DNA of 64,000 nt from Nocardioides potassii (GTDB lineage: Bacteria > Actinomycetota > Actinomycetes > Propionibacteriales > Nocardioidaceae): assembly GCF_021648885.1 (NCBI RefSeq), contig NZ_JAKJHZ010000002.1, positions 1 through 64,000 on the forward strand, written 5' to 3'. The notes beneath the pieces are model-generated. The model searched no databases, was not told where the DNA came from, and was given only the letters and a program-made list of their open reading frames with translations. Below are positions 1-64,000 of this stretch, one piece after another. The first letter of the stretch is position 1, and every line of letters starts with the position of its first letter. The position numbers and the translations under genes were made by a program.

Positions 1-73
1 CTGGGTACCCTAGTTCGGGGTCCAATCGGGGGCGGATCCCCGCCCACCGGGCCCCCGCCACGGGAGCAAGGAA

Positions 74-820
74 TCAGCTCGAGCGGCGCATCGCCCGTAC
101 GCCGACCACGAGGCCGAGAGCGGCCACGACGGCCGCACCGGCGACACCCTGCGCGATCACGTCGGCCGGGTAGGTGCCGGCGAAGAGCGCGCGCGTCGCG
201 TCGACGACGTACGTCATCGGGTTGAGCATCGAGACGACCTCGAGCCAGCGGGGCGCCCCGTCGACCGGCAGCAGGACGCCGGCGGTGAGCAGCGCGGGGA
301 AGAGCAAGGTCTGCTGGATCGTCCAGAACATCCAGTCCTGGCCCTTCGACGCCAGCGCCAGTGCAAAGGACAGCGCGCCGACGCCGATGCTGAACAGCGA
401 CAGGACGAGTGCCGCGACCAGCACGCCGCCGAGGTGCAGGTCGAAGCTGAACGGCGTCACCACCGCGACGATGATCGCGACCTGCATCAGCATCGGCACG
501 ACCTCCTTGAGCGCCCGGCCGACCAGGAGCGCCGGTCGCCCGAGCGGCGAGACCAGCTGGCGCTCGTGCGAGCCGGACTGCATCTCCTCCATGAGGTTCG
601 CACCGGTGAAGGACGCGCCCATCAGCGCCGTCATCGCGACGATGCCCGGCACGAACCACTGCAGCGCCGACCCGTCGCCCACCTGCGGCAGCAGAGGCGC
701 GAAGAGCCCGAGGAAGACCAGCGGCTGGATCATCGCGAAGACCACGGACATCGGCTCGCGCCAGACCGGCTTGAGCTCCCGGTTCATCACGTTGACGGTG
801 TCTGCGACGAAGGTGCTCAT
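74..820 (-). CDS. ABC-2 type exporter permease (DrrB-like)
   Basis: Membrane half of a two-gene ABC exporter; it would form the substrate path while the ATPase encoded just upstream supplies energy. The 248-residue protein has about six hydrophobic segments (near residues 24-44, 54-76, 108-124, 132-157, 166-184 and 222-242), as in the ABC-2/DrrB family, with a short basic C-terminus. Its start lies inside the last codons of the ATPase gene (4-base overlap, ATGA), so the two are translationally coupled. The divergent WYL regulator is a plausible controller. The substrate cannot be read from sequence; drugs, lipids or glycans are all possible. Confidence 0.9.
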   Translation of the reverse strand: MSTFVADTVNVMNRELKPVWREPMSVVFAMIQPLVFLGLFAPLLPQVGDGSALQWFVPGIVAMTALMGASFTGANLMEEMQSGSHERQLVSPLGRPALLVGRALKEVVPMLMQVAIIVAVVTPFSFDLHLGGVLVAALVLSLFSIGVGALSFALALASKGQDWMFWTIQQTLLFPALLTAGVLLPVDGAPRWLEVVSMLNPMTYVVDATRALFAGTYPADVIAQGVAGAAVVAALGLVVGVRAMRRSS

Positions 821-1851
821 GCTGCTACCTCGCTCTCGATCTCGGTGGACCCGTCGGCGGGCGCCGACGAGGGGGACTGCTGGGTCTCGCGCAGGCTGCG
901 GCCGGTCAGGTCGAGGAAGACGTCGTCGAGGGTGGGCCTCGCGACCTCCACCCGCGTCGGCGGTACGCCGTCCGCGGCCAGGTCGGCGAGCACCTCGCCG
1001 ACCAGCGTCGAACCGTCCTTCACCCGCAGGTCGACGGACTCGGCGGAGACGTCGACGCGCGACTCGGGCACCCGTGACAGCCGGGTTGCCGCCCGTGCCG
1101 CGTCTGACGCCGTACCGAACCCGAGCCGGACCAGGTCGCCCAGCCCGGACTTGAGACGGGCCGCCGAGTCGTCGGCAATGACGCGGCCGTGGTCGACGAC
1201 GACCACGCGGCCGGCGAGCGCGTCGGCCTCCTCGAGGTAGTGGGTGGTGAGGACGACGGTGCTGCCGCTCTCGGCGTGCAGGCGCCGGATCAGCTCCTGC
1301 AGGTTGGCCCGGTTCTGCGGGTCGAGGCCGGTCGACGGCTCGTCGAGGAACAGCACCCGCGGCAGGTGCACCAGGCCCATCGCGATGTCGAGGCGGCGAC
1401 GCTGCCCGCCCGACAGCGTCGAGACCTTGCGGTCGGCGACGGCCTCGAGTTCGAGGTCCGCCACCAGCTCGGCCGCGCGTCGCCGGGCGTCCGCGCGGGA
1501 CAGGCCGTGGGCCCGGCCCTGGCTGATCAGCTCGTCGCGACCGAGCTGCCGGTGCCCGGCGCCGTTCCCCTGCCCGACGAAGCCGATCGCCCGGCGCACC
1601 TCGCGCTGGCCGCTCACCACGTCGTGGCCTGCCACCGACGCGGTGCCGGAGGTGGGTGGGATGAGGGTCGTGAGCATCCGCAGGGTCGTCGACTTCCCGG
1701 CCCCGTTGGGCCCGAGGAAGGCGACCAGCTCGCCCTGCCCGATCTCGAGGTCGAGGCCGCTGACGGCCTCGACGGTCTGCTTGCGCGAGGTGAAGTGGCG
1801 GGTCAGGCCACGCGTCACGATCGCCGGTCCATGTGGGTGGTTGTGGGTCAT
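817..1851 (-). CDS. ABC transporter ATP-binding protein (DrrA-like)
   Basis: Cytoplasmic ATPase of the exporter, 344 residues. Walker A GPNGAGKST lies at residues 47-55, the LSGGQ signature at 146-150, Walker B LFLDEP at 167-172, and a TTH switch histidine near 205. The extra C-terminal stretch of about 100 residues after the nucleotide-binding domain is typical of the DrrA/DUF4162 subgroup that pairs with ABC-2 permeases. It is the first gene of a two-gene minus-strand operon and overlaps the permease by 4 bases. Its promoter must lie in the 62-base gap shared with the divergent WYL regulator. Confidence 0.93.
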   Translation of the reverse strand: MTHNHPHGPAIVTRGLTRHFTSRKQTVEAVSGLDLEIGQGELVAFLGPNGAGKSTTLRMLTTLIPPTSGTASVAGHDVVSGQREVRRAIGFVGQGNGAGHRQLGRDELISQGRAHGLSRADARRRAAELVADLELEAVADRKVSTLSGGQRRRLDIAMGLVHLPRVLFLDEPSTGLDPQNRANLQELIRRLHAESGSTVVLTTHYLEEADALAGRVVVVDHGRVIADDSAARLKSGLGDLVRLGFGTASDAARAATRLSRVPESRVDVSAESVDLRVKDGSTLVGEVLADLAADGVPPTRVEVARPTLDDVFLDLTGRSLRETQQSPSSAPADGSTEIESEVAA

Positions 1852-1875
1852 GTGGACGACGCTAAGGATGCATCA

Positions 1876-1890
1876 GGTCAGTTCCTGACC
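1876..1890. promoter_or_regulatory. Putative operator between exporter and WYL regulator
   Basis: A perfect inverted repeat, GGTCAG-ttc-CTGACC, lies in the middle of the 62-base divergent gap. It is followed by the palindrome GAATATTC (1898-1905), which contains a TATTCT -10-like hexamer (1901-1906) only 7 bases before the regulator ATG. That spacing would give a nearly leaderless regulator mRNA, in line with the absence of a Shine-Dalgarno there. Binding by the WYL protein is inference. Confidence 0.45.
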
Positions 1891-1913
1891 GCATTACGAA
1901 TATTCTGGACGAC

Positions 1914-2864
1914 ATGAGCACGAGCGAGCGGATGCTGCGGCTGCTGTCATTGCTCCAGACCCACCGCTACTGGCCCGGACCGGAGCTCGCGGACCGGCTG
2001 GAGGTCAGCGCGCGCACGCTCCGCCGCGACGTCGAGCGGCTGCGCGACCTCGGCTACACCGTCGACGCCGTCCGCGGCGCAGCCGGTGGCTACCAGCTGC
2101 GCGCCGGCGGGTCGCTCCCGCCGCTGCTCCTGGAGGACGAGGAGGCCGTCGCGATCGCGGTCGGCCTGCGTACGGCGGCCGCGAGCGCCGTCGCCGGGAC
2201 GGACGACTGGTCGGTGCAGGCGCTGTCGAAGGTGCTGTCGCTGATGCCGCCCCGGCTGCGCCGCCAGATGGATGCCATCGCCAGCCAGACCGATGCGCCC
2301 GGCCCGTGGGAGGGGTCGCCGGTCGTCGACGCGACCGTCCTCACCACCCTCGCCCAGGCCTGCCGCGACAGCGAGCTGGTGCGCTTCGACTACACCGCGC
2401 GTGAAGGCGAGGTGACCCACCGCCGCGTCGAGCCGCTCCGGCTGGTGAGCCTCGGCCGCCGCTGGTACCTCGTCGCCTGGGACCGCGACCGGACGGACTG
2501 GCGCAGCTTCCGCCTCGACCGGATCTCCGACGCGGAGCCCACCGGTCAGCGGTTCCGCGCCCGCGACCTGCCCGCCGACGACGCGCTCGCCTTCGTGCAG
2601 CAGGGCATCCGCCGGATGCCCCAGCGCCACGCCGTACGGGTGCGGCTGGCGATGCCCGCGGACGAGCTCGCACACCGGGTCGGCCGGTGGGGCACGGTCA
2701 CGGCCGACGGCGCCGGGTGCGTCCTGGAGATGAACGTCGACGACCTCGACTGGCCGCTGATGGTGATCGCCTCCTCGGGCGCCGAGTTCGTCGTCGAGTC
2801 CCCGCCCGAGCTCGTCGAGAAGGTCGCCGAGGTGACCGCGCGGTTCTCGCGCGCGTCCGCCTAG
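1914..2864 (+). CDS. WYL-domain transcriptional regulator (HTH_11)
   Basis: DNA-binding regulator of 316 residues. The N-terminus (about 5-60) is a DeoR-like winged helix (SERMLRLLSLLQTHRYWPGPELA region). The middle carries the WYL domain (about 145-215, with RRWYLVAWDRDR), and the C-terminus is a WCX-type extension to about residue 312. Members often respond to small ligands or nucleic acids. It is divergent from the drrAB-like exporter and most simply controls it and itself. There is no Shine-Dalgarno before the ATG; a -10-like TATTCT 7 bases upstream suggests a leaderless transcript. Confidence 0.9.
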   Translation: MSTSERMLRLLSLLQTHRYWPGPELADRLEVSARTLRRDVERLRDLGYTVDAVRGAAGGYQLRAGGSLPPLLLEDEEAVAIAVGLRTAAASAVAGTDDWSVQALSKVLSLMPPRLRRQMDAIASQTDAPGPWEGSPVVDATVLTTLAQACRDSELVRFDYTAREGEVTHRRVEPLRLVSLGRRWYLVAWDRDRTDWRSFRLDRISDAEPTGQRFRARDLPADDALAFVQQGIRRMPQRHAVRVRLAMPADELAHRVGRWGTVTADGAGCVLEMNVDDLDWPLMVIASSGAEFVVESPPELVEKVAEVTARFSRASA

Positions 2865-2874
2865 GCTCGAGCGC

Positions 2875-3732
2875 ATGGCCCGTCCCCGGCTCGACCGGCG
2901 CGCCCTGCTCGCAGGGATCGGCGTCGTGACGCTGGCGGGGTGCGCCTCCGGTCCCGAGCCGCCCGGCTCGCGGACGACCGATGCCGACCAAGCAGGGGAG
3001 CGGCCAGTGAGCGGCGCACCGGAACGGATCACCTACGGCGACGACCCGAGCCAGTGGGTCGACCTGCACACGCCCGACGGCGACAGCCGCGGGCTCGTGG
3101 TCGTGGTCCACGGCGGCTTCTGGAAGGCGCAGTACGGCGCGGAGTACGGCGCCCCGCTCGCCGAGGACCTCGTCCAGCGCGGGTGGACCGCGGCCAACGT
3201 CGAGTACCGCCGGGTCGGCAACGGCGGCGGGTTCCCCGAGACCCTCGACGACGTCCACGCCGCCATCGGCGCCGTGGCGGCTGACGTGGACGGACCGGTC
3301 ATCACCCTCGGCCACTCGGCCGGCGGTCACCTCGCCACGTGGGCCGGGGCGCGCGGGCGCTTCGACCGGTGGTCCGGCGGGCCGGCCCTCACCCATGTCG
3401 TCAGTCAGGCCGGGGTGCTCGACCTGGGCGCCGCGGTCGCGGACGGGCTCGGCACCGACGCGGCCCGCGCGTTCCTCGGCGACGCCGGCGAGTCGTCGTA
3501 CGACGAGGTCGACCCGCTCACGCAGGTCCCGCTCGACGTGCCGATGTGGGCCGTCCACGCGGCCGACGACGACATCGTCCCGTTCAGCCAGGCGAGCACC
3601 TACGTCGACGCCGCCACCGCGGCCGGCGCCGAGGCGACGCTCGTCGAGGTGACCGGGGGCCACTTCGGCGTCATCGAGCCGGGCAGCGACGCCTGGGCCG
3701 CCTGCGTCGAGGTCCTCGACTCCCTCGGCTGA
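2875..3732 (+). CDS. Lipoprotein alpha/beta hydrolase (kynurenine formamidase-like)
   Basis: Predicted secreted esterase or formamidase of 285 residues. The N-terminus has DRR followed by a hydrophobic run and a lipobox ending at Cys23 (TLAGC), so it is probably a lipoprotein, perhaps Tat-exported because of the arginine pair at 8-9. The hydrolase fold shows the oxyanion HGG at 79-81, nucleophile elbow GHSAGG (Ser148), an Asp in AADDD near residue 232, and the catalytic His in GGHFG near 263. It follows the WYL gene by 10 bases and may be cotranscribed with it. The substrate is unknown. Confidence 0.85.
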   Translation: MARPRLDRRALLAGIGVVTLAGCASGPEPPGSRTTDADQAGERPVSGAPERITYGDDPSQWVDLHTPDGDSRGLVVVVHGGFWKAQYGAEYGAPLAEDLVQRGWTAANVEYRRVGNGGGFPETLDDVHAAIGAVAADVDGPVITLGHSAGGHLATWAGARGRFDRWSGGPALTHVVSQAGVLDLGAAVADGLGTDAARAFLGDAGESSYDEVDPLTQVPLDVPMWAVHAADDDIVPFSQASTYVDAATAAGAEATLVEVTGGHFGVIEPGSDAWAACVEVLDSLG

Positions 3733-3740
3733 CCCTCACC

Positions 3741-3806
3741 GGGGTAGTCCGCATCAAAATTCATCCTGCGAAGCCGTCGTCGGTGAAAACTGATGCGGAC
3801 TACCCC
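3741..3806. repeat. Long intergenic palindrome, type A
   Basis: Arms GGGGTAGTCCGCATCA (3741-3756) and its exact reverse complement (3791-3806) enclose 34 bases. The pairing continues imperfectly inward (TTCAtC against TTCAcC). It lies between two convergent genes, 8 bases after one stop and 25 bases from the other. It could act as a bidirectional terminator or be a copy of a dispersed palindromic repeat; it lacks a clear T-tract. Confidence 0.75.
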
Positions 3807-3831
3807 GCGACGGTCCAGCCCCGGCGGTTGA

Positions 3832-5097
3832 TCAGGCGGCGGCGGGCTGGGTCACAGCCGCCGGCTGCTCCTCGAGGTGAGGCCACATCTCCGGGCGCGG
3901 GATGCGACGCACGGTCGCGCTGGCGGTCGGGATGAGTGCGCTGATCGTGACGATGACGAGCAGGCCGACCGTGGCCGCGCGGCCCCCGAGGTGCTCGAGC
4001 AGGACGCCGCCCAGGACGGGGGCCAGCGGCATCAGGCACATGCCGACGAACTGCATCGAGGAGGCCACCCGGCCCTGGAGGTGGCGTGGCGTGATCGCCA
4101 TGCGGTACGACTGCGAGCCGGCGTTGCCCGCCGGGTTGAGCAGGATGCCGAGGAACAGCACCGCGCCGACGACCAGCGGGGAGGTCCAGAACAGCAGGGG
4201 CACGAGCAGCGGGACCCAGCTCCACGCCACCGCGAGCGTGAGCCGGCCGGTCGGGACGCGGTCGATGACCCGCGGCGCCACGAGCGCGCCGAGGATGCCG
4301 CCGAGGCCGGCCAGCATGTCGATCACGCCGATGGCACCGGGGTGCACGCCGTCCTGGACCAGGCTCATGATCGCGACGTAGAAGACCGCGTTGACCGCCA
4401 GGTTGCTGGTGGCCGCGAACGCCATCATCGTGCGGAAGTAGGGCCGGCCGAGCACGTAGCGCAGGCCCTCGGCCAGGTCGGCGCGCACGGTGCCCGGCGC
4501 GCGGTCGGACTGCGGCGAGAGGTCCGTCCGGATCCGCGACAGCGTCACGAACGAGATCGCGAAGGTGACCGCGTCGAAGACGAACGGCATCGCCCGTCCG
4601 AGCCCGACGAGGAACGCGCCGAGCGGGCCGCCGACGAGGGCGGCGACGTGGTGACGCGCCTGGTTCTGGCTGAGCGCGGTCGGCAGCTCCTCGCGGGTGA
4701 CCACCGAGCGCACCGCCGACGCCTCCGCCGGGCCGAACACGCCGGTGCCGATCCCGGTGAGCAGCGCCGCGACCACGAGGTGCCAGAGCCGGAGCTCGCC
4801 CGCCAAGGCGGCGACGGCGACGAGTCCGTAGACGACCGACCCCGAGCCGCTGGCGAGCATCATCAGCCGCTTGCGGTCGCTGCGGTCCACCACGGCACCG
4901 GCCGGCAGGAGCGCGGCGACCATGCCGGTCAGGAAGGCGGCGGTCGGCAGGCCCGCGAGCACGGCCGAGCCGGTGAGGCCGTAGCCGACGAGCGAGAAGG
5001 CGAACATGCTCACCGCGCTGCCGAGCTGGCTGACCGCCTCCCCGGTCCAGAGCGCGGTGAAGTCGCGGTTGCGGGCGAGGGAGCGATAGGCCATCAT
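3832..5097 (-). CDS. MFS transporter
   Basis: Major facilitator superfamily membrane protein of about 421 residues with twelve predicted helices in two halves. The inter-helix loop with DRSDRKRLM matches the conserved motif after helix 2. This drug-efflux-like group (MFS_3, enterobactin-exporter type) is usually a proton antiporter. I chose the ATG at 5097 because the longer versions would start within or next to the TTGCGCAA operator. It is divergent from an ArsR-like regulator whose paired operator sites lie between the two genes, so efflux is probably ligand-induced. The C-terminal tail is cytoplasmic and proline/alanine-rich. Confidence 0.88.
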   Translation of the reverse strand: MMAYRSLARNRDFTALWTGEAVSQLGSAVSMFAFSLVGYGLTGSAVLAGLPTAAFLTGMVAALLPAGAVVDRSDRKRLMMLASGSGSVVYGLVAVAALAGELRLWHLVVAALLTGIGTGVFGPAEASAVRSVVTREELPTALSQNQARHHVAALVGGPLGAFLVGLGRAMPFVFDAVTFAISFVTLSRIRTDLSPQSDRAPGTVRADLAEGLRYVLGRPYFRTMMAFAATSNLAVNAVFYVAIMSLVQDGVHPGAIGVIDMLAGLGGILGALVAPRVIDRVPTGRLTLAVAWSWVPLLVPLLFWTSPLVVGAVLFLGILLNPAGNAGSQSYRMAITPRHLQGRVASSMQFVGMCLMPLAPVLGGVLLEHLGGRAATVGLLVIVTISALIPTASATVRRIPRPEMWPHLEEQPAAVTQPAAA

Positions 5098-5112
5098 GTC
5101 CCGCACCATATG

Positions 5113-5134
5113 TTGCGCAAGCAATGTTGCGCAA
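5113..5134. promoter_or_regulatory. Tandem TTGCGCAA operators
   Basis: Two identical self-complementary octamers TTGCGCAA (5113-5120 and 5127-5134), each preceded by TG, repeat with a 14-base period in the divergent gap between the MFS gene and the HTH regulator. The -10-like TACGGT (5154-5159) of the regulator lies just downstream. The layout fits a dimeric winged-helix repressor controlling both directions. Confidence 0.6.
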
Positions 5135-5165
5135 TAGTGCGTGCGGAACTTGGTACGGTGGGTGC

Positions 5166-5762
5166 ATGGCCGAGACGAGGGGGACCGTGCACGACCCGCG
5201 GGTGCTGCGGGCCATCGCCCACCCCGTGCGCAACCGGATCCTCACCGAGCTGGCGGCGGGCGGTCCGATGCGCGCCGCCGACCTGGCGCAGGAGCTCGGC
5301 ATCCCGGCCAACCAGGCGAGCTTCCACCTCCGGCAGCTCGCCAAGTACGGCCTCATCGTGGAGGCGCCGGAGGCCGCGCGCGACCAGCGCGACCGCGTCT
5401 GGAGGTCGGCCGACGACGGCAGCCTGAGCATCGACGTCGGCGCCATGGAGAAGGAGCCCGGCGGCAAGGCCGCTGCGACGGTGTTCCTCCGCAACGCCGC
5501 CGGCTACGCGCACCAGCTCGTCGACGCCGCCTACGGGCGGGACCGGCGCCCGGACACCCACCGCTCCACGATGGACACCGCCGTCCGGCTGACCAAGGAC
5601 GAGGCGGCGCAGCTCTCGGCCGAGGTCGCTGCCCTCGTCCAGCAGTGGACCGAGCGCAACCAGGGCCGCGGCGACGGGCGGACGACGTACGCCTTCCACG
5701 CGATGCTGCTGCCGCAGCCCGACGGGACGGACGACCACGGTGAAGGCAGTTCGGGCGACTGA
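5166..5762 (+). CDS. ArsR/HTH_20-type transcriptional regulator
   Basis: Winged-helix regulator of 198 residues. The N-terminal part (about 10-80) has the ArsR-like pattern HPVRNRILTELAAGGPMRAADLAQ, shortened here to its key words HPVRN, MRAADLA and HLRQLAKYGLI. The C-terminal part, rich in acidic and aromatic residues, probably dimerises or binds ligand. It is divergent from the MFS exporter and is its likely repressor through the TTGCGCAA pair. I chose the ATG at 5166 because the upstream in-frame ATG lies within the operator. Its 3' end runs into a long inverted repeat, so the last codons form one arm. Confidence 0.87.
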   Translation: MAETRGTVHDPRVLRAIAHPVRNRILTELAAGGPMRAADLAQELGIPANQASFHLRQLAKYGLIVEAPEAARDQRDRVWRSADDGSLSIDVGAMEKEPGGKAAATVFLRNAAGYAHQLVDAAYGRDRRPDTHRSTMDTAVRLTKDEAAQLSAEVAALVQQWTERNQGRGDGRTTYAFHAMLLPQPDGTDDHGEGSSGD

Positions 5763-5816
5763 GCCGCAACGCCGCGCTCGACGGACGCTGACCTGTCGCG
5801 AACTGCCTGCACGGTG
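5736..5816. repeat. Long palindrome overlapping a gene end, type B
   Basis: The left arm (5736-5757, containing AAGGCAGTTCG and GCGAC) pairs with the right arm (5795-5816, GTCGCGAACTGCC then GCACGGTG) with one two-base bulge and two mismatches. The HTH gene's stop codon (5760-5762) lies just inside the left arm. The size (81 bases) and architecture resemble the other palindromes in this window, although the sequence differs. Confidence 0.65.
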
Positions 5817-5834
5817 TCCGGCTAGCCTCGAGCG

Positions 5835-6170
5835 GTGCCCGCGCGCCTGAAGGTCCTGACCCCCGATGCCCTCGCGAGTGCGCAGGCCGCGGCCGACACC
5901 AAGGCGCTGGTCAAGCACTACCTCGCGGTCCTCGAGCAGCGCGCGCCGGGGAAGTCCGTCGAGGTCCGCGTGCCGCCGTATGCCGCCGTGCAGGTGATCC
6001 CCGGCGTCCGCCACACCCGCGGCACCCCGCCGGCCGTCGTCGAGACCGACGCCGACACGTGGCTGTCGGTCGCCACCGGTCGTACGACGTGGCACGAGGC
6101 GCTCGACAGCGGCAGGGTCGTCGCCAGCGGTGAGCGCACCGACCTCTCGCCCTACCTCCCCCTGGGCTGA
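5835..6170 (+). CDS. Sterol carrier family protein
   Basis: Small cytoplasmic protein of 111 residues, starting with GTG. It resembles the actinobacterial sterol-carrier family often found near purF: an N-terminal helix, a central RVPPYAAVQVIPG stretch, and a C-terminal WHEALDSGRVVASGERTDLS element that echoes the SCP-2 pattern of a substrate-pocket region before 'GxRxDLS'. The biochemical role is unknown, and nonspecific lipid binding is only an extrapolation from the family name. purF lies about 7 kb downstream here rather than next door. No transmembrane or signal segment is seen. Confidence 0.72.
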   Translation: MPARLKVLTPDALASAQAAADTKALVKHYLAVLEQRAPGKSVEVRVPPYAAVQVIPGVRHTRGTPPAVVETDADTWLSVATGRTTWHEALDSGRVVASGERTDLSPYLPLG

Positions 6171-6196
6171 CCCCGGCAGCGGCTAGCCTCCGCACC

Positions 6197-7003
6197 ATGC
6201 ACGTGAGCTCCCTCGGATTCCGCACCGACCTCGCCCTGCTGACCGCGTCTGGCAGCGTGGTCGAGGACCGCGGCACGCACCTGGTGGTGCGCTCGCCGGA
6301 CAACCCGTCCTACTTCTGGGGCAACTTCATCCTCCTCGCGCACCCGCCCGTCCCGGGTGGCGAGAAGGAGGTCGTCGGCGCCTTCCACACCGAGTTCCCG
6401 CTGGCCGACCACGTCAGCATCGGCATCGACACCGCCGAGCTCACCGACGAGGCACGCGCCGCGTTCGAGGCGGCGGGGATGACGGTCGACGTCGCCACCG
6501 TGCTCACAGCGTCGTCGCTGGTCGCGCCGGGCGAGGTCGAGGCGGAGGTCCGCGAGCTGACCAGCGACGAGGACTGGGAGGCGCGGGCGCGGCTGAGCCA
6601 GCAGCTCTACCCCCAGACCTCCGAGGAGACGTTCATGACCTTCGCGCGCCAGAAGAACGCCCAGGAGCGGCGGCTCGTCGACGCCGGACAGGGCACGCGC
6701 TTCGGGGCGTTCGTCGACGGCACGCTCGCCTCGACCGCCGGCATCTTCGTCACCGAGGAGGGCCGCGCGCGCTACCAGAGCGTCGAGACGCACCCCGACC
6801 ACCGCCGCCAGGGCCTCGCGTCGGCGGTCGTGCACGCCGCAGGTCAGCACGGCCTGACCCGGCTCGGCGTACGCACCCTCGTCATCGTCGCGGACACCTA
6901 CGGTGAGGCGATCGGTCTTTACCGGCGCCTCGGGTTCGCCGACGTCGAGCGCCAGCTGATGATGGAGAAGCGCAGCGGCGAGTGGGCCACTCTCGACTCC
7001 TGA
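6197..7003 (+). CDS. GNAT family N-acetyltransferase
   Basis: 268-residue protein with a C-terminal GNAT domain (about 115-260). The acetyl-CoA pyrophosphate loop reads VETHPDHRRQGLASAVV (near 197-213), a good match to the Q/R-x-x-G-x-G/A signature, and YRRLGF near 245 is the usual motif near the domain end. The N-terminal 110 residues are a separate region resembling a degenerate GNAT fold. The acceptor substrate is unknown. It lies between the SCP-like gene (26-base gap) and the dipeptidase (23-base gap) in the same direction. Confidence 0.85.
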   Translation: MHVSSLGFRTDLALLTASGSVVEDRGTHLVVRSPDNPSYFWGNFILLAHPPVPGGEKEVVGAFHTEFPLADHVSIGIDTAELTDEARAAFEAAGMTVDVATVLTASSLVAPGEVEAEVRELTSDEDWEARARLSQQLYPQTSEETFMTFARQKNAQERRLVDAGQGTRFGAFVDGTLASTAGIFVTEEGRARYQSVETHPDHRRQGLASAVVHAAGQHGLTRLGVRTLVIVADTYGEAIGLYRRLGFADVERQLMMEKRSGEWATLDS

Positions 7004-7026
7004 AGGGCCGGTCCTAGGGTTGCCGC

Positions 7027-8373
7027 ATGAGCATCGACATCGCCGCCCGTCTCGCCGAGGTCATGCCCGGCGTCCGCCGCGACCTGGAGGACCTGGTCCG
7101 CATCCAGTCGGTGTCCGCCGACCCGGCCCGGGCGGGCGAGGTCGAGCGCAGCGCCGAGGCGACCCGCGACCTCTTCGCGGCCGAGGGCTTCGAGGCCGAG
7201 ATCGTCCGGGCGTACGACGGTGCGCCGCCGGCCGTGATCGCCAGGAAGTCCGGTCCCGAGGGCGCGCCGACCGTCCTGCTCTACGCCCACCACGACGTCC
7301 AGCCGGAGAACGACCACGCCGACTGGGACTCCCCGCCGTGGGAGCCGACCGAGCGAGGCGACCGGCTCTACGCGCGTGGCGCGGCCGACGACAAGGCCGG
7401 CATCGCCGCCCACCTCGGCGCGGTCCGCATCTTCGGCGACGACCTCCCGGTCAACCTCGTGATGTTCATCGAGGGCGAGGAGGAGGTCGGCTCCGACACC
7501 CTCGTCGACCTGCTCACCACCCACAAGGACCGGCTCGAGGCCGACGTCATCGTCATCGCCGACTCCGGCAACTGGGACATCGGCGAGCCCGCGCTGACCA
7601 CCTCGCTGCGCGGGCTGGTGCGGATGGACGTCGAGGTCCGCACCCTGACCCACGCGGTGCACAGCGGCATGTGGGGCGGCCTGGTCCCCGACTCGATCAT
7701 GACGCTCAGCCGCCTGATCGCCAGCCTCAACAACGACGACGGCAGCGTGGCGATCGAGGGCCTCCACTCCGGCCCGGCGGCAGACGTGGAGTACCCCGAG
7801 GCCCGCCTGCGTGCCGAGTCCGGCGCCGCCGAGGGCATCGAGTGGATCGGCGCCGGCAGCGTCGTCGAGCGGCTCTGGACCCAGCCGGCGCTGTCCATCA
7901 CCGGCCTCGACGCCCCCAAGGTGGAGGGCGCCTCCAACACGCTCGTCCCCGCCGCCCGCTGCCGGATCAGCCTCCGCATCGCGCCGGGCGACACCACGGC
8001 CAACGCCGTCCAGTGCCTGCAGGCCCACCTCGAGAAGCACGTCCCGTGGGGCGCCACGCTCAGCACGACGGTCGTCGACACCGGCGAGGCCACGCAGATC
8101 GACGCCAGCGGACCGGCGTACGACGCCGCGCGCGCCGCCTTCGCCGAGGCCTGGGACGGCACCGCCCCGGTCGACATGGGCGTCGGCGGCTCGATCCCGT
8201 TCATCGCGGAGTTCCTCGAGGCCTTCCCCCAGGCGAGCGTGCTCGTCACCGGCGTCGAGGACCCCGACACCCGCGCCCACGGCGCCAACGAGGGCCTGCA
8301 CCTCGCCGAGTTCGAGAAGGTCGTCAAGGCCGAGGCCCTCCTGCTCCGCAACCTCGGCGACCTCCCGCGCTGA
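7027..8373 (+). CDS. M20 family dipeptidase
   Basis: Zinc-dependent metallopeptidase of 448 residues that would cleave dipeptides or related amides in the cytoplasm. Metal and catalytic residues are visible: HHD at 88-90, the aspartates of GAADDKAG at 118-125, and the general base and ligand glutamates in EGEEEVGSD at 149-157. A lid/dimerisation domain occupies the middle (about 200-320), including a GWGG-like segment and HSGMWGG. The C-terminal metal His appears in RAHGANEG near 417. The length matches M20 dipeptidases of the carnosinase/PM20 type. Confidence 0.92.
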   Translation: MSIDIAARLAEVMPGVRRDLEDLVRIQSVSADPARAGEVERSAEATRDLFAAEGFEAEIVRAYDGAPPAVIARKSGPEGAPTVLLYAHHDVQPENDHADWDSPPWEPTERGDRLYARGAADDKAGIAAHLGAVRIFGDDLPVNLVMFIEGEEEVGSDTLVDLLTTHKDRLEADVIVIADSGNWDIGEPALTTSLRGLVRMDVEVRTLTHAVHSGMWGGLVPDSIMTLSRLIASLNNDDGSVAIEGLHSGPAADVEYPEARLRAESGAAEGIEWIGAGSVVERLWTQPALSITGLDAPKVEGASNTLVPAARCRISLRIAPGDTTANAVQCLQAHLEKHVPWGATLSTTVVDTGEATQIDASGPAYDAARAAFAEAWDGTAPVDMGVGGSIPFIAEFLEAFPQASVLVTGVEDPDTRAHGANEGLHLAEFEKVVKAEALLLRNLGDLPR

Positions 8374-8399
8374 CTGGGACCCGCCGGTAGCCTCGCGAC

Positions 8400-8867
8400 A
8401 TGGCGACCTTCCGTGCTCGTGACCGTTCGTCGGCGGTGCTCCGGTCGCCGCGGGGCGAGGTGTGGGCGGCGCTGACCGATCCGGACCTGATCGCGAAGAT
8501 CACGCCCTACGTCACCTCGATCACCGCCGACGGCGACCGGTGGGTCTGGCGGATGGGCACGATCCCGGTCCTCGGCATCTCGGTCGCACCGACGTTCACC
8601 GAGGTGATGGAGCTGCACCCCGAGGAGCGGATCGTCTTCAGCCACGACCCGGCCCGGAAGGACGAGATGACGGCCGTCGAGGGCACCTACGTCCTCGCCG
8701 ACCACGCCGGCGGTGGCACCGACGTGAGCATCGACCTCGAGATCGCGTGCAGCCTCCCGCTCCCGGGCCTGGCCCGGCCGGCGGTCGAGCGGGTGATGGC
8801 CGGGGTCGTGAAGCACATGGGCTCGGTGTTCTCGCGCAACCTCCTCAAGCACCTGGGCGAAGCGTGA
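8400..8867 (+). CDS. SRPBCC family protein (CoxG-like)
   Basis: 155-residue START/SRPBCC-fold protein with a hydrophobic ligand cavity, no signal peptide and no obvious catalytic residues. The opening SSAVLRSPRGEVWAALTDP and the closing helix RVMAGVVKHMGSVFSRNLLKHL are typical. Such proteins often accompany molybdenum hydroxylases (CoxG with CO dehydrogenase), and one is encoded about 1.1 kb downstream, so an assembly or substrate role is possible. Its stop overlaps the GTG of the next gene (8864-8867), which indicates coupling with the NAD(P)-binding protein. Confidence 0.82.
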   Translation: MATFRARDRSSAVLRSPRGEVWAALTDPDLIAKITPYVTSITADGDRWVWRMGTIPVLGISVAPTFTEVMELHPEERIVFSHDPARKDEMTAVEGTYVLADHAGGGTDVSIDLEIACSLPLPGLARPAVERVMAGVVKHMGSVFSRNLLKHLGEA

Positions 8868-9898
8868 AGGTCCTCGTCCTCGGCGCGACCGGCTACGTCG
8901 GCTCCCGCCTCGTCCCGCACCTGCTCGACCTGGGCCACGACGTCGTCGCGGCGTCGTCGTCGCAACCGGACCCCGACCGCTTCGGCTGGGACGAGCGGGT
9001 GGTGATGGCGCGGTGCGACGTCACCGACGCCGCGTCCGTCGCGGATGCCGTCGCCGGCGTCGACGCGGTCGTCTACCTCGTCCACTCGCTCCAGCGCAGC
9101 GACTTCACGGACCGCGACCGCATCGGGGCCGAGACCGTCGCGGCCGCGGTGGAGGAGCACGGCGTACGACGCCTCGTCTACCTCTCCGGGCTCGTGCCCG
9201 ACGCCCCCGAGAGCGAGCTGTCCGCGCACATCTCGAGCCGGCTCGAGGTCGAGCGGATCCTCCTCGCGGCGGACACCGAGGCGACGGCGCTGCGGGCCGG
9301 GGTCGTCATCGGCGCCGGCTCGACGTCGTTCGAGATCATCCGGCAGATCGCGACGCTCTTCGTGGTCCAGCCGGTGCCGCTGTGGATGAACCACCGGGTC
9401 CAGCCCATCGCCGTCTCCGACGTGCTCCGCGCGATCGGCGAGGCGCTCGACGACGACGGGCCGCGCGGGGCGGTGGACATCGGCGGTCCCGACGTCGTGA
9501 CCTACCCGAGCCTGATGAGCGCCTGCTCGCGCGGGGCCGGACTGTCCCGCGTACGACTGCCCGCACCGGTCGCGCCCGCCGGCATCGTCGGACTGGCCAC
9601 CGCGCTCGCCACGACCGCGCCGTTCCACACCGTCACCTCGCTCATCGAGTCGCTGCACCACGACATGGTCTGCCGCCCCGGGCACACGTGGACACCGCGC
9701 GACGGCGGCCCCCTGCTCGGCCTCGCCGAGGCGATCGACCGCGCCAGCGACCCGTCGTACGACGGCCCGGAGGGCGCCCTGTCCTCCGACCCCTCCTGGA
9801 CCCGGCCGCACCGGCTGCTGGAGGCGCTGCCCCTCCCCGCGACCACCCGCGCCGCGGCCCGGCTCGCCCTCCACCGGGTCCGGACGCTGCTCGCCTGA
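8864..9898 (+). CDS. NAD(P)H-binding SDR-like protein (NmrA/YbjT type)
   Basis: 344-residue atypical short-chain dehydrogenase. The Rossmann motif GATGYVGS is at residues 7-14 from the GTG start; a DVTD segment near 50 and YLSGLVPD near 105 follow. A conventional YxxxK pair is not evident, as is usual in atypical/NmrA members that bind NAD(P) and act on quinones, lipids or as regulators. The middle shows the extended-SDR RAGVVIGAGSTSF pattern. It starts with GTG inside the stop of the SRPBCC gene. Being ahead of the IorB/IorA-type oxidoreductase suggests a shared redox pathway, but an operator separates them. Confidence 0.82.
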   Translation: MKVLVLGATGYVGSRLVPHLLDLGHDVVAASSSQPDPDRFGWDERVVMARCDVTDAASVADAVAGVDAVVYLVHSLQRSDFTDRDRIGAETVAAAVEEHGVRRLVYLSGLVPDAPESELSAHISSRLEVERILLAADTEATALRAGVVIGAGSTSFEIIRQIATLFVVQPVPLWMNHRVQPIAVSDVLRAIGEALDDDGPRGAVDIGGPDVVTYPSLMSACSRGAGLSRVRLPAPVAPAGIVGLATALATTAPFHTVTSLIESLHHDMVCRPGHTWTPRDGGPLLGLAEAIDRASDPSYDGPEGALSSDPSWTRPHRLLEALPLPATTRAAARLALHRVRTLLA

Positions 9899-9925
9899 CC
9901 GCGGCCGAAGGGTGGACCGACCTTG

Positions 9926-9952
9926 CACTCTGACAGCGTCACTGTCAGAGTG
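9926..9952. promoter_or_regulatory. 27-bp perfect inverted repeat (TetR-type operator)
   Basis: CACTCTGACAG, a 5-base spacer CGTCA, and the exact reverse complement CTGTCAGAGTG. It lies 28 bases after the SDR stop and 69 bases before the GTG of the molybdenum-subunit gene. Size and symmetry fit a TetR-family dimer site. A weak -35/-10 pair (TTGCAC at 9923, CAGAGT at 9946, 17-base spacer) overlaps it. With no T-tract, a terminator is less likely. No TetR gene is in this window. Confidence 0.55.
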
Positions 9953-10020
9953 GGGTGTGGTTCCTGGGGAGGGACCTCAGCCTCGGGAGGCCGCCGGGGC
10001 CGACCAGATCGGGTGACTCG

Positions 10021-12372
10021 GTGCCTGACTCCCGCGACCTCCACGACCCCCGCGACGCCCACGCCCTCGAGGCGTCCCCCTACGCCGTCGACCGACGGCG
10101 GTTCGTCGGCTACGTCCTCGCCGGTGCGACCCTCGTGGCCGCCGCCGATCTCGTGCTCGCCGACGCTCCGCCCGCAGGCGCGGCGGTCCCGACGCTGCCC
10201 CAGCCGGCCGAGCTCTACGACCTCAACGACATGCTCACCGACGCTGCACGACCGACCGCGAACCTGATCACCGTCACGATCGACGAGGACGGCACCGCGA
10301 GCTTCGAGCTGCCGCGCGCCGAGGTCGGCCAGGGGATCACCACCTCGACCGCGATGCTGGTCGCCGAGGAGCTCGACCTGCCGGTCGAGCGGGTGCGCGT
10401 GACCCTCGCGCCGGCGCGTCCCGAGCTGCTCTTCAACCAGCTCACCGGAGGCTCCAACACCACCATCTCGACCTACACCCCGATCCGGGTCGCCGCGGCC
10501 GTCGCCCGAGCCGCGCTGCTCGACGCGGCCGCGATCGTGCTGGGTGACACCGTCGCCGGCCTGGTCGCCAAGGGCGGCGTGATCACGGCGCGCGACGGCT
10601 CGTCGGTCACCTACGGCGAGCTGGCCGTCAGGGCAGCCGGCGGTGCCGGCGGCCGCGCGGTCGAGGTCGAGCTCAAGTCCGAGGCCGAGTTCACCGTGAT
10701 CGGTACGCCGACCAACCGGGTGGACGCGCTGGCCGCCGTCACCGGGCAGAAGGACTACACGACCGACCTCGCCGTCCCCGGGGCGCTGCCCACCATGGTG
10801 TGCCGTGCACCCACGCTGAACGGCACGCCGGTCGCCGTACGCAACCAGGCGCAGGTCGAGGCGATGCCGGGCGTCACCCACGTGGCCCAGGTGAGCACCG
10901 GCGTGGCCGTGCGCGCCGCGACGTTCGGTCAGTGCATCGACGCCGTGCGCGCCCTCGACGTGGTCTGGAAGGACGGACCGGTCGCCGGCGAGAGCGACGC
11001 GACGATCCTGCGCAAGGTCCGCGCCGCGCAGCTGCCGATGCCGGCGCTGCCCGACACCCCGCTCGCCCAGACGGTGTCGGGCGACTTCACCTTCTGGTTC
11101 CGCAGCAACTCCCCGATGGACACCAACAGCGCGATCGCCGACGTCCGCCCCGACGGCGCCACGATCTGGGCTGGTCTCAAGTCGCCGATCGTCGCCCAGC
11201 AGCGCATCGCGGAGAGGCTCGGCATGAGCCAGGACCGGGTGACGGTCAACGTCGTCACGGCCGGCGGGTCCTTCGGCCGGCGGCTCTTCTTCGACGGCGC
11301 CCTCGAGGCCGCGGAGGTCTCGCAGGCGATGGGTGTGCCGGTCAAGCTCATGTGGCACCGCGCCGACGACGCCCGCGTCGGTCGTACGCACCCGCTGGGC
11401 ACGTGCCGTGTCCAGGCCACCGTGAGCGGCAGCAACGTCCTGGCGTTCAACCAGTCGCTCACCTGCGTCGAGACCGACTTCCGCCACGGGCTCGGCGAGA
11501 TCATCACCGCTGCCGCCGCCGACCTGCCGGCCGGCGTCGGCAACCTCGGCTTCGCCGAGACGATCTTCGCCCTCACGCAGGAGGTGCCCTACGACTTCGG
11601 AGCAGTGACGCAGACGCTCGTCGAGACCGACGACCGCTTCAACACCGGGTCGATGCGCAACATCTACTCGCCCGACGTCCGCGTCGCCAGCGAGCTCGTC
11701 GTCGACAAGCTGGCGGCGAAGATGAAGATGGACCCCTACCAGTTCCGCCGCAGGTTCCAGCGCAACGAGCGGCTCCTGAAGGTCCTCGACACCGTCGCCC
11801 AGGCGGGCGAGTGGGGCCGGTCGATGCCGGCCGGGACGGCGCAGGGCATCGCGATCCACAAGGAGTACAAGGGCGTCTCGGCCTGCCTGGTCGAGATCGA
11901 CACGCGGCCCGCCACGACGGGACGGCAGGTCCGCGACGCCGTCACGGGACCGCGCGTCACCCGCGTGACCTTCGCGATCGACGCCGGACTCGTCATCAAC
12001 CCGCGCGGGCTCGAGGCGCAGATGCAGGGCGGCATCAACGACGGCATCGCGCTGGCGCTGACCTCCAGCCTGCACCTGCGCGACGGCCACTTCCTCGAGG
12101 CGAGCTGGGACAACTACTTCTACACGCGTCAGTGGAACACCCCGCCCGACGTCCGCGTCATCGTGGTGCCCTCCGAGGAGAAGGTCCCCGGCGGTGCCGG
12201 CGAGGCCGGGGTCGCCGCGACGTTCGCCGCGGTGGCGTGTGCCTACGCCCGGGCGACCGGCACCATGCCGACCGAGTTCCCGATCAACCACCGCACGCTC
12301 TCGTTCGAGCCCAAGTCCTTCGTCCCGCCGATCCCGCAGTCGCCGGTCAACGGCCTCGAGCTCACGTCCTGA
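10021..12372 (+). CDS. Exported molybdopterin-binding oxidoreductase subunit (IorB-like)
   Basis: Large subunit of a xanthine-dehydrogenase-family hydroxylase, 783 residues from the GTG at 10021. It starts with a Tat signal (DRRRFVGYVLAGAT then Ala-rich), so it would be exported folded with its molybdenum cofactor. Family motifs: VGQGITTSTAMLVAEEL near 105, GGSFGRR near 420, QGGINDG near 665 and the catalytic-glutamate loop GGAGEAGV near 725. The separate small [2Fe-2S] subunit follows 19 bases downstream, with no FAD subunit, as in isoquinoline 1-oxidoreductase and bacterial aldehyde dehydrogenases of that type. Electrons probably pass to a cytochrome. The substrate is not deducible. Confidence 0.88.
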   Translation: MPDSRDLHDPRDAHALEASPYAVDRRRFVGYVLAGATLVAAADLVLADAPPAGAAVPTLPQPAELYDLNDMLTDAARPTANLITVTIDEDGTASFELPRAEVGQGITTSTAMLVAEELDLPVERVRVTLAPARPELLFNQLTGGSNTTISTYTPIRVAAAVARAALLDAAAIVLGDTVAGLVAKGGVITARDGSSVTYGELAVRAAGGAGGRAVEVELKSEAEFTVIGTPTNRVDALAAVTGQKDYTTDLAVPGALPTMVCRAPTLNGTPVAVRNQAQVEAMPGVTHVAQVSTGVAVRAATFGQCIDAVRALDVVWKDGPVAGESDATILRKVRAAQLPMPALPDTPLAQTVSGDFTFWFRSNSPMDTNSAIADVRPDGATIWAGLKSPIVAQQRIAERLGMSQDRVTVNVVTAGGSFGRRLFFDGALEAAEVSQAMGVPVKLMWHRADDARVGRTHPLGTCRVQATVSGSNVLAFNQSLTCVETDFRHGLGEIITAAAADLPAGVGNLGFAETIFALTQEVPYDFGAVTQTLVETDDRFNTGSMRNIYSPDVRVASELVVDKLAAKMKMDPYQFRRRFQRNERLLKVLDTVAQAGEWGRSMPAGTAQGIAIHKEYKGVSACLVEIDTRPATTGRQVRDAVTGPRVTRVTFAIDAGLVINPRGLEAQMQGGINDGIALALTSSLHLRDGHFLEASWDNYFYTRQWNTPPDVRVIVVPSEEKVPGGAGEAGVAATFAAVACAYARATGTMPTEFPINHRTLSFEPKSFVPPIPQSPVNGLELTS

Positions 12373-12391
12373 ACCGCTGAGGAGCACCGAC

Positions 12392-12886
12392 ATGCCAGAG
12401 CAGACCTTCATCGTCAACGGCGAGCGCGTCACGGTCGACGTCGAGGACGACGTACGACTCCTCTGGGTCCTGCGAGACCTGCTGGGGATCACCGGGCCCA
12501 AGTACGGCTGCGGGATCAACGTGTGCAAGGCGTGCACGTCCCACATCAACGGCAAGGCGTTCAACCCGTGCGCCGTGCCGGTCGGCGAGCTCGCGGACGA
12601 CGACGAGGTGACGACCATCGAGGGCCTGCCCGGGGAGGTGGCCGAGCAGCAGCGCGGCGCACACGGCCTGCACCCGATGCAGGAGGCGTGGCTCGAGCGC
12701 GACGTGGTGCAGTGCGGCTACTGCCAGCCCGGCCAGATCATGGCCGCTGTCGCGCTGGTCAACCGGGTGAAGGCCGAGGGACGCCAGGTCACGGGCGCCG
12801 ACCTCGACACGATCCGCAACATCTGTCGCTGCGGCACCTACACGAGGATCCGCGAGGCGATCACGGACGGCGCTTCGAGGATGTGA
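12392..12886 (+). CDS. (2Fe-2S)-binding oxidoreductase subunit (IorA-like)
   Basis: Electron-transfer subunit of 164 residues with two [2Fe-2S] clusters. The plant-ferredoxin-type cluster ligands appear in YGCGINVCKAC (near 43-53) with the fourth Cys in FNPC near 63. The C-terminal four-helix cluster ligands are in QCGYCQPGQ (near 106-114) and CRCGTY (near 145-150). Ribosome site GAGGAG is 7 bases before the ATG. It lacks a signal peptide, so it would be exported by hitch-hiking with the Tat-signal-bearing partner. Confidence 0.93.
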   Translation: MPEQTFIVNGERVTVDVEDDVRLLWVLRDLLGITGPKYGCGINVCKACTSHINGKAFNPCAVPVGELADDDEVTTIEGLPGEVAEQQRGAHGLHPMQEAWLERDVVQCGYCQPGQIMAAVALVNRVKAEGRQVTGADLDTIRNICRCGTYTRIREAITDGASRM

Positions 12887-12909
12887 TCCGACGGCCGTAG
12901 ACTCGCGTC

Positions 12910-14454
12910 GTGCCCTACCAGATGAGCAAGCGCACTGGTGGCGACGGCCGCCTGACCACGGCCATCGACCCCCAGGACCAGGGCCCCCAGGACGCCTGCG
13001 GTGTCTTCGGGGTGTGGGCCCCCGGCGAGGACGTCGCCAAGCTGACCTACTTCGGCCTGTACGCCTTGCAGCACCGCGGGCAGGAGTCCGCGGGCATCGC
13101 GGTCAGCAACGGCCGCCAGATCCTCGTCTACAAGGACATGGGCCTGGTCTCGCAGGTCTTCGACGAGTCGACGCTCGAGTCGCTCAAGGGCCACCTCGCG
13201 ATCGGCCACTCGCGCTACTCGACGACCGGTGCGTCCACGTGGCAGAACGCCCAGCCGACCTTCCGGCCGACCGTCGACGGCTCGATCGCGCTGGGCCACA
13301 ACGGCAACCTGATCAACACCCACGAGCTCGCCCAGATGGTCGCGGACCTCCCCGGTCCCGACGACGAGCTCGACCTCCACACGCGTCCCCAGGGCGAGTC
13401 GACCAACGACACCAGCCTCGTCACCGCGCTCCTCGCCCACCACCCCGACACCTCGCTCGAGCAGCGCGCGCTCGAGGTGCTGCCGCAGGTGCGTGGCGCC
13501 TTCTGCTTCGTCTGGATGAACGAGGGCACCCTCTACGCCGCCCGCGACCCGCAGGGCATCCGTCCGCTCGTCCTCGGCCGCCTCGAGCGCGGCTGGGTGG
13601 TCGCCAGCGAGGACGCCGCCCTCGCCACGATCGGCGCCAGCCTGGTGCGCGAGGTGGAGCCCGGCGAGATGGTCGTCATCGACGAGAACGGGCTGCGCTC
13701 GCACAGGTTCGCCGAGCCCGACCGCAAGGGCTGCGTCTTCGAGTACGTCTACCTCGCCCGCCCCGACGCCACGATCAGCGGTCGCAGCGTCCACGAGTCG
13801 CGGGTCGAGATGGGTCGCCAGCTCGCCCGCGAGTTCCCCGTCGAGGCCGACCTGGTCATCCCGGTCCCGGAGTCCGGCACGCCTGCGGCGTCGGGGTACG
13901 CCGAGGAGTCGGGGATCCCGTTCGGCCAGGGCTTCGTCAAGAACGCCTACGTCGGCCGCACGTTCATCCAGCCCAGCCAGACGCTGCGCCAGCTCGGCAT
14001 CCGGCTCAAGCTCAACGCCCTCGAGCACATGATCCGCGGCAAGCGGGTCGTCGTGGTCGACGACTCGATCGTGCGCGGCAACACGCAGCGGGCGCAGGTG
14101 CGGATGCTCCGCGAGGCGGGCGCCGTCGAGGTCCACGTGCGGATCTCCAGCCCGCCGGTGAAGTGGCCCTGCTTCTACGGCATCGACTTCGCCACCCGCG
14201 CCGAGCTGATCGCCAACGGGCTCTCACCCGACGAGATCGCGGCCAGCATCGGCGCGGACAGCCTCGGCTACATCTCGCTCGACGGGATGATCGACGCGAC
14301 CAAGCAGCAGCGCACCCAGCTGTGCACGGCCTGCTTCACCGGCGAGTACCCCGTCGAGCTCCCCGACGAGAGCCTGCTCGGCAAGCACCTGCTCGAGGCC
14401 ACGCTGCAGTCGCCCACCATGGGGCGCGCGCTCCCGGTCCTCAACAACCCCTGA
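12910..14454 (+). CDS. purF: Amidophosphoribosyltransferase
   Basis: First enzyme of de novo purine synthesis: PRPP plus glutamine gives 5-phosphoribosylamine. 514 residues from GTG. The N-terminal nucleophile is Cys30 (QDACGVFG), so the first 29 residues are a propeptide that is cleaved. Glutaminase features include the HRGQES and GHNGNL loops. The PRPP-binding motif VVVVDDSIVRGNT is near 380, and C-terminal cysteines (CTAC near 478) suggest the Fe-S-containing Bacillus-type enzyme. purM follows after 47 bases in the same direction. Confidence 0.97.
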   Translation: MPYQMSKRTGGDGRLTTAIDPQDQGPQDACGVFGVWAPGEDVAKLTYFGLYALQHRGQESAGIAVSNGRQILVYKDMGLVSQVFDESTLESLKGHLAIGHSRYSTTGASTWQNAQPTFRPTVDGSIALGHNGNLINTHELAQMVADLPGPDDELDLHTRPQGESTNDTSLVTALLAHHPDTSLEQRALEVLPQVRGAFCFVWMNEGTLYAARDPQGIRPLVLGRLERGWVVASEDAALATIGASLVREVEPGEMVVIDENGLRSHRFAEPDRKGCVFEYVYLARPDATISGRSVHESRVEMGRQLAREFPVEADLVIPVPESGTPAASGYAEESGIPFGQGFVKNAYVGRTFIQPSQTLRQLGIRLKLNALEHMIRGKRVVVVDDSIVRGNTQRAQVRMLREAGAVEVHVRISSPPVKWPCFYGIDFATRAELIANGLSPDEIAASIGADSLGYISLDGMIDATKQQRTQLCTACFTGEYPVELPDESLLGKHLLEATLQSPTMGRALPVLNNP

Positions 14455-14501
14455 CCCATACCGAGAACAGCCGAGACCAGCCGGACGCCACAGGAGCCCG
14501 C

Positions 14502-15584
14502 GTGACCGATCAGCCCACCGCACCCACTCCCGGCGCCTACGCCGCGGCAGGCGTCTCGATCGAGGCGGCCGACCGTGCGATCGACCTGATGAAGGGGTGG
14601 GTCGAGAAGGCCCGCCGTCCCGAGATGATCGGCGGCCTGGGCGGCTTCGCGGGGCTCTTCGACGCCTCGGCGCTGACCCGCTACGAGCAGCCCCTGCTGG
14701 CGACCTCCACCGACGGTGTCGGCACGAAGGTCGCGATCGCGCAGCTGATGGACGTGCACGACACCATCGGCTTCGACCTCGTCGGGATGGTCGTCGACGA
14801 CCTCGTCGTGTGCGGCGCCGAGCCGCTCTTCATGACCGACTACATCGCCTGCGGTCGCGTCGTGCCGGAGCGGATCGCCGCGATTGTCAAGGGCATCGCC
14901 GAGGCGTGCGTGGTCGCCGGCTGCGCGCTCATCGGCGGCGAGACCGCCGAGCACCCGGGCCTGCTCGACCCCGACGACTACGACGTCGCGGGCGCGACGA
15001 CCGGTGTCGTCGAGGCCAGCAAGCTCCTCGGCCCCGGGCGGGTCCGCCCCGGCGACGTGGTGATCGCGATGGAGGCCAGCGGGCTGCACTCCAACGGCTA
15101 CTCGCTGGTCCGCCACGTGCTGCTGAACGACGCGGGCTGGACCGTCGACCGCCACGTCGACGACTTCGGTCGCACGCTCGGTGAGGAGCTGCTCGAGCCG
15201 ACCCGCATCTACGCCAAGGCCTGCCTCGACCTCGCCGAGCGCACCGAGACCCACGCCATGTCCCACGTGACCGGCGGCGGGCTCGCCGCCAACCTCGAGC
15301 GGGTGCTCCCGGCCGAGGTGTCGGTCCGCCTCGACCGCTCGACGTGGACGCCGCAGCCGGTCTTCGACGTCGTACGACGGGTGGGCTCGGTGTCGCAGCC
15401 CGACCTCGAGGCGACCCTCAACTGCGGGGTCGGGATGGTGTCGCTCACCGCCCCCGAGTCGGTCGACACGGCGATCTCCGTCCTGGCCGGGCACGGCATC
15501 ACGGCGTGGGTCGCCGGCGAGGTCCGCCTCGACGACGAGCAGGGCGGCAGGGTCGTCCTGGAGGGCCAGCACCCCGGGTGGTGA
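14502..15584 (+). CDS. purM: Phosphoribosylformylglycinamidine cyclo-ligase
   Basis: AIR synthetase, fifth step of purine synthesis, which closes the imidazole ring using ATP. 360 residues from a GTG preceded by CAGGAG at a good spacing. Conserved blocks are TSTDGVGTK near 68, VNDL-type VDDLVVCGAEPLFM near 92, and GGETAEHPG near 147; the C-terminal domain has SHVTGGGLAANLERVLP near 252. It sits directly behind purF, which is common in actinobacteria, and is probably cotranscribed with it. Confidence 0.97.
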   Translation: MTDQPTAPTPGAYAAAGVSIEAADRAIDLMKGWVEKARRPEMIGGLGGFAGLFDASALTRYEQPLLATSTDGVGTKVAIAQLMDVHDTIGFDLVGMVVDDLVVCGAEPLFMTDYIACGRVVPERIAAIVKGIAEACVVAGCALIGGETAEHPGLLDPDDYDVAGATTGVVEASKLLGPGRVRPGDVVIAMEASGLHSNGYSLVRHVLLNDAGWTVDRHVDDFGRTLGEELLEPTRIYAKACLDLAERTETHAMSHVTGGGLAANLERVLPAEVSVRLDRSTWTPQPVFDVVRRVGSVSQPDLEATLNCGVGMVSLTAPESVDTAISVLAGHGITAWVAGEVRLDDEQGGRVVLEGQHPGW

Positions 15585-15640
15585 GCCCGATCTGCCGTCA
15601 ATTGTTCAGCCGTCGGCAGAAAACCGGGATGTGGTGTGCG

Positions 15641-15666
15641 GGAACAGCCACCGCTCAGGTAGCGTT
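15641..15666 (+). promoter_or_regulatory. ECF-sigma-type promoter before DUF3073
   Basis: GGAACA (15641-15646), a 16-base spacer, and CGTT (15663-15666) match the -35/-10 pattern of actinobacterial stress sigma factors of the SigH/SigR or SigE kind. The predicted start lies about 70 bases upstream of the DUF3073 ATG. This is a pattern match only. Confidence 0.45.
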
Positions 15667-15742
15667 GCCCTCACGACATGTGACCGTTCAGACCGGGCGC
15701 GCCTCAGGCGGCCCCGGCCAAGTGTGCGAGGGGGTCGACCCT

Positions 15743-15931
15743 ATGGGGCGCGGCCGAGCGAAGGCGAAGCAGACCAAGGTCGCACGCGACCTGAAGTACC
15801 GGACTCATGAGACGGACTTCGGCGCGTTGGCGAAGGAGCTGCACGGTGAGGACACCCATCGGCCGACTGAGGTCGAGCCGGACGAGGACGAGTGGGCGGA
15901 CTATGCCGACCCCCGTCGTCGCGCAGACTGA
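15743..15931 (+). CDS. DUF3073 domain-containing protein
   Basis: Small charged protein of 62 residues that belongs to the conserved actinobacterial DUF3073 family. It has a basic start (GRGRAKAKQTKVARDLKYR, residues 2-20) and an acidic end (EPDEDEWADYADP). The arrangement suggests nucleic-acid or ribosome contact, but no function is established. A stress-sigma-like promoter lies about 80 bases upstream. It follows purM, and its 3' end faces the dehydrogenase gene across a block of palindromes. Confidence 0.88.
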   Translation: MGRGRAKAKQTKVARDLKYRTHETDFGALAKELHGEDTHRPTEVEPDEDEWADYADPRRRAD

Positions 15932-15970
15932 CTGATCCCGGTCACGCCGGCCGGTCCGGCTGGTGACGGC

Positions 15971-15988
15971 GCACCCGGTACCGGGTGC
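15971..15988. terminator. 18-bp perfect palindrome after DUF3073
   Basis: GCACCCGGTACCGGGTGC is a perfect palindrome 40 bases after the DUF3073 stop. It could act as a hairpin terminator in RNA, although there is no T-run and no loop beyond the palindrome centre. Confidence 0.35.
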
Positions 15989-16011
15989 TGCGACGTACGA
16001 CCGCGCCCCGA

Positions 16012-16145
16012 ACTACACGTGAGCGGGCGCTTCCTGCCCGTCTGAGGACGTGACCGGGCACTTCCTGCTCGTGTGCGAGCGCTGACGGGCAGGAATCGCC
16101 CGGTCGGCGGTCACGACCGGCAGGAAGTGCCCGGTCACGTGTAGT
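16012..16145. repeat. Compound palindrome of four related units, type C
   Basis: 134-base block whose outer ends are inverted (ACTACACGTGA at 16012-16022, reverse complement at 16135-16145). It contains four copies of a GACCGGGCACTTCCTGCC-like unit, two in each orientation: 16017-16042, 16048-16068, 16084-16105 (inverted) and 16120-16140 (inverted). The second and fourth are perfect 21-base inverted repeats. It ends 4 bases from the stop codon of the convergent dehydrogenase gene. Confidence 0.75.
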
Positions 16146-16149
16146 GAGG

Positions 16150-17235
16150 TCAGAGGTGGATGCCGCGCAGGCGGCCGACCTCGCGCATTCGGCGCTCGGC
16201 GAGCCGGTCGGCGGCCTCGGCCGACGTGATGCCCTCGGCCTTCGCGAGCTCGAAGACCCGCCGGGTGGTGTCGAAGATGCCGCTGGCGCGCTGCTGGGCA
16301 CGCTCGAAGGAGAAGCCCTCGAGCTCGTCGGCGACCTGGATGACCCCGCCGGAGTTCACGCAGTAGTCGGGGGCGTACAGGATGCCGCGCTCGGCGATCT
16401 GCTTCTCGATGCCGGGGTGCGCGAGCTGGTTGTTGGCCGCGCCGCAGATGATCGTCGCGCGCAGGACCTCGAGCACCTCGTCGCTGATCGCGCCGCCCAT
16501 CGCGCACGGGGCATAGACGTCGATCTCGCTCGCGACCAGGTCGTCGGTGGTGGCGACCGCCGTGACATCGGGGTGCTCGGCGCGGACCGCCTCGACCGAC
16601 GGGGCGTGCACGTCGGTGACGACGACCTTCGCGCCGTCCTCGACGAGGTGGCGCACGAGGTGGCGGCCGACCTTGCCGACACCGGCGATGCCGACGGTGC
16701 GTCCGGCGAGCGTGGGCTCGCCCCACACCTGCTCGGCCGCGGCGCGCATGCCCTGGAAGGTGCCGTAGGCGGTCAGCACCGAGCTGTCGCCCGCGCCGCC
16801 GTGGGCGACGGTGCGGCCGGTGACGTAGTCGCACTCGCGGGCGATGTGGTCCATGTCGACCGAGAACGTCCCCACGTCGCACGCGGTGTAGTAGCGCCCG
16901 CCCAGCGACTGCACGAAGCGACCGTAGGCGCGCAGGAGCGCCTCGGTCTTGAGCACGGCCGGGTCGCCGATGATGACGGCCTTGCCGCCACCGAGGTCGA
17001 GGCCGGCGAGCGCGTTCTTGTAGGACATCCCGCGCGAGAGGTTGAGCACGTCGACGGTCGCGTCGTCGGTGCTGGCGTAGGGGTAGAACCGCGTGCCGCC
17101 GAGGCCCGGCCCGAGCGCCGTGGAGTGGAGGGCGACGATGGCCCGCAGGCCCGTCGCGCTGTCGTTGCAGAAGACGACCTGCTCGTGCTCACTGCCGAGC
17201 TCGAAGACGTCGACGCCGGAAGGTGCTCCAGACAT
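16150..17235 (-). CDS. Leucine/valine dehydrogenase (Glu/Leu/Phe/Val family)
   Basis: NAD-dependent oxidative deaminase of branched-chain amino acids, 361 residues, the length of leucine and valine dehydrogenases. The glycine-rich substrate region [12 protein letters not shown] is near 43-54 and the catalytic lysine motif GGGKAVI near 80-86. The Rossmann motif GVGKVGRHL lies near 180. The C-terminal NNQLA and [12 protein letters not shown] segments are typical of the family. The ATG at 17235 is preceded by AAAGGA; the longer in-frame version has no ribosome site. The likely role is valine or leucine catabolism giving precursors for branched fatty acids. Which amino acid is preferred cannot be told. 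Confidence 0.9.
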
Positions 17236-17353
17236 GCTCTTGCGTCCTTTTCTGGTGGGGTGCGGCCGCGGGGTGTGCGGACCTGGTCGGAGCGGTCGAG
17301 GGGTGGTGACCGCCGTCACGGTCAGCGTATCGCCGCTGTCGGGGCACCTCGAA

Positions 17354-18700
17354 TCAGCGTGACCGCATCACCACGAGGTCACCGTGGGTCCCGTAGCCGA
17401 GCAGGTCGCCGCCGGTCCGGCTGCCGTCGAAGGTCACCATCACCCAGCCGTCGTCGACCGCGGCGAGCGTGGGCCAGGGCAGGTTGGTGGGGTAGGGCGC
17501 GGCGAGGACGCCGAGGTCCGTCATGTCGAGGTCGAGCACCGGGAACCTCGCCCGCACGCCTCGTCGCGAGTCGCGTCCGTCGCTGGCGAGCACGACCATC
17601 CGGCCGTCCACCTCGAGCAGGGTCGTGCCCTCGGTCGCCGTGCGGTCGACGGCAGCGGCGCGCAGCCGCAGCTCGTCGAGCGACGGTCCCGCCGCGAGCG
17701 CGGGATGGAAGTCGAAGAACCTCCGCGCGCTGACGAACCCCACGAGCCACTCGCCTGCTCCGTCCGGGGCGTCGCGGCGGACGAGGTGGGGGTCCCACGT
17801 GGCGATCGACGCCAGGCCGTCGGTCGGCAGCGGCAGCTCGCGGGTGTCGAGGACGTGCGTGCCGCGGAGGAGGTCGGCGTCGGACTCGGCGAGGGTGACC
17901 CGCAACCCCGCCGGCGTACGACGACCGGCGCGGGTCGTGGGGGTCTCGAAGTCACCCCACGTGCTGGTCGCCACCAGCCACCGTCCCTCGGTGCGGACCA
18001 GGTGGGTGGCGTGGTCACCGAAGACCCCGGGCCGGTCCGGTCGGCGGAAGAAGAGGTCGCCGGCGTGCTCGACCTCGAGGTCCGGGCCGAGGCGCCAGGT
18101 GCTGGTGTGGGCGGTGTCGAAGAAGCCGGGGCCTGCGGAGGTGGCGGTCAGCCACGTCGCGCCGTCCTCCCGCAGCGGGCGTCCGGTCTCGTCGGTGACG
18201 AACCGGACGTCGCGCAGCCCGAGCTGGCCGAAACCCCCGGCCGTCCCGCCGTGGTCCGGCAGCTCGACGCGCAGGTCGGCCAGCAGGGACTCGTCGCGGG
18301 TGTCGACGGTCTCGCGCAGGTCGTGGCGCGCGCGGGCCACCCACGAGCCGGCCTCGTGGACCCAGGCCGTCACGTGCGTGCCGGTGAGGGTCAGCCCCAG
18401 CTCGGTGGCCGTCTCCCGGGCCTGGTGGAAGCGCCGGCTGCGCAGCGCTCGTGTCGCCCCGCCGTCCGTGAGGGCCAGTGACACCGACCCGTCGCGCACC
18501 TCCGCCCGGATGCGGTGGCTGCCGAGGTGGATCGCCAGCGGCGACCGGTCCCGCGCGGCGGTCGTCGCGGCGACGTACGGCGCCACGGCGGGCATCGTGA
18601 CGACGCCGCCGGCAGTGGCGTCGACCCGGACCGCGCCGGGCGCGACGAGGTCGACCGGCCGCACCCGGCGGACGACCTCGAGGCGGGGGAGCTCGGGCAT
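17354..18700 (-). CDS. Hypothetical protein, possible beta-propeller glycosidase-like
   Basis: I do not recognise this 448-residue protein with certainty. It has repeating hydrophobic/aromatic strands with sequences such as [44 protein letters not shown] and [11 protein letters not shown], reminiscent of five-bladed propeller glycoside hydrolases (GH43/GH32-like), but the catalytic acids cannot be assigned. There is no signal peptide. The start ATG overlaps the stop of the upstream hexapeptide acyltransferase, which itself overlaps a glycosyltransferase. All three therefore form one operon that probably makes or modifies an envelope glycan. Confidence 0.7.
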
Positions 18701-19359
18701 CACCGCGCCGGCACGCCCCGCACAGTCGTCCCGGGGGCGACGTCGCGCACCACGACCGAGCCGGCGCCGACCACGGCGCCCTCCCCGACCTCGGTGCCGG
18801 GCAGGACCTGGGCGCCGCTGCCGATCTGCGCGCCGCGTCGCAGCACCGGCGGCCCTGAGGGGCGCGACCCCATCGTCAGCCCCCCGTTGATGATGACCTG
18901 GGCGCCGAAGAAGCAGTCGTCCTCCACGACGACCCCGCTCGCGAGGCCGACGTAGCCCTGCATCCGGACCCGCTCGCCGAGGACGCAGTCGCGCCCGATC
19001 GTGCACGCGTGGCCGATCGAGGCGTCGGCCCCGACCTGCGAGCCCTCCCGGACCAGGCAGTGGTCGCCGAGCCAGCTGTGCGGGCCGAGGACGGCGCCGA
19101 CGTTGACCACGGTGAAGCACCCGACCACGGCGTCCTCCCCGATGACGGTGGGGGCGGGCGCGGGTGCGGGCGAGCCGGACCCACGGCCCATGCGCGGCTG
19201 CCGGCCGATCACCGCCCCGTCGTCGACCCGGCAGCCGTCGTGCAGCACGGTGCCCGCGTGCAGCACGACGTTGGCGCCCAGCTCGACACGGGCGCCGATC
19301 ACCACGTCGGGCGCGAGGAGGAGGTGCGGTGCGAGGTCCGACTGCCGCAGGTCAGTCAT
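18700..19359 (-). CDS. Hexapeptide-repeat acyltransferase (left-handed beta-helix)
   Basis: 219-residue protein built almost entirely of hexapeptide repeats ([LIV]GxxxxX pattern, for example VVIGARVELGANVVLHAGTV), which fold into the LpxA/WbbJ-type left-handed parallel beta-helix that acetylates or acylates sugars as a trimer. A proline/alanine-rich loop (APAPAPT near 65-72) interrupts the coils, and a His in IGHACTIG near 119 could be catalytic. It overlaps both neighbours (8 bases with the glycosyltransferase, 3 with the downstream gene), so all three act together. The acceptor sugar is unknown. Confidence 0.87.
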   Translation of the reverse strand: MTDLRQSDLAPHLLLAPDVVIGARVELGANVVLHAGTVLHDGCRVDDGAVIGRQPRMGRGSGSPAPAPAPTVIGEDAVVGCFTVVNVGAVLGPHSWLGDHCLVREGSQVGADASIGHACTIGRDCVLGERVRMQGYVGLASGVVVEDDCFFGAQVIINGGLTMGSRPSGPPVLRRGAQIGSGAQVLPGTEVGEGAVVGAGSVVVRDVAPGTTVRGVPAR

Positions 19360-20572
19360 CCTCGCCGCCCGGCTCGCCCGCGCCGCCGAGGCGGCGCACC
19401 TTGCGACGCAGCCGCCGGTTGCGCTGCTGGTAGTCGTCGACGCGTGCGCGGAGGTTGTCCAGCTCGGCCTCCGCGGCCCTCAGGAGGTCCGCGGCCTCCC
19501 AGGCCGACCTGCGCGCCTCGACGGCCTCGGCCTCGGCCGCGTCCGCCCGGTCGTTGACGCGCCGCGCCATCGCGCGCAGGCCGAACAGCTCGGCCTCGGC
19601 GGCCCACCGCCGTCCGATCTGGCGGCTCAGCTCCAGCTCGAGCGTCGGTGGTCGGCCCGGACCGGCCCCGATCGACGACAGCACCTCGAGGACGGACTGG
19701 GCGTGCATGCGGGCGTCGTGCTGGCGCAGGACCAGCTCGCGGCCCAGTCGCCCCCACTCCGGGTCGTAGGCCGCGATGTCGGCGGCCATCCGCGCGACGT
19801 CGAGGCCGGTGCCGCCGGTCTGCCCGGTGAAGCCGTCGGCCTCGATGGCCGGGTAGGTCTCCGGCGTGACCCAGCCGTCGCCGCCGAAGCTGTCGAAGAG
19901 GTAGGCGGGACGGCCGCACGCCATCGCCTCGAGGACCACCCGGCCCTTGCCGACGACGACGTCGACGTCGTTCATGCGCAGCTCGGGGGCCAGGTCGACG
20001 TCGTCGATGCCCAGCGACACCAGCTCGACGCCGTGGGCACCCCACGCGTCCTCGAGCGCCTGCCGGGGAGCTCCGTCGAGGTAGGAGCTGAGGACCAGGG
20101 CCCGTCGAGGCGGCGCGTGCGGCGCCGAGAGCGGGGAGAAGCGCTGCGTGTCGATCGGCTGCGTCAGTCGTACGACGCGGACGTCGGCGTTGAGCGCCTC
20201 GACCCGTCGTCGTACGCGGTCGTTCAGCACGATCACCGCGGTCGCGATGCCCGGCACGAGCGGTGGTTGCTGGAAGTCGAACAGCGAGCTGTGGCAGACG
20301 AACGCCTGCGGGACCCCCGGCCACGCGTGGGCCAGGTCGTGGGCGACGACACCGTCCTGCGTCACCACGGCGTCGGCCGGCTCCCCGAGGTCCTCGAGGC
20401 GGTCGACGGTGGTGATGCCCTGCTGTGCCGCGGACCGCGCCATGTCCCCGGCGGTGCGCGCGTAGATGCGCACGTCGTGGCCCAGGCGCACGAGGTTCTC
20501 ACCGAGGGTCAGGAGGTACGTCTGGCTGCCGCCGACCTCGTGGAACGCCGAGTTGGCCAGCACTATGCGCAC
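19352..20572 (-). CDS. Glycosyltransferase with C-terminal coiled coil
   Basis: GT-B-fold glycosyltransferase of 406 residues. The N-terminus VRIVLANSAFHEVGGSQTYL is typical of the GT4-like acceptor-binding domain, and the second half has VVVGKGRVVLEAMACGRPAYLFDS, matching the nucleotide-sugar-binding E(x7)E-like region. The last 80 residues are charged and heptad-like (about 320-400), a probable coiled coil ending in a basic RRLRRKVRRLGG tail. I chose the GTG at 20572 because GGAGGA precedes it by 5 bases; an ATG 42 bases upstream has no such site. It is first in the envelope-glycan operon. Confidence 0.85.
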   Translation of the reverse strand: MRIVLANSAFHEVGGSQTYLLTLGENLVRLGHDVRIYARTAGDMARSAAQQGITTVDRLEDLGEPADAVVTQDGVVAHDLAHAWPGVPQAFVCHSSLFDFQQPPLVPGIATAVIVLNDRVRRRVEALNADVRVVRLTQPIDTQRFSPLSAPHAPPRRALVLSSYLDGAPRQALEDAWGAHGVELVSLGIDDVDLAPELRMNDVDVVVGKGRVVLEAMACGRPAYLFDSFGGDGWVTPETYPAIEADGFTGQTGGTGLDVARMAADIAAYDPEWGRLGRELVLRQHDARMHAQSVLEVLSSIGAGPGRPPTLELELSRQIGRRWAAEAELFGLRAMARRVNDRADAAEAEAVEARRSAWEAADLLRAAEAELDNLRARVDDYQQRNRRLRRKVRRLGGAGEPGGEDD

Positions 20573-20642
20573 GGTGGTCCTCCGGGAGGTCGGCGGTGGT
20601 CGGTGGGCAGTCATCCTCGCGGACGGTCGTGGTGCGCAGAAA

Positions 20643-20673
20643 GGCCCCGACCGGGACGTGGTCGGGGCCTTCC
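20643..20673 (-). terminator. Terminator after tRNA-Phe
   Basis: On the minus strand GGCCCCGACC and GGTCGGGGCC form a perfect 10-base stem around a 7-base loop, followed by TTTC. It sits 13 bases past the tRNA-Phe 3' end and before the glycosyltransferase gene. Confidence 0.8.
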
Positions 20674-20681
20674 TGTGCTTG

Positions 20682-20755
20682 TGGGCAGGGGCGGGGTCGA
20701 ACCGCCGACCTATCACTTTTCAGGCGATCGCTCGTACCAACTGAGCTACCTGCCC
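20682..20755 (-). tRNA. tRNA-Phe (GAA)
   Basis: Full cloverleaf on the minus strand: acceptor GGGCAGG/CCTGCCC, D-arm GCTC/GAGC, anticodon stem ATCGC/GTGAT with loop CTGAAAA (anticodon GAA), T-arm GGCGG-TTCGACC-CCGCC, and discriminator A. CCA is not encoded. A strong hairpin terminator follows. Confidence 0.97.
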
Positions 20756-20811
20756 AAGCGGGACGAGGATACATGAGGGCGCCGGTGCACCCTGAATCGG
20801 CCCGGAACGGC

Positions 20812-22161
20812 TCAGTCCGTCGAGGACGGCACCGACGCGAGGGGGTCCGCGGGGAGCTCGAGCCAGAAGGTGGAGCCCGTCCCGGGGACCGACTCGCCCT
20901 GCACCGCGCCACCGTCGCGCTCGGCCATGGTGCGCGAGATCGTCAGCCCCAGGCCGGTGCCCTTGCGCCCGTCGGCCGCGAAGCGGACGAACGGCTCGAA
21001 GGCGCGCGAGAGCTGCTCGGCGTCGAGTCCGGGGCCGTCGTCGCGCACGACGATCCGCACCATCGGGTGGCCGCTCTCGCCGACGAGCCGGTCGGCGGAG
21101 ATGTGGACGGTGCCGCCGGCGGCGCGGTGGTGGTTGATGGCGTTGCCGACGAGGTTGGTCAGGATCTGGCGCACGGCGGACGCGTGGGCCCACACGGTCA
21201 CAGCGGGGTCGATGTCGACGGTCATCTCCACCGAGCCGGTGGCGGCGGGCGAGAGGTGCCAGTGCACGACGTCGGCGACGGCGTCGGCGACCCCGACCTG
21301 GGTGCGGCCGTCGTCGCCGGCGAGGGTGCGGCCGGCGCCGAGCAGGCTGTCGACGATGGCGAGCAGCTGCTCGGACGCGCGCACGATCCGCGGACCGTCG
21401 CGCAGCACCCCGGACACGACGTCGTCGGGGGTGCCGTGCTCGGCGTCGTCGATGAGGCCCTCCGTGTAGCCGAGGACCGCCGTCACCGGCGTGCGCAGCT
21501 CGTGCCCGACCGCGCCGAAGAGCTGCTGGTAGCCCAGCTGCGCCTCGGCGCTGGCGTCCAGCGCCTCGGCGAGCGCACGCCGGGCCTGCTCGAGGGTCAG
21601 CCGGGAGGTGATCGCAGCCGTGAGCAGCCGGAAGTCGTCGAGCAGCTGCGCGGGCCACGCGCCGGCCTCGTCGCACGACAGCGACATGCTGCCGAACATC
21701 CCCCCGCGCGAGCGGAACGAGGTAGCGACGAAGCTGCCGACCCCCTCGCGCTCGAGCTGGTCGCGGTCCTCGGCCGCCTCCGGGGGGAGGAGCGCGCGAT
21801 CGGTCAGGACGACCATGCGGCTCTCGCGTCCGCGCTGGGAGAGCCACGGCATCGTCAGCGCCGCCTCGGGGCCGGCCCCCGGCGGTGGCAGGAGGGTGCG
21901 GGTCGACCCCGGCGGTGTCCACTCGCGCACCCACGCCCGACCGCCGAGCTGGATCCACCTGCTCGGGTCGTCGGGGGTGAAGCTGGTCAGGACGGCGGTG
22001 ACGGTCTGGACGCGCGGCTCGGCCAGGAGGTGGTCGACGGTGCGCTGCAGCGCCTCCTCGAGGGCGAGGTCCTCGTCGACGACCTCGGCGGCGAGGGCGG
22101 CGGCGGTCGCGGAGACCGGGCCCGCGGCGACGCTGGTCTGCAGCGCGGAGTCCTCGCTCAC
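20812..22161 (-). CDS. Cytosolic sensor histidine kinase (GAF-HisKA-HATPase)
   Basis: 449-residue kinase with no transmembrane segment. The N-terminal 200 residues look like a GAF-type sensor. The phospho-acceptor H-box is GAVGHELRTPVTAVLGY (His near 229), the N-box is LTNLVGNAINHH near 347, and the G-boxes DDGPGLD and GTGLGLT are near 392 and 420. The GTG start overlaps the P450 stop by 4 bases and is preceded by GAGGAGG, so kinase and P450 are translationally coupled. A single-domain response regulator is encoded about 1.4 kb upstream on the same strand and is the obvious partner. The signal is unknown. Confidence 0.88.
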   Translation of the reverse strand: MSEDSALQTSVAAGPVSATAAALAAEVVDEDLALEEALQRTVDHLLAEPRVQTVTAVLTSFTPDDPSRWIQLGGRAWVREWTPPGSTRTLLPPPGAGPEAALTMPWLSQRGRESRMVVLTDRALLPPEAAEDRDQLEREGVGSFVATSFRSRGGMFGSMSLSCDEAGAWPAQLLDDFRLLTAAITSRLTLEQARRALAEALDASAEAQLGYQQLFGAVGHELRTPVTAVLGYTEGLIDDAEHGTPDDVVSGVLRDGPRIVRASEQLLAIVDSLLGAGRTLAGDDGRTQVGVADAVADVVHWHLSPAATGSVEMTVDIDPAVTVWAHASAVRQILTNLVGNAINHHRAAGGTVHISADRLVGESGHPMVRIVVRDDGPGLDAEQLSRAFEPFVRFAADGRKGTGLGLTISRTMAERDGGAVQGESVPGTGSTFWLELPADPLASVPSSTD

Positions 22162-23297
22162 AGAGACCCTCCTCGCCCCGCGTCGTCGACGGCGTCGTCG
22201 ATCGTCAGGAGACACGGTAGCGGTGCGATGCCCCGGCTCTGGTCGATCCCCACGTGCCCCGCGAGGCCCAGCCGGTGCCGGCCCGCCCACGTCGCGAGGT
22301 GCACGAGCTGGGCGAGCCCGAGCGTCCTCCCGGGGCAGGCGTGTGGACCGGCGCCGAACGGCAGCCACGCCCCGGGGCGGTGGGACCCGTCGGTCCATCG
22401 GGACGGGTCGAACCCGGCGAGCGCGTCCGGGTCACCGGGCACCAGCTCGGGGAGCCGGCCGAGGAGCAGCGGGCTCACCAGGACGACGCGTCCGGCCGGG
22501 ACCTCCGTGCCGGCGAGGTCGACCGGCTCCGTGGTGATGCGGGCCGTGACCCACGTCGGTGGCGTCAGCCGCAGCGTCTCCCAGACCGCGTGCAGCGGAT
22601 CGCGGTCGGGGTCCTCCGCGGTGTCGGCGGGGTGCGCGGCGAGCCAGGCGAGCAGCCACGCGCCCGCGGCGATCGGGACCTGCACGCCCGCGGCGAGCAT
22701 GGTCGCGACCTGCTCGGGCGGCGTCGCGAGGTCGGGCACGGCCCTCAGGGCGTCGTCGAGGGCGAAGCGGGCGTCGCGCTCGGCACGCCTGGCGCGGCTC
22801 CATCGACCGGGCGGTCGCCGCGCGGAGATGACGGGTGCGAGCGCGTCGATCCACGCGAGGGTCAGGTCGGCGACCCGGTCGCGGGTGGGCACGTCGGTGA
22901 CGAGCACCGCCGCCACCGTCGAGCGGGCCACCGGACGCCGCAGCAGCACCGTGGCGTCGTACGGCGTCCCGGGGGCGGTGCGGTCGTGCTCGGCGATCGC
23001 CGAATGCCACTCCGTCTCGAGCACCTCGCGTCCCCTGGCCACCTCGGCGGGGGTGAGGGGAGGGAGCACGACGTGGCCCGAGCGGGTCTCGCCCCGGCTG
23101 GCCGAGAGGTCGCCGCTGCGGCTCACGTCACCGGGGAAGTCGAAGCGGTCGGGCTCGGTCAGCACCCGCCGCGCGAGCGCGGGCGTGGTGACCAGCCACG
23201 GTCCGTGGGGGCCGAGGGCGACGGCCCCCGACCGTGGGGCCGAGAGGACAGCGCCGAGCCGGCCACCGGCCGACTCGACGCTGTCCAGGTGCATCAC
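22158..23297 (-). CDS. Cytochrome P450, atypical I-helix
   Basis: 379-residue heme-thiolate enzyme. The heme loop PFGAGPHACPG gives the axial ligand Cys321, and the ExxR pair is E240-T-L-R243. The I-helix stretch (about 198-215, TMLAAGVQVPIAAG) lacks the usual acid-alcohol pair that delivers protons for O2 cleavage, so ordinary hydroxylation may not be its chemistry. It lies 48 bases downstream of a 31-codon peptide gene with a Tyr-Tyr-Leu-Trp segment, and ahead of a coupled histidine kinase. Macrocyclisation of that peptide is the leading hypothesis. The start is GTG, or the ATG that follows it at once; no ribosome site is clear. Confidence 0.9.
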   Translation of the reverse strand: MMHLDSVESAGGRLGAVLSAPRSGAVALGPHGPWLVTTPALARRVLTEPDRFDFPGDVSRSGDLSASRGETRSGHVVLPPLTPAEVARGREVLETEWHSAIAEHDRTAPGTPYDATVLLRRPVARSTVAAVLVTDVPTRDRVADLTLAWIDALAPVISARRPPGRWSRARRAERDARFALDDALRAVPDLATPPEQVATMLAAGVQVPIAAGAWLLAWLAAHPADTAEDPDRDPLHAVWETLRLTPPTWVTARITTEPVDLAGTEVPAGRVVLVSPLLLGRLPELVPGDPDALAGFDPSRWTDGSHRPGAWLPFGAGPHACPGRTLGLAQLVHLATWAGRHRLGLAGHVGIDQSRGIAPLPCLLTIDDAVDDAGRGGSL

Positions 23298-23345
23298 GGT
23301 GTGAGCATCACTGTCGATGCCTCACGTCCGAGTGCCGGACCAGCC

Positions 23346-23441
23346 TCAGCGACGGCCGGGGGCCGGACGCCACAGGTAGTAGGACTGCAGCTGGTTGTTG
23401 GCACGGGCGGACTCGATGCGGGTGCGGATGCGGTTCATCAT
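23346..23441 (-). CDS. Small peptide, candidate P450-modified RiPP precursor
   Basis: 31-residue peptide with double ATG, preceded by GGAGAAGAAATC, a convincing ribosome site. The first part is an Arg-rich amphipathic helix-like leader (residues 3-16, NRIRTRIESARANN). Then comes QLQSYYLW (17-24) with three clustered aromatic residues, and a basic tail RPAPGRR (25-31). Short leader, aromatic core and adjacent P450 recall biarylitide, cittilin and atropopeptide pathways, whose P450s crosslink Tyr/Trp/His side chains. The extra C-terminal tail would have to be trimmed. It could instead be a signal peptide sensed by the neighbouring kinase. No homolog search was possible. Confidence 0.6.
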   Translation of the reverse strand: MMNRIRTRIESARANNQLQSYYLWRPAPGRR

Positions 23442-23540
23442 GATTTCTTCTCCAGGGGGATTGCCGAGAAGCACGGTCGGTCGACCGCGCCCCGACGCCA
23501 CCCGGAGTCCGAACCCCCGTGAAGCTGTCAGGGTCGGGAG

Positions 23541-23933
23541 TCAGGACTCCACGTCGGGCAGCGTCTCGGCAATCAGATCAGTCAATTGCTGAATCCGCAG
23601 CGGCTTCTGCATGACTGTCTCAACTCCGAGCTCCTGGAGGGCCGCTCGGTGCTCCCCTGCCCAGGCGCTGATCACGACCACGCGCATCTCCGCGCCCACC
23701 TCCGGGTGGTCCCGCATCCAGCGCACCACCTCGACGCCGTTCATCCGCGGCATGGTGAGGTCGAGGAGCATCACGTCGAAGGTCTCGTGCTGCATCCGCT
23801 CGACGGCCTCGAGGCCGTCGTTGGCGGTGGTGGCCTCGTGGCCCGCGCGGCGGACCAGGCGGCAGAACACGTCGCGGATGTCCTCGTTGTCGTCGACAAC
23901 GAGGAAGCGCAGCTGTCGTGCCCCCGTGCTCAC
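23541..23933 (-). CDS. Single-domain response regulator
   Basis: 130-residue CheY-like receiver with no output domain. The acidic pair is in FLVVDDNEDI (residues 10-19), the phospho-acceptor Asp in VMLLDLTMPRMNG near 60, the switch Ser in VVISAW near 89, and the invariant Lys in MQKPL near 110. The likely partner is the coupled histidine kinase two genes downstream. Without a DNA-binding domain it would act by protein contact or as a phosphate relay. It is first in the minus-strand group RR, peptide, P450, kinase; 99 bases separate it from the peptide gene. Confidence 0.92.
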   Translation of the reverse strand: MSTGARQLRFLVVDDNEDIRDVFCRLVRRAGHEATTANDGLEAVERMQHETFDVMLLDLTMPRMNGVEVVRWMRDHPEVGAEMRVVVISAWAGEHRAALQELGVETVMQKPLRIQQLTDLIAETLPDVES

Positions 23934-24098
23934 TCGGCAAGGCTAGTCAAACTTCGGGGCATCTCGTGGCAAGTCTCAGCCAACTTTCGACCAATGTCGG
24001 CGTGTCGTGGTCCTCGACGGACGCCGACGGGCGGGTTTGGGGGCCCGCTCGCGGATGCCCCTATGCTGATGCCGTCTGACGGTTCGCCCGGCAGGCTG

Positions 24099-24171
24099 GC
24101 CCCCATCGTCTAGCGGCCCAGGACCCCGCCCTTTCACGGCGGTAGCGCCGGTTCGAATCCGGTTGGGGGTG
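24099..24171 (+). tRNA. tRNA-Glu (TTC)
   Basis: Cloverleaf on the plus strand: acceptor GCCCCCA/TGGGGGT, anticodon stem CCGCC/GGCGG with loop CTTTCAC (anticodon TTC), T-arm GCCGG-TTCGAAT-CCGGT and discriminator G. CCA is not encoded. A -10-like TATGCT at 24062-24067 lies about 30 bases upstream of the tRNA. Confidence 0.96.
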
Positions 24172-24279
24172 CGACCGGTCCCGTGCCCGACGCCGATTCG
24201 TGGTCGCGGAAGGGCATGGGTTAGAGTTCCACCCGCTCCACCAGCACCACCGGAGGAGCACGAAGCAGCAGCATCACGA

Positions 24280-24353
24280 GGCCCCGTAGCGCAGTTGGTT
24301 AGCGCGCCGCCCTGTCACGGCGGAGGCCGCGGGTTCGAGTCCCGTCGGGGTCG
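24280..24353 (+). tRNA. tRNA-Asp (GTC)
   Basis: Cloverleaf: acceptor GGCCCCG/CGGGGTC, D-arm with GTTGGTTAG, anticodon stem CCGCC/GGCGG with loop CTGTCAC (anticodon GTC), and T-arm GCGGG-TTCGAGT-CCCGT. CCA follows directly (24354-24356). It lies 108 bases after tRNA-Glu and just before a strong hairpin. Confidence 0.97.
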
Positions 24354-24365
24354 CCAACGCATGCC

Positions 24366-24397
24366 ACACAGGCTGAGCCGCCAGGCTCAGCCTGTGT
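24366..24397 (+). terminator. Terminator after tRNA-Asp
   Basis: Perfect 14-base stem ACACAGGCTGAGCC/GGCTCAGCCTGTGT around loop GCCA, 12 bases past the tRNA-Asp 3' end, followed by CGCATTT. Confidence 0.8.
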
Positions 24398-24458
24398 CGC
24401 ATTTCGGGCACGGTGGCGGACAGGACGGGCGGTTTCCTGCCGCTCCTAGGGTGTCTCC

Positions 24459-24812
24459 ATGCCGATCGACCTCGATCCCGTCGCCTTCGACGCCGTGGTC
24501 GGCCGCGCGCTCGACGGCCTGCCGGACGACCTCGCGCGGCTGGTGGACAACGTGGTCGTGCTCGTCGAGCCGGACGCCCCCGAGGACGACCCGGACCTGC
24601 TCGGCCTCTACGACGGACTCGCGCTCACCGATCGACCGGCCAACCACGCCGGCATGCTGCCGGACCGGATCCTGCTGTTCCGCGGCCCGCTCCTCGACAT
24701 GGCCGACACCGTCGAGGACCTCGAGGAGGAGGTCCGCATCACCGTGGTGCACGAGGTGGCGCACCACTTCGGGCTCGACGACGCGCGGCTCCACGAGCTC
24801 GGCTGGGGTTGA
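24459..24812 (+). CDS. Zincin-fold metallopeptidase family protein
   Basis: 117-residue protein of the 'possible zincin' (DUF1025/PF06262) family. The zinc motif HEVAHHFGLDD is near residues 94-104 (HExxH), and a downstream His/Glu in RLHELG near 110 is the likely third ligand. Upstream is a conserved acidic segment (DAPEDDPDLLGLY). No peptide substrate is known for these small widespread proteins. No signal peptide, so probably cytoplasmic. It stands alone between the tRNA terminator and the convergent CrcB pair. Confidence 0.88.
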   Translation: MPIDLDPVAFDAVVGRALDGLPDDLARLVDNVVVLVEPDAPEDDPDLLGLYDGLALTDRPANHAGMLPDRILLFRGPLLDMADTVEDLEEEVRITVVHEVAHHFGLDDARLHELGWG

Positions 24813-24839
24813 GCGGCTCGAATTTTGCCGACCGCTGGC

Positions 24840-25175
24840 CTAGCCCACGAGCCCGGCGAGGCTCCAGCCGACCGCACACGCCCCGACCGACAGCACGGCC
24901 GTGGCCACGACGTACGCCGTCGCGGCGCGTGCCGGCCGCTCGACCGCCTGCACCGCGAAGGTGGAGAACGACGTGAAGCCGCCGCAGAACCCGGTGCCGA
25001 GCAGCGCCCACCCGGCGTCGCCCAGCGACAGGGCAGCCAGCACGCCGAACAGTCCCGAGCCGAGGGTGTTGACCAGCAGCATCCCGGCCGGGAACCTCCC
25101 GTCCAGGAGCTGGCCGATCGCGTAGCGCAGGGGCGCCCCCACGGCCGCGCCGAGGGCGACGAGCAACGCCGTCAT
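24840..25175 (-). CDS. crcB: Fluoride channel subunit CrcB
   Basis: Fluoride exporter/channel of the CrcB/Fluc family, 111 residues, four hydrophobic helices. It contains the family signature GFCGGFTSFSTF near residues 62-73 (pore Thr/Ser/Phe residues) and NTLGS near 36. Fluc channels are dual-topology dimers; gram-positive bacteria often use two different subunits, and the second lies 13 bases upstream. They are transcribed with an RsbW-like ATPase gene, with no room for a fluoride riboswitch directly before either crcB gene. Confidence 0.95.
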   Translation of the reverse strand: MTALLVALGAAVGAPLRYAIGQLLDGRFPAGMLLVNTLGSGLFGVLAALSLGDAGWALLGTGFCGGFTSFSTFAVQAVERPARAATAYVVATAVLSVGACAVGWSLAGLVG

Positions 25176-25188
25176 GCCGTGGGGTTAT

Positions 25189-25590
25189 TCACTCGACGGC
25201 TCCCGGCGGCTCGGCCCGGTGCGCCAGGTGCCGACCGAGGGCGGCGGCGGCGAGCCCGGCGGCGAGCGTCAGCGCCAGGACGGCCCCGGCGAGGCCGACG
25301 TGGCCGGTGTCCGCGAGCCCGCGCACCTGGCCCGCCCACGCCGACACCGTGGTGAACCCGCCGAGCACGCCGGGTCCGAGGGCGGCCGCGACCCTGCGTG
25401 AGCGCCGTACGACGGCCAGGGCGGGCAGCACGCCGAGGACGAACGCACCGACGACGTTGATCGCGAGCGTCGGCCACGGGAACAACGTGTCCGGCGCGGC
25501 CGTGTCGACAGCGAGGCGGAGCAGGGCGCCGACCGCACCTCCTGCCGCGACGACGGCGAGGTCGGTGGCGGCGAGGTGGCGCGTGCTCAC
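25189..25590 (-). CDS. crcB: Fluoride channel subunit CrcB (second)
   Basis: Second CrcB subunit, 133 residues, four hydrophobic helices with NVVGAF near 47 and LGGFTTVSAWAG near 80, the equivalent of the GGFTSFSTF signature with substitutions at the phenylalanines. That divergence fits an obligate heterodimer with its downstream partner. The GTG start overlaps the stop of the ATPase-domain gene by 4 bases. The C-terminus carries a His/Arg-rich tail (GRHLAHRAEP). Confidence 0.93.
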   Translation of the reverse strand: MSTRHLAATDLAVVAAGGAVGALLRLAVDTAAPDTLFPWPTLAINVVGAFVLGVLPALAVVRRSRRVAAALGPGVLGGFTTVSAWAGQVRGLADTGHVGLAGAVLALTLAAGLAAAALGRHLAHRAEPPGAVE

Positions 25591-26516
25591 CCGACCTGGC
25601 TGGCGGACGGGCTGGTGTGGGCCTGTGCGTCCCACGGCTGGGCGTTCGCGCCGGCGAGCTGCTGGACGACCTCGCTGAGCAGCCAGTTCTGCAGAGCGCG
25701 CTGGGCAGGCGTGCGCGCCATCGAGAGCAGCCGCTCGGCGCGGCAGAACGCGTCGGCGACGTCGAACATCTCCGTCATGGTCACGAAGATCGGGCCGGCC
25801 TCGCGCATCATCGGGAAGGCCAGGTCGATGCGGGGGAGTCCCTCGAGCTCGGCGCGACGCACCTGCTCGCCGAACTCGTCGGGGAACTGGCGCTCGTAGT
25901 TGGCGAACATCGACGTGAGGTCGCCGGCCAGCGGGTAGTCGGACTGGTGGGACAGCGACAGGAGCCGGAGCTCGCGACGCAGCTCGTGGTACTGCCGGGC
26001 GAGCGAGGCGTGGAGGGGCACGTCGAGACCGAGGAGGCGTACGTCGACGGCCGCGTCGCTGGTGGGCTCGGGGGTGGGTTGGTCGTGCGCGTCGATGACC
26101 CACTCGGCGCCGCCCTCGTCGCTCATCTGGGCGGCCGGCTCGAACCAGACGATCTTGCTGTCGGACTCGATGGTCGCGCCCCAGGCGGTCGCGCACTGGG
26201 CGACCATCGACAACCCGCGACCGAAGGTGAGGAGCAGGTCGAGGTCGTCGCCGGCCAGCGGGACCGGCGGGATCGGCGGGCTCGTGGACCCGTCGATCAC
26301 CTCGATCCGCGGGTGGCTGGCGGTGCCGCGCACGCGGACCTTGAAGGGCGCGTCGGCGTGCAGGACGGCGTTGGCCACCAGCTCGGAGACCCCCAGCTCG
26401 GCACACTCCACGAGGTCGGCGCGCTCGAGCCGCACGAAGACGTCGCTGACCCACCGGCGCGCGTCAGCCGCGGCGCGCGGCGACGAGGCCAGGGTCAACT
26501 CGGAGCTCAGCGGCAC
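25587..26516 (-). CDS. RsbW-like ATP-binding protein (HATPase_c_2)
   Basis: 309-residue protein with an N-terminal anti-sigma-factor type ATPase domain (about 1-120): N-box ELGVSELVANAVLHAD near 40-55 and G-box FGRGLSMV near 97. The remaining 180 residues are helical and unassigned, with a long amphipathic stretch near 165-215. RsbW-type kinases phosphorylate an anti-anti-sigma partner, but no STAS-domain gene is adjacent. It overlaps the downstream crcB gene by 4 bases. A link to fluoride or stress control is only positional. Confidence 0.8.
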   Translation of the reverse strand: MPLSSELTLASSPRAAADARRWVSDVFVRLERADLVECAELGVSELVANAVLHADAPFKVRVRGTASHPRIEVIDGSTSPPIPPVPLAGDDLDLLLTFGRGLSMVAQCATAWGATIESDSKIVWFEPAAQMSDEGGAEWVIDAHDQPTPEPTSDAAVDVRLLGLDVPLHASLARQYHELRRELRLLSLSHQSDYPLAGDLTSMFANYERQFPDEFGEQVRRAELEGLPRIDLAFPMMREAGPIFVTMTEMFDVADAFCRAERLLSMARTPAQRALQNWLLSEVVQQLAGANAQPWDAQAHTSPSASQVG

Positions 26517-26755
26517 TGGCTCTTCTTTCGAGGGGGTGGGCAGTCCGGTGGGGCGATGGTTACCCGGGGGCGGGGTAGTTCAAACCTCGACGATCACCAT
26601 AGTTTCTCGCGGGTCTGGGTAGTGGATGTGAGCAACGAGACGCGTCCGGCGTTTCGCCTGCTGGTCGGCCCCGGGAGGACAATGGTGCTACAGCGTCAGG
26701 ATGAGGGTCTGACCGCGGACCCGGTCCCGAGAACGTCCCATGACAAGGAGCTCCG

Positions 26756-28237
26756 ATGAGCACGACGCAGGCCCCGCGACACCGTGTTGTCGTGATCGGT
26801 TCCGGCTTCGGCGGCCTGTTCGGCACGAAGGCCCTCCGCCGCGCCGACGTCGACGTGACGGTCATCGCCAAGACCACCCACCACCTCTTCCAGCCGCTGC
26901 TCTACCAGGTGGCGACCGGCATCCTGTCCGAGGGCGAGATCGCCCCTCCGACCCGCGAGGTCCTCAGTGGGCAGGACAACGCCAAGGTGATCCTGGGCGA
27001 GGTCGTCGCCATCGACCTCGAGGCCCGGACCGTCACCTCGCGCGTGCTGGGCCGCGACACGGTGACGTCGTACGACTCGCTGCTCGTCGCCGCCGGTGCC
27101 AGCCAGTCCTACTTCGGCAACGACCACTTCGCCGAGTTCGCCCCCGGCATGAAGAGCATCGACGACGCGCTAGAGCTGCGCGGGCGCATCTTCGGCGCCT
27201 TCGAGATGGCCGAGCTCGGCGCCACCCGTGGCGACGACGTCGACCACCTGCTGACCTTCGTCGTCGTGGGTGCGGGCCCGACGGGTGTGGAGATGGCCGG
27301 CCAGATCGCCGAGCTCGCCCACCGCACCCTCAAGAAGGACTTCCGCGCGATCAACACCCGTCAGGCGCGGGTGGTCCTGGTCGACGCGGCCCCGCAGGTG
27401 CTCCCGCCCTTCGGCCACAAGCTGGGGGAGAAGGCCAAGAAGGAGCTCGAGGAGCTCGGCGTCGAGGTGATGCTCGGCGGCATGGTCACCGAGGTCGACG
27501 AGCGCGGCCTCGAGGTGAAGTTCAAGGACGGGCGTGTCGAGCGGATCAACTCGGTCGCCAAGATCTGGGCCGCCGGCGTGCAGGCCAACCCGCTCGGCAA
27601 GACGCTGTCCGAGCAGTCCGGCGCCCCGCTCGACCGGGCCGGACGCATCGGGGTCAACCCCGACCTCACGCTGCCGGGCCACCCCGAGGTCTTCGTCGTG
27701 GGCGACATGATCGCCCTCGACAACCTCCCGGGTGTCGCGCAGGTGGCGATCCAGGGCGCCAAGTACGCCGCCAAGGAGATCCGCAACCGGCTCGAGGGCA
27801 AGGCGCCGCAGCCGCCGTTCAAGTACTTCGACAAGGGCTCGATGGCGATCATCAGCCGATTCCGCGCGGTCGCGATGGTCGGCAAGCTGCGCCTCACCGG
27901 CATCGTCGCCTGGCTGATGTGGCTCGGCGTCCACCTCGTCTACCTGACCGGCTTCAAGAACCAGGTGTCGGCGCTGATGCGGTGGGCGATCACCTTCATC
28001 AGCAACAACCGCTCCGAGCGGACGACCACCGAGCAGCAGATCTTCGCGAGGGCGGCGCTCGCGCGCCTGCGGCGAGGTGCGGCCGACCTGGTCTCCGACC
28101 CCGGCATCTACGACGCGACGCGGGCCATGATGGAGGAGACCCGGCGCCAGGAGCTGGAGGCCGCCGCGGAGCGCGAGGCCGAGCTGACCGACTCGGGCGT
28201 GCGCGGCGTGGCGACCGAGCGCGTCAGCGGCGCCTGA
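26756..28237 (+). CDS. ndh: Type II NADH dehydrogenase
   Basis: Single-subunit, non-proton-pumping NADH:quinone oxidoreductase of 493 residues. The FAD-binding GSGFGGLFG is at residues 15-23, and the NADH-binding VVVGAGPTGVEMAG near 170. FVVGDMIAL near 318 is the second FAD motif. A hydrophobic C-terminal segment (IVAWLMWLGVHLVYLTGF near 385-402) anchors it in the membrane. AAGGAG precedes the ATG by 6 bases. A long 5' region of 239 bases separates it from the divergent RsbW-like gene. Close in length to mycobacterial Ndh. Confidence 0.94.
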   Translation: MSTTQAPRHRVVVIGSGFGGLFGTKALRRADVDVTVIAKTTHHLFQPLLYQVATGILSEGEIAPPTREVLSGQDNAKVILGEVVAIDLEARTVTSRVLGRDTVTSYDSLLVAAGASQSYFGNDHFAEFAPGMKSIDDALELRGRIFGAFEMAELGATRGDDVDHLLTFVVVGAGPTGVEMAGQIAELAHRTLKKDFRAINTRQARVVLVDAAPQVLPPFGHKLGEKAKKELEELGVEVMLGGMVTEVDERGLEVKFKDGRVERINSVAKIWAAGVQANPLGKTLSEQSGAPLDRAGRIGVNPDLTLPGHPEVFVVGDMIALDNLPGVAQVAIQGAKYAAKEIRNRLEGKAPQPPFKYFDKGSMAIISRFRAVAMVGKLRLTGIVAWLMWLGVHLVYLTGFKNQVSALMRWAITFISNNRSERTTTEQQIFARAALARLRRGAADLVSDPGIYDATRAMMEETRRQELEAAAEREAELTDSGVRGVATERVSGA

Positions 28238-28317
28238 CCCTCGCCGACCCGACCGCCGTGCGGTCGTCTTGACGATTCCTTCGATATTTATTCGGGATTC
28301 GTTGCACACTCGTCCAC

Positions 28318-29688
28318 GTGCGAGCGACAGACGGGAACCGGGTGAGCATGTCGTCCGGGCGCGCCCTGCTGGCGCTGGCCACTGTGCTGAGCCTGGCCCT
28401 GCCGCTGGCGGCCGCCTCGTCCCCGGCGTCCGCCCGGCCCGACCGGGTGACGTCCGAGAAGACCCGCACGCTCACGCCGAGGGCGCTCGGCCTCACCGCC
28501 GACCTGCCCAACCCGCTGCGCGGGCAGTACCGCTGGTTCGGCACCGACCCCACGCCGTCGAGCGTCACCTCCAACGACGTCTACTACCGCGACCAGGTCT
28601 ACTGGGGTCGCCTCGAGAAGTCCGACAACGCCTGGGACTTCTCGCTCATCGACGCCGGCCTCGCCGACGCCGGGGCGCGCGGCGGCAAGTTCGGCTTCCG
28701 GGTGATGGCCTACTGCCCCGGGTGCTGGATGAACTACCGCGAGGACCTGCCGGCGGTGACGCCGCCGTTCGTCCCGCTGCAGCCGGGCACCGACGTGCCC
28801 GACTGGAACTCGCCCGGGTTCCTCGCCCAGTGGCGCGAGCTCATGGCCGAGCTCGGCCGCCGCTACGGCGACGACCCACGACTGGGCTACGTCGACGTCG
28901 GTGGCTACGGCAGCTACGGCGAGTGGCACGTCGACACCGGAGCGCGCATCAGCGACGCCAACGGGCTCGCGGTGGTGAAGGCCGTGACCTCGGCGTTCCC
29001 CACCAAGCACGTCCTGATCAACACGATGACGCCGGTCGACTTCACGCTCGCGGCGCTGAAGGCCAACCCCCACCTCGGCATCCGCACCGACAGCCTCGGC
29101 TGCCCCGACATGTACTCGATGGTCGCCGTCGACGAGCGGCTGCAGCAGGTGTGGCGGACTCGGCCCTTCTTCTCCGAGTGGTGCACGCGGGCAGACCCGG
29201 TGCTCGGCGCGAAGCAGGTCCGCCAGTTCCACGTCTCGACGCTGTCGTCGAGCAACATGCCGTGGACGCACGAGTCCCTCGACGCCCGCCAGCGGGCGGC
29301 GTACGACACCGCGCTCGCGACGGCCGGCTACCGCCTCCGACTGCGCGCACTCACCCTCCCGCGCTCGGTCGCCGCGGGCGACAAGGTCGACGTCCGGACG
29401 TCGTGGGTCAACGAGGGCAGCGCGCCGACGTACGACCGCTGGGACGTCCGGCTCACCTTCGCCCGCAACGGGAAGGCCACCACGGTGTCGCTCGGCGAGC
29501 AGCTGCGCGGCGTCGTCGACACCTCCCGCCGCCGCGCGCGGGTCTCCGTCCGCGGCCTGGCGAAGGGACGGTACGACGTCAGCGTCAGCGTCGTCGACCC
29601 GGACGGCTACTCGGCGCCGATGTACCTCGCCAACCGCGGTCGTACGTCGTCCGGCACCTACCCGGTGGGCTCGCTCACGATCCGCTGA
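28318..29688 (+). CDS. Secreted DUF4832-like protein, glycosidase-like
   Basis: 456-residue exported protein with an N-terminal signal peptide (hydrophobic core LLALATVLSLALPLAAA, cleavage near ASA-RP around residue 40). The middle resembles a GH42/DUF4832-type TIM-barrel: LRGQYRWFGTDP, FRVMAYCPG, YVDVGGYGSYGEWHVD (a possible catalytic Glu in GEWH) and ending INTMTP. The last 130 residues look like a beta-sandwich (VDVRTSWVNEGSAPTYDRWDV). It is likely an extracellular polysaccharide-binding or -cleaving protein; the substrate is unknown. The GTG start is uncertain; an ATG lies 30 bases downstream. Confidence 0.72.
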   Translation: MRATDGNRVSMSSGRALLALATVLSLALPLAAASSPASARPDRVTSEKTRTLTPRALGLTADLPNPLRGQYRWFGTDPTPSSVTSNDVYYRDQVYWGRLEKSDNAWDFSLIDAGLADAGARGGKFGFRVMAYCPGCWMNYREDLPAVTPPFVPLQPGTDVPDWNSPGFLAQWRELMAELGRRYGDDPRLGYVDVGGYGSYGEWHVDTGARISDANGLAVVKAVTSAFPTKHVLINTMTPVDFTLAALKANPHLGIRTDSLGCPDMYSMVAVDERLQQVWRTRPFFSEWCTRADPVLGAKQVRQFHVSTLSSSNMPWTHESLDARQRAAYDTALATAGYRLRLRALTLPRSVAAGDKVDVRTSWVNEGSAPTYDRWDVRLTFARNGKATTVSLGEQLRGVVDTSRRRARVSVRGLAKGRYDVSVSVVDPDGYSAPMYLANRGRTSSGTYPVGSLTIR

Positions 29689-30139
29689 CCAGCGAGCTCA
29701 GCAGCGGGACGCCGAGCCCCGCCCGCTCGACGTGGCGGTCGAGCGCCGTGACGGTCGCGGCGCGCATCGCGGCCACCGGATCGCCCACGGCGAGCAGCAG
29801 CTCGGTGGGATAGCTCACGGCGAAGGCGCCGTAGCCCGCGCGGCCCAGGACGCGTGTGACGTCCTTGAAGACGACCGTGAGGCCGGAGTGGCCCGCGGCG
29901 GCCCTCGCCGCGCAGTAGTCGTCGACCCATCGCCCCACCGAGGGGGACGACGTCACCAGCTGCTCCCACGCCGTGTCGACGGCCTCGTCCCAGCCGTCGA
30001 CCCGCACGGCGCTGCCGCCCAGCTCCCGAGCGACGTCGGCCCACTCGCCCAGCAGCTCGTCGTCCTCGGAGTCGTCCTCGCGGTAGAGCCGGTCGCTCAG
30101 CCACACCACGCCGAAGGGGCGGGGCGGGTCGACGGCCAT
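29675..30139 (-). CDS. Hypothetical protein
   Basis: 154-residue soluble protein that I do not recognise. It is acidic at the N-terminus (residues 20-35, EDDSEDDELLGEW) and has a mixed alpha/beta pattern with GLTVVFKDVTRVLGRAGYGAFAVSY in the middle, shortened here to its most conserved-looking words TVVFKD and GYGAFAVSYP. The ATG at 30139 avoids an upstream in-frame start that would lie within tRNA-Lys. Its 3' end overlaps the convergent secreted-protein gene by 14 bases. Confidence 0.6.
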   Translation of the reverse strand: MAVDPPRPFGVVWLSDRLYREDDSEDDELLGEWADVARELGGSAVRVDGWDEAVDTAWEQLVTSSPSVGRWVDDYCAARAAAGHSGLTVVFKDVTRVLGRAGYGAFAVSYPTELLLAVGDPVAAMRAATVTALDRHVERAGLGVPLLSSLVSGS

Positions 30140-30168
30140 GCGCAGGAGGCTAGGGGCATCAGGGGCAG

Positions 30169-30241
30169 TAGGCCTCCAGGGGCTCGAACCCTGAACCAAC
30201 GGATTAAAAGTCCGCTGCTCTACCCATTGAGCTAGAGGCCC
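30169..30241 (-). tRNA. tRNA-Lys (TTT)
   Basis: Cloverleaf on the minus strand: acceptor GGGCCTC/GAGGCCT, D-arm GCTC-AATGGGTA-GAGC, anticodon stem GCGGA/TCCGT with loop CTTTTAA (anticodon TTT), and T-arm CAGGG-TTCGAGC-CCCTG. Discriminator A; CCA not encoded. It lies 29 bases before the hypothetical gene on the same strand. Confidence 0.96.
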
Positions 30242-30402
30242 CCGGCACGGTGCGTGCCGGCGACGATCATCTCAGAGGGACCGGCCCACCGCTGAGGCGC
30301 GGGGTCTGGACCACCTGCGTCGGGGCTGGTCAGTAGCGCGGGACTGCTGAGAGCATCCGAGCCTCAGCGGACGGACCGCTGGCGACGGGGTCGAGGGATG
30401 CC

Positions 30403-31506
30403 ATGAGGGGACGGCTGGCGCACCGGCTGCAGGCGGTCTTCGTCTCCCCGATCATCCGTCGCGTCGGCTTCCACCTGAACCGGCTCACCGCTGGGATGGA
30501 GCGCGGGTTCTTCCTGCGGCTCCTGCTCGGCCTCCTCGCCGTCGTCGGCCTCGCGGCGGTGGTGGTGACCGCGATCGAGGGCAGGCACGACTCGGTCGGC
30601 GGGGTCGCCGAGTCGTTCGGGGCGAGCTTCTACTGGGGCGTCACCACGGTCATGGGCGCCGGCGACGCGTCGTACGTCACCTCGGTGGCCGGCTACTTCG
30701 TGAGCTGGCTGCTCGTGCTGTTCGGCGTCGCGATCGTCGCCACGATCACCGGTGCCCTCGTGGGCTTCGTCATCGACTTCCTGCTGAAAGAAGGTCAGGG
30801 CATGGGTGCAGCGGGCTATCGCGACCACATCGTGGTGTGCGGGTGGAACCCGACCGCGCGGGAGCTGATCGCGGAGCTCTCGACCGACGAGTACACGCCC
30901 AAGGTCGTCGTGGTGCACGACTCGGAGAAGAACCCGGCCGGGTCGTCGGCCTACTTCGTCAACGGCGACTGCACCAACACCGACGACCTCCGCCGGGCCG
31001 GGATCGACGAGGCGATGGCGGCCATCATCTGCCCCGCGGACGCCAGCAACGACGCGGACATGCGCTCGATCCTCACCGTCATGGCCATCGAGACGATCGC
31101 CCCGCAGGTGCGCACGGTCGTCGAGGCCAACAACCCCGCGCACGTCGAGCACTTCAAGCGGGCGCGCGCCGACGAGATCGTGGTGACCTCGCGCATCTCC
31201 TCGCGGCTGCTCGCGCGGTCGTCGCTCTACCCCGGGATCGCCGGGATCGTCACCGACATCGTGTCCGGCGGCGAGGGGTCCGAGCTCTACCGGGTCGCGC
31301 TCCCGGACGACTACGTCGGCCTGTCCGTCGACGACCTGTCCTCGAGGCTGCGCCGGGACCACAACGCGACGCTGCTGGCGGTCGGCCGCGACTCGGCGTC
31401 GTACGTCAACCCGGGTCCGGACTTCCGCCTGCAGCCCGGCGACGACGCCGTCGTCGTCGCCGAGTCCCTGGGCACCCTGGCGCCGTTGAAGGTCGACAAC
31501 GGCTGA
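30403..31506 (+). CDS. Potassium-channel-like protein with TrkA-N/C domains
   Basis: 367-residue membrane protein with two clear helices (about 38-60 and 98-128) around a pore loop, then a RCK/TrkA-N domain starting HIVVCGWNPTARELI (near 143), then a small TrkA-C-like domain (about 300-360). The pore sequence is TTVMGAGD (near 80-87) in place of the usual TVGYGD, so ion selectivity may differ, as in the CASTOR/POLLUX relatives. The RCK dinucleotide motif is G-W-N-P rather than G-x-G-x-x-G. It starts with ATG after a 160-base gap behind tRNA-Lys. Confidence 0.8.
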   Translation: MRGRLAHRLQAVFVSPIIRRVGFHLNRLTAGMERGFFLRLLLGLLAVVGLAAVVVTAIEGRHDSVGGVAESFGASFYWGVTTVMGAGDASYVTSVAGYFVSWLLVLFGVAIVATITGALVGFVIDFLLKEGQGMGAAGYRDHIVVCGWNPTARELIAELSTDEYTPKVVVVHDSEKNPAGSSAYFVNGDCTNTDDLRRAGIDEAMAAIICPADASNDADMRSILTVMAIETIAPQVRTVVEANNPAHVEHFKRARADEIVVTSRISSRLLARSSLYPGIAGIVTDIVSGGEGSELYRVALPDDYVGLSVDDLSSRLRRDHNATLLAVGRDSASYVNPGPDFRLQPGDDAVVVAESLGTLAPLKVDNG

Positions 31507-31566
31507 CCCGGCTGCGTTCCCGGGCGCGAACTCCTCAGGACGACGGCCCGGGGTGCCGATCGAGGA

Positions 31567-31590
31567 GGAACAGGCCCGAGGGCCTCTTCC
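31567..31590 (+). terminator. Hairpin after channel gene
   Basis: GGAA-c-AGGCCC, loop GA, GGGCCT-c-TTCC: an 11-pair stem with one C/C mismatch, 60 bases after the channel gene stop. No long T-run. It lies between the longer (GTG 31553) and shorter (ATG 31613) starts of the patatin gene, which favours the shorter. Confidence 0.4.
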
Positions 31591-31612
31591 CGAACCCAGA
31601 CCGGCGGCCACC

Positions 31613-32434
31613 ATGAGCAGGAACATCTTCGTCTTCTCAGGCGGTGGCTCGCGCGGTGCGGCACAGGTCGGCATGCTCCGCGCCCTCCTCGGATCGGGCA
31701 TCCGCCCCGACGTGGTCGTGGGCGCCTCGGTCGGTGCGATCAACGCGTGCTCGCTGGCCTACGACCCCACGCCCGAGCGCGTCGAGCTGCTCGCCGACCG
31801 CTGGCTGGAGATGCGCGCGAAGGACCTCACCGGGTCCCGCGCCTCGATCCCGGGCAACATCGTGCGGATGCGGCCCTACCTGTTCTCGTCCGAGCGGCTG
31901 CGGCAGCTGATCCGGTCGTGGATCCCGGTCCCCCGTCTCGAGGGTCTCCGGGTCCCCGCGGTGGTGGCCACGACGAACCTCGACACCGGCCAGGCGCACC
32001 ACCACGACTCCGGGTGGCTCACCGACCTGCTGGCCGCGTCGACAGCGATCCCCGCGGTGTTCCCGCCCGTCATGCTCGACGACGGCGTCAGGAGGGCCCC
32101 GCACGTGGACGCCGGCATCTCGGAGAACCTCCCCCTGTCGGCGGCGGTGGCCCTCGCACGGCCCGGCGACCGGGTCTTCACCCTCGACGTGACCAAGCCC
32201 CCGGTCGCCCGGTCGCTGCGCAACCCGCTCGACGTCCTCGTCGGCTCGCTCGCCATCTCCGTCCACCACCGCTCGCCGGCGGTGCTCGGTCCCGGCGTCG
32301 AGCTCGTTCCCTGCCTGCTCGACCGCACGTACCACTGCGGCACGATGCTCGACTTCACCCACACCGGCACGCTCTTCCGGATGGGGGAGGCCACCGCGGT
32401 CGACGCGCTGCACGCAGCGGGGATCGCTGCCTGA
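31613..32434 (+). CDS. Patatin-like phospholipase
   Basis: 273-residue Ser/Asp-dyad lipid acyl hydrolase. The oxyanion loop GGGSRGAAQVG is at residues 10-20, the nucleophile elbow GASVG (Ser near 40), and the catalytic aspartate lies in the DAG motif HVDAGISENLP near 166. A Tyr/Asp-rich loop region follows. It is soluble, with no signal peptide. The substrate would be a phospholipid or ester. It lies 106 bases after the channel gene and 34 bases before the DDAH gene. Confidence 0.92.
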   Translation: MSRNIFVFSGGGSRGAAQVGMLRALLGSGIRPDVVVGASVGAINACSLAYDPTPERVELLADRWLEMRAKDLTGSRASIPGNIVRMRPYLFSSERLRQLIRSWIPVPRLEGLRVPAVVATTNLDTGQAHHHDSGWLTDLLAASTAIPAVFPPVMLDDGVRRAPHVDAGISENLPLSAAVALARPGDRVFTLDVTKPPVARSLRNPLDVLVGSLAISVHHRSPAVLGPGVELVPCLLDRTYHCGTMLDFTHTGTLFRMGEATAVDALHAAGIAA

Positions 32435-32468
32435 CAGCAGGGGACCCGCGCTCTTGTACGTTCGGCCC

Positions 32469-33248
32469 ATGGAGTCGCGTCACGCCTTGGTCCGGCAGCC
32501 GTCCTCGCGGCTGGGTGACGGGCTGGTCACCCACATCGAGCGCAGCGTGGTCGACGTCGACCTGGCGTGGCGCCAGTGGCGGGCGTACGTCGACGCGCTG
32601 CACGCCGCCGGCTGGACGACGACTGAGGTCGAGCCCGCCGACGAGCACCCCGACGCGGTGTTCGTCGAGGACACGATGGTCGTCTACGGCGACCTCGCGG
32701 TCATCGCCCGGCCCGGTGCCGACTCGCGCCGCGGGGAGACCGTGGCCGCTGAGGCGGCGGTGCGCGCCCACGGCTACCGCGTGGCCCGCATCGAGGCGCC
32801 CGGCACCCTCGACGGGGGTGACGTCCTCAAGCACGACGGCCGCGTCTGGGTGGGCATCGGCGGGCGGACCAACCAGGCCGGCGTGGAACAGCTCCGCCAG
32901 CTCCTCGCGCCACTCGGCGCCGAAGTGGTCGCCGTACCCGTGACGAAGGTGCTGCACCTCAAGTCGGCGGTGACGGCCCTCCCGGACGGGACGGTCGTCG
33001 GGCACCCGCCCCTGGTCGACGACCCCGACGTCTGGGCCGGTCACTTCCTCGGCGTGCCGGAGGAGTCGGGCGCCCACGTGGTCCTCCTCGGCGGGTCCAC
33101 CGTGCTGATGGCGGCATCGGCCCCGGAGTCGGCCGCGCTCTTCCGCGACCGCGGCCTCGACGTCGTCACGGTCGACATCTCCGAGCTCGAGAAGATGGAG
33201 GGCTGCGTCACCTGCCTCTCCGTCCGGCTGCGGGGCGTGCCCGGATGA
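32469..33248 (+). CDS. ddaH: Dimethylargininase (DDAH)
   Basis: Amidinotransferase-fold hydrolase, 259 residues, converting N-omega-methylated arginines to citrulline. The catalytic Cys lies in EGCVTCLSVRL near residue 248, the His in VLHLKSAVT near 163, and acidic residues in FVEDTMVV and GTLDGGDVL near 65 and 116. The start ATG at 32469 follows a -10-like TACGTT with no Shine-Dalgarno, so it may be leaderless. It overlaps cutC by 4 bases. Confidence 0.88.
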   Translation: MESRHALVRQPSSRLGDGLVTHIERSVVDVDLAWRQWRAYVDALHAAGWTTTEVEPADEHPDAVFVEDTMVVYGDLAVIARPGADSRRGETVAAEAAVRAHGYRVARIEAPGTLDGGDVLKHDGRVWVGIGGRTNQAGVEQLRQLLAPLGAEVVAVPVTKVLHLKSAVTALPDGTVVGHPPLVDDPDVWAGHFLGVPEESGAHVVLLGGSTVLMAASAPESAALFRDRGLDVVTVDISELEKMEGCVTCLSVRLRGVPG

Positions 33249-33970
33249 CGCTGGTCGAGGTCTGCCTCGAGGACGTCGGCGGTGCGGCGGTCGCCGCTGC
33301 TGCCGGGGCGGAGGCGGTCGAGGTCTGCGCAGGCCTCGCCGACGGCGGTACGACGCCGACGATCGGGTTCGTCCTCCACTGCGTCGCGGCCGCGCCCGAC
33401 CTCGAGCACCGGGTGCTCGTGCGCTCGCGGGCGGGCGACTTCGTGCACTCGCCCGCGGAGGTCGAGGTGATGGTCGCCGACATCGAGGCGGTCCGCGCGG
33501 CGGTGCCGGCGGGCACGAGGGTCGGCTTCGTCGTCGGCACGCTCCTGCCGGACGGCCACATCGCCCCGGACGCCGTACGACGACTCGTCGACGCGGCCGG
33601 CGACGCACCGGTCACCTTCCACAAGGCCTTCGACTCCGTGCCGGACATGCGGTCCGGGCTGGCGCTGCTGCGCGACCTCGGCGTCTCCCGCGTCCTGACC
33701 TCCGGCGGGCCCGGCCCGGCGCTCGAGCACCTGCCGGTCCTGGCCGAGCTCGTCAGGCTGGGCGGCGAGGACGTCCGCGTCGCGGTCGGCGGCGGCGTGC
33801 GGCCGGCCAACGTCGCGCGCATCGTCGCGGAGAGCGGCACCCGCGAGGTCCACCTGCGCGCGCCCGGCACGGTGGTTCCCGCCGGGACGTCGGCCGGCTA
33901 CGACGACGGCCGCCGCAGCATCACCGGCGCCGACGTGCTCGCCGAGGTGATGACCGCCCTCGGCCGCTAG
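33245..33970 (+). CDS. cutC: Copper homeostasis protein CutC family
   Basis: 241-residue TIM-barrel protein of the CutC family. Motifs: LVEVCLEDVGGA at the start, GAEAVEVCAGLADGG near 21, PVTFHKAFDSVPD near 122 and RVLTSGGPGPAL near 150, all typical. The role in copper is inferred from E. coli and remains debated. It overlaps ddaH by 4 bases and its 3' end overlaps the convergent MlrC-like gene by 4 bases (33967-33970). Confidence 0.92.
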   Translation: MTLVEVCLEDVGGAAVAAAAGAEAVEVCAGLADGGTTPTIGFVLHCVAAAPDLEHRVLVRSRAGDFVHSPAEVEVMVADIEAVRAAVPAGTRVGFVVGTLLPDGHIAPDAVRRLVDAAGDAPVTFHKAFDSVPDMRSGLALLRDLGVSRVLTSGGPGPALEHLPVLAELVRLGGEDVRVAVGGGVRPANVARIVAESGTREVHLRAPGTVVPAGTSAGYDDGRRSITGADVLAEVMTALGR

Positions 33971-35457
33971 GCAGTGTCGCCGGGGAACAGCACCGCCCGG
34001 CCCAGCGGATCGACCCCCGACACGTCGTCGAGCGGGAACATCGGCCGCTGGACCCTGGTGTGCCCGAGCCGGGCGAGGTCCTGGTCGACCCCGCCCGGGG
34101 TGAGCGCGAGCATCCAGTCGGCGGCCATGTCGAAGAGCTCTGGCTCGAGGTAGCCGATCTTCACCACCACGATGTCGGCGTGCCGCGGGTCGAGGCCGAG
34201 CCGGGTGAAGTCCTGCTCGAGGTGGTAGGGCCGGCGCCGCCGGGTCAGGACCACGTCGACGGCCGGTGTGCGCACGACCACCTCCAGGTTGTCCTCGCTC
34301 GGCACGACCGCCACGACCTCTCCCGAGACCTCCACCGGGGGTGCGGGCCGGTCGTCGACCCGCGCGCCGAGCGTGAGGCGCACGTCCGCCCCGACACCGG
34401 CCTCCTGGGCCGCCAGCGCTCCCATCGCGTCGGGGATGGAGGCGTAGATCGCTCGCTTGCCGCTCGTCGCCAGCTCCTCGCTGGCGAGCAGCCGGGCGAG
34501 GGTCCACGTGACGTCGCCCGCACCGCCGGCCGTCGGGTTGTCGCCCGAGTCGGAGACGAAGTAGGGCGCGACGGGCGAGGCGATGGCCGTCGCGAGCACC
34601 TCGTCGAAGCTCCCGGTCGGGGCGACGAAGCCGAACTCCTCGCGCCGCTCCCACAGCTCGGCCGCCAGGCCCGAGGCCGACGCCAGGGCCAGGTCGGCGT
34701 CGTCGCCGACGGCCATCACGACGGCGCAGTTGCGCGGCTCGTCGGCCCACGGGTAGCCGATCCAGATCCCCGCGTCGAGGATCCCGTCGAGCGCCTCGAT
34801 CTCGTGGACCCGCGCATAGAGGCTGCTCGCCGGCTCCTGCCGGGTGCTCGTCATCTCGCCGGGGAGCAGGATCGGCACGGGTACCCACGCCTTGGCCGGG
34901 CGCCGCCGGCCGGGCGGCAGGGCGAGCCGCTCGACCAGGGTGCGCGCGGCACGCTCCTTGGTCTCCAGCCAGTCGACGTGCGGCGCGGTGCGGTAGGTCG
35001 TCAGCAGGTCGACGGTCTCGGCGAGCCTGCGCGACACGTTGCCGTGGAGGTCCATGCCGCTGCTGATGAGGCAGTCGGCGCCCACCACGGCTCGTACGGC
35101 GGCGGCGAGGTCGCCCTCCATGTCGTCCATGCCGACGACGCTGGCCGCGCCGTGGATGTCGAGGACGAGACCGTCGAGCGGCGCCTGGCCGACCAGCGCG
35201 ACGAGGCCGGCGAGGATCTCGGCCCGCAGCTGGGCGTAGTCGTCGGCCGGGATGGCGCCACCCGCGATGCTCCGCGCCTGCAGCACCCCGCGCCACTCCG
35301 CACGGTCGGCCAGCGACCCGCCCTCGCGCCAGAACTCCCACGCGTCGAGCACCTCGCGACCACGCCGGGGTGCCAGCATGGCCGCCGTCGTCAGGGCGGG
35401 TGAGAACGTCGAGGCCTCGAGGCTGATGCCGCAGACGGCGATCCGGGGGAGGGGCAC
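33967..35457 (-). CDS. M81 family metallopeptidase (MlrC-like)
   Basis: 496-residue protein of the microcystinase-C/M81 family, zinc peptidases first studied in Sphingomonas. Visible blocks: ISLEASTFSPA near 10-20, GLVLDIHGAASVVGMDDMEGDL near 97, LISSGMDLHGNVSR near 130 (possible zinc residues His/Asp) and APYFVSDSGDNPTAGGAGD near 300. In soil actinobacteria this family is common and generally acts on small peptides or related amides; microcystin activity should not be assumed. It stands alone between cutC and the cold-shock gene. Confidence 0.88.
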   Translation of the reverse strand: MPLPRIAVCGISLEASTFSPALTTAAMLAPRRGREVLDAWEFWREGGSLADRAEWRGVLQARSIAGGAIPADDYAQLRAEILAGLVALVGQAPLDGLVLDIHGAASVVGMDDMEGDLAAAVRAVVGADCLISSGMDLHGNVSRRLAETVDLLTTYRTAPHVDWLETKERAARTLVERLALPPGRRRPAKAWVPVPILLPGEMTSTRQEPASSLYARVHEIEALDGILDAGIWIGYPWADEPRNCAVVMAVGDDADLALASASGLAAELWERREEFGFVAPTGSFDEVLATAIASPVAPYFVSDSGDNPTAGGAGDVTWTLARLLASEELATSGKRAIYASIPDAMGALAAQEAGVGADVRLTLGARVDDRPAPPVEVSGEVVAVVPSEDNLEVVVRTPAVDVVLTRRRRPYHLEQDFTRLGLDPRHADIVVVKIGYLEPELFDMAADWMLALTPGGVDQDLARLGHTRVQRPMFPLDDVSGVDPLGRAVLFPGDTA

Positions 35458-35539
35458 TCGTCGATGGTGTCAGGGTCCGCCGACACGGCGCCCGGCGGAC
35501 CCGTTGTCCCACTGTTCATCAACAGGGGGTCCGCGGACG

Positions 35540-35567
35540 GTGACGTCAGTCGATTTGTTGGTAGGGT
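35540..35567 (+). promoter_or_regulatory. Promoter of the cold-shock gene
   Basis: GTGACG (35540-35545), a 16-base spacer, and TAGGGT (35562-35567) match a housekeeping-type promoter. It would give a leader of about 170 bases before the cspA-type ATG, a length typical of cold-shock mRNAs with thermosensitive leaders. Prediction by pattern only. Confidence 0.45.
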
Positions 35568-35741
35568 TCGTGGTGCAACAGGTGCAAGTTCCAGCAGGTT
35601 GACGCCAGCGGAGTTTGTGATCCAACGGCGTTTCCCTCTTCGGGCCTTTCCAGCTTGTGAGTCGGAGCGACGTGTCACCGCACTTGGTGTGGAGTCGTCG
35701 AGGTGGCGGCTTCTCGTTCCGATAACAGGAGTACCGAGCAC

Positions 35742-35945
35742 ATGGCTCAAGGCACCGTGAAGTGGTTCAACGCCGAGAAGGGTTTCGGCTTCATTGCGCA
35801 GGAGGACGGCGGCGACGACGTCTTCGTGCACTACTCGGCCATCCAGACCAACGGCTACAAGTCGCTGGACGAGAACCAGAAGGTCGAGTTCGACGTCACC
35901 CAGGGCCCGAAGGGCCCGCAGGCGGAGAACGTCCGCCCGCTCTGA
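35742..35945 (+). CDS. Cold-shock protein (CspA family)
   Basis: 67-residue single OB-fold RNA chaperone. RNP1 (GFGFIA) at residues 14-19 and RNP2 (DVFVHYSAI) at 26-34 are intact. It starts [10 protein letters not shown], the standard family opening. It has a leader of about 170-280 bases and a strong terminator after the stop. It would bind single-stranded RNA and melt secondary structure on temperature drop or growth change. Confidence 0.97.
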
Positions 35946-35983
35946 TCGGCGGACGCTGGACTGCGTTCCAGATCTGACACAGC

Positions 35984-36028
35984 GGATCGGCCCCGTCCCC
36001 TTCGGGGGGTGGGGCCGATCCTGCTTTT
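35984..36028 (+). terminator. Terminator of the cold-shock gene
   Basis: 17-base stem (35984-36000 with 36005-36021), one mismatch, UUCG tetraloop, then TGCTTTT. A classic intrinsic terminator, 38 bases after the stop codon. Confidence 0.9.
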
Positions 36029-36161
36029 GGACGAAACTGTTCCGAGCAACACTGGAGTGAGGCGACACTGGTCCGATCGGGCCATGTCGTCGGAGAGTTC
36101 AGTCCGTCACAATTGACCCAGGCGCTTACAGTCGCACTACGAGGAGATGGAGGAGGGTGAC

Positions 36162-36332
36162 GTGCACGACCAGTTCGACGTGACCCTCGAGGACGGCGAC
36201 CTCCTCAACGAGGTCGAGCTCACGACCACGCTCATCATCGCCGCCAGCGAGTCCGAGGAGCACCTCTCCCAGGAGGAGATCGACACGCTCCTCGGCGTGG
36301 TCCCCCGGCCGCCCGACCCGCGCCGTCCGTGA
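36162..36332 (+). CDS. Small acidic hypothetical protein
   Basis: 56-residue protein with a strongly acidic composition (LEDGDLLNEVELTTT and SEEHLSQEEIDTLLG) and a proline-rich end. The GTG at 36162 has a good GAGGAGG ribosome site 6 bases upstream; the ATG at 36147 has none. The LSQEEIDTLLG segment resembles the helix of flagellar/FliM-type peptides but no family is assigned. It stands alone between the cold-shock terminator and the convergent gene. It may be a short regulatory protein. Confidence 0.55.
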   Translation: MHDQFDVTLEDGDLLNEVELTTTLIIAASESEEHLSQEEIDTLLGVVPRPPDPRRP

Positions 36333-36353
36333 CCCTGCTCGCGACCGCCGTGC

Positions 36354-37391
36354 TCAGCAGGTTGCGAACAGCACCGGACCGCTCGTGAGGTCCGAGAGGA
36401 CGTACGTCCCCTCCTCCGGCTCGAGGTCGAGGGTGATCTCGCGCCCGTCCGAGGAGGCCGCCTCGACCGAGAACCGGTCGGTGAAGTCACCGCCCTGACC
36501 GGGTGCCGGTCCGGCGGCGAGCTGGGCCCGCGCGTCCGCGTCGCCGGGGGCGTCGTCGGCGTCCTCGACCTGCATCACCGCCCGGAGGTCGCCCCCGGGC
36601 AGGACGCCCATCGCGAACCCCGTCAGGGGGTGCACGTCACCGGCGGCGGCGAGCAGCTGGTCGGCCTCGGCCTGGTCGTCCTCGTCGGCCTGGGCCATCG
36701 CCAGCCGCTCGCACACGTAGTCGCCGTCGTAGACAGCAGCAGCGACCGGCTCGCCGAGTGCTCGCACGACGGCGCGCATGTCGTCCGTCGCGCCGTCGTC
36801 AGCCTCCACGACCTGCTCGAGGTAGGGCGCCTGGTCGGAGGCCAGGACGACGCCGCGGTCGGCCAGCAGGACGAAGTGCTGGAGCTCGGGGGTGAGGGAC
36901 CCGACCCCGGCGACCACGTCCGGGCCGCCCACCCAGACGCCGTCGTCCTCGTCGGGCTCGGTCCACCCGGCGTCCGCGAGGCGGTCGGCGAGCTCGTCGA
37001 ACGACGTGCCCTCCCCGACGCCGAGGACCTCGACCGCGCCCCGGGTCGACTGCGCGAGCAGCTCCCACCGCAAGGACGCGGGGGAGAACCCGAGCTCGGT
37101 CTGCATCGTGGAGGCGGACGTGCCGAGGGCGGACATGGACGACAGGTCGGCGCCGAACGCCTCGGTCACGAAGGCGTCGACCTCCTCGCCGGACGACCGC
37201 GCGTCGACGTCCGCGCCGAGCTCGCGTCGTACGGCCCCCCAGTCCGTCCACGACACCCGGCTCGCATCCGCAGGGACGTAGCCCAGCGCCTCCTCGATGG
37301 GGGTGGTGGGTGCGAGCAGGCGCCACGCGACCAGGGCGCCGGCGACCACCACGAGCACGGCCGCGAGGGCGGCGACGGCACGACGCGGCAC
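36354..37391 (-). CDS. Membrane-anchored hypothetical protein (DUF3352-like)
   Basis: 345-residue protein with one N-terminal hydrophobic segment (residues 5-28) and a long extracellular part that is very acidic. Motifs such as PADASRVSWTDWGAVRREL near 45 and DRGVVLASDQAPYLEQVV near 180 recall DUF3352 substrate-binding-like proteins of actinobacteria, but function is unknown. I chose the GTG at 37391 because GGAGGAG lies 7 bases upstream. It is divergent from the Nudix/phosphatase gene 55 bases away. Confidence 0.75.
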   Translation of the reverse strand: MPRRAVAALAAVLVVVAGALVAWRLLAPTTPIEEALGYVPADASRVSWTDWGAVRRELGADVDARSSGEEVDAFVTEAFGADLSSMSALGTSASTMQTELGFSPASLRWELLAQSTRGAVEVLGVGEGTSFDELADRLADAGWTEPDEDDGVWVGGPDVVAGVGSLTPELQHFVLLADRGVVLASDQAPYLEQVVEADDGATDDMRAVVRALGEPVAAAVYDGDYVCERLAMAQADEDDQAEADQLLAAAGDVHPLTGFAMGVLPGGDLRAVMQVEDADDAPGDADARAQLAAGPAPGQGGDFTDRFSVEAASSDGREITLDLEPEEGTYVLSDLTSGPVLFATC

Positions 37392-37446
37392 GGTCTGTCT
37401 CCTCCGGTATCCACGTGGACGGCGGGCGGGTGTGAGACTACGGGGC

Positions 37447-38325
37447 ATGCCTATGGGTGAGCCCCGCGACGTGCGCGCCGCCGGTGCCGTGGTGACGCGC
37501 AAGGGTGGCTCGAAGGAACCGCAGGTGCTGCTGGTGCACCGGCCGAAGTACGACGACTGGTCCTTCCCCAAGGGCAAGCTCGATCCCGGCGAGCACGAGG
37601 TCACCGCCGCCGTGCGAGAGGTCGCGGAGGAGACCGGGCTCGACGTCCGGCTCGGCCCGCCGCTGACCTCCCAGCGCTACCGGATGCTCAGTGGCCGCTA
37701 CAAGCACGTCGACTACTGGACCGCGAAGGTCATCGGCAACGACGACGTCAGCCGCTACCGGCCCAACGACGAGATCGACGTCGTGGAGTGGGTGCCGTGG
37801 ACGGCCGCGACGACCCGGCTCACCTACCCCCACGACCGCGAGACCCTCGCCGAGGCCCGCCCGCTGCGACGTCGTACGCACGCGCTCGTCGTGCTGCGGC
37901 ACGCCAAGGCACGCTCGCGCGGAGGCTGGAAGAAGGACGACCGGCTGCGGCCGCTGGTCCAGCTCGGCGAGGCGCAGGCCGAGCGGCTGGTGCCGCTGCT
38001 GGCGGCCTTCGACGTGACCTCGGCGCACACCTCGTCGAGCACCCGCTGCGTGCAGACGGTGCGACCCTACGTCGACACGACCGGATGGCCCACCAAGCTC
38101 TACGACGAGCTCAGCGAGGAGGGTGCGAGCGTCGAGGGGGTGGTCGAGATCGTCGACGCGCTGCTCCACGGCTCGGAGAGCGTCGTGCTGTGCACGCACC
38201 GGCCCGTGCTGCCGACCGTCCTCGACGCCCTCGGTGTCCCCGACGCCGGTCTCGAGCCGGGGGCGATGCTGGTGGTGCACCACCGCAAGGGCCGGGTCGT
38301 CGCGACCGAGCTCCGCCGGGCCTGA
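37447..38325 (+). CDS. mutT1: Nudix hydrolase-histidine phosphatase fusion (MutT1-like)
   Basis: 292-residue two-domain enzyme. N-terminal Nudix box: FPKGKLDPGEHEVTAAVREVAEETG near 40-64 (split here by its key words GKLDPGE and REVAEETG). C-terminal phosphoglycerate-mutase-like domain starts VVLRHAKA near 151, with the second His in VLCTHRP near 252. Mycobacterial MutT1 has this fusion and clears oxidised nucleotides and diadenosine polyphosphates. In mycobacteria the gene lies beside ppk; here ppk is about 8 kb away in the same phosphate-related region. Confidence 0.9.
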   Translation: MPMGEPRDVRAAGAVVTRKGGSKEPQVLLVHRPKYDDWSFPKGKLDPGEHEVTAAVREVAEETGLDVRLGPPLTSQRYRMLSGRYKHVDYWTAKVIGNDDVSRYRPNDEIDVVEWVPWTAATTRLTYPHDRETLAEARPLRRRTHALVVLRHAKARSRGGWKKDDRLRPLVQLGEAQAERLVPLLAAFDVTSAHTSSSTRCVQTVRPYVDTTGWPTKLYDELSEEGASVEGVVEIVDALLHGSESVVLCTHRPVLPTVLDALGVPDAGLEPGAMLVVHHRKGRVVATELRRA

Positions 38326-38431
38326 CCCGGCCCCGATAGTCCCGCCTGAGCGCCGCCGTCAAGCGCCGACGACGGTGTTCATGTGATCGCCGTCTCTCGC
38401 CCGCGCGGGCGACGCCATCCGGTCCGGTCGA

Positions 38432-38453
38432 GTTCACGCTGCGTTCACCGACG
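38432..38453 (+). promoter_or_regulatory. PHO box (PhoP operator) before pstS
   Basis: Two direct repeats, GTTCACGCTGC and GTTCACCGACG, with an exact 11-base period, match the actinobacterial PhoP box 76 bases before the pstS ATG. A third GTTCAT half-site starts at 38377, exactly five 11-base turns upstream. Confidence 0.75.
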
Positions 38454-38528
38454 GCGCCGCGCTCGTTCTCCTGAGGTGCCTACCGTCACCGACGTCAGCA
38501 CTCATCAGACTCATCAGGAGCAACCGAA

Positions 38529-39653
38529 GTGAATCGCACTTCCTTCCGCAAGGCGCTCGCCCCCAGCGTGGCGGTCCTTGCCCTCTCGATCTCCCTCACC
38601 GCCTGCGGCGCCGGCAACGAGACCTCCGCCGGCAGCGACGACAGCGGCTCGAGCGAGACCTCGGGCGGCCTGTCCGGCGACCTCAACGGCGCCGGCGCCT
38701 CCTCGCAGGAGAAGGCCCAGGGTGCGTGGGCCACCGGCTTCCAGGGCATGAACGACGGCAACGTCACCGTGAACTACGACCCGGTCGGCTCGGGTGACGG
38801 CCGCACCAACTTCATCGAGGGCGGCGTCAGCTTCGCCGGCTCCGACTCCTACCTCAACGACGACGAGGGCGAGCTCAGCGCCGCCAAGGAGCGCTGCAAC
38901 GGCGAGGACCCGATCGAGGTCCCGGCCTACGTGTCGCCGATCGCCGTCGCGTTCAACCTCGAGGGCGTCGACTCGCTCAACCTCGACGCCGACACGATCG
39001 CGCAGATCTTCGACAACAAGATCACGACGTGGAACGACCCGGCCATCGCCGACCAGAACCCCGACGCCGACCTCCCGGACACCGCGATCACCCCGGTCCA
39101 CCGCTCGGACGACTCGGGCACCACGAAGAACTTCACCGACTACCTCGGCAAGGCCAGCAGCTCGTGGTCCTACGAGGCCGAGGACGCTTTCCCGGTCAAG
39201 GGCGGAGAGGCCGCCGAGGGCACCTCGGGCGTCGTGTCCGCCATCTCCGGCGGCGACGGCACGATCGGGTACGCCGACGAGTCCCAGGTCGGCGACCTGT
39301 CGGTCGTCAAGGTTTTGGTCGGCGAGGAGTACGTCGCCCCGTCGGCCGAGGGCGCCGCGCTGGTCGTCGAGTCGTCCCCGGCCGCCGAGGGCCGCGCCGA
39401 CGTCGACATGGCCGTCGACATCGACCGCACCACCACCGAGTCCGGCGCCTACCCGGTCGTCCTGCTGAGCTACCTCATCGCCTGCCAGACCTACGAGGAC
39501 CAGAACGAGGCCGACCTCGTGAAGGGCTACCTGTCCTACATCGTGTCCGACGAGGGCCAGCAGGCCGCCTCGGAGGAGGCCGGCTCCGCACCGCTGTCGT
39601 CCACGGTCGCCGAGAAGGCCCAGAGCATCGTCGGCGCCATCTCGGCCGGCTGA
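38529..39653 (+). CDS. pstS: Phosphate ABC transporter substrate-binding lipoprotein
   Basis: 374-residue high-affinity phosphate receptor. The signal peptide ends in lipobox LTAC (Cys near 26), so it is anchored to the outside of the membrane. Phosphate-contact regions: SSQEKAQGAW near 60, PVGSGDGRTNFIEG near 86, FAGSDSYLND near 102 and HRSDDSGTTKNFTDYL near 198-213. It is first in the pstSCAB operon, behind a PHO box, so it is induced by phosphate starvation. Confidence 0.96.
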   Translation: MNRTSFRKALAPSVAVLALSISLTACGAGNETSAGSDDSGSSETSGGLSGDLNGAGASSQEKAQGAWATGFQGMNDGNVTVNYDPVGSGDGRTNFIEGGVSFAGSDSYLNDDEGELSAAKERCNGEDPIEVPAYVSPIAVAFNLEGVDSLNLDADTIAQIFDNKITTWNDPAIADQNPDADLPDTAITPVHRSDDSGTTKNFTDYLGKASSSWSYEAEDAFPVKGGEAAEGTSGVVSAISGGDGTIGYADESQVGDLSVVKVLVGEEYVAPSAEGAALVVESSPAAEGRADVDMAVDIDRTTTESGAYPVVLLSYLIACQTYEDQNEADLVKGYLSYIVSDEGQQAASEEAGSAPLSSTVAEKAQSIVGAISAG

Positions 39654-39757
39654 TCCACCAGGTCCGGAGGTGACTCCGAACCGCCCAGCACCGCGTGCGG
39701 CGGACCGAGGTCTCGGTCCGCCGCACCGGCGCATGACACCACTGAATGAGGTAGCAC

Positions 39758-40699
39758 GTGGCAACCACCGTCGTTGCTGAGGACACCGGGCAGGGCAAGC
39801 CGCGCCTCGGTGACCGGGTCTTCTCCCGGCTCGCGCTCGTCGCAGGGATCGCGATCCTGGTCGCGCTCGCGGCCGTCTTCATCTTCCTGGCCATCGAGGG
39901 CGTCCCCGGCCTCGCCAAGCCCGCCGAGTTCTACGGGGAGGCGAGCAGCTTCTGGGGCTACGTCGCCCCGCTGCTGTTCGGCACGGTCCTCGCCGCGGTC
40001 ATCGCGCTCGTCGTCGCCGTACCGCTCTCCTGGGGGATCGCGCTGACGGTCAGCCACTACGCGCCCAAGCGGGTGGCGACGCCGATCGCCTACGTGATCG
40101 ACCTGCTCGCCGCCGTGCCGTCGGTCGTGTTCGGCCTGTGGGGCATCAGCGTGCTGGCGCCGCGGCTGAGCCCGGTCTACCAGTGGCTCGAGGAGCACGC
40201 GGGCTGGATCCCGTTCTTCGCGGGTCCGGCCTCGACCACCGGTCGGACGATCCTCACCGCCGGCATCGTGCTGGCGATCATGATCATCCCGATCATCACC
40301 GCGATCTCCCGCGAGGTCTTCTCGCAGACGCCGCGGCTGCACGAGGAGGCCGCCCTCGCCCTCGGCGCCACCCGCTGGGAGATGCTGCGGCTCGCGGTCT
40401 TCCCCTACGCACGCTCGGGGATGGTGTCCGCCGTGATGCTCGGGCTCGGCCGCGCGCTGGGCGAGACGATGGCGGTCGCGATGGTGCTCTCCGCCGGCGG
40501 CGGCATCTCGTTCAACCTGATCTCCAGCACCAACCCGGCCTCGATCGCGTCCAACATCGCGTCGAACTACAAGGAGGGCACGCCGGGCAAGATCCAGGTC
40601 CTCATCGCCACCGGCCTGGTCCTGTTCCTGGTCACCTTCCTGGTCAACTTCGCCGCCCGCTGGGTCGTCCAGCGCAGCGAGAGGAGGCTTGCTCGATGA
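39758..40699 (+). CDS. pstC: Phosphate ABC transporter permease PstC
   Basis: 313-residue inner-membrane permease with six hydrophobic helices. It has the ABC permease EAA-like loop LHEEAALALGATRWEMLRLAVFPYA near 205-229 (key words EEAALALGAT), which contacts the ATPase, and GRALGETMAVAMVL near 242. It starts with GTG 104 bases after pstS, and its stop overlaps the pstA start by 4 bases. It pairs with PstA to form the channel. Confidence 0.96.
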   Translation: MATTVVAEDTGQGKPRLGDRVFSRLALVAGIAILVALAAVFIFLAIEGVPGLAKPAEFYGEASSFWGYVAPLLFGTVLAAVIALVVAVPLSWGIALTVSHYAPKRVATPIAYVIDLLAAVPSVVFGLWGISVLAPRLSPVYQWLEEHAGWIPFFAGPASTTGRTILTAGIVLAIMIIPIITAISREVFSQTPRLHEEAALALGATRWEMLRLAVFPYARSGMVSAVMLGLGRALGETMAVAMVLSAGGGISFNLISSTNPASIASNIASNYKEGTPGKIQVLIATGLVLFLVTFLVNFAARWVVQRSERRLAR

Positions 40700-41787
40700 G
40701 TGTCACCACCGCTCCCACCCGCTCGGCGTCGCGGTCCGTGTCGTTCACGGCCGCCAAGCTGCCGCGCTTCGCGCCCGCCCTGGTCGCAGCCGTCTCGATC
40801 GCCGCGGCCGCCCTCCCGGTCCTCTTCCTGGGCTGGGGCCTCGTCGCGTGGGCGATCGTCGCCGGTCTCCTCCACCTGGTCGCGCTGCCGCTCTGGGCGC
40901 GCGTCGTCGAGGGGTCCCGGGGAGCCACCGACCGCTTGGTCACCGGCCTCGTCTGGGCCGCCTGCGTGATCGCCATCGTCCCGCTGGCCTCGCTGCTGTG
41001 GACCGTCGTCGACCGCGGCCTGCCGCGGATCAGCACGACCTTCCTCACCTACTCGATGTACCGCACCGACCTCGACCAGGAGGTCGGGATCTACCACGCG
41101 CTGATCGGCACCCTGCTGATCACGCTGTTCGCGGCGATCATCTCGGTGCCGATCGGGATCATGGCCGCGATCTACCTGATCGAGTACGGCAAGGGCAACC
41201 GCCTGGCGCGCTGGATCACCTTCCTCGTCGACGTGATGACCGGCATCCCGTCGATCGTCGCCGGCCTGTTCGCCTTCGCGCTGTTCATCCTCATCTTCGG
41301 CCCGTCGACCCGCGTCGGCATCGGCGGCTCGGTCGCGCTGTCGCTGCTGATGATCCCGATCGTGGTGCGCTCGACCGAGGAGATGCTGCGCCTCGTGCCC
41401 GACGAGCTGCGCGAGGCGTCGTACGCCCTCGGGGTGCCGAAGTGGCGCACCATCGTCAAGGTCGTGCTGCCGACCGCACTCGGCGGCATCGTCACCGGTG
41501 TCACGCTCGCCATCGCCCGCGTGGTCGGCGAGACGGCGCCGCTGCTGCTGATCGCCGGCCTGACCACGCGCACCAACTTCAACGTGTTCGCCGACCGCAT
41601 GACCACGCTGCCGGTGCTGATCTTCACGCAGAACGCCAACCCCGGCATCGCCGAGACGCCCGGCGGCATGCGCCCCGGGCTCGAGATCGCCTGGGGCGGT
41701 GCCCTGGTGCTGATCGTGATCGTGATGGTGCTGAACCTCGTGGCGCGCATCATCGGCAGGGTGTTCGCCCCCAAGACCGGCCACTGA
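40696..41787 (+). CDS. pstA: Phosphate ABC transporter permease PstA
   Basis: 363-residue permease with eight predicted hydrophobic segments, two more at the N-terminus than minimal PstA proteins. The EAA loop ELREASYALGVPKWRTIVKVVLP is near 236-258 (key words ELREASYALG), and ARVVGETAPLLL follows near 274. The start ATG overlaps the pstC stop. It forms the translocation path with PstC. Confidence 0.95.
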   Translation: MSVTTAPTRSASRSVSFTAAKLPRFAPALVAAVSIAAAALPVLFLGWGLVAWAIVAGLLHLVALPLWARVVEGSRGATDRLVTGLVWAACVIAIVPLASLLWTVVDRGLPRISTTFLTYSMYRTDLDQEVGIYHALIGTLLITLFAAIISVPIGIMAAIYLIEYGKGNRLARWITFLVDVMTGIPSIVAGLFAFALFILIFGPSTRVGIGGSVALSLLMIPIVVRSTEEMLRLVPDELREASYALGVPKWRTIVKVVLPTALGGIVTGVTLAIARVVGETAPLLLIAGLTTRTNFNVFADRMTTLPVLIFTQNANPGIAETPGGMRPGLEIAWGGALVLIVIVMVLNLVARIIGRVFAPKTGH

Positions 41788-41826
41788 GCCGGTTCCCGTT
41801 AGCAGAGACAAGAGAGACTCACCCCC

Positions 41827-42606
41827 ATGGCCAAGAGCATCACCGTCGACGACCTCGACATCTACTACGGCGACTTCCTCGCCGTGCAGGGCGTCAGCAT
41901 GACCGTCAAGGCGCGGTCGGTCACCGCCTTCATCGGCCCCTCGGGCTGCGGGAAGTCGACCTTCCTGCGCTCCCTCAACCGCATGCACGAGGTCATCCCG
42001 GGTGCCCGCGTGGAGGGCAAGGTGATGGTCGACGGCCAGTCGCTCTACGACAGCGCGGTCGACCCCGTCGCCGTACGGCGTCAGATCGGCATGGTCTTCC
42101 AGCGGCCGAACCCGTTCCCGACGATGTCGATCTACGACAACGTCCTGGCCGGGAACCGGCTCAACTCGAAGAAGATGGAGAAGTCCGAGGCCGACGACAT
42201 CGTCGAGCGCTCCCTCAAGGGCGCCAACCTCTGGAACGAGGTCAAGGACCGCCTCGGCAAGCCCGGCATGGGCCTCTCCGGTGGCCAGCAGCAGCGTCTC
42301 TGCATCGCCCGCGCGATCGCCGTCGAGCCGCAGGTCCTGCTGATGGACGAGCCGTGCTCGGCCCTCGACCCGATCTCGACCTCCGCGATCGAGGACCTCA
42401 TCCACGAGCTGAAGTCCGAGTACACGATCGTCATCGTCACCCACAACATGCAGCAGGCCGCCCGCGTCTCCGACGAGACCGGCTTCTTCAACCTCAAGGC
42501 CGCCGGCCAGCCCGGCCACCTGGTCGAGTTCAACTCGACCCAGAAGATGTTCGCCAACCCCGACAACGAGGCCACCGAGGCCTACATCTCCGGCCGCTTC
42601 GGCTGA
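41827..42606 (+). CDS. pstB: Phosphate ABC transporter ATP-binding protein
   Basis: 259-residue ATPase. Walker [10 protein letters not shown] is at residues 38-46; [15 protein letters not shown] near 151; Walker [13 protein letters not shown] near 173; and the switch His in [11 protein letters not shown] near 205. Last gene of the pst operon, 39 bases behind pstA. No phoU gene follows, unlike many bacteria. A strong palindrome begins 46 bases after the stop. Confidence 0.97.
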
Positions 42607-42652
42607 CAGCCGCGCCGCCGGGCCCCCGCCGGTCCAGGGGCCGCCTTCTCGT

Positions 42653-42724
42653 GCTGGGTATCTAGGGACGTTCTGGTAGGCCGATCGGGGGTTTGGCCGA
42701 CCAGAACGTCCCTAGATACCCAGC
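42653..42724. repeat. TATCTAGGGACGTT palindrome, copy 1 (type D)
   Basis: Perfect 25-base arms beginning GCTGGGTATCTAGGGACGTT (42653-42677 and 42700-42724) around a 22-base centre. It lies after pstB. The same sequence recurs at 43941 and 52202, so this is a dispersed repeat, not just a hairpin. Confidence 0.9.
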
Positions 42725-42934
42725 GCGGGCGGTCGTCGGGACACGGAGTTGGCCATTGAGCGTCCACAGGTAGCCGACGGAGGGCTGTGCAGCGGCCGCT
42801 GTGGAGAGCGACAGCGTCCCCGCGACGTCGACAGCGACGCTCGTGCGGTGGATCGAGAAGCATGGACCGAGGGTGCGTGGCCGCTCACCGGGGTAGGGCC
42901 GCGCGAAGGCCTTCCGCCGGGTTTCGTGTGGCCG

Positions 42935-43924
42935 GCTCGCCGTGGAGCCGCAGGTGGGCCAAGCCAGTGGGGCACCCGGTCCGGCGCGTTCAGGCCCGTC
43001 GGCGGCGGCATGTGGGTGCCGGCGGGAGTCGAGCTCACCATCGCGCAGCGCGTGGTGGAGGCCGCGGCACGGCTGCCCGCGCACGGCGGCGTGACGGGGT
43101 GGGCAGCGCTGGCGTGGCTGAACGGCCGCTGGTTCGACGGCGTCGGTCCGCGGATGTCGCCGCGACCGGTGACGTTGGCGCTCGGGTGCCGACATACTCT
43201 GCGCCCCTCGCGCGGCCTCGCCGTGAGCCAGGAGCTGGTGCCAGCGGGCGAGATCCACCGCCTCCGAGGGCTACGGATCACGAGCGCGCTCTGGAGCGTC
43301 GCCTTCGAGATGCGAAAGGCTCCCGACGACGAGGCAGCTGTCATGGCCTTCGAGATGGCGGCGTACGACGACCTCGTGTCGGTGGCCGAGCTGGCCGCCT
43401 ACGTCCATACCGACCTGTGGATCAGGCAGGGGGTCGGCCGCATCCGTGAGCTCCTCCCCGACCTCGAGGAGAACAGCTGGTCCCCGCAGGAGTCCGTCAT
43501 GCGGCGGACGTGGGAGGCGGGTGGCTTCCCGCGTCCGCGGGCCAACCATCCAGTGTTCGACGCGGCTGGACGTCTCATCGGCACGCCCGACCTGCTCGAC
43601 CTCGATGCAGGCGTCTACGGGCTGTACGACGGAGGGCTGCACCTTGCCGGCGACGTCCGCCATCGCGACATCACCCAGGATGCGGCGTACCGGGGGCTCG
43701 GACTCGAAGGTGTCGTGATGATGGCGGGTGACCGGGCGGACCGCGACCCGTTCCTCGCACGGGTCCGTGAGGCGTACGCACGGGCGAGCCGGCGCCCGTC
43801 CGACGAACGACGGTGGCTTCGGGGCGTCCCTCGCTGGTGGACGCCCACCTTCACCGTCGAGCAGAGGCGCGCCCTGTCGTCGTACGACCGGGCTCGCGTC
43901 CTTCGCTATCGCTCTGCCTCGTGA
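42935..43924 (+). CDS. Hypothetical protein, AbiEi/endonuclease-like family
   Basis: About 329 residues. It begins with a short region ending GGGMWVPAGVEL, followed by QRVVEAAARLPAHGGVTGWAALAWL, a pattern seen in a large actinobacterial family annotated as AbiEi-like or restriction-endonuclease-like. The C-terminal part contains NHPVFDAAGRLIGTPDLLDLDAGVYGLYDG and GDVRHRDITQD, consistent with a PDDEXK-type nuclease fold (D in TPDLLD, later D/R). Its codon use is typical for the window. The start is uncertain (GTG 42848, TTG 42749 and ATG 43010 are alternatives). It is flanked on both sides by copies of the type D palindrome. Confidence 0.65.
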   Translation, partial: ARRGAAGGPSQWGTRSGAFRPVGGGMWVPAGVELTIAQRVVEAAARLPAHGGVTGWAALAWLNGRWFDGVGPRMSPRPVTLALGCRHTLRPSRGLAVSQELVPAGEIHRLRGLRITSALWSVAFEMRKAPDDEAAVMAFEMAAYDDLVSVAELAAYVHTDLWIRQGVGRIRELLPDLEENSWSPQESVMRRTWEAGGFPRPRANHPVFDAAGRLIGTPDLLDLDAGVYGLYDGGLHLAGDVRHRDITQDAAYRGLGLEGVVMMAGDRADRDPFLARVREAYARASRRPSDERRWLRGVPRWWTPTFTVEQRRALSSYDRARVLRYRSAS

Positions 43925-43940
43925 GGGCGCGTGCCCCCGG

Positions 43941-44004
43941 GGTATCTAGGGACGTCTTGGTAGGTCTTTGAGCCCTCCGACCTACCGAAACGTCCCTAGA
44001 TGCC
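43941..44004. repeat. TATCTAGGGACGTT palindrome, copy 2 (type D)
   Basis: Arms GGTATCTAGGGACGTCTTGG + TAGG (43941-43964) and inverse (43981-44004) with 3 mismatches in 24, around 16 bases. Located between the AbiEi-like gene and the convergent pit gene. Confidence 0.88.
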
Positions 44005-44067
44005 AATCCACGCGGACGTCGTACGACGCTGGCGGCGGTCAGGGCTGCGCGAGCCGAGGCCTTGACG

Positions 44068-45063
44068 TCAGGGGAGGAAGAGGTGGGCGACCGCGTAGCA
44101 GACGGCGGCGACGAGGCCGGCGGCCGGGAAGGTCAGGACCCAGGCGGTGAGGATGGACTTCGCGACGCCCCAGCGGACGGCGGAGAGCCGCTTGGTGGCA
44201 CCGACGCCCATCACGGCGGACGTGATGGTGTGGGTGGTCGAGATCGGGGCCTCGAAGACGTACGCCGTCGTGTACAGCACCGACGCGGCCACCGACTCCG
44301 CGGCGAACCCGCGGGGCGGGTCGAGGTGGATGATCCGCCGGCCCAGGGTGCGCATGATGCGCCAGCCGCCGGACCAGGTGCCGAGCGAGATCGCCGTCGC
44401 GGCGGCGATGATCACCCAGAGGGGGAGGCCGTCGGACTCGGCGACGTAGCCGCCGGTGAGGAGCGCCAGGAAGATCACGCCCATCGTCTTCTGGGCGTCC
44501 TGGAGGCCGTGGCCGAGCGCCATGGCGGCCGCCGAGATCGTCTGCGCAACCTTGAACCCGCGGTTGGCGCGACTCGGGTTGGCGTTGCGGAACAGCCACA
44601 TGATGCCGAGCATCACCGCGAAGCCGAGCGTGAAGGCGACGACCGGGGAGAGGAACATCGGGATGACGACCTTCTCCAGCACCACGGCCCAGTTGGCCGT
44701 CGCCCCGGCGGCCACGGCAGCGCCCACCAGCCCGCCGATCAGGGCGTGCGAGGACGACGACGGCAGGCCGTAGTACCAGGTGATGAGGTTCCAGGCGATG
44801 GCGCCGAGCAGGCCGCACATCACGATCACGAGCCCATGGCTCCCCGGCCCGGGGTCGATGGTGTCGGAGACGGTGTGGGCGACCTTCTGCCCGAGGAACG
44901 CACCGACGAAGTTCATGACCGCCGCCATGGCCAGGGCGACGCGCGGCTTCAGCGCACCCGTCGAGACCGAGGTGGCGATCGCGTTGGCAGCGTCGTGGAA
45001 GCCGTTGGTGTAGTCGAACACCAGGGCCACGACGACCACCGCGACGATGATCGCGATTTCCAT
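44068..45063 (-). CDS. pitA: Inorganic phosphate transporter PitA
   Basis: Low-affinity metal-phosphate/proton symporter, 331 residues, about ten hydrophobic helices. Family signatures: DYTNGFHDAANAIATSVSTGAL near 17-38 (key words GFHDAANAIATS) and the inverted-repeat copy SSSHALIGGLVGA near 98-110; a third related stretch PISTTHTITSAVMGVG near 272. Four bases downstream of its DUF47 partner. Unlike pst, this system works at high phosphate. Confidence 0.95.
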   Translation of the reverse strand: MEIAIIVAVVVVALVFDYTNGFHDAANAIATSVSTGALKPRVALAMAAVMNFVGAFLGQKVAHTVSDTIDPGPGSHGLVIVMCGLLGAIAWNLITWYYGLPSSSSHALIGGLVGAAVAAGATANWAVVLEKVVIPMFLSPVVAFTLGFAVMLGIMWLFRNANPSRANRGFKVAQTISAAAMALGHGLQDAQKTMGVIFLALLTGGYVAESDGLPLWVIIAAATAISLGTWSGGWRIMRTLGRRIIHLDPPRGFAAESVAASVLYTTAYVFEAPISTTHTITSAVMGVGATKRLSAVRWGVAKSILTAWVLTFPAAGLVAAVCYAVAHLFLP

Positions 45064-45067
45064 CGAG

Positions 45068-45685
45068 TCAGGACTCCTTGACCGCGATCTGCTCCACGAT
45101 GTTGGCGACCTTCTCGAACGCGTCGATCGCCCCCTCGAGGGACTCGACGATGTCCTTGAGCTTCAGCACCTCGAGCGCCTCGTAACCGCCCCCGAAGAGG
45201 TTGGCGAGGATCCGGCGGTACGACTTGTCGCCGGTGTTCTCGAGCCGGTTGATCTCGATCCAGTACTCGTCGAGCGAGGCCATCGACTCCAGCGACGGCA
45301 TCGCCGCAGCGGTCAGCTCGGCGCAGCGCTGGAGCACCTCGACCTGCTGCATCGTCTCCGGCGGCAGGCTGGTGACCTCGTAGAGGAGGACGAGGTCGAC
45401 GGCCTCGTCCATCATGTCCATCACGTCGTCGAGCGCCGAGGCGAGGTTGTAGATGTCCTCGCGGTCGAACGGCGTCACGAAGGTGCTGTTGACCCGACGC
45501 ACGATCGAGTGGGTGGTCTCGTCGGCGGCGTGCTCGGCCTCGCGCATGCGCTGGGCGATGTCGGCCTTCGAGTTGCCGTCGGACAGCATCTCGCTCAGGA
45601 GCTGCGCCCCGACGACGAGGTGGTTGGCGGCTTCGCTGAACAGGTCGTAGAACGAGCTGTCGACAGGGCGGAACTTCAAACGCAC
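45068..45685 (-). CDS. DUF47 (PhoU-like) Pit accessory protein
   Basis: 205-residue all-helical protein of the DUF47/PhoU-like family, which accompanies Pit transporters. Typical start: VRLKFRPVDSSFYDLFSEAANHLV, key words DSSFYDLF. Acidic metal-binding patches: DDVMDMMDEAVD near 90 and EYWIEINRLENTGDK near 138. I chose the GTG at 45685 because GGAG precedes it by 6 bases. It would regulate PitA activity or metal-phosphate binding. Cotranscribed with pitA. Confidence 0.93.
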   Translation of the reverse strand: MRLKFRPVDSSFYDLFSEAANHLVVGAQLLSEMLSDGNSKADIAQRMREAEHAADETTHSIVRRVNSTFVTPFDREDIYNLASALDDVMDMMDEAVDLVLLYEVTSLPPETMQQVEVLQRCAELTAAAMPSLESMASLDEYWIEINRLENTGDKSYRRILANLFGGGYEALEVLKLKDIVESLEGAIDAFEKVANIVEQIAVKES

Positions 45686-45805
45686 GGTGAACTCCGGAGG
45701 GGGGACGGATGAACCGTGCTTCATGCTAGGGGGTGACCCGCGTGCGGGCGCAACCGCGAGCCCCTCCCCAGGGCCGGGTGTGCCCGGACCCACGGCCGTA
45801 CGACG

Positions 45806-47983
45806 TCAGTGCCGGCGTCGCCGCTGCCGCTGGATGAGCTCGTCGTGCAGGTGCCGCTCGCCGTGGTGGAGGTGCCACTCGCCGTCCGAGTCGAGGTCCC
45901 ACGCGGTCGTGCCGGGGTCCAGCGCCAGGTCGAGGAGCGCGCGGACCTCCTCGACCACCTGCTCGTCGCGGAGCCGGACGAGCACCTCGACGCGGCGGTC
46001 GAGGTTGCGGTGCATCATGTCGGCCGAGCCGATCCAGGCAGCCGGCTCGCCGCCGTTCTCGAACCAGAACACCCGGCTGTGCTCGAGGAACCGGCCGAGG
46101 ACCGAGCGGACCCGGATCGTCTCCGACAGCCCGGGCACGCCTGGTCGCAGGGAGCAGATGCCGCGGATGACCAGCTCGACCCGCACGCCCGCCTGCGAGG
46201 CGAGGTAGAGCGCGTCGATCACCGCCTCGTCGACCACCGAGTTGGCCTTGATCCGGATGCCCGCCGTGCGGCCGGCCTGGTGGTGGGCGATCTCCTGGTG
46301 GATCTGCGCGACGAGGCCGTCGCGCACCCCGTGCGGGGCCACGAGGAGGTGCTCGTAGGTGCGGTTGCGGCTGATGCCCGAGAGGTTGTTGAACAGCAGG
46401 GCGACGTCCTCGCCGATCTCCGCATCGGCCGTCAGCAGCCCCAGGTCCTCGTAGAGGCGTGCCGTCTTGGGGTTGTAGTTGCCCGTCCCGACGTGCACGT
46501 AGCGCCGGATGCCCTCGGGCTCGTCGCGGACCACCATCGAGAGCTTGCAGTGGGTCTTGAGCCCGACCAGGCCGTAGACCACGTGGCAGCCGGCCTGCTC
46601 GAGCTTGCGGGCCCAGCGGATGTTGGCCTGCTCGTCGAAGCGGGCCTTGATCTCGACGATCACCAGCACCTGCTTGCCGGCCTCGGCCGCGTCGATGAGC
46701 GCCTCGATGATCGGGCTGTCGCCCGAGGTGCGGTAGAGCGTCTGCTTGATCGCCAGGACGTGCGGGTCGGCCGCCGCCTGCTCGAGGAAGCGCTGCACCG
46801 ACGTCGCGAACGAGTCGTAGGGGTGGTGCAGCAGCACGTCGTGGCGCGCCACCGAGTCGAAGACGTCGACGGGGGAGGCCGACTCGACCTCCGCCAGGCT
46901 GGGGTGGGTCGAGGGGAGGAAGGCGGCGTACTTCAGGTCGTCGCGCGGCAGGTCGGCGATCGAGTGCAGCCCCGTCAGGTCGAGCGGGCCGGGCAGCGAG
47001 ACCACCTCGTCGCGGCTCACGCCGAGCTCGGAGACCAGCAGGTCGAGCACCTTCGGGTCCATCGACTCCTCGACCTCGAGCCGCACCGGCGGGCCGAACC
47101 GTCGCCGCTGCAGCTCCTTCTCGAGCGCCTTGAGGAGGTTCTCGGCGTCGTCCTCCTCGACCTCCAGGTCCTCGTTGCGGGTGACCCGGAAGGTGTGCGC
47201 GCCGAGGACCTCCATGCCGTTGAAGAGCTTCTTGAGGTGCTCGCCGATGACGTCCTCGATCGGCACGAACCGCTGGTTGCCGAGCTCGATGAACCGCCCG
47301 AAGGTCGGCGGCACCTTCACGCGCGCGAAGTGCTCGGTGCCCGTCTTCGGGTGCCGTACGACGACCGCGAGGTTGAGCGACAGCCCGGAGATGTAGGGGA
47401 AGGGGTGCGCCGGGTCGACGGCGAGGGGGGTGAGGACCGGGAAGATCCGGTCCTTGAAGAGCTTCTTGCAGACCTTCTGCTCCTCGCGGTCGAGGTCGGC
47501 CCACCGGACGATCTCGATGCCCTGCGCGCCGAGCTCGGGGAGCAGGTCGGCGAAGGCGCGGGTGTGCCGCTCCATGAGCTCGCGGCTGCTCGCCCACAGC
47601 TGCTCGATCTGCTCGCGCGGCATCAGGCCGCTGGCCGCCCGCACGGCCACCCCGGCGGCGATGCGGCGCTTGAGGCCGGCGACCCGGACCATGAAGAACT
47701 CGTCGAGGTTGCTGGCGAAGATCGCGAGGAAGCGGGCCCGCTCGAGCAGCGGCAGCTGCGGGTCCTCGGCGAGCTCGAGCACGCGCTGGTTGAAGTGCAC
47801 CCACGAGATCTCGCGATCGATGAACCGGTCCTCGAACTTCTCGACGGCCTCGATCTGGGCCGCGTCGGGCGTGTAGGGCGGCTCGACGTCGAAGGTCTCG
47901 GTGGGGTGGCCGAAGGGCTCCGACACCGGCCCCTCGTCGACCGACGGCGAGGTCGTGCTGGTGAGGGTGGCGGGGTCCGGCAT
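45806..47983 (-). CDS. ppk: Polyphosphate kinase 1
   Basis: 725-residue enzyme that reversibly polymerises the gamma-phosphate of ATP into polyphosphate. N-domain: [19 protein letters not shown] near 56-74. The phospho-acceptor His is in GLKTHCKLS near 466, and [15 protein letters not shown] near 485 is the second conserved His loop. C-domain: [30 protein letters not shown] near 635-665 (key words GSADMM and RNLDRRVE). It begins with ATG at 47983 after about 45 bases shared with dsrE. Part of the phosphate island. Confidence 0.96.
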
Positions 47984-48029
47984 GGGCCCAGTGTGGCACC
48001 GCGAGGTGAACGGCGGATGACCTGAACGG

Positions 48030-48392
48030 CTAGTAGACGAGGGCCTGCACGCCGTCGCCCAGCACCTGCTCGGCGAACACCGCCGCACCGGCGATCCGGA
48101 CGCCCTCGCGCAGGTCGTCCTCGCCGATCCCGCGCCGCGCGGCGCACTGCGAGCACACGGTGACCGACCCGGTGTCGAGCACGACCGCCAGCAGCTGGTC
48201 GAGGGGCGTCGCGAGGTCGAGCTCGAACTCCTCGGCGCGGCCCGGGACGCCGTACCAGGCCGCCTCGCCGGTCAGCCACAGCGAGACCTCGGCACCGGCG
48301 GCGGCCGCCGCGGCGGCGACGGTGAACCCCTGGTTGAGCCGCTCGGCCTCCTCGGCGCCGCAGGTGACCTTGACGACCAGTGAGCGAGCCAT
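48030..48392 (-). CDS. DsrE family protein
   Basis: 120-residue DsrE-fold protein. It has [19 protein letters not shown] at the start, [16 protein letters not shown] near 33, and [15 protein letters not shown] near 79-93 with a CxxC pair, unlike some family members that have one Cys. These proteins often move sulfur. It is 46 bases upstream of ppk on the same strand and divergent from the nitrobindin gene. Soluble; no other domains. Confidence 0.88.
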
Positions 48393-48415
48393 GTCGCCAC
48401 ACTAGAGTGACGGCC

Positions 48416-48910
48416 ATGCCCTTCGAGCTGCCGGACAACCTGCACCCCAACTGCGGCCCCGTCGCCTGGCTCCTCGGCACGTGGCGCGGCAACGGTCACG
48501 GTGCGTACCCGACGATCGAGTCCTTCCAGTTCGGCCAGGAGCTGATCTTCACCCACGACGGCCGCCCGTTCTTCCACTACATGTCGCGCTCGTGGATCGT
48601 CGACGAGCAGGGCGAGTTCGTCCGCGACGCCGCGATGGAGACCGGCTTCCTCCGGTGCCCCGAGCCGGGCAAGGTCGAGCTCCTCCTCGCGCACAACATC
48701 GGCTTCTCCGAGATCTGGTACGGCGCCGCCGACGCCGGCAAGCTCGAGCTCCACACCGCCGGCGTCTCCTTCACCGAGACCGCCAAGGAGGTCACCGCGG
48801 GCTCGCGGATGTACGGCAACGTGGAGGGCGACCTGCTCTACGCCTACGACATGGCCGCCGTCGGCCAGGAGCTCCAGCCCCACACGTGGGGTCGGCTCAA
48901 GCGAGCCTGA
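48416..48910 (+). CDS. Nitrobindin-like heme/fatty-acid-binding beta-barrel protein
   Basis: 164-residue member of the nitrobindin (FABP-like) family. The signature WLLGTWRGNGHGAYP lies near 18-32, and the C-terminal His (QPHTWGRLKRA near 155) is the proximal heme ligand in characterised homologs. It could bind ferric heme and scavenge nitric oxide or peroxynitrite, as shown for mycobacterial homologs. The start ATG is at 48416. It is 16 bases upstream of a Fur-family gene, which suggests a shared operon. Confidence 0.9.
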   Translation: MPFELPDNLHPNCGPVAWLLGTWRGNGHGAYPTIESFQFGQELIFTHDGRPFFHYMSRSWIVDEQGEFVRDAAMETGFLRCPEPGKVELLLAHNIGFSEIWYGAADAGKLELHTAGVSFTETAKEVTAGSRMYGNVEGDLLYAYDMAAVGQELQPHTWGRLKRA

Positions 48911-48926
48911 CCACCCGAGACGACCG

Positions 48927-49337
48927 ATGAGCGACGACCTCGCCGCCCGGCTGCGGGAGCAGGGACTGCGGCTCACCCCGCAGCGCCAGCTCATCCTGCG
49001 GGCGGTCGAGGAGCTGCGGCACGCGACGCCCGACGAGGTCCTCGCGCACGTGCGCAGCCAGGTCAGCTCGGTCAACGCCTCGACGGTCTACCGCACGCTC
49101 GAGGTGCTCGAGGAGCTCGGGTTGGTGCGCCACACGCACCTGAGCGACCGCGCGCCGACGTACCACTCCAACCTCGAGCACGAGCACGTCCACGCGGTCT
49201 GCCGCCGCTGCCGGAAGGTGCGGTCGTACGACCCCGCTGTCGTGCAGCCGGTCGTCGACGCCCTCGCCGCCGACGGGTTCGTCGTCGACGTCGGCCACCT
49301 CGCGATCTTCGGGGAGTGCGCCAACTGCGAGTCCTGA
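48927..49337 (+). CDS. Fur family transcriptional regulator
   Basis: 136-residue metalloregulator. The winged helix (about 8-80) contains LTPQRQLILRAV and VNASTVYRTLEVLEELGLV. Metal residues: HEHVHAVCRRCRKV near 88-101 and GECANCES at the C-terminus supply the structural zinc CxxC pairs. Whether it senses iron, zinc or peroxide is undecidable here. It follows the nitrobindin gene by 16 bases. Confidence 0.93.
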   Translation: MSDDLAARLREQGLRLTPQRQLILRAVEELRHATPDEVLAHVRSQVSSVNASTVYRTLEVLEELGLVRHTHLSDRAPTYHSNLEHEHVHAVCRRCRKVRSYDPAVVQPVVDALAADGFVVDVGHLAIFGECANCES

Positions 49338-49355
49338 GCGCATATTGCAAGAAGT

Positions 49356-49376
49356 CTTTCGAAAGAGTACTTTCGA
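49356..49376. promoter_or_regulatory. CTTTCGAAAG operator before the HTH-MFS pair
   Basis: A perfect 10-base palindrome CTTTCGAAAG (49356-49365) is followed after 3 bases by ACTTTCGA (49369-49376), a further half-site. It lies 4 bases before the regulator GTG and probably allows autorepression. Confidence 0.55.
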
Positions 49377-49379
49377 CGA

Positions 49380-49946
49380 GTGCCTGATCCTCGTCGCCTC
49401 CGTGACCCCCGTGCGCTGACCGCGCTCGCCCATCCCGTGCGACTCGGCATCATCGAGCTGCTCGCGACCGAGGGCCCGATGACCGCCAGCCAGCTGGCCG
49501 ACCGGCTCGACGAGTCGCCGGCCAACTGCTCGTGGCACCTGCGCAAGCTCGCCGAGCACGCCTTCATCGAGGAGGCCGAGGGCGGCACCGGTCGCCAGCG
49601 TCCGTGGCAGATGGCCTACCAGGGCCTCAGCTGGGGCGAGGACGACGACGCATCGCCCGAGGAGCAGCGCGCCGGCGAGGCCCTCGCCCGGGCGATGATG
49701 GAGCGCTGGGTCGACCGCTACCTGCGCGCCGACGTGTCGGAGACGGTGCCGGCCTGGCGCGAGGCGAACCGCCTCACGCAGACCATGGGGTGGCTCACGG
49801 TCGATGAGCTGCGGGAGGTCAACGACCGGGTCGTCGAGCTGATCCGTGCCTACGAGGACCGGATGGCCGATCCCTCGGCCCGTCCGGAGGGCTCCCGCCT
49901 GGTCGAGATGGTGGCGTGGGGTGCCGCCGTCGAGGTGACCCGGTGA
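49380..49946 (+). CDS. ArsR/HTH_20-type transcriptional regulator
   Basis: 188-residue winged-helix protein. The DNA-binding part is RALTALAHPVRLGIIELLATEG near 11-32 (key words ALAHPVRLGII) and ASQLADRLDESPANCSWHLRKLAEHAFIEEAEG, and the C-terminal helical region carries the dimer or ligand site. GTG start with operator-like repeats just upstream and an overlapping MFS gene (GTGA) after it. It is the likely local repressor of the MFS exporter. Confidence 0.88.
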   Translation: MPDPRRLRDPRALTALAHPVRLGIIELLATEGPMTASQLADRLDESPANCSWHLRKLAEHAFIEEAEGGTGRQRPWQMAYQGLSWGEDDDASPEEQRAGEALARAMMERWVDRYLRADVSETVPAWREANRLTQTMGWLTVDELREVNDRVVELIRAYEDRMADPSARPEGSRLVEMVAWGAAVEVTR

Positions 49947-51214
49947 GGGCCGCCTTCGCCCAGCCCGGCTTCACCCGGCTGTTCGCCGGCCTCTCCACCT
50001 CGATGCTCGGCGACTCGATCATGCTGCTGGTCCTCAGCATCTGGGTGAAGACGCTGACGGGCTCGAGCGCGATGGCGGGCTTCACCTTCTTCTTCATGTG
50101 CATCCCGGCGATCTTCGCACCGCTCGTCGGCGTGTGGATCGACCGCCTCAGGCGCAAGCCGATGCTCGTGTGGGGCAACCTGCTCACCGCGGTCGCGGTG
50201 CTGCCGCTGCTCCTGGTGCGCGACGCCGGCGACGTCTGGATCATCTGGACCGTCGCGGGACTCTACGGCGTCAGCTTCGTCGTGCTGCCCGCCGGCATCA
50301 ACGGCCTCCTCAAGGAGCTCATGCCCGACGACCTGCTGGTCGAGGCCAACTCCAGCCTCCAGACGATCAAGGAGTCCTACCGCCTCTTCGGCCCGCTCCT
50401 CGGCGCCGCGCTCTTCGCCTGGCTGGGCGGCTGGGCGGTCGCGCTCGTCGACATCGCGTCGTTCGTCATCGCGGCCGCCGTGATCTCCACCATCACGGTC
50501 GACGAGGAGGCGCCCGAGCGGGAGGAGTCGGCGTACTGGACCCAGCTGACCGAGGGCCTGACCCACCTCGTGCACGACCGGGTCCTCGGCAACCTGCTGA
50601 TCGGCTTCGGCCTCTCGATGCTCGTCCTCGGCTTCACCGAGTCCGCGATCTTCGCCCTCACCGACCACTTCGGGAAGGAGGCGACCTACGTCAGCGTCAT
50701 CGTGTCCGTGCAGGGCATCGGCGCGGTCGCCGGAGGGGTGCTCTCCGCGCGATGCGTACGACGCTTCGGCGAGGTCGCGACGAGCACGCTCGCGCTGGTC
50801 CTGCTCGGCGCGAGTGCCCTCGGCATCGCCGCGTCACCGGTCATCGCCGGGGTGCTGGTCAGCGTGGTGCTCTTCGGCGCCTCGCTGCCGCTGCTCGTCG
50901 TCGCCTACATGACGATCCTCCAGCGACGCACGCCCCAGCGCCTGATGGGGCGGGTCTCCACCGCTGCCGAGGTGGTGATGACGGTCCCGAGCGCGATCTC
51001 GCTGGCCTTCGGCGCGGTGCTGGTGTCGCTGGTCGACTGGCGCTGGATCTTCCTCGTCATCGGCCTCGCCACCTTCGCGGGCGCCGGTCACGTCGCCTTC
51101 TGGCTGCGCGACGAGCTGCGCGGACGTACGACCGTCGCGCCCGAGGTCGCGGACGAGCCGCCCGCGCCGCTCGACCCGTCCTCGCCGCTGGGGCCGGGCG
51201 TCGGCGCCTCCTAG
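49943..51214 (+). CDS. MFS transporter
   Basis: 423-residue transporter with twelve helices, of the same MFS_3/enterobactin-exporter-like group as the one at 3832-5097. The motif DRLRRKPMLVWGNLL near 67 matches the conserved loop after helix 2, and the C-terminal tail is proline-rich. GTG start overlaps the regulator stop, so regulator and pump form a two-gene operon. Substrates are unknown. Confidence 0.9.
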   Translation: MRAAFAQPGFTRLFAGLSTSMLGDSIMLLVLSIWVKTLTGSSAMAGFTFFFMCIPAIFAPLVGVWIDRLRRKPMLVWGNLLTAVAVLPLLLVRDAGDVWIIWTVAGLYGVSFVVLPAGINGLLKELMPDDLLVEANSSLQTIKESYRLFGPLLGAALFAWLGGWAVALVDIASFVIAAAVISTITVDEEAPEREESAYWTQLTEGLTHLVHDRVLGNLLIGFGLSMLVLGFTESAIFALTDHFGKEATYVSVIVSVQGIGAVAGGVLSARCVRRFGEVATSTLALVLLGASALGIAASPVIAGVLVSVVLFGASLPLLVVAYMTILQRRTPQRLMGRVSTAAEVVMTVPSAISLAFGAVLVSLVDWRWIFLVIGLATFAGAGHVAFWLRDELRGRTTVAPEVADEPPAPLDPSSPLGPGVGAS

Positions 51215-51223
51215 GATGGGGTC

Positions 51224-52159
51224 ATGGCAAGCCCGCTCCTCGCCCTCCCCGGGGCCGTCGCCGGTGACGGCATCGACGCCCCGGTCGCCGCGCACTACGG
51301 CTCGTTCAACACCGAGCAGCGCGCCCTGGCGCAGGGTGACGGGTTCGTGGACCTGTCCCACCGCGACGTCCTCCGGATCTCCGGTCCCGAGCGGCTGAGC
51401 TGGCTGCACAACCTGACGACCCAGTACTTCGACGGCCTCGCTCCCGGCACCTGGACGCAGGCGCTGGTGCTCAGCCCGCAGGGGCACGTCGAGCACGCCT
51501 TCACCGGCGTCGACGACGGCGAGGCGTTCACCGCGCACACCGAGCCGGGGGCCGGCGCGGCCCTCGTCGACTGGCTCGAGCGGATGAAGTTCATGACCCG
51601 CGCCGAGGTCTCCCTCGTCGACGACCTCGCCGTGATGTGGCGACCGTGGGAGGGCCCGGGGCGCTACGACCTCGTCCCCCGCGACCGCCTGATGGCGTAC
51701 GCCGACGCGGCCGGGCCGGCCGCCGGCCTGTGGGCGTTCGAGGCGCTGCGCATCGAGCGCGGCGAGCCGCGTCTCGGCCTGGACACCGACCACCGCACGA
51801 TCCCCAACGAGGTCGGCTGGATCGGTCCGGCGGTCCACCTCGACAAGGGCTGCTACCGCGGCCAGGAGACGGTCGCCCGGGTCCACACCCTCGGCCGCCC
51901 GCCGCGCCGGCTGGTGCTGCTGCACCTCGACGGCTCGGAGAACCGGCTCCCGCCACCCGGCTCGCCCGTGTCCTACGAGGGCCGTGACGTCGGCTTCGTC
52001 GGCTCGAGCGCGCGCCACCACGAGCTCGGCCCGGTCGCGCTCGCGCTCGTGAAGCGCAACGTCCCGGTCGAGGCGACCCTCACGGTCGACGAGATGCCCG
52101 CCGCCCAGGAGGTCGTCGTCGACCCCGAGGTCGGCCTCCACGTCCGCCCCCTCCGCTGA
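51224..52159 (+). CDS. ygfZ: Folate-binding protein YgfZ
   Basis: 311-residue tetrahydrofolate-dependent protein of the GcvT-like family that helps repair or build Fe-S clusters. The signature KGCYRGQETVAR is near 208-219 (Cys at the centre). Earlier it has DLSHRDVLRISGPERLSWLHNLTTQ near 43. Also called tRNA-modifying or iron-sulfur assembly factor in E. coli. Start ATG at 51224 is 9 bases after the MFS stop. Confidence 0.94.
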   Translation: MASPLLALPGAVAGDGIDAPVAAHYGSFNTEQRALAQGDGFVDLSHRDVLRISGPERLSWLHNLTTQYFDGLAPGTWTQALVLSPQGHVEHAFTGVDDGEAFTAHTEPGAGAALVDWLERMKFMTRAEVSLVDDLAVMWRPWEGPGRYDLVPRDRLMAYADAAGPAAGLWAFEALRIERGEPRLGLDTDHRTIPNEVGWIGPAVHLDKGCYRGQETVARVHTLGRPPRRLVLLHLDGSENRLPPPGSPVSYEGRDVGFVGSSARHHELGPVALALVKRNVPVEATLTVDEMPAAQEVVVDPEVGLHVRPLR

Positions 52160-52201
52160 CCCGAATCTCCTTCGTCACCGCGAGCATCGGTCGTCTACCC
52201 G

Positions 52202-52265
52202 GGTATCTAGGGACGTTCTGGTAGGTGGATCGGCCCTCGGGCCTACCACAACGTCCCTAGATACC
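52202..52265. repeat. TATCTAGGGACGTT palindrome, copy 3 (type D)
   Basis: Arms of 24 bases (52202-52225 and 52242-52265) with one mismatch, around 16 bases. Located between ygfZ and the convergent mshD gene, 13 bases from the mshD stop. Matches copies 1 and 2 over the whole arm. Confidence 0.9.
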
Positions 52266-52278
52266 GGGCTCGGGAGGG

Positions 52279-53088
52279 TCAGGGGTGGCGGCGGTACTGC
52301 ACGTGGGTGTCCGCGTCGGCGTGCGCGAACCCGAGGCGCGAGTAGACGGCGAGAGCCGGGGCGTTGTCGGCCTCGACGTAGAGCAGCACCTCGCCGACGC
52401 CGAGTCCTGCGAGGTGGCGCAGCCCGGCGAGGGTGAGCACCCGCCCGAGGCCGCGGCCCTGGGCCTGCGGCGAGACGCCGACGACGTACACCTCTCCGAG
52501 CGAGTCGTCGTGCTGCTTGGTCCAGTGGAAGCCGAGCAGGCCCGACTCGTCCTCCGCGACCAGCAGGCCGGCCGGGTCGAACCACGGCTCGGACATCCGC
52601 CGCGCGAGGTTGGCGCGGTCCATCGCGCCCTGCTCGGGGTGGCTGGCGAAGGCGGCGGCGTTGACCGCGACGATCGCGTCGGCGTCGGAGTCGACGTAGG
52701 AGCGGATCGTCAGTCCCTCGGGGACCGTCAGCGGCGGCAGCGGCAGCGTGGCGTCGCGCCGCATCACCCACAGGTCGCGGACCCGTTCCCAGCCGTACGA
52801 CGCCGCGAGCCGCGCCGCGGCGGGGTGGTTGCCGTGGGACCAGGCGACCAGCTCGCCGTCGTACGACACCCGCTGCAGGAGCGCGGCTCCGACACCGCGC
52901 CCGCGAGAGCCGGGGTGCACGGCGAGGCTGAGGTCGCCGTCGTGGAGCAGTGCGAAGCCGTCGCCGTCGACCACGACCGTGGCGACCCCGTCGGCGAGGG
53001 CCATGCGGGCGGCCTCGTCGAGGGGTGACGCCCCGTCGCTGGCCGCGGCGGCCTCGGCGATACGGGTGACCTCGGCGACCTCGTCCAT
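52279..53088 (-). CDS. mshD: Mycothiol synthase
   Basis: 269-residue acetyltransferase that completes mycothiol by acetylating Cys-GlcN-Ins. It has two GNAT domains; the C-terminal one is intact, with GEVYVVGVSPQAQGRGLGRVLTLAGLRHL near 191-219 (key words GVSPQAQGRGLGR). The N-terminal domain is degenerate (LAVHPGSRGRGVGAALL near 55). The family is slightly longer in mycobacteria (about 315). Adjacent to glnR as in mycobacteria, which confirms the assignment. Confidence 0.93.
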   Translation of the reverse strand: MDEVAEVTRIAEAAAASDGASPLDEAARMALADGVATVVVDGDGFALLHDGDLSLAVHPGSRGRGVGAALLQRVSYDGELVAWSHGNHPAAARLAASYGWERVRDLWVMRRDATLPLPPLTVPEGLTIRSYVDSDADAIVAVNAAAFASHPEQGAMDRANLARRMSEPWFDPAGLLVAEDESGLLGFHWTKQHDDSLGEVYVVGVSPQAQGRGLGRVLTLAGLRHLAGLGVGEVLLYVEADNAPALAVYSRLGFAHADADTHVQYRRHP

Positions 53089-53147
53089 GGCGCGACCCTA
53101 GGCCAGACGGCGCGGAGGGGTCAGGCGGGTCAGGCGACTCAGCCGGC

Positions 53148-53876
53148 TCAGACGTCGGCTGACGAGCGGTCCGAAGGGACGGAGGTGTCGGACGACTCGC
53201 GCGCGGGCACGACGAAGCGGTAGCCGACGTTGCGGACCGTGCCGATGTGGTGCTCGTGCTCGGTGCCGAGCTTGGCGCGCAGGCGCCGCACGTGCACGTC
53301 GACGGTGCGGGTGCCGCCGAAGTAGTCGTAGCCCCACACCTCCTGCAGCAGCTGCTCGCGGCTGAAGACGCGACCCGGGTGCTGGGCGAGGTACTTCAGG
53401 AGCTCGAACTCCTTGTAGGTCAGGTCGAGCGGGCGACCCCCGATCCGCGCGGTGTAGGTCGCGTCGTCGACCACCACCTCCCCGCGGTGGATGACGTGCG
53501 CGGCCGGGTCGTCCGGCATCTCCGCGCCGGCGCGGCCGATGGCGAGCCGGATCCGGGCCTCGAGCTCGGCGGGACCGCAGGTGTGCAGCACCACGTCGTC
53601 CATGCCCCAGTCGTGCGCGACCACGGCCAGCCCGCCCTCGGTGACGACGAGGAGGACCGGGGCCTCGGCGCCGGTCGTGCGGATCAGTCGGCAGAGGTCC
53701 CGCGCGGCGGCGAGGTCCTGCCGGCCGTCGACGAGCACCAGGTCGGCGGAGGGGGCGTCGATCAGCGCGCTGCCCTGCGCGGGAAGGATCTTGACCGTGT
53801 GGGACAGCAGGGCCAGCCCGGGAAGCACCTCTGCGGAGGGCTGGAGCGCACCCGTGAGCAGCAGGAGTGAACTCAT
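53148..53876 (-). CDS. glnR: Nitrogen regulator GlnR (OmpR-type response regulator)
   Basis: 242-residue orphan response regulator. The receiver starts [21 protein letters not shown] and has [19 protein letters not shown] near 47 with an Asp but not the full phosphorylation pocket, as in Streptomyces and mycobacterial GlnR. The winged-helix output (about 155-230) reads [53 protein letters not shown] (key words [15 protein letters not shown]). It controls nitrogen-assimilation genes. Located upstream of mshD, conserved across actinobacteria. Confidence 0.95.
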
Positions 53877-53921
53877 GGCTGACCTCCTCGGATGCTGGGG
53901 CGATGAGGAAGGATATCGGGC

Positions 53922-54218
53922 ATGGGAGCAAGGACGGGACTCGAACAAAGTCGTGAGACGGTCACCGTGCGCTACTGGGCGGGTGCGCGCGCGGCTGCGG
54001 GCACGGCCGAGGACTCCTTCGACGTCGACGGCGAGCTGACCCTCTCCGACGTCGTCGCCCGGGTGCTCGAGCGCCACCCCGGCGACCGGATGTCGCGCAC
54101 GGTGGCGGTCTGCTCGGTGCTGTTGGGCGACCGGCCCGTGCGCTCGCAGGACCCGGCGACCGTCGTCGTGGCGCCCGGCTCGGTCGTCGAGCTGCTGCCC
54201 CCCTTCGCCGGGGGCTGA
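53922..54218 (+). CDS. MoaD/ThiS family sulfur-carrier protein
   Basis: 98-residue ubiquitin-fold protein ending in the di-glycine GG that would be thiocarboxylated. Core: [22 protein letters not shown] near 14-35 and [18 protein letters not shown] at the end. ATG preceded by AGGAAGGA. Divergent from glnR. It could supply sulfur for molybdopterin or for CysO/thiamine-like pathways; E1-like partner not in the window. Confidence 0.88.
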
Positions 54219-54267
54219 TCGCCGCCCGGCGGGAACACGCACGGGGTCCGCCGTCGTTGAGCCCCGC

Positions 54268-54726
54268 ATGACCTCCGGAGCCTGGATCGCCGTGGCAGCC
54301 GTCGTGCTCGCGCTCGCGTTCGGCCTCTGGCGGCTCGGGACCGACGGCCGTTTCCGCGGCACCCGTGTCGTACGACGGACCAGTGCTGCCGCGGTCGCCG
54401 AGGACGTGCCGGCCGAGCGCCCGGCCGCCGACGTCGTCACCGCGGTGGGGGAGAGCCTGGGGGAGCGGGCCACGCTGCTGCAGTTCTCGAGCGCGTTCTG
54501 CGCGCCCTGCCGCGCGACCCGGCGGGTCCTCGCCGACGTGGCGGGGCTCGTCGACGGTGTCGCGCACGTCGAGGTCGACGCCGAGCACCACCTCGACGCG
54601 ACCCGCGCCCTCGGCATCCTGAGGACACCGACGACCGTCGTGCTCGACGCGAGCGGCGCCGAGGTCACCCGAGCGACCGGAGCACCCACCCGCGACCAGG
54701 TCCTGAGCGCGCTGACCCGTCTCTGA
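54268..54726 (+). CDS. Thioredoxin-family membrane-anchored protein
   Basis: 152-residue protein: one N-terminal hydrophobic anchor (residues 5-25), then a thioredoxin fold with active site CAPC (near 77-80, FCAPC) and the cis-proline in RTPTTVV near 118. The orientation is likely outside. Resembles ThiX (mycobacterial Rv0816c), which sits in the same gene order beside glnR. It may keep sulfurtransferases reduced or work in sulfur transfer. Confidence 0.9.
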
Positions 54727-54803
54727 TCTCAGGATGTGGATGCAGTAACCACATGGTGAGACGAGGCGACATGCATGAGGGGTCCTCACCTACTGTCGTC
54801 CCC

Positions 54804-54881
54804 ATGTCCTCGACCATGCTCACGCGACGCCGCGCAGTGGACCACTGCCGCGTGCGCTCGGCGCTGTGTCGAATGTCGTAG
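54804..54881 (+). CDS. Short Cys-containing leader peptide (sulfur-gene attenuator)
   Basis: 25-codon ORF upstream of the DUF4395/cysA/sseC operon. It carries R-R-R then AVDHCRVRSALCR (residues 11-23) with two Cys codons (residues 15 and 22) and a trailing Met-Ser. Actinobacteria have many such 'putative leader peptides' with the pattern RRH(V/I)DL(x)RVxSA(L/I)C ahead of sulfur-metabolism genes; ribosome stalling at Cys codons would sense cysteine supply. A -10-like TACTGT lies 9 bases before the ATG. An in-frame ATG at 54816 is an alternative start. Too short for standard gene calling. Confidence 0.7.
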   Translation: MSSTMLTRRRAVDHCRVRSALCRMS

Positions 54882-55010
54882 CGGTCCCGCCGCTCAACTG
54901 AGTCACAAAGTCCATGTAGTTACTGGACTATGCTCACGGTGGGATCCAGCCGCCGGGCGTCGCCCCGGTGCGCCCGGCCTCTGTGCTGCGCCGACCACCT
55001 CAGGAGAGAC

Positions 55011-55478
55011 ATGACCACGACTGCAACGCCCCGCACCGGGACCGGAAGCGACGCGACGTCGCGCGGACTCGACCCTCGCGGTCCGCAGCTCGCCGCCGGC
55101 ATCACCGCGGCGGTGCTGGTCGCCGTCCTCCTTCTCCCGCAGCCGGCCGCGACCGTGCTGCTCGCCGTCCAGGCCGCGGTCTTCGCGACCGGTGCCGTGC
55201 GCGGCGTGCAGGCGTCGCCGTACGCCTGGCTCTTCCGCACCGTCGTCCGCCCGCGACTCGCCCCTCCGGCCGAGCTGGAGGCGCCGGAGCCGCCCCGGTT
55301 CGCGCAGGGGGTCGGGCTGGTCTTCGCGCTCGTCGGCCTGGTCGCCTTCCTGGCCGGAGCCACCGTCGTCGCCCAGGTTGCCGTCGGCGCCGCGCTCGTC
55401 GCGGCGCTGCTCAACGCCGTCTTCGCCTTCTGCCTGGGATGCGAGGTCTACCTGCTCATCAAGCGCGTCACCGCCTGA
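55011..55478 (+). CDS. DUF4395 membrane protein
   Basis: 155-residue integral membrane protein with about four hydrophobic segments (near 30-50, 52-68, 105-120, 122-145) and the DUF4395 signature FAFCLGCEVYLL near 137 with the Cys pair CLGC. ATG 55011 is preceded by CAGGAGAG. First structural gene after the leader peptide and upstream of cysA. It may aid sulfur or thiosulfate-related transfer at the membrane; function unproven. Confidence 0.9.
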   Translation: MTTTATPRTGTGSDATSRGLDPRGPQLAAGITAAVLVAVLLLPQPAATVLLAVQAAVFATGAVRGVQASPYAWLFRTVVRPRLAPPAELEAPEPPRFAQGVGLVFALVGLVAFLAGATVVAQVAVGAALVAALLNAVFAFCLGCEVYLLIKRVTA

Positions 55479-55531
55479 CGCACCCACCCACCTGACATCG
55501 AAGAACCACCACAGCAAGGAGCACAACCACC

Positions 55532-56380
55532 ATGAGCCGCGAGAACTCGCTCGTCACCGCCCAGTGGGTCGAGGACAACCTCGACACCGACGGCATCGTC
55601 CTCATCGAGGTCGACGAGGACACCACCGCCTACGACAAGGGCCACATCCGGGGCGCCATCAAGCTCGACTGGACGACCGACCTCCAGGACCAGGTCCGCC
55701 GCGACTTCGTCAACAAGGAGCAGTTCGAGGCGCTGCTGTCCGAGCGCGGTGTCGCCAACGACGACACCGTCGTCCTCTACGGCGGCAACAACAACTGGTT
55801 CGCCGCCTACGCCTACTGGTACTTCAAGCTCTACGGCCACCAGGACGTCAAGCTGCTCGACGGCGGCCGCAAGAAGTGGGAGCTCGACTCCCGCGAGCTC
55901 ACCGACGAGGCGACGAGCCGCGAGAAGACGTCGTACACCGCCAGCGAGCAGGACTCCTCGATCCGCGCCTTCCGCGACGAGGTCGTCGCCGCGATCGGCA
56001 CCCAGAACCTCGTCGACGTCCGCAGCCCCGACGAGTACGCCGGTCGGCTGCTCGCCCCGGCCCACCTCCCGCAGGAGCAGGCGCAGCGCGCCGGCCACAT
56101 CCCGACCGCCGCGAGCGTGCCGTGGAGCAAGGCGGCCAACGACGACGGCACGTTCAAGTCCGACGAGGAGCTGAAGCAGATCTACACCGAGGCCGGTGTG
56201 GACTGGGACAAGGACACGATCGCCTACTGCCGCATCGGCGAGCGCTCCTCGCACACGTGGTTCGTGCTCAAGGAGCTGCTCGGCCAGGACAACGTGAAGA
56301 ACTACGACGGCTCGTGGACCGAGTACGGCTCGCTGGTCGGCGTCCCGGTCACCCTGGGTGACGAGCGGGGCGACGCCTGA
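55532..56380 (+). CDS. cysA: Thiosulfate sulfurtransferase (rhodanese)
   Basis: 282-residue tandem rhodanese. The first half is inactive (no catalytic Cys). The second has the active loop IAYCRIGERSSHTW near 230-243 with catalytic Cys, transferring sulfane sulfur from thiosulfate. Corresponds to mycobacterial CysA2/CysA3. The stop shares its last base with the sseC start. Preceded by CAAGGAG. Confidence 0.95.
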   Translation: MSRENSLVTAQWVEDNLDTDGIVLIEVDEDTTAYDKGHIRGAIKLDWTTDLQDQVRRDFVNKEQFEALLSERGVANDDTVVLYGGNNNWFAAYAYWYFKLYGHQDVKLLDGGRKKWELDSRELTDEATSREKTSYTASEQDSSIRAFRDEVVAAIGTQNLVDVRSPDEYAGRLLAPAHLPQEQAQRAGHIPTAASVPWSKAANDDGTFKSDEELKQIYTEAGVDWDKDTIAYCRIGERSSHTWFVLKELLGQDNVKNYDGSWTEYGSLVGVPVTLGDERGDA

Positions 56381-56697
56381 TGTGCGGCGCGACCGAGGGC
56401 GGGCTGTCGCTCGACGGCGTCAACGTCGCCAAGGAGGCCGTGATCCAGGGCCAGGTGCTGCGCGGCGGTGCTGACGGTGGGGGAGAGCCCGTGGGCAACG
56501 CCTACGTGCGCCTGCTCGACCGCAGCGGCGAGTTCACCGCGGAGGTGCCGACCTCGGCGACCGGACACTTCCGGTTCTTCGCCGGCGACGGCGAGTGGAC
56601 GCTGCGGACGCTCGCGCCCAAGGCCGAGCCCGTCGACACCAAGGTCGTGGCCGCGACCGGATCCGTCGCCGAGGTGCAGGTGCTCGTCTCCGCCTGA
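56380..56697 (+). CDS. sseC: DUF1416 protein SseC
   Basis: 105-residue transthyretin-like beta-sandwich of the DUF1416/SseC family. Starts MCGATEGGLSLDGV (a conserved CG-like start with Cys2) and has AYVRLLDRSGEFTAEVPTSATGHFRFFA near 42. In mycobacteria sseC pairs with cysA. Unknown biochemical role, but linked to thiosulfate or sulfur metabolism. Translationally coupled with cysA (TGATG). Confidence 0.93.
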   Translation: MCGATEGGLSLDGVNVAKEAVIQGQVLRGGADGGGEPVGNAYVRLLDRSGEFTAEVPTSATGHFRFFAGDGEWTLRTLAPKAEPVDTKVVAATGSVAEVQVLVSA

Positions 56698-56834
56698 CCC
56701 GACGGCTCCTCGGAACCGCCCCGGACGCATCGGCGTACGGGGCGGTTCTCGCATTTTCGGCATGGTTCCGGGCAAGCCGAGGTGGAAGACTGCGCTTCCT
56801 CGTACCGTGGGGTGGCAGGGGAAGGAGGGTCCTC

Positions 56835-58331
56835 ATGGACGCTCTCTCCGGTGTCCTCGACACCGGAGAGCTGTGGCGCCTGACCATGGAGCACTCTCCT
56901 GTGGGGATGGCGCTGGTCTCGACCGACGGGAAGATCCTCGCCGCCAACACGGCGCTCGGCGAGATGCTCGGCTACGACCCCGACGAGCTGGCGCAGCGCT
57001 CGGTGGCCGACCTCACCCACCCCGACGACCTCGCCACCGACCTCGACCTCATGCGCCAGGCCATGGCGGGCACGACGACGTCCTACCGCGTGCCCAAGCG
57101 GTGCTTCCGCTCCGACGGCAGCCTGTTGCAGGGGGAGCTGTCGGCGCTCCTGCTGCGTGACACCGACGGTGTGCCGCTGCAGTTCATCATGCAGATCATC
57201 GACCGCACCGAGGTGCACGCGTTCGCCGAGCGCCTCGACGCCGCCGAGGAGACCACCCACGACCTCATCAGCAAGGGACAGGCCATCCTCGGCAGCGTCT
57301 CGGTGGGGCTGCTCCTGGTCGACGCCGACGGCACGTACAGCGCCTGGAACCACCGCCAGCAGGAGCTCCTCGACATCGCCTTCCCCGACGGTCACGGCGG
57401 CCGCGCCGGGCAGCTCGGCTTCGTTTACGACGCCGACCAGGAGGCAGCGCTGACGTTCGAGCAGTTTCCGTGCGCGCGCGCCACCCACGGCGAGGGGGAG
57501 GAGTTCGACGACCTCCTGATCTGGATCGGCGAGGAGCCGGCCTCGCGTCGCGCCCTCTCGGTGTCGGCGCGAACCGTGCGGGACCGCAGCGGGTCGCTCA
57601 CCGGGGCCGTGCTGGCCTACAACGACGTCACCGAGCTCATCCGTGCCACGCGGGTCAAGGACGAGTTCGTCTCGACGGTGTCGCACGAGCTGCGTACGCC
57701 GCTGACGTCCGCGCTCGCCTACCTCGAGCTGCTCGACGAGTCGGTCGAGGCGGCGCCGGAGGCGCACCAGCAGGTGGCTGCGGCGCGCCGCAACGTGCTG
57801 CGGCTCTCGCACCTGGTCGCCGACCTGATCTTCTCCACCCGCGCGGGGTCCGGGTCGCAGGTGATCGACCCGCACCCGACCGACGTGGTGCGTGTGGTGC
57901 GGGAGGCGGTCGATGCGGCGGGTGTCGCCGCTGACGGTGCGGGTGTGGGGCTGGTGCTCGAGCACCCCGAGCGCCTCGAGATGGTCGCGGACGGTCTGCG
58001 CCTGCGTCAGGTGCTGGACAACCTGCTGGACAACGCGATCCTCTACGGCCGGCCCGGTGGCCGGGTCCGGGTCGTGGTGGAGGAGACCCCCGGGGCCGTG
58101 ACGATCACGGTGGCGGACGACGGCGACGGCGTCGACCCGGACGACCTCCCGGAGGTCTTCGAGCGCTTCTTCCGCGGCCAGAACGCCCAGCGGCGCCAGG
58201 TCGGGGGCACCGGTCTGGGCCTGGCCATCGTGCGGACGATCGTGGAGGCCCACGGCGGGGAGGTCTCGATCTCGAGCGAGCCCGGGGAGGGCACGACGGT
58301 GCGCGTGCTGCTCCCGCGGACCGCGCTCTAG
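56835..58331 (+). CDS. PAS-domain sensor histidine kinase
   Basis: 498-residue kinase without transmembrane helices. PAS1 (about 10-130) and a degenerate PAS2 (about 150-265). H-box: FVSTVSHELRTPLTSALAYLE near 277-297 (split key words VSHELRTPLTS). N-box: LDNLLDNAILYGRPGG near 395; G-boxes DDGDGVD near 428 and GTGLGLAIVRTIVE near 457. No response regulator gene is nearby. Starts with ATG behind GAAGGAGGG. The ligand is unknown. Confidence 0.92.
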   Translation: MDALSGVLDTGELWRLTMEHSPVGMALVSTDGKILAANTALGEMLGYDPDELAQRSVADLTHPDDLATDLDLMRQAMAGTTTSYRVPKRCFRSDGSLLQGELSALLLRDTDGVPLQFIMQIIDRTEVHAFAERLDAAEETTHDLISKGQAILGSVSVGLLLVDADGTYSAWNHRQQELLDIAFPDGHGGRAGQLGFVYDADQEAALTFEQFPCARATHGEGEEFDDLLIWIGEEPASRRALSVSARTVRDRSGSLTGAVLAYNDVTELIRATRVKDEFVSTVSHELRTPLTSALAYLELLDESVEAAPEAHQQVAAARRNVLRLSHLVADLIFSTRAGSGSQVIDPHPTDVVRVVREAVDAAGVAADGAGVGLVLEHPERLEMVADGLRLRQVLDNLLDNAILYGRPGGRVRVVVEETPGAVTITVADDGDGVDPDDLPEVFERFFRGQNAQRRQVGGTGLGLAIVRTIVEAHGGEVSISSEPGEGTTVRVLLPRTAL

Positions 58332-58772
58332 ACAGCGCCACTGACGACCGATTCCGTCGCCGGCGGTCCAGACCAGCACGCATCCCGTGTCCAGAGCCGG
58401 CGGCGGTCCGGCTCAGGTTGCCCGCAGGTATGCCGCACGAGGCAAGTGGCGGGGCACACGCGCCCTACCGTTTCCGGACCGGCAGGCGGCAACGAGCCGG
58501 ACGAAGCCCGGGAAACGCGAGGACCCCCCGCACGAGTGCGAGGGGTCCGGGCGCGTACCGGGTGGGGTCCGGTGCGTGTCTCGCGAGGTGGGGGCCATCC
58601 CGCGAGGCTGTCGCCAACAACTGCCATCAGGAGCATTTGCCAACGGCTCTTGCCTAAGTTTGCCAAAGCACGACACACTCTGCACAGGTTTTGGGACTAT
58701 TTCTTTCGACAGCTTTCTCGCGGGACGCTGCTCACCAACCCCACACAGCACAACAAACCCCTGGAGACCCAC
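58332..58772. other. 441-base intergenic region before the peptide gene
   Basis: No protein gene is supported here. The region holds a possible terminator hairpin (58521-58548, GGACCCC-c-CGCAC / GTGCG-a-GGGGTCC) and, closer to the peptide gene, three TTGCC-type repeats: TTTGCCAA at 58636-58643 and 58659-58666 (23 bases apart) and TTGCCTAA at 58650-58657. CCTAAGTT (58653-58660) also occurs, inverted, in the regulator's upstream region (60347-60354). The last 100 bases are less GC-rich than the flanks. Confidence 0.6.
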
Positions 58773-58895
58773 ATGAAGACCAAGGCCCCCCGCCTCGTCG
58801 TTGCCCTCATCGCGATCGTCGGCGTCGCCGGCATGACCGTTCCCGCTGACGCCGCGCCTGCGAAGCAGACGGCGCGCAGCGTCTGGTGCTGCTGA
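58773..58895 (+). CDS. Small secreted peptide, candidate signalling peptide
   Basis: 40-residue protein. Signal-peptide features: basic start KTKAPR, hydrophobic core LVVALIAIVGVAG (8-20), cleavage site ADA|AP near 27. The mature part would be only APAKQTARSVWCC (13 residues) with adjacent C-terminal cysteines after Trp. CTGGAG precedes the ATG. Its 3' end faces, 38 bases away, a gene for an XRE-TPR regulator, the classic layout for RRNPP peptide-receptor pairs of Firmicutes. Missed by longest-ORF calling because it sits at the end of a longer shadow ORF. Confidence 0.65.
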   Translation: MKTKAPRLVVALIAIVGVAGMTVPADAAPAKQTARSVWCC

Positions 58896-58933
58896 TCCCT
58901 CGTTCTCTGAGCGGGGCCTGACGGCCCGACGGC

Positions 58934-60301
58934 TCAGCTGCGGGCGTACGTCGTCGTGGCGACGCGCGCCCGCAGTCCGGACGACACCGCCGCCCGGCGG
59001 TAGGCATCCAGGGCGGCCTCGTGCATGCCGACTCCGTTGAGGAGGTCAGCGAGGTCGAACCACAGTTGCGCGGCTTCCTGGTCGGAGCCAATGGCTGACA
59101 ACCTGAGCACTGCGTCCTGGTAGGACGCGGCCGCGCGCTCAGTCGCCCCCTCGGCCGCGTAGGTCCGGCCCTCGAGGGTCAGTGCCTCGGCCTCGACGAT
59201 CGGTGCGTGGCCTTCGGTGGTCGCGTGGACCTGAGCGACGAGCTCACGGCTCTCGTCGTGATCGCCGGCGATGAAGGCCACCCGAGCCAAACCGAGCAAG
59301 GTGTAGGCGACGTCGATGGGGCTGGCGCTGCTCCACTTCATGTCGGAGGCAGCCTGCTCGAAGTTGTGGCGTGCGTCGGCCAGGGCCGGCGGGTCGAGCT
59401 CGAGCTGGAGCCGCCCCACCTCGGTGCGCAGGCGCGCGAGGTTGCGGGCGTCCTGCCCCTCACTCATGAGCGCAAGCGCACGCTCTGCGAGTGGTACGGC
59501 GGCTGCGGCGTCGCCCCGGCGTCCCTGCATCACGCTGGCGTTCCAGTAGGCCGAGGCGCGCGCACGCGGCGAGCCGAGGGCCTCGGCGCGGGCGATCGCC
59601 TTGCGACACAGCCGCACCGCGTGTCCGGTGTCGCCCCGCTCGAAGTGCGCGGCCGCCACGGTCACGGCGAGCTGGACGGCCTCGTCGCACGCGGCGAGGC
59701 CGGCGTCCTCCACCTGCGCGATGACCCGCTCGCCGCACTCGATGGCGCGGCCGAGGTCGCCGGTCTCCCGGAAGATGCGGCTCAGCGCGATGCCCGCCTT
59801 GATCCTGGTCATGCCGTTGGTCGTCGTGTCCTCGAGCAGGGACTCGAGCTCGAGGACCGCGTCGTCCTCGCGCTTGGTGGCCTCCAGGGCTCGCGCGTGG
59901 AGCAGGCGCGCGCGCTCGCGCATGCCCTCCATCTCCTTGCTGGCGAGCGCGTCGAGCGCCTTGCTGAGGTGCTTCTCCGCTTCTTCGGGCTGGCCCGACT
60001 CGAGGGAGAGCTCGGCGTAGTCGAGAGCGAGACGCATCTCGTGGATCTCGCGACGGTCCGCGACCCCGAGCAGGGACTCGACGGTGACGTCGAGACGGAC
60101 GGCCAGCGTCTCCAGCGCCAGGGCCGTGGGCTGACGGTGCCCGGACTCGATGCGGGAGAGGTAGGCCACGGACATCAGGTCGTCGGCCACCTCACCCTGC
60201 GTGAGGCCGCGCGCCTGCCGCGCAGCGCGCAACCGTCCGCCCAGCTCCACACGGTCGGTCTGCGCCAGCACAGCCGCAAGTCGCGAGTCCATGAGGGCCA
60301 T
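58934..60301 (-). CDS. XRE-family regulator with C-terminal TPR repeats
   Basis: 455-residue protein. N-terminal XRE helix-turn-helix (about 20-80): LRAARQARGLTQGEVADDL and YLSRIESGHRQPT. The rest (about 90-440) is a solenoid of TPR repeats, e.g. LDYAELSLESGQPEEAEKHL near 93 and AALDAYRRAAVSS near the end. This architecture is that of RRNPP peptide receptors (Rap, PlcR, Rgg, NprR), though other functions exist. Convergent with a 40-residue secreted peptide. A 147-base gap upstream carries a sequence shared with the peptide promoter region (see 58332 region). Confidence 0.85.
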   Translation of the reverse strand: MALMDSRLAAVLAQTDRVELGGRLRAARQARGLTQGEVADDLMSVAYLSRIESGHRQPTALALETLAVRLDVTVESLLGVADRREIHEMRLALDYAELSLESGQPEEAEKHLSKALDALASKEMEGMRERARLLHARALEATKREDDAVLELESLLEDTTTNGMTRIKAGIALSRIFRETGDLGRAIECGERVIAQVEDAGLAACDEAVQLAVTVAAAHFERGDTGHAVRLCRKAIARAEALGSPRARASAYWNASVMQGRRGDAAAAVPLAERALALMSEGQDARNLARLRTEVGRLQLELDPPALADARHNFEQAASDMKWSSASPIDVAYTLLGLARVAFIAGDHDESRELVAQVHATTEGHAPIVEAEALTLEGRTYAAEGATERAAASYQDAVLRLSAIGSDQEAAQLWFDLADLLNGVGMHEAALDAYRRAAVSSGLRARVATTTYARS

Positions 60302-60448
60302 TGTGCGGCACGTTTGACTGAAATCCGTTGAATTGGGTCAAGTATTAACTTAGGAGATCCTTTGCTGCCCCATTCAGGTGAGCTCAGGGGTTCGACGAAC
60401 GTAGGTCTCACGTGCCGCGTTTGACCGCGGCTTGAGCGTCCCTGCTGC

Positions 60449-61762
60449 TCAGCTGCCGCTGTTGATCATGCCGGCGCCGACGGTCACGCCGGTCGCCTCG
60501 TCGATCAGGATGAACGACCCAGTGGTCCGGTTCTTCGAGTACGGGTCGCACAGCAGCGGCACCGTCGTACGCAGCTGGACGCGACCGATCTCGTTGAGGC
60601 CGAGCTCGCCGGCCTCCTGGTCGCGGTGCAGCGAGTTCACGTCGAGGCGGTACTGGATGTCCTTGACCATCGCGCGACCGGTGCGGGTCGTGTGCTTGAT
60701 CGCGAGCTTCTGGCGCGGACGCAGCGGCTCGTTGGTCATCCAGCACACCATCGCGTCGATGTCCTGGCTCGGCTTCGGGGCGTTCTTGGGCCGGGCGATC
60801 ATGTCGCCGCGGGACACGTCGACGTCGTCCTCGAGGTGCACGGTGACCGACATCGGCGGGAACGCCTCGGTGACCTCCTGGTCGAAGAGCTCGACGCGCA
60901 AGATGGTCGACGTCATGCCGCTCGGCAGCACGACGACCTCGTCGCCCTTCTTCAGCACGCCGCCGGCCACCTGGCCGGCGTACCCGCGGAAGTCGTGGTA
61001 CTGGTCGGACTTGGGCCGGATGACGTACTGCACCGGGAAGCGCGTGTCGACCAGGTCGCGGTCGGAGGCGACGTGGACGTGCTCGAGGTGGTGCATGAGC
61101 GTGGGGCCTGAGTACCACGGCGTGTTCTCGGAGCGGTTGACGACGTTGTCGCCCTGGAGCGCCGAGATCGGGATGACCTCGAGGTCGGGGATGTTGAGCT
61201 TGGTCGCGAACTGGGTGAACTCGCGGTGGATCTTCTCGTAGACCTCCTGCGACCAGTCGACGAGGTCCATCTTGTTGATCGCCAGCACGAGGTGCGGCAC
61301 GCGGAGCAGCGACAGCAGCACCGCGTGGCGGCGCGACTGCTCGGTGAGGCCCTGGCGGGCGTCGACGAGCACAAGGCCCAGGTCGGCGGTCGAGGCGCCG
61401 GTGACCATGTTGCGCGTGTACTGGATGTGGCCCGGGGTGTCGGCGATGATGAACTTGCGGTTGGGCGTCGCGAAGTAGCGGTAGGCCACGTCGATGGTGA
61501 TGCCCTGCTCGCGCTCGGAGCGGAGGCCGTCCGTCAGCAGCGCCAGGTCGGTGTAGTCGTAGCCCTTGGACTGGCTGGTCGTCTCGACCGCCTCGAGCTG
61601 GTCCTCGAAGATCGACTTGGAGTCGAGGAGCAGCCGACCGATCAGGGTCGACTTGCCGTCGTCGACGGAGCCGGCCGTCGCGAAGCGCAGCAGGTCGGCG
61701 TTCTCGGTGACGGCGGCTGCGTCCGCGCCGGCGGTGGTCGGGGTGGTGTCCGGGGTGGCCAT
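60449..61762 (-). CDS. cysN: Sulfate adenylyltransferase subunit 1 (GTPase)
   Basis: 437-residue GTPase that drives sulfate activation to APS. GTP motifs: GSVDDGKSTLIGR near 31-43, DTPGH near 107-111, NKMD near 162. The length shows the lone CysN form without fused APS kinase; in mycobacteria a CysNC fusion is usual, so a separate cysC must exist elsewhere if PAPS is made. Start ATG overlaps the cysD stop by 1 base. Operon order cysD-cysN. Confidence 0.96.
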   Translation of the reverse strand: MATPDTTPTTAGADAAAVTENADLLRFATAGSVDDGKSTLIGRLLLDSKSIFEDQLEAVETTSQSKGYDYTDLALLTDGLRSEREQGITIDVAYRYFATPNRKFIIADTPGHIQYTRNMVTGASTADLGLVLVDARQGLTEQSRRHAVLLSLLRVPHLVLAINKMDLVDWSQEVYEKIHREFTQFATKLNIPDLEVIPISALQGDNVVNRSENTPWYSGPTLMHHLEHVHVASDRDLVDTRFPVQYVIRPKSDQYHDFRGYAGQVAGGVLKKGDEVVVLPSGMTSTILRVELFDQEVTEAFPPMSVTVHLEDDVDVSRGDMIARPKNAPKPSQDIDAMVCWMTNEPLRPRQKLAIKHTTRTGRAMVKDIQYRLDVNSLHRDQEAGELGLNEIGRVQLRTTVPLLCDPYSKNRTTGSFILIDEATGVTVGAGMINSGS

Positions 61763-62676
61763 CAGAAGTAGCCCTCCTTCTTGCGGTCTTCCATGGCGGC
61801 CTCGGAGAAGCGGTCATCGCCTCGGGTGGCGCCGCGCTCGGTCACCCGGGCGACGGCGATCTCCTCGATGATGGCGGCGGTGTCGGCAGCCTCGGACTCC
61901 ACGCACCCGGTCTGGGTGCGGTCACCGACGGTGCGGAAGCGCACGGTCTTCGTCACGGGGGTCTCGCCGGCCTTGGGCTGGATCTCGGGACCGACCGACA
62001 GCAGCATGCCGTCGCGCTCGATCACCTCGCGCTCGTGGGCGAAGTAGATCGACGGGATCTCGATCTGCTCGCGGTGGATGTAGCTCCAGATGTCGAGCTC
62101 GGTCCAGTTGGACAGCGGGAAGATCCGCATGTGCTCGCCGGCGTGGATGCGGCCGTTGTAGAGGCTCCACAGCTCGGGCCGCTGGTTCTTCGGGTCCCAC
62201 TGGCCGAAGTCGTCGCGGTGGGAGTAGACGCGCTCCTTGGCGCGGGCCTTCTCCTCGTCGCGGCGGCCGCCACCGAAGGCGGCGGTGAAGCCGTTCTCCT
62301 CGATCGCGCCGAGCAGCGTGCCGATCTGCATGCGGTTGCGGCTGGTCTTGCCGTCGTCGACGACGTGGCCCGCCGCGATGGCCTCGTCGATGGTCGCGAC
62401 GATCATCCGGGCGCCGAGGCGGTCCACCCACGAGTCACGGGTGGCGAGCACCTCGTCGAAGTCGAGGCCGGTGTCGACCTGGAGCAGCGGGAACGGCAGC
62501 TTCGCCGGGAAGAACGCCTTCTCCGCCAGGCGGAGCATGACGATGGAGTCCTTGCCACCCGAGAACATCAGGACCGGCTTCTCGAACTCGGCGGCGACCT
62601 CACGGAAGATGTGGATCGACTCCGCCTCGAGCTGGTCCAGCTGGCTCAGCTGGTAGTCGACGTGGGTGTTGGTCAT
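61762..62676 (-). CDS. cysD: Sulfate adenylyltransferase subunit 2
   Basis: 304-residue ATP-sulfurylase catalytic subunit. PP-loop: MFSGGKDSIVMLRLAEKAF near 39-57 (key words SGGKDS). Further motifs: PFPLLQVDTGLDFDEV near 60 and GGGRRDEEKARAKERV near 135. Joined with CysN it makes adenosine 5'-phosphosulfate from sulfate and ATP. It is the first gene of the minus-strand operon, with a -10-like TACGAT about 37 bases before the ATG (+ strand 62713-62718). Confidence 0.97.
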   Translation of the reverse strand: MTNTHVDYQLSQLDQLEAESIHIFREVAAEFEKPVLMFSGGKDSIVMLRLAEKAFFPAKLPFPLLQVDTGLDFDEVLATRDSWVDRLGARMIVATIDEAIAAGHVVDDGKTSRNRMQIGTLLGAIEENGFTAAFGGGRRDEEKARAKERVYSHRDDFGQWDPKNQRPELWSLYNGRIHAGEHMRIFPLSNWTELDIWSYIHREQIEIPSIYFAHEREVIERDGMLLSVGPEIQPKAGETPVTKTVRFRTVGDRTQTGCVESEAADTAAIIEEIAVARVTERGATRGDDRFSEAAMEDRKKEGYF

Positions 62677-62778
62677 GACGCAGGGAGGGCCTCTCTCGGG
62701 ACAGCAGCCATCATCGTAGCGACGGGCGACCGCGTGGACGATTCGCGCTCGCGCGACCGAGTCGGCGAGACTCGCCGG

Positions 62779-63978
62779 ATGAGCCGTCGCCTCCGACTCG
62801 CACGTCCCGCCTCTTCGCGCAGGCCCCGCAGGACCACCCTGTCCGCCGTGGCCCTCATCACGGCGGCAGCCACCTTCGCGGGCTGCTCCTCGTCACCGAG
62901 CAGCGACGGCGAGCGGCCGTCGTACACGACGAGCGACGACGTGCAGGCGCGGGTGCTGCCCCAGCTCGCGGCCAACGGCGACGACGTGGAGTCCGCGGAC
63001 GACGCGTCGTGGGTCGTCGACGCGACGGTCGCCGGGGTCGATGAAGGCACGACCGTCACCCTCCTCGCCAAGACCGATGGCGGGGACTGGGACGAGGTCT
63101 CGGAGGGCGAGACGGACGCCGACGGGCACGTCGCCCTCACGAGCGACACGGCCGGCACGCTGGTCGTCGTGACGGGTGACGGCGACGACGCGATCGGCAC
63201 CGAGGTCGACACCAGCGACGCGCCGGAGCCGACGTTCACCGACGAGTTCGACGACGCCGACAGCGTCGACGGCGGTCCGGACGCCAAGTGGCGCACCCGC
63301 CAGCAGGGCCGCACCGGTGTCCGCACCTGCTCCCACGCTGACCCGAGCGCCGCCGAGGTGACGGACGGCGTCCTCGTGCTCAGCGTCGAGGAGGACCCGG
63401 CCGGCGGCGAGTGCCAGCTGCCCGGACGCCGCAAGATGTTCCCCTACCGGATCAACGGACATGTCGGCACCGAGAGCATCTTCGGCTTCACCTACGGCTA
63501 CGCCGCGGCCCGGATCCGCACCCAGTCCGCGCGCGGGCAGCACGCTGCCTTCTGGATGCAGGCGGTCGGCGGGCAGCAGCCCGGTGGCCCGAAGGCCGGC
63601 GGCGCCGAGATCGACATCATGGAGTACTTCGGTGACGACCACCCAGAGGGCGGCCTGACGAGCTTCACCTACTTCCTGGACAAGGCCGGCAAGAAGCAGA
63701 CGCTCGGCGGATGGCTGCCGGACGTCGATGACCTCGGCGACGACTGGGCCGAGAAGTACCACGTGTTCTCCGTCGAGTGGACGCCCGAGGAGTACGTCTT
63801 CCGGATCGACGGTCAGGTGACGCAGCGGATCGAGGGGGAGACCTCCGGGCGCGAGGAGTTCCTCATCCTGAGCCTGCTGTCGTCGGACTACGAGCTGCCC
63901 CGGTTCAACGGTGAGCTGCCCGAGACCATGGAGGTCGACTGGGCGCGCGTGTGGGAGACCGGTCCCGAGGAGGGCTGA
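62779..63978 (+). CDS. Glycoside hydrolase family 16 lipoprotein
   Basis: 399-residue exported enzyme with lipobox FAGC (Cys near 36). After a linker-like Asp/Ser-rich segment (about 38-150) comes a GH16 jelly-roll. The catalytic motif EIDIMEYFG near 276-284 (two glutamates, nucleophile and acid/base, around the Asp) is intact. Other blocks: FTYGYAAARIRTQSARGQHAAFWMQAV near 234 and YHVFSVEWTPEEYVFRIDGQ near 327. Likely an endo-beta-1,3-glucanase/laminarinase-type. The stop falls 22 bases before the window end. Confidence 0.93.
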   Translation: MSRRLRLARPASSRRPRRTTLSAVALITAAATFAGCSSSPSSDGERPSYTTSDDVQARVLPQLAANGDDVESADDASWVVDATVAGVDEGTTVTLLAKTDGGDWDEVSEGETDADGHVALTSDTAGTLVVVTGDGDDAIGTEVDTSDAPEPTFTDEFDDADSVDGGPDAKWRTRQQGRTGVRTCSHADPSAAEVTDGVLVLSVEEDPAGGECQLPGRRKMFPYRINGHVGTESIFGFTYGYAAARIRTQSARGQHAAFWMQAVGGQQPGGPKAGGAEIDIMEYFGDDHPEGGLTSFTYFLDKAGKKQTLGGWLPDVDDLGDDWAEKYHVFSVEWTPEEYVFRIDGQVTQRIEGETSGREEFLILSLLSSDYELPRFNGELPETMEVDWARVWETGPEEG

Positions 63979-64000
63979 TCACGGCGAGTCGAGGACCAGG

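Follow-up and report, generated by a model that had tools for sequence, protein, structure and literature searches.

A conserved Nocardioides locus joining a predicted P450-crosslinked peptide to its own two-component pair

Organization of the locus

The window analysed here, a 64,000-nucleotide stretch of Nocardioides potassii (contig NZ_JAKJHZ010000002.1, positions 1 to 64,000), carries on its minus strand four genes in the order single-domain response regulator, 31-codon peptide, cytochrome P450 and histidine kinase. This order, including a 4-base overlap of the last two genes, was proposed in an initial annotation made from the sequence alone and was confirmed by coordinates and Pfam matches. 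The regulator (23541..23933, minus strand; Pfam Response_reg, 6.4e-23) is a receiver-only protein of 130 aa. The precursor peptide gene (23346..23441, minus strand) encodes the 31-aa MMNRIRTRIESARANNQLQSYYLWRPAPGRR and is preceded by the ribosome-binding site GGAGAAG (23447..23453, minus strand), in agreement with the strong site noted earlier. The P450, of about 379 aa and with an uncertain start codon (22158..23297, minus strand; Pfam p450, 1.3e-17), is the predicted crosslinking enzyme. Its gene has bases 22158-22161 (4 nt) in common with that of the 449-aa kinase (20812..22161, minus strand), in which a GAF-like input region accompanies HisKA (4.5e-8) and HATPase_c (7.8e-24) domains.

The unit is bordered by tRNA genes found with ARAGORN, tRNA-Phe downstream (20681..20755, minus strand) and tRNA-Glu plus tRNA-Asp upstream (24099..24356, plus strand), between which there is no fifth gene, and specifically no protease, exporter, immunity or ferredoxin gene. 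A search using only the P450 yielded 36 named loci, 35 titled Nocardioides and one from a MAG, with which the window was compared. The 4-nt P450-kinase overlap recurs in 27 of these and the downstream tRNA-Phe in 29, and the upstream tRNA-Glu/tRNA-Asp order is repeated in most of the relatives listed (up to L064).

An RNA hairpin with a 19-bp stem and a 3-nt loop (23246..23286, minus strand; z -5.5 for the window sequence) lies at the 5' end of the P450 reading frame, and thus falls between the peptide gene and the P450 core. Across 37 sequences it shows compensatory changes, with 7 pairs changed on both sides vs 4.0 in shuffles, and 31 cells changed on both sides vs 7.9; it is weak in L069 and L074. 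At Rfam gathering cut-offs only tRNAs were matched.

The precursor peptide

A small peptide reading frame was found just upstream of the P450 in all 36 P450-anchored named loci, the outcome on which the initial annotation had staked its proposal. Its length across the relatives is 24-31 aa, with the core Tyr at position 18-22. The conserved motif had been expected to be Y-Y-x-W; comparison of the 37 peptides (the 36 named loci and the window) revealed instead that the invariant core is Tyr-x-Trp-Arg, residues 22-25 in the window (23367..23378, minus strand), of which Tyr, Trp and Arg are unchanged in every member. The residue before the core Tyr, the first Tyr of the window's 'YYLW', is Tyr in only 5 of 37, the middle position is occupied by 7 kinds of residue, and the -1 and +1 positions of the core are free to vary. 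The Arg is encoded by four different codons. What had been described as a basic tail proved to be a variable C-terminus of 3-6 residues past the invariant Arg, basic in some members and not in others.

The occurrence of the motif goes beyond chance. The window and loci L031-L076 together contain 1,546 ATG reading frames between 20 and 40 aa long, a count that includes nested starts, and 90 of them bear Y.WR; these come to 1-2 per locus and six in the two N. currus array loci, which are the peptide gene's own numbers. With the looser motif Y.W, all places of such small reading frames in the window and L031-L040 were likewise the peptide gene. In N. currus the gene stands in a tandem array, its copies joined by stop/start overlaps, and a peptide search there gave 6 matches at two contig ends; such tandem copies fit a precursor and not a regulatory upstream reading frame. 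A purine-rich site precedes the peptide in most relatives and is absent before the inner N. currus array copies.

Substitution rates were less telling. The median whole-gene dN/dS of the peptide was 0.64 (136 pairs within the 31-aa group), and that of the P450 for the same pairs 0.34. A near-neutral ratio had been named beforehand as an argument against the peptide, and on this point the result is mixed: 0.64 is unremarkable and dN/dS by itself is not decisive, whereas the site pattern is convincing. The low dS of the peptide gene (0.31 vs 0.80 for the P450) implies that constraint at the nucleotide level is also present. No Pfam family matched the window precursor or ten relatives, and NCBIfam models gave nothing above chance for these 11 peptides, the one match (E 0.02) occurring in 1 of 11; the precursor gene is likely to be missed by routine annotation.

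The P450

The heme-ligating Cys321 and the ExxR motif (E240/R243) are invariant in all 37 P450s. A structure model with pLDDT 87.7, the second obtained and used in place of a first at pLDDT 70, aligns with P450 structures across residues 5-372. Among NCBIfam models, the window's P450 scores best with that of the RiPP P450 ApyO, which matches 37 of 37 members; for the window the match is weak (76.3 bits against a cut-off of 525) and covers residues 237-354 only. Two models of terpene-oxidising P450s likewise match 37 of 37, and TIGR04515 gives weak matches to 30 of the 37. Fold comparison was also tried as a guide to function and set aside: P450Blt ranked third with Foldseek (E 5.6e-12, TM 0.60, 21-22% identity in the structural alignment) with many other P450s scoring alike, and it was not among the 50 rows of another structure search. 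The listed rows are near-tied P450s from which peptide-crosslinking enzymes are not singled out, and a family missing from them is not thereby argued against.

The kinase and the response regulator

The His and ATP-binding boxes of the kinase (H220 and E221, D374, G376 and G378, and G403, L404 and G405) are invariant in 37 of 37 members, and in the regulator Asp58, at the phospho-acceptor position, together with D15 and K110, is invariant in all 36 aligned. The catalytic residues of kinase and regulator, like those of the P450, are intact. No membrane span is evident in the kinases by a crude test (median of the best 19-residue hydropathy 1.32 for 37 kinases); four of the 37 reach 1.6-1.92, and the window's kinase is not one of them. 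Its GAF match, at 18.9 bits, is under the Pfam cut-off of 22.4, and 15 of 37 kinases have such a match at E<=0.01. By Pfam the regulator consists of a receiver with no DNA-binding output domain, and is 120-134 aa long in the 36 aligned.

All 36 named loci contain the kinase, and in 35 of them the regulator is linked, its position in the remaining locus lying beyond the contig end. This linkage, and the occurrence of the kinase in the same genomes as the peptide and P450 (below), bear out the earlier suggestion that regulator and kinase belong to the unit. Regulator relatives from G000:C3, G035, G018 and G004 (45-62% identity) were considered and rejected as paralogues, lying in stretches with no P450 or kinase match and no Y.W-type small reading frame, of which that of G004 is cut off by a contig end immediately beyond the regulator gene.

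Distribution

In a set of 58 genomes the peptide (E<0.01), a full-length P450 orthologue (E<1e-80) and the kinase (E<1e-40) were found in the identical 11 genomes, all of one genus. P450 matches at E<=1e-10 occur in 33 of the 58; 22 of these are partial, at <=45% identity, and hence 11 full-length genomes were counted. Searches beyond Nocardioides gave matches in 31 of 197 genomes and 1 of 26 genera at family level (E<=1e-25), and in 6 of 246 genomes and 1 of 103 genera at class level (E<=1e-20), with 8-10 candidates scored per genome, so that distant forms may be missed. From 5.8 billion proteins searched, 7,995 candidates were scored and 460 reached E<=1e-20, of which the best 120 were listed. 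No earlier report of this locus was found in the portions of the literature available; surveys mining P450-RiPPs (Hu 2023, Liu 2024) may already list these precursors.

Relation to known systems

The Streptomyces conservons consist of genes for a kinase, a roadblock protein, a DUF742 protein, a GTPase and a P450. The present locus resembles them in having a kinase beside a P450, but genes for roadblock, DUF742 and GTPase proteins are absent from within its tRNA borders, and it does have a precursor peptide. In peptide sensing of the NisRK type, the kinase is membrane-bound and the regulator carries a DNA-binding output domain; here, the kinase has no evident membrane span, the regulator has no output domain, and exporter and protease are absent. 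The likeness to NisRK-type autoregulation is that peptide, maturase and two-component pair share one locus (PMC10257480).

Closer parallels are found among P450-modified peptides. As in the biarylitides (BytA/BytO, P450Blt), a tiny precursor adjoins the P450 and an aromatic i,i+2 ring, formed there, is predicted here; Tyr-Trp links are reported for P450Blt and so are within its reach (PMC12951456, PMC13417212). Biarylitide precursors are, however, described as 5-8 aa long, the third and fifth residues being aromatic (PMC13417212), much shorter than those of the present family, which is further distinguished by the invariant Arg after the core and the fixed kinase and regulator. The aminopyruvatides (ApyA/ApyO) share with it the best NCBIfam match, a YxY/YxW core and a basic substrate residue: YLY is crosslinked by ApyO, a YLW variant loses 2 Da when the enzyme modifies it, and Arg or Lys is reported to be needed in the substrate (PMC13192836). 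Aminopyruvatide loci are defined by an ApyO score of at least 525 bits, far above that of the window's P450, and by an MNIO gene with a precursor C-terminal Asp; the unit has no MNIO gene and 0 of 37 peptides end in Asp. Micitide and lapparbin, likened by link type alone, contain the Tyr-Trp side-chain link predicted here (PMC13250620).

Proposed function and alternatives

The most likely product of the locus is a RiPP modified by the P450, for which a Tyr-Trp crosslink is predicted and to which a cytosolic two-component pair is dedicated. Two marks of such RiPPs were found, a short conserved reading frame linked to a P450 (36 of 36 named loci) and two aromatics at fixed core spacing (Y-x-W, 37 of 37). 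We consider it probable, with some reserve, that this is a conserved Nocardioides unit in which the P450 joins the core Tyr and Trp and the product acts on, or is controlled by, its own kinase-regulator pair. The two-component control of the locus suggested initially is possible as one of several roles for the pair. YxW crosslinking by a P450 is known chemistry, and the fixed signalling partnership may be the new part. P450-crosslinked RiPPs identified so far are described as having mostly little or no activity in the usual antimicrobial screens (PMC13417212). A peptide tied to one kinase at every locus, and to one regulator save at the contig-end locus, offers a testable lead to the use of a P450-made RiPP, and peptide plus P450 make a compact pair in which probable Tyr-Trp ring closure could be studied.

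In the mechanism envisaged, the peptide would be made in excess from its strong ribosome site, while the hairpin and a weak P450 start would limit the enzyme. The basic N-terminal part of the peptide may serve as a leader that binds the P450, which would take two hydrogens to form a Tyr-Trp side-chain bond and thereby a three-residue ring before the invariant Arg. P450 and kinase, presumably translationally coupled, would both work in the cytosol. The GAF-like domain of the kinase may sense the modified peptide, or else the oxidative state that permits its making; that the peptide itself is sensed, rather than something else, we infer. Phosphate would then pass to the receiver-only regulator, which, having no DNA-binding domain, would act on another protein. 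A narrower version, offered tentatively, is that of an internal second messenger, with the ribosomal peptide, its Tyr-x-Trp closed into a ring by the P450 of the locus, being the dedicated ligand of a soluble Nocardioides kinase and reporting, for example, oxygen, heme or redox supply to the regulator.

The strongest competitor is an ordinary secreted P450-crosslinked RiPP, be it an antibiotic, metal binder or signal to others. The two-component pair would then do no more than activate the locus upon an external or redox stimulus, and would have no contact with the product. Precedents exist for both halves, in the two-component control of RiPP genes by NisK/NisR (PMC10257480) and in P450-made Tyr-Trp crosslinked RiPPs (PMC13250620, PMC12951456). 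The missing DNA-binding domain of the regulator, the lack of an evident membrane span in the kinase and the absence of exporter or immunity genes between the window's tRNA borders nevertheless make this a possible but rather doubtful account.

It is unlikely that the P450 modifies the peptide otherwise, by hydroxylation, nitration or a bond to the backbone or Arg, with no Tyr-Trp ring. Tyr and Trp are kept at i,i+2, the known P450 ring spacing, with the middle residue free, and the four-gene unit has no nitric oxide synthase gene, although RufO, a relative of the biarylitide P450s, is reported to nitrate a peptide Tyr instead of crosslinking it (PMC13417212), and the core Arg varies no more than the Tyr and Trp do. 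Less probable again is that the peptide serves the P450 or kinase as a small partner protein and is not a substrate, the P450 acting instead on a small molecule sensed by the kinase. In favour are the basic character of the peptide, the existence of P450-like proteins that act only as activators (the weak TIGR04515 matches), and the matches of the terpene-oxidising models throughout; conservation is nevertheless centred on a 4-residue aromatic core while the remainder drifts, and peptide copies are amplified in N. currus. Finally, a translational attenuator or chance reading frame, to which the strong hairpin after the frame and the low peptide-gene dS might point, is very improbable given amino-acid invariance despite synonymous change at the Arg, tandem amplification of the gene, and its co-occurrence with the P450 across genomes.

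Gene organization and conservation of the peptide

The four minus-strand genes of the initial annotation were confirmed in place: a regulator (23541-23933), a 31-residue peptide (23346-23441), a P450 (22158-23297) and a kinase (20812-22161), the last two sharing 4 bases (22158-22161). Ahead of the peptide gene stands a GGAGAAG site followed, after 5 bases, by an ATGATG start. Pfam domains in the unit are receiver, P450, HisKA and HATPase_c, and no known family was found for the peptide in Pfam or NCBIfam. Gene order in relatives is regulator, peptide, P450, kinase, and the 4-nt P450-kinase overlap recurs in 27 of 36 named loci.

Occurrence of the peptide was judged from P450-anchored searches, in which the peptide itself was not the query. 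P450 matches at E<=1e-10 were present in 33 of 58 genomes (that of the window plus 57 relatives); the match was full-length in 11, the own genome included and the other ten at 55-69% identity, and partial, with identity of at most 45%, in the rest of the 33. A short Y-x-W-R ORF lies upstream of the P450 in all 11 full-length genomes. Scanning of named genomes with an alignment of these 11 P450s yielded 36 loci, of which 35 carry the title Nocardioides and the last comes from a MAG labelled just Actinomycetota. The peptide ORF is directly upstream of the P450 in 36/36, bearing out the conservation that the initial annotation had asked to be checked, and in 13/13 extra loci from two later searches, several of which are of the same species.

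The core occupies peptide residues 22-25 (23367-23378, minus strand). In a core-anchored alignment of 37 peptides, Tyr, Trp and Arg are each present in every one, Pro follows the core in 34, and Arg stands nine residues ahead of the Tyr in 33; positions ahead of Tyr and between Tyr and Trp vary freely. Diverged peptides at three loci (L093-L095) keep the identical core, with K, R or P as the next residue. Among control ATG ORFs of 20-40 aa from the window and loci L031-L076 (nested starts included, n=1,546), Y.WR occurs in 90, one or two per locus, with six in each of two loci holding the N. currus array. In that species (L063, L036, L081) the entire peptide ORF is repeated head to tail at a spacing of 89 bases, every stop overlapping the next copy's start. 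Six peptide matches lie over two contig ends that have an exact 88-base overlap in common, and the array therefore holds at least 5 copies, plus a first copy interrupted by an N. Such amplification would be more in keeping with a gene for a precursor than with an attenuator.

Selection was evaluated in the 31-aa peptide group (17 sequences, 136 pairs), where the peptide gene has a median dN/dS of 0.64 and dS of 0.31, and the P450, for the identical pairs, 0.34 and 0.80. Given these values, the peptide ratio is not strong evidence; its low dS points to nucleotide-level constraint too. A near-neutral ratio in the small ORF had been named at the outset as counting against the proposed crosslinked peptide, and 0.64 leans partly that way, with the site pattern against it. 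It is this pattern, not the ratio, that decides: Tyr, Trp and Arg are invariant, the core Arg uses four codons with the residue never changed, and seven residue kinds occur at -1 and five at +1 in the group.

The P450 and its predicted chemistry

All 37 P450 sequences keep the ExxR motif (E240, R243) and heme Cys321, and their I-helix reads A-A-G-x-Q-V-P throughout. In many P450s this helix carries (A/G)Gx(D/E)T, and CYP51 has A-G-H-H-T at the aligned position. The structure model is a P450 fold (pLDDT 87.7). Among NCBIfam models, the window P450 is matched best by ApyO, the P450 of aminopyruvatide RiPPs, over residues 237-354 at a score far below cut-off; this model matches 37/37 P450s, as do those for albaflavenone and pentalenene oxygenases, whose best E-values are weaker.

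The biarylitide enzyme P450Blt closes rings at Y-x-W (PMC12951456), ApyO modifies a substrate variant carrying YLW, which loses 2 Da (PMC13192836), and micitide and lapparbin are RiPPs with Tyr-Trp links (PMC13250620). Given these precedents for ring closure by P450s, the enzyme very likely modifies the peptide, and a ring joining Tyr and Trp is the most likely, if somewhat less assured, product. By this analogy the predicted chemistry would be a variant on a known kind.

RNA and putative promoter signals

A strong, conserved RNA hairpin (23246-23286, minus strand; 19-bp stem, 3-nt loop) is located between the peptide stop and the P450 core, at the beginning of the P450 reading frame, and overlaps its 5' coding end. 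Of six sequences scored, z-scores are -5.5 for the window and -5.6, -3.4 and -3.3 for L075, L066 and L068, and weak in L069 (+0.5) and L074 (-0.8), so that some lineages are without a notable hairpin. Over 37 sequences, 88.9% of cells are paired versus 84.2 in shuffled alignments. Both-side changes occur at 7 pairs versus 4.0 shuffled (7/500 shuffles reach 7) and in 31 cells versus 7.9 (sd 2.3; 0/500 reach 31), part of this excess being expected from kinship and coding constraint; the best slid version gives 5 pairs and 20 cells. The P450 start is unconserved, with GTG or TTG at one position in 24/37, and L064 and L067 have no in-frame ATG, GTG or TTG ahead of the hairpin. In these two loci the P450 frame is open, with ATC where many others carry ATG or GTG. 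Hairpin and weak start together may keep the enzyme level under that of the peptide. Some lantibiotic operons have stem-loops between precursor and maturase genes that likewise limit the maturase; a search of a nisin review (PMC10257480) found nothing on this.

Many loci have another, smaller inverted repeat immediately upstream of the peptide ribosome site (window ~23469-23495), as judged by eye with 32/37 loci used; its form in many relatives is GCACGYC...GRCGTGC. At many loci TTTGACTAxxCTTG recurs a few bases ahead of the regulator GTG start (window ~23937-23951), resembling the -10 element of a leaderless transcript.

Linkage to a two-component pair

The kinase is linked in 36/36 named loci and the regulator in 35/36. 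In the exception, N. currus, the regulator is missing at the P450 locus because the contig begins within the peptide array; it is found near the end of a different contig, followed by further array copies. Kinase (E<1e-40) and peptide-profile (E<0.01) searches each picked out exactly the 11 genomes with a full-length P450 and left the other 47 unmatched, these being counts over kin genomes and not independent events. As 26 of the 47 belong to Nocardioides, most Nocardioides in the 58-genome sample are without the unit.

The kinase catalytic boxes are invariant, and no membrane span was evident in a crude hydropathy test of 37 kinases (median 1.32; four reach 1.6-1.92). The input domain is weakly GAF-like (E<=0.01 in 15/37), and the regulator is a receiver only, its Asp kept in 36/36. 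Because linkage is so strict, regulator and kinase likely, and with good confidence, belong functionally with the peptide; a role for the ring peptide as ligand of the kinase is a guess, and a doubtful one. No report of a fixed tie between a P450-peptide pair and a cytosolic two-component pair was found in the literature searched, and this tie, rather than the chemistry, would be the new element.

The kinases of L042, L049, L053, L054 and L055 have near-identical HisKA regions and differing input domains, resembling the outcome of gene conversion. A second receiver-only regulator, ~61% identical, is encoded in the window's genome (G000:C3:99282-99647; L077 5286-5648), and the 12 kb examined there contains neither a P450 match nor a kinase match.

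Downstream of the unit, tRNA-Phe (20681-20755) is present in 29/36 named loci, and tRNA-Glu with tRNA-Asp (24099-24356) lies upstream in most among the loci listed. For 14 mechanical ORFs outside these borders, Pfam named CrcB, hexapeptide transferase and Glu/Leu/Phe/Val dehydrogenase. Loci L038-L040 have tRNA-Arg(tct) near the unit and neither tRNA-Glu nor tRNA-Phe, which suggests that the unit has occupied more than one tRNA site. The window tRNA-Phe, absent from Rfam matches at gathering score, is altered in acceptor and anticodon stem relative to a sister lineage (GGGCAGG... versus GGCCAGG...), and this altered form is common to many relatives.
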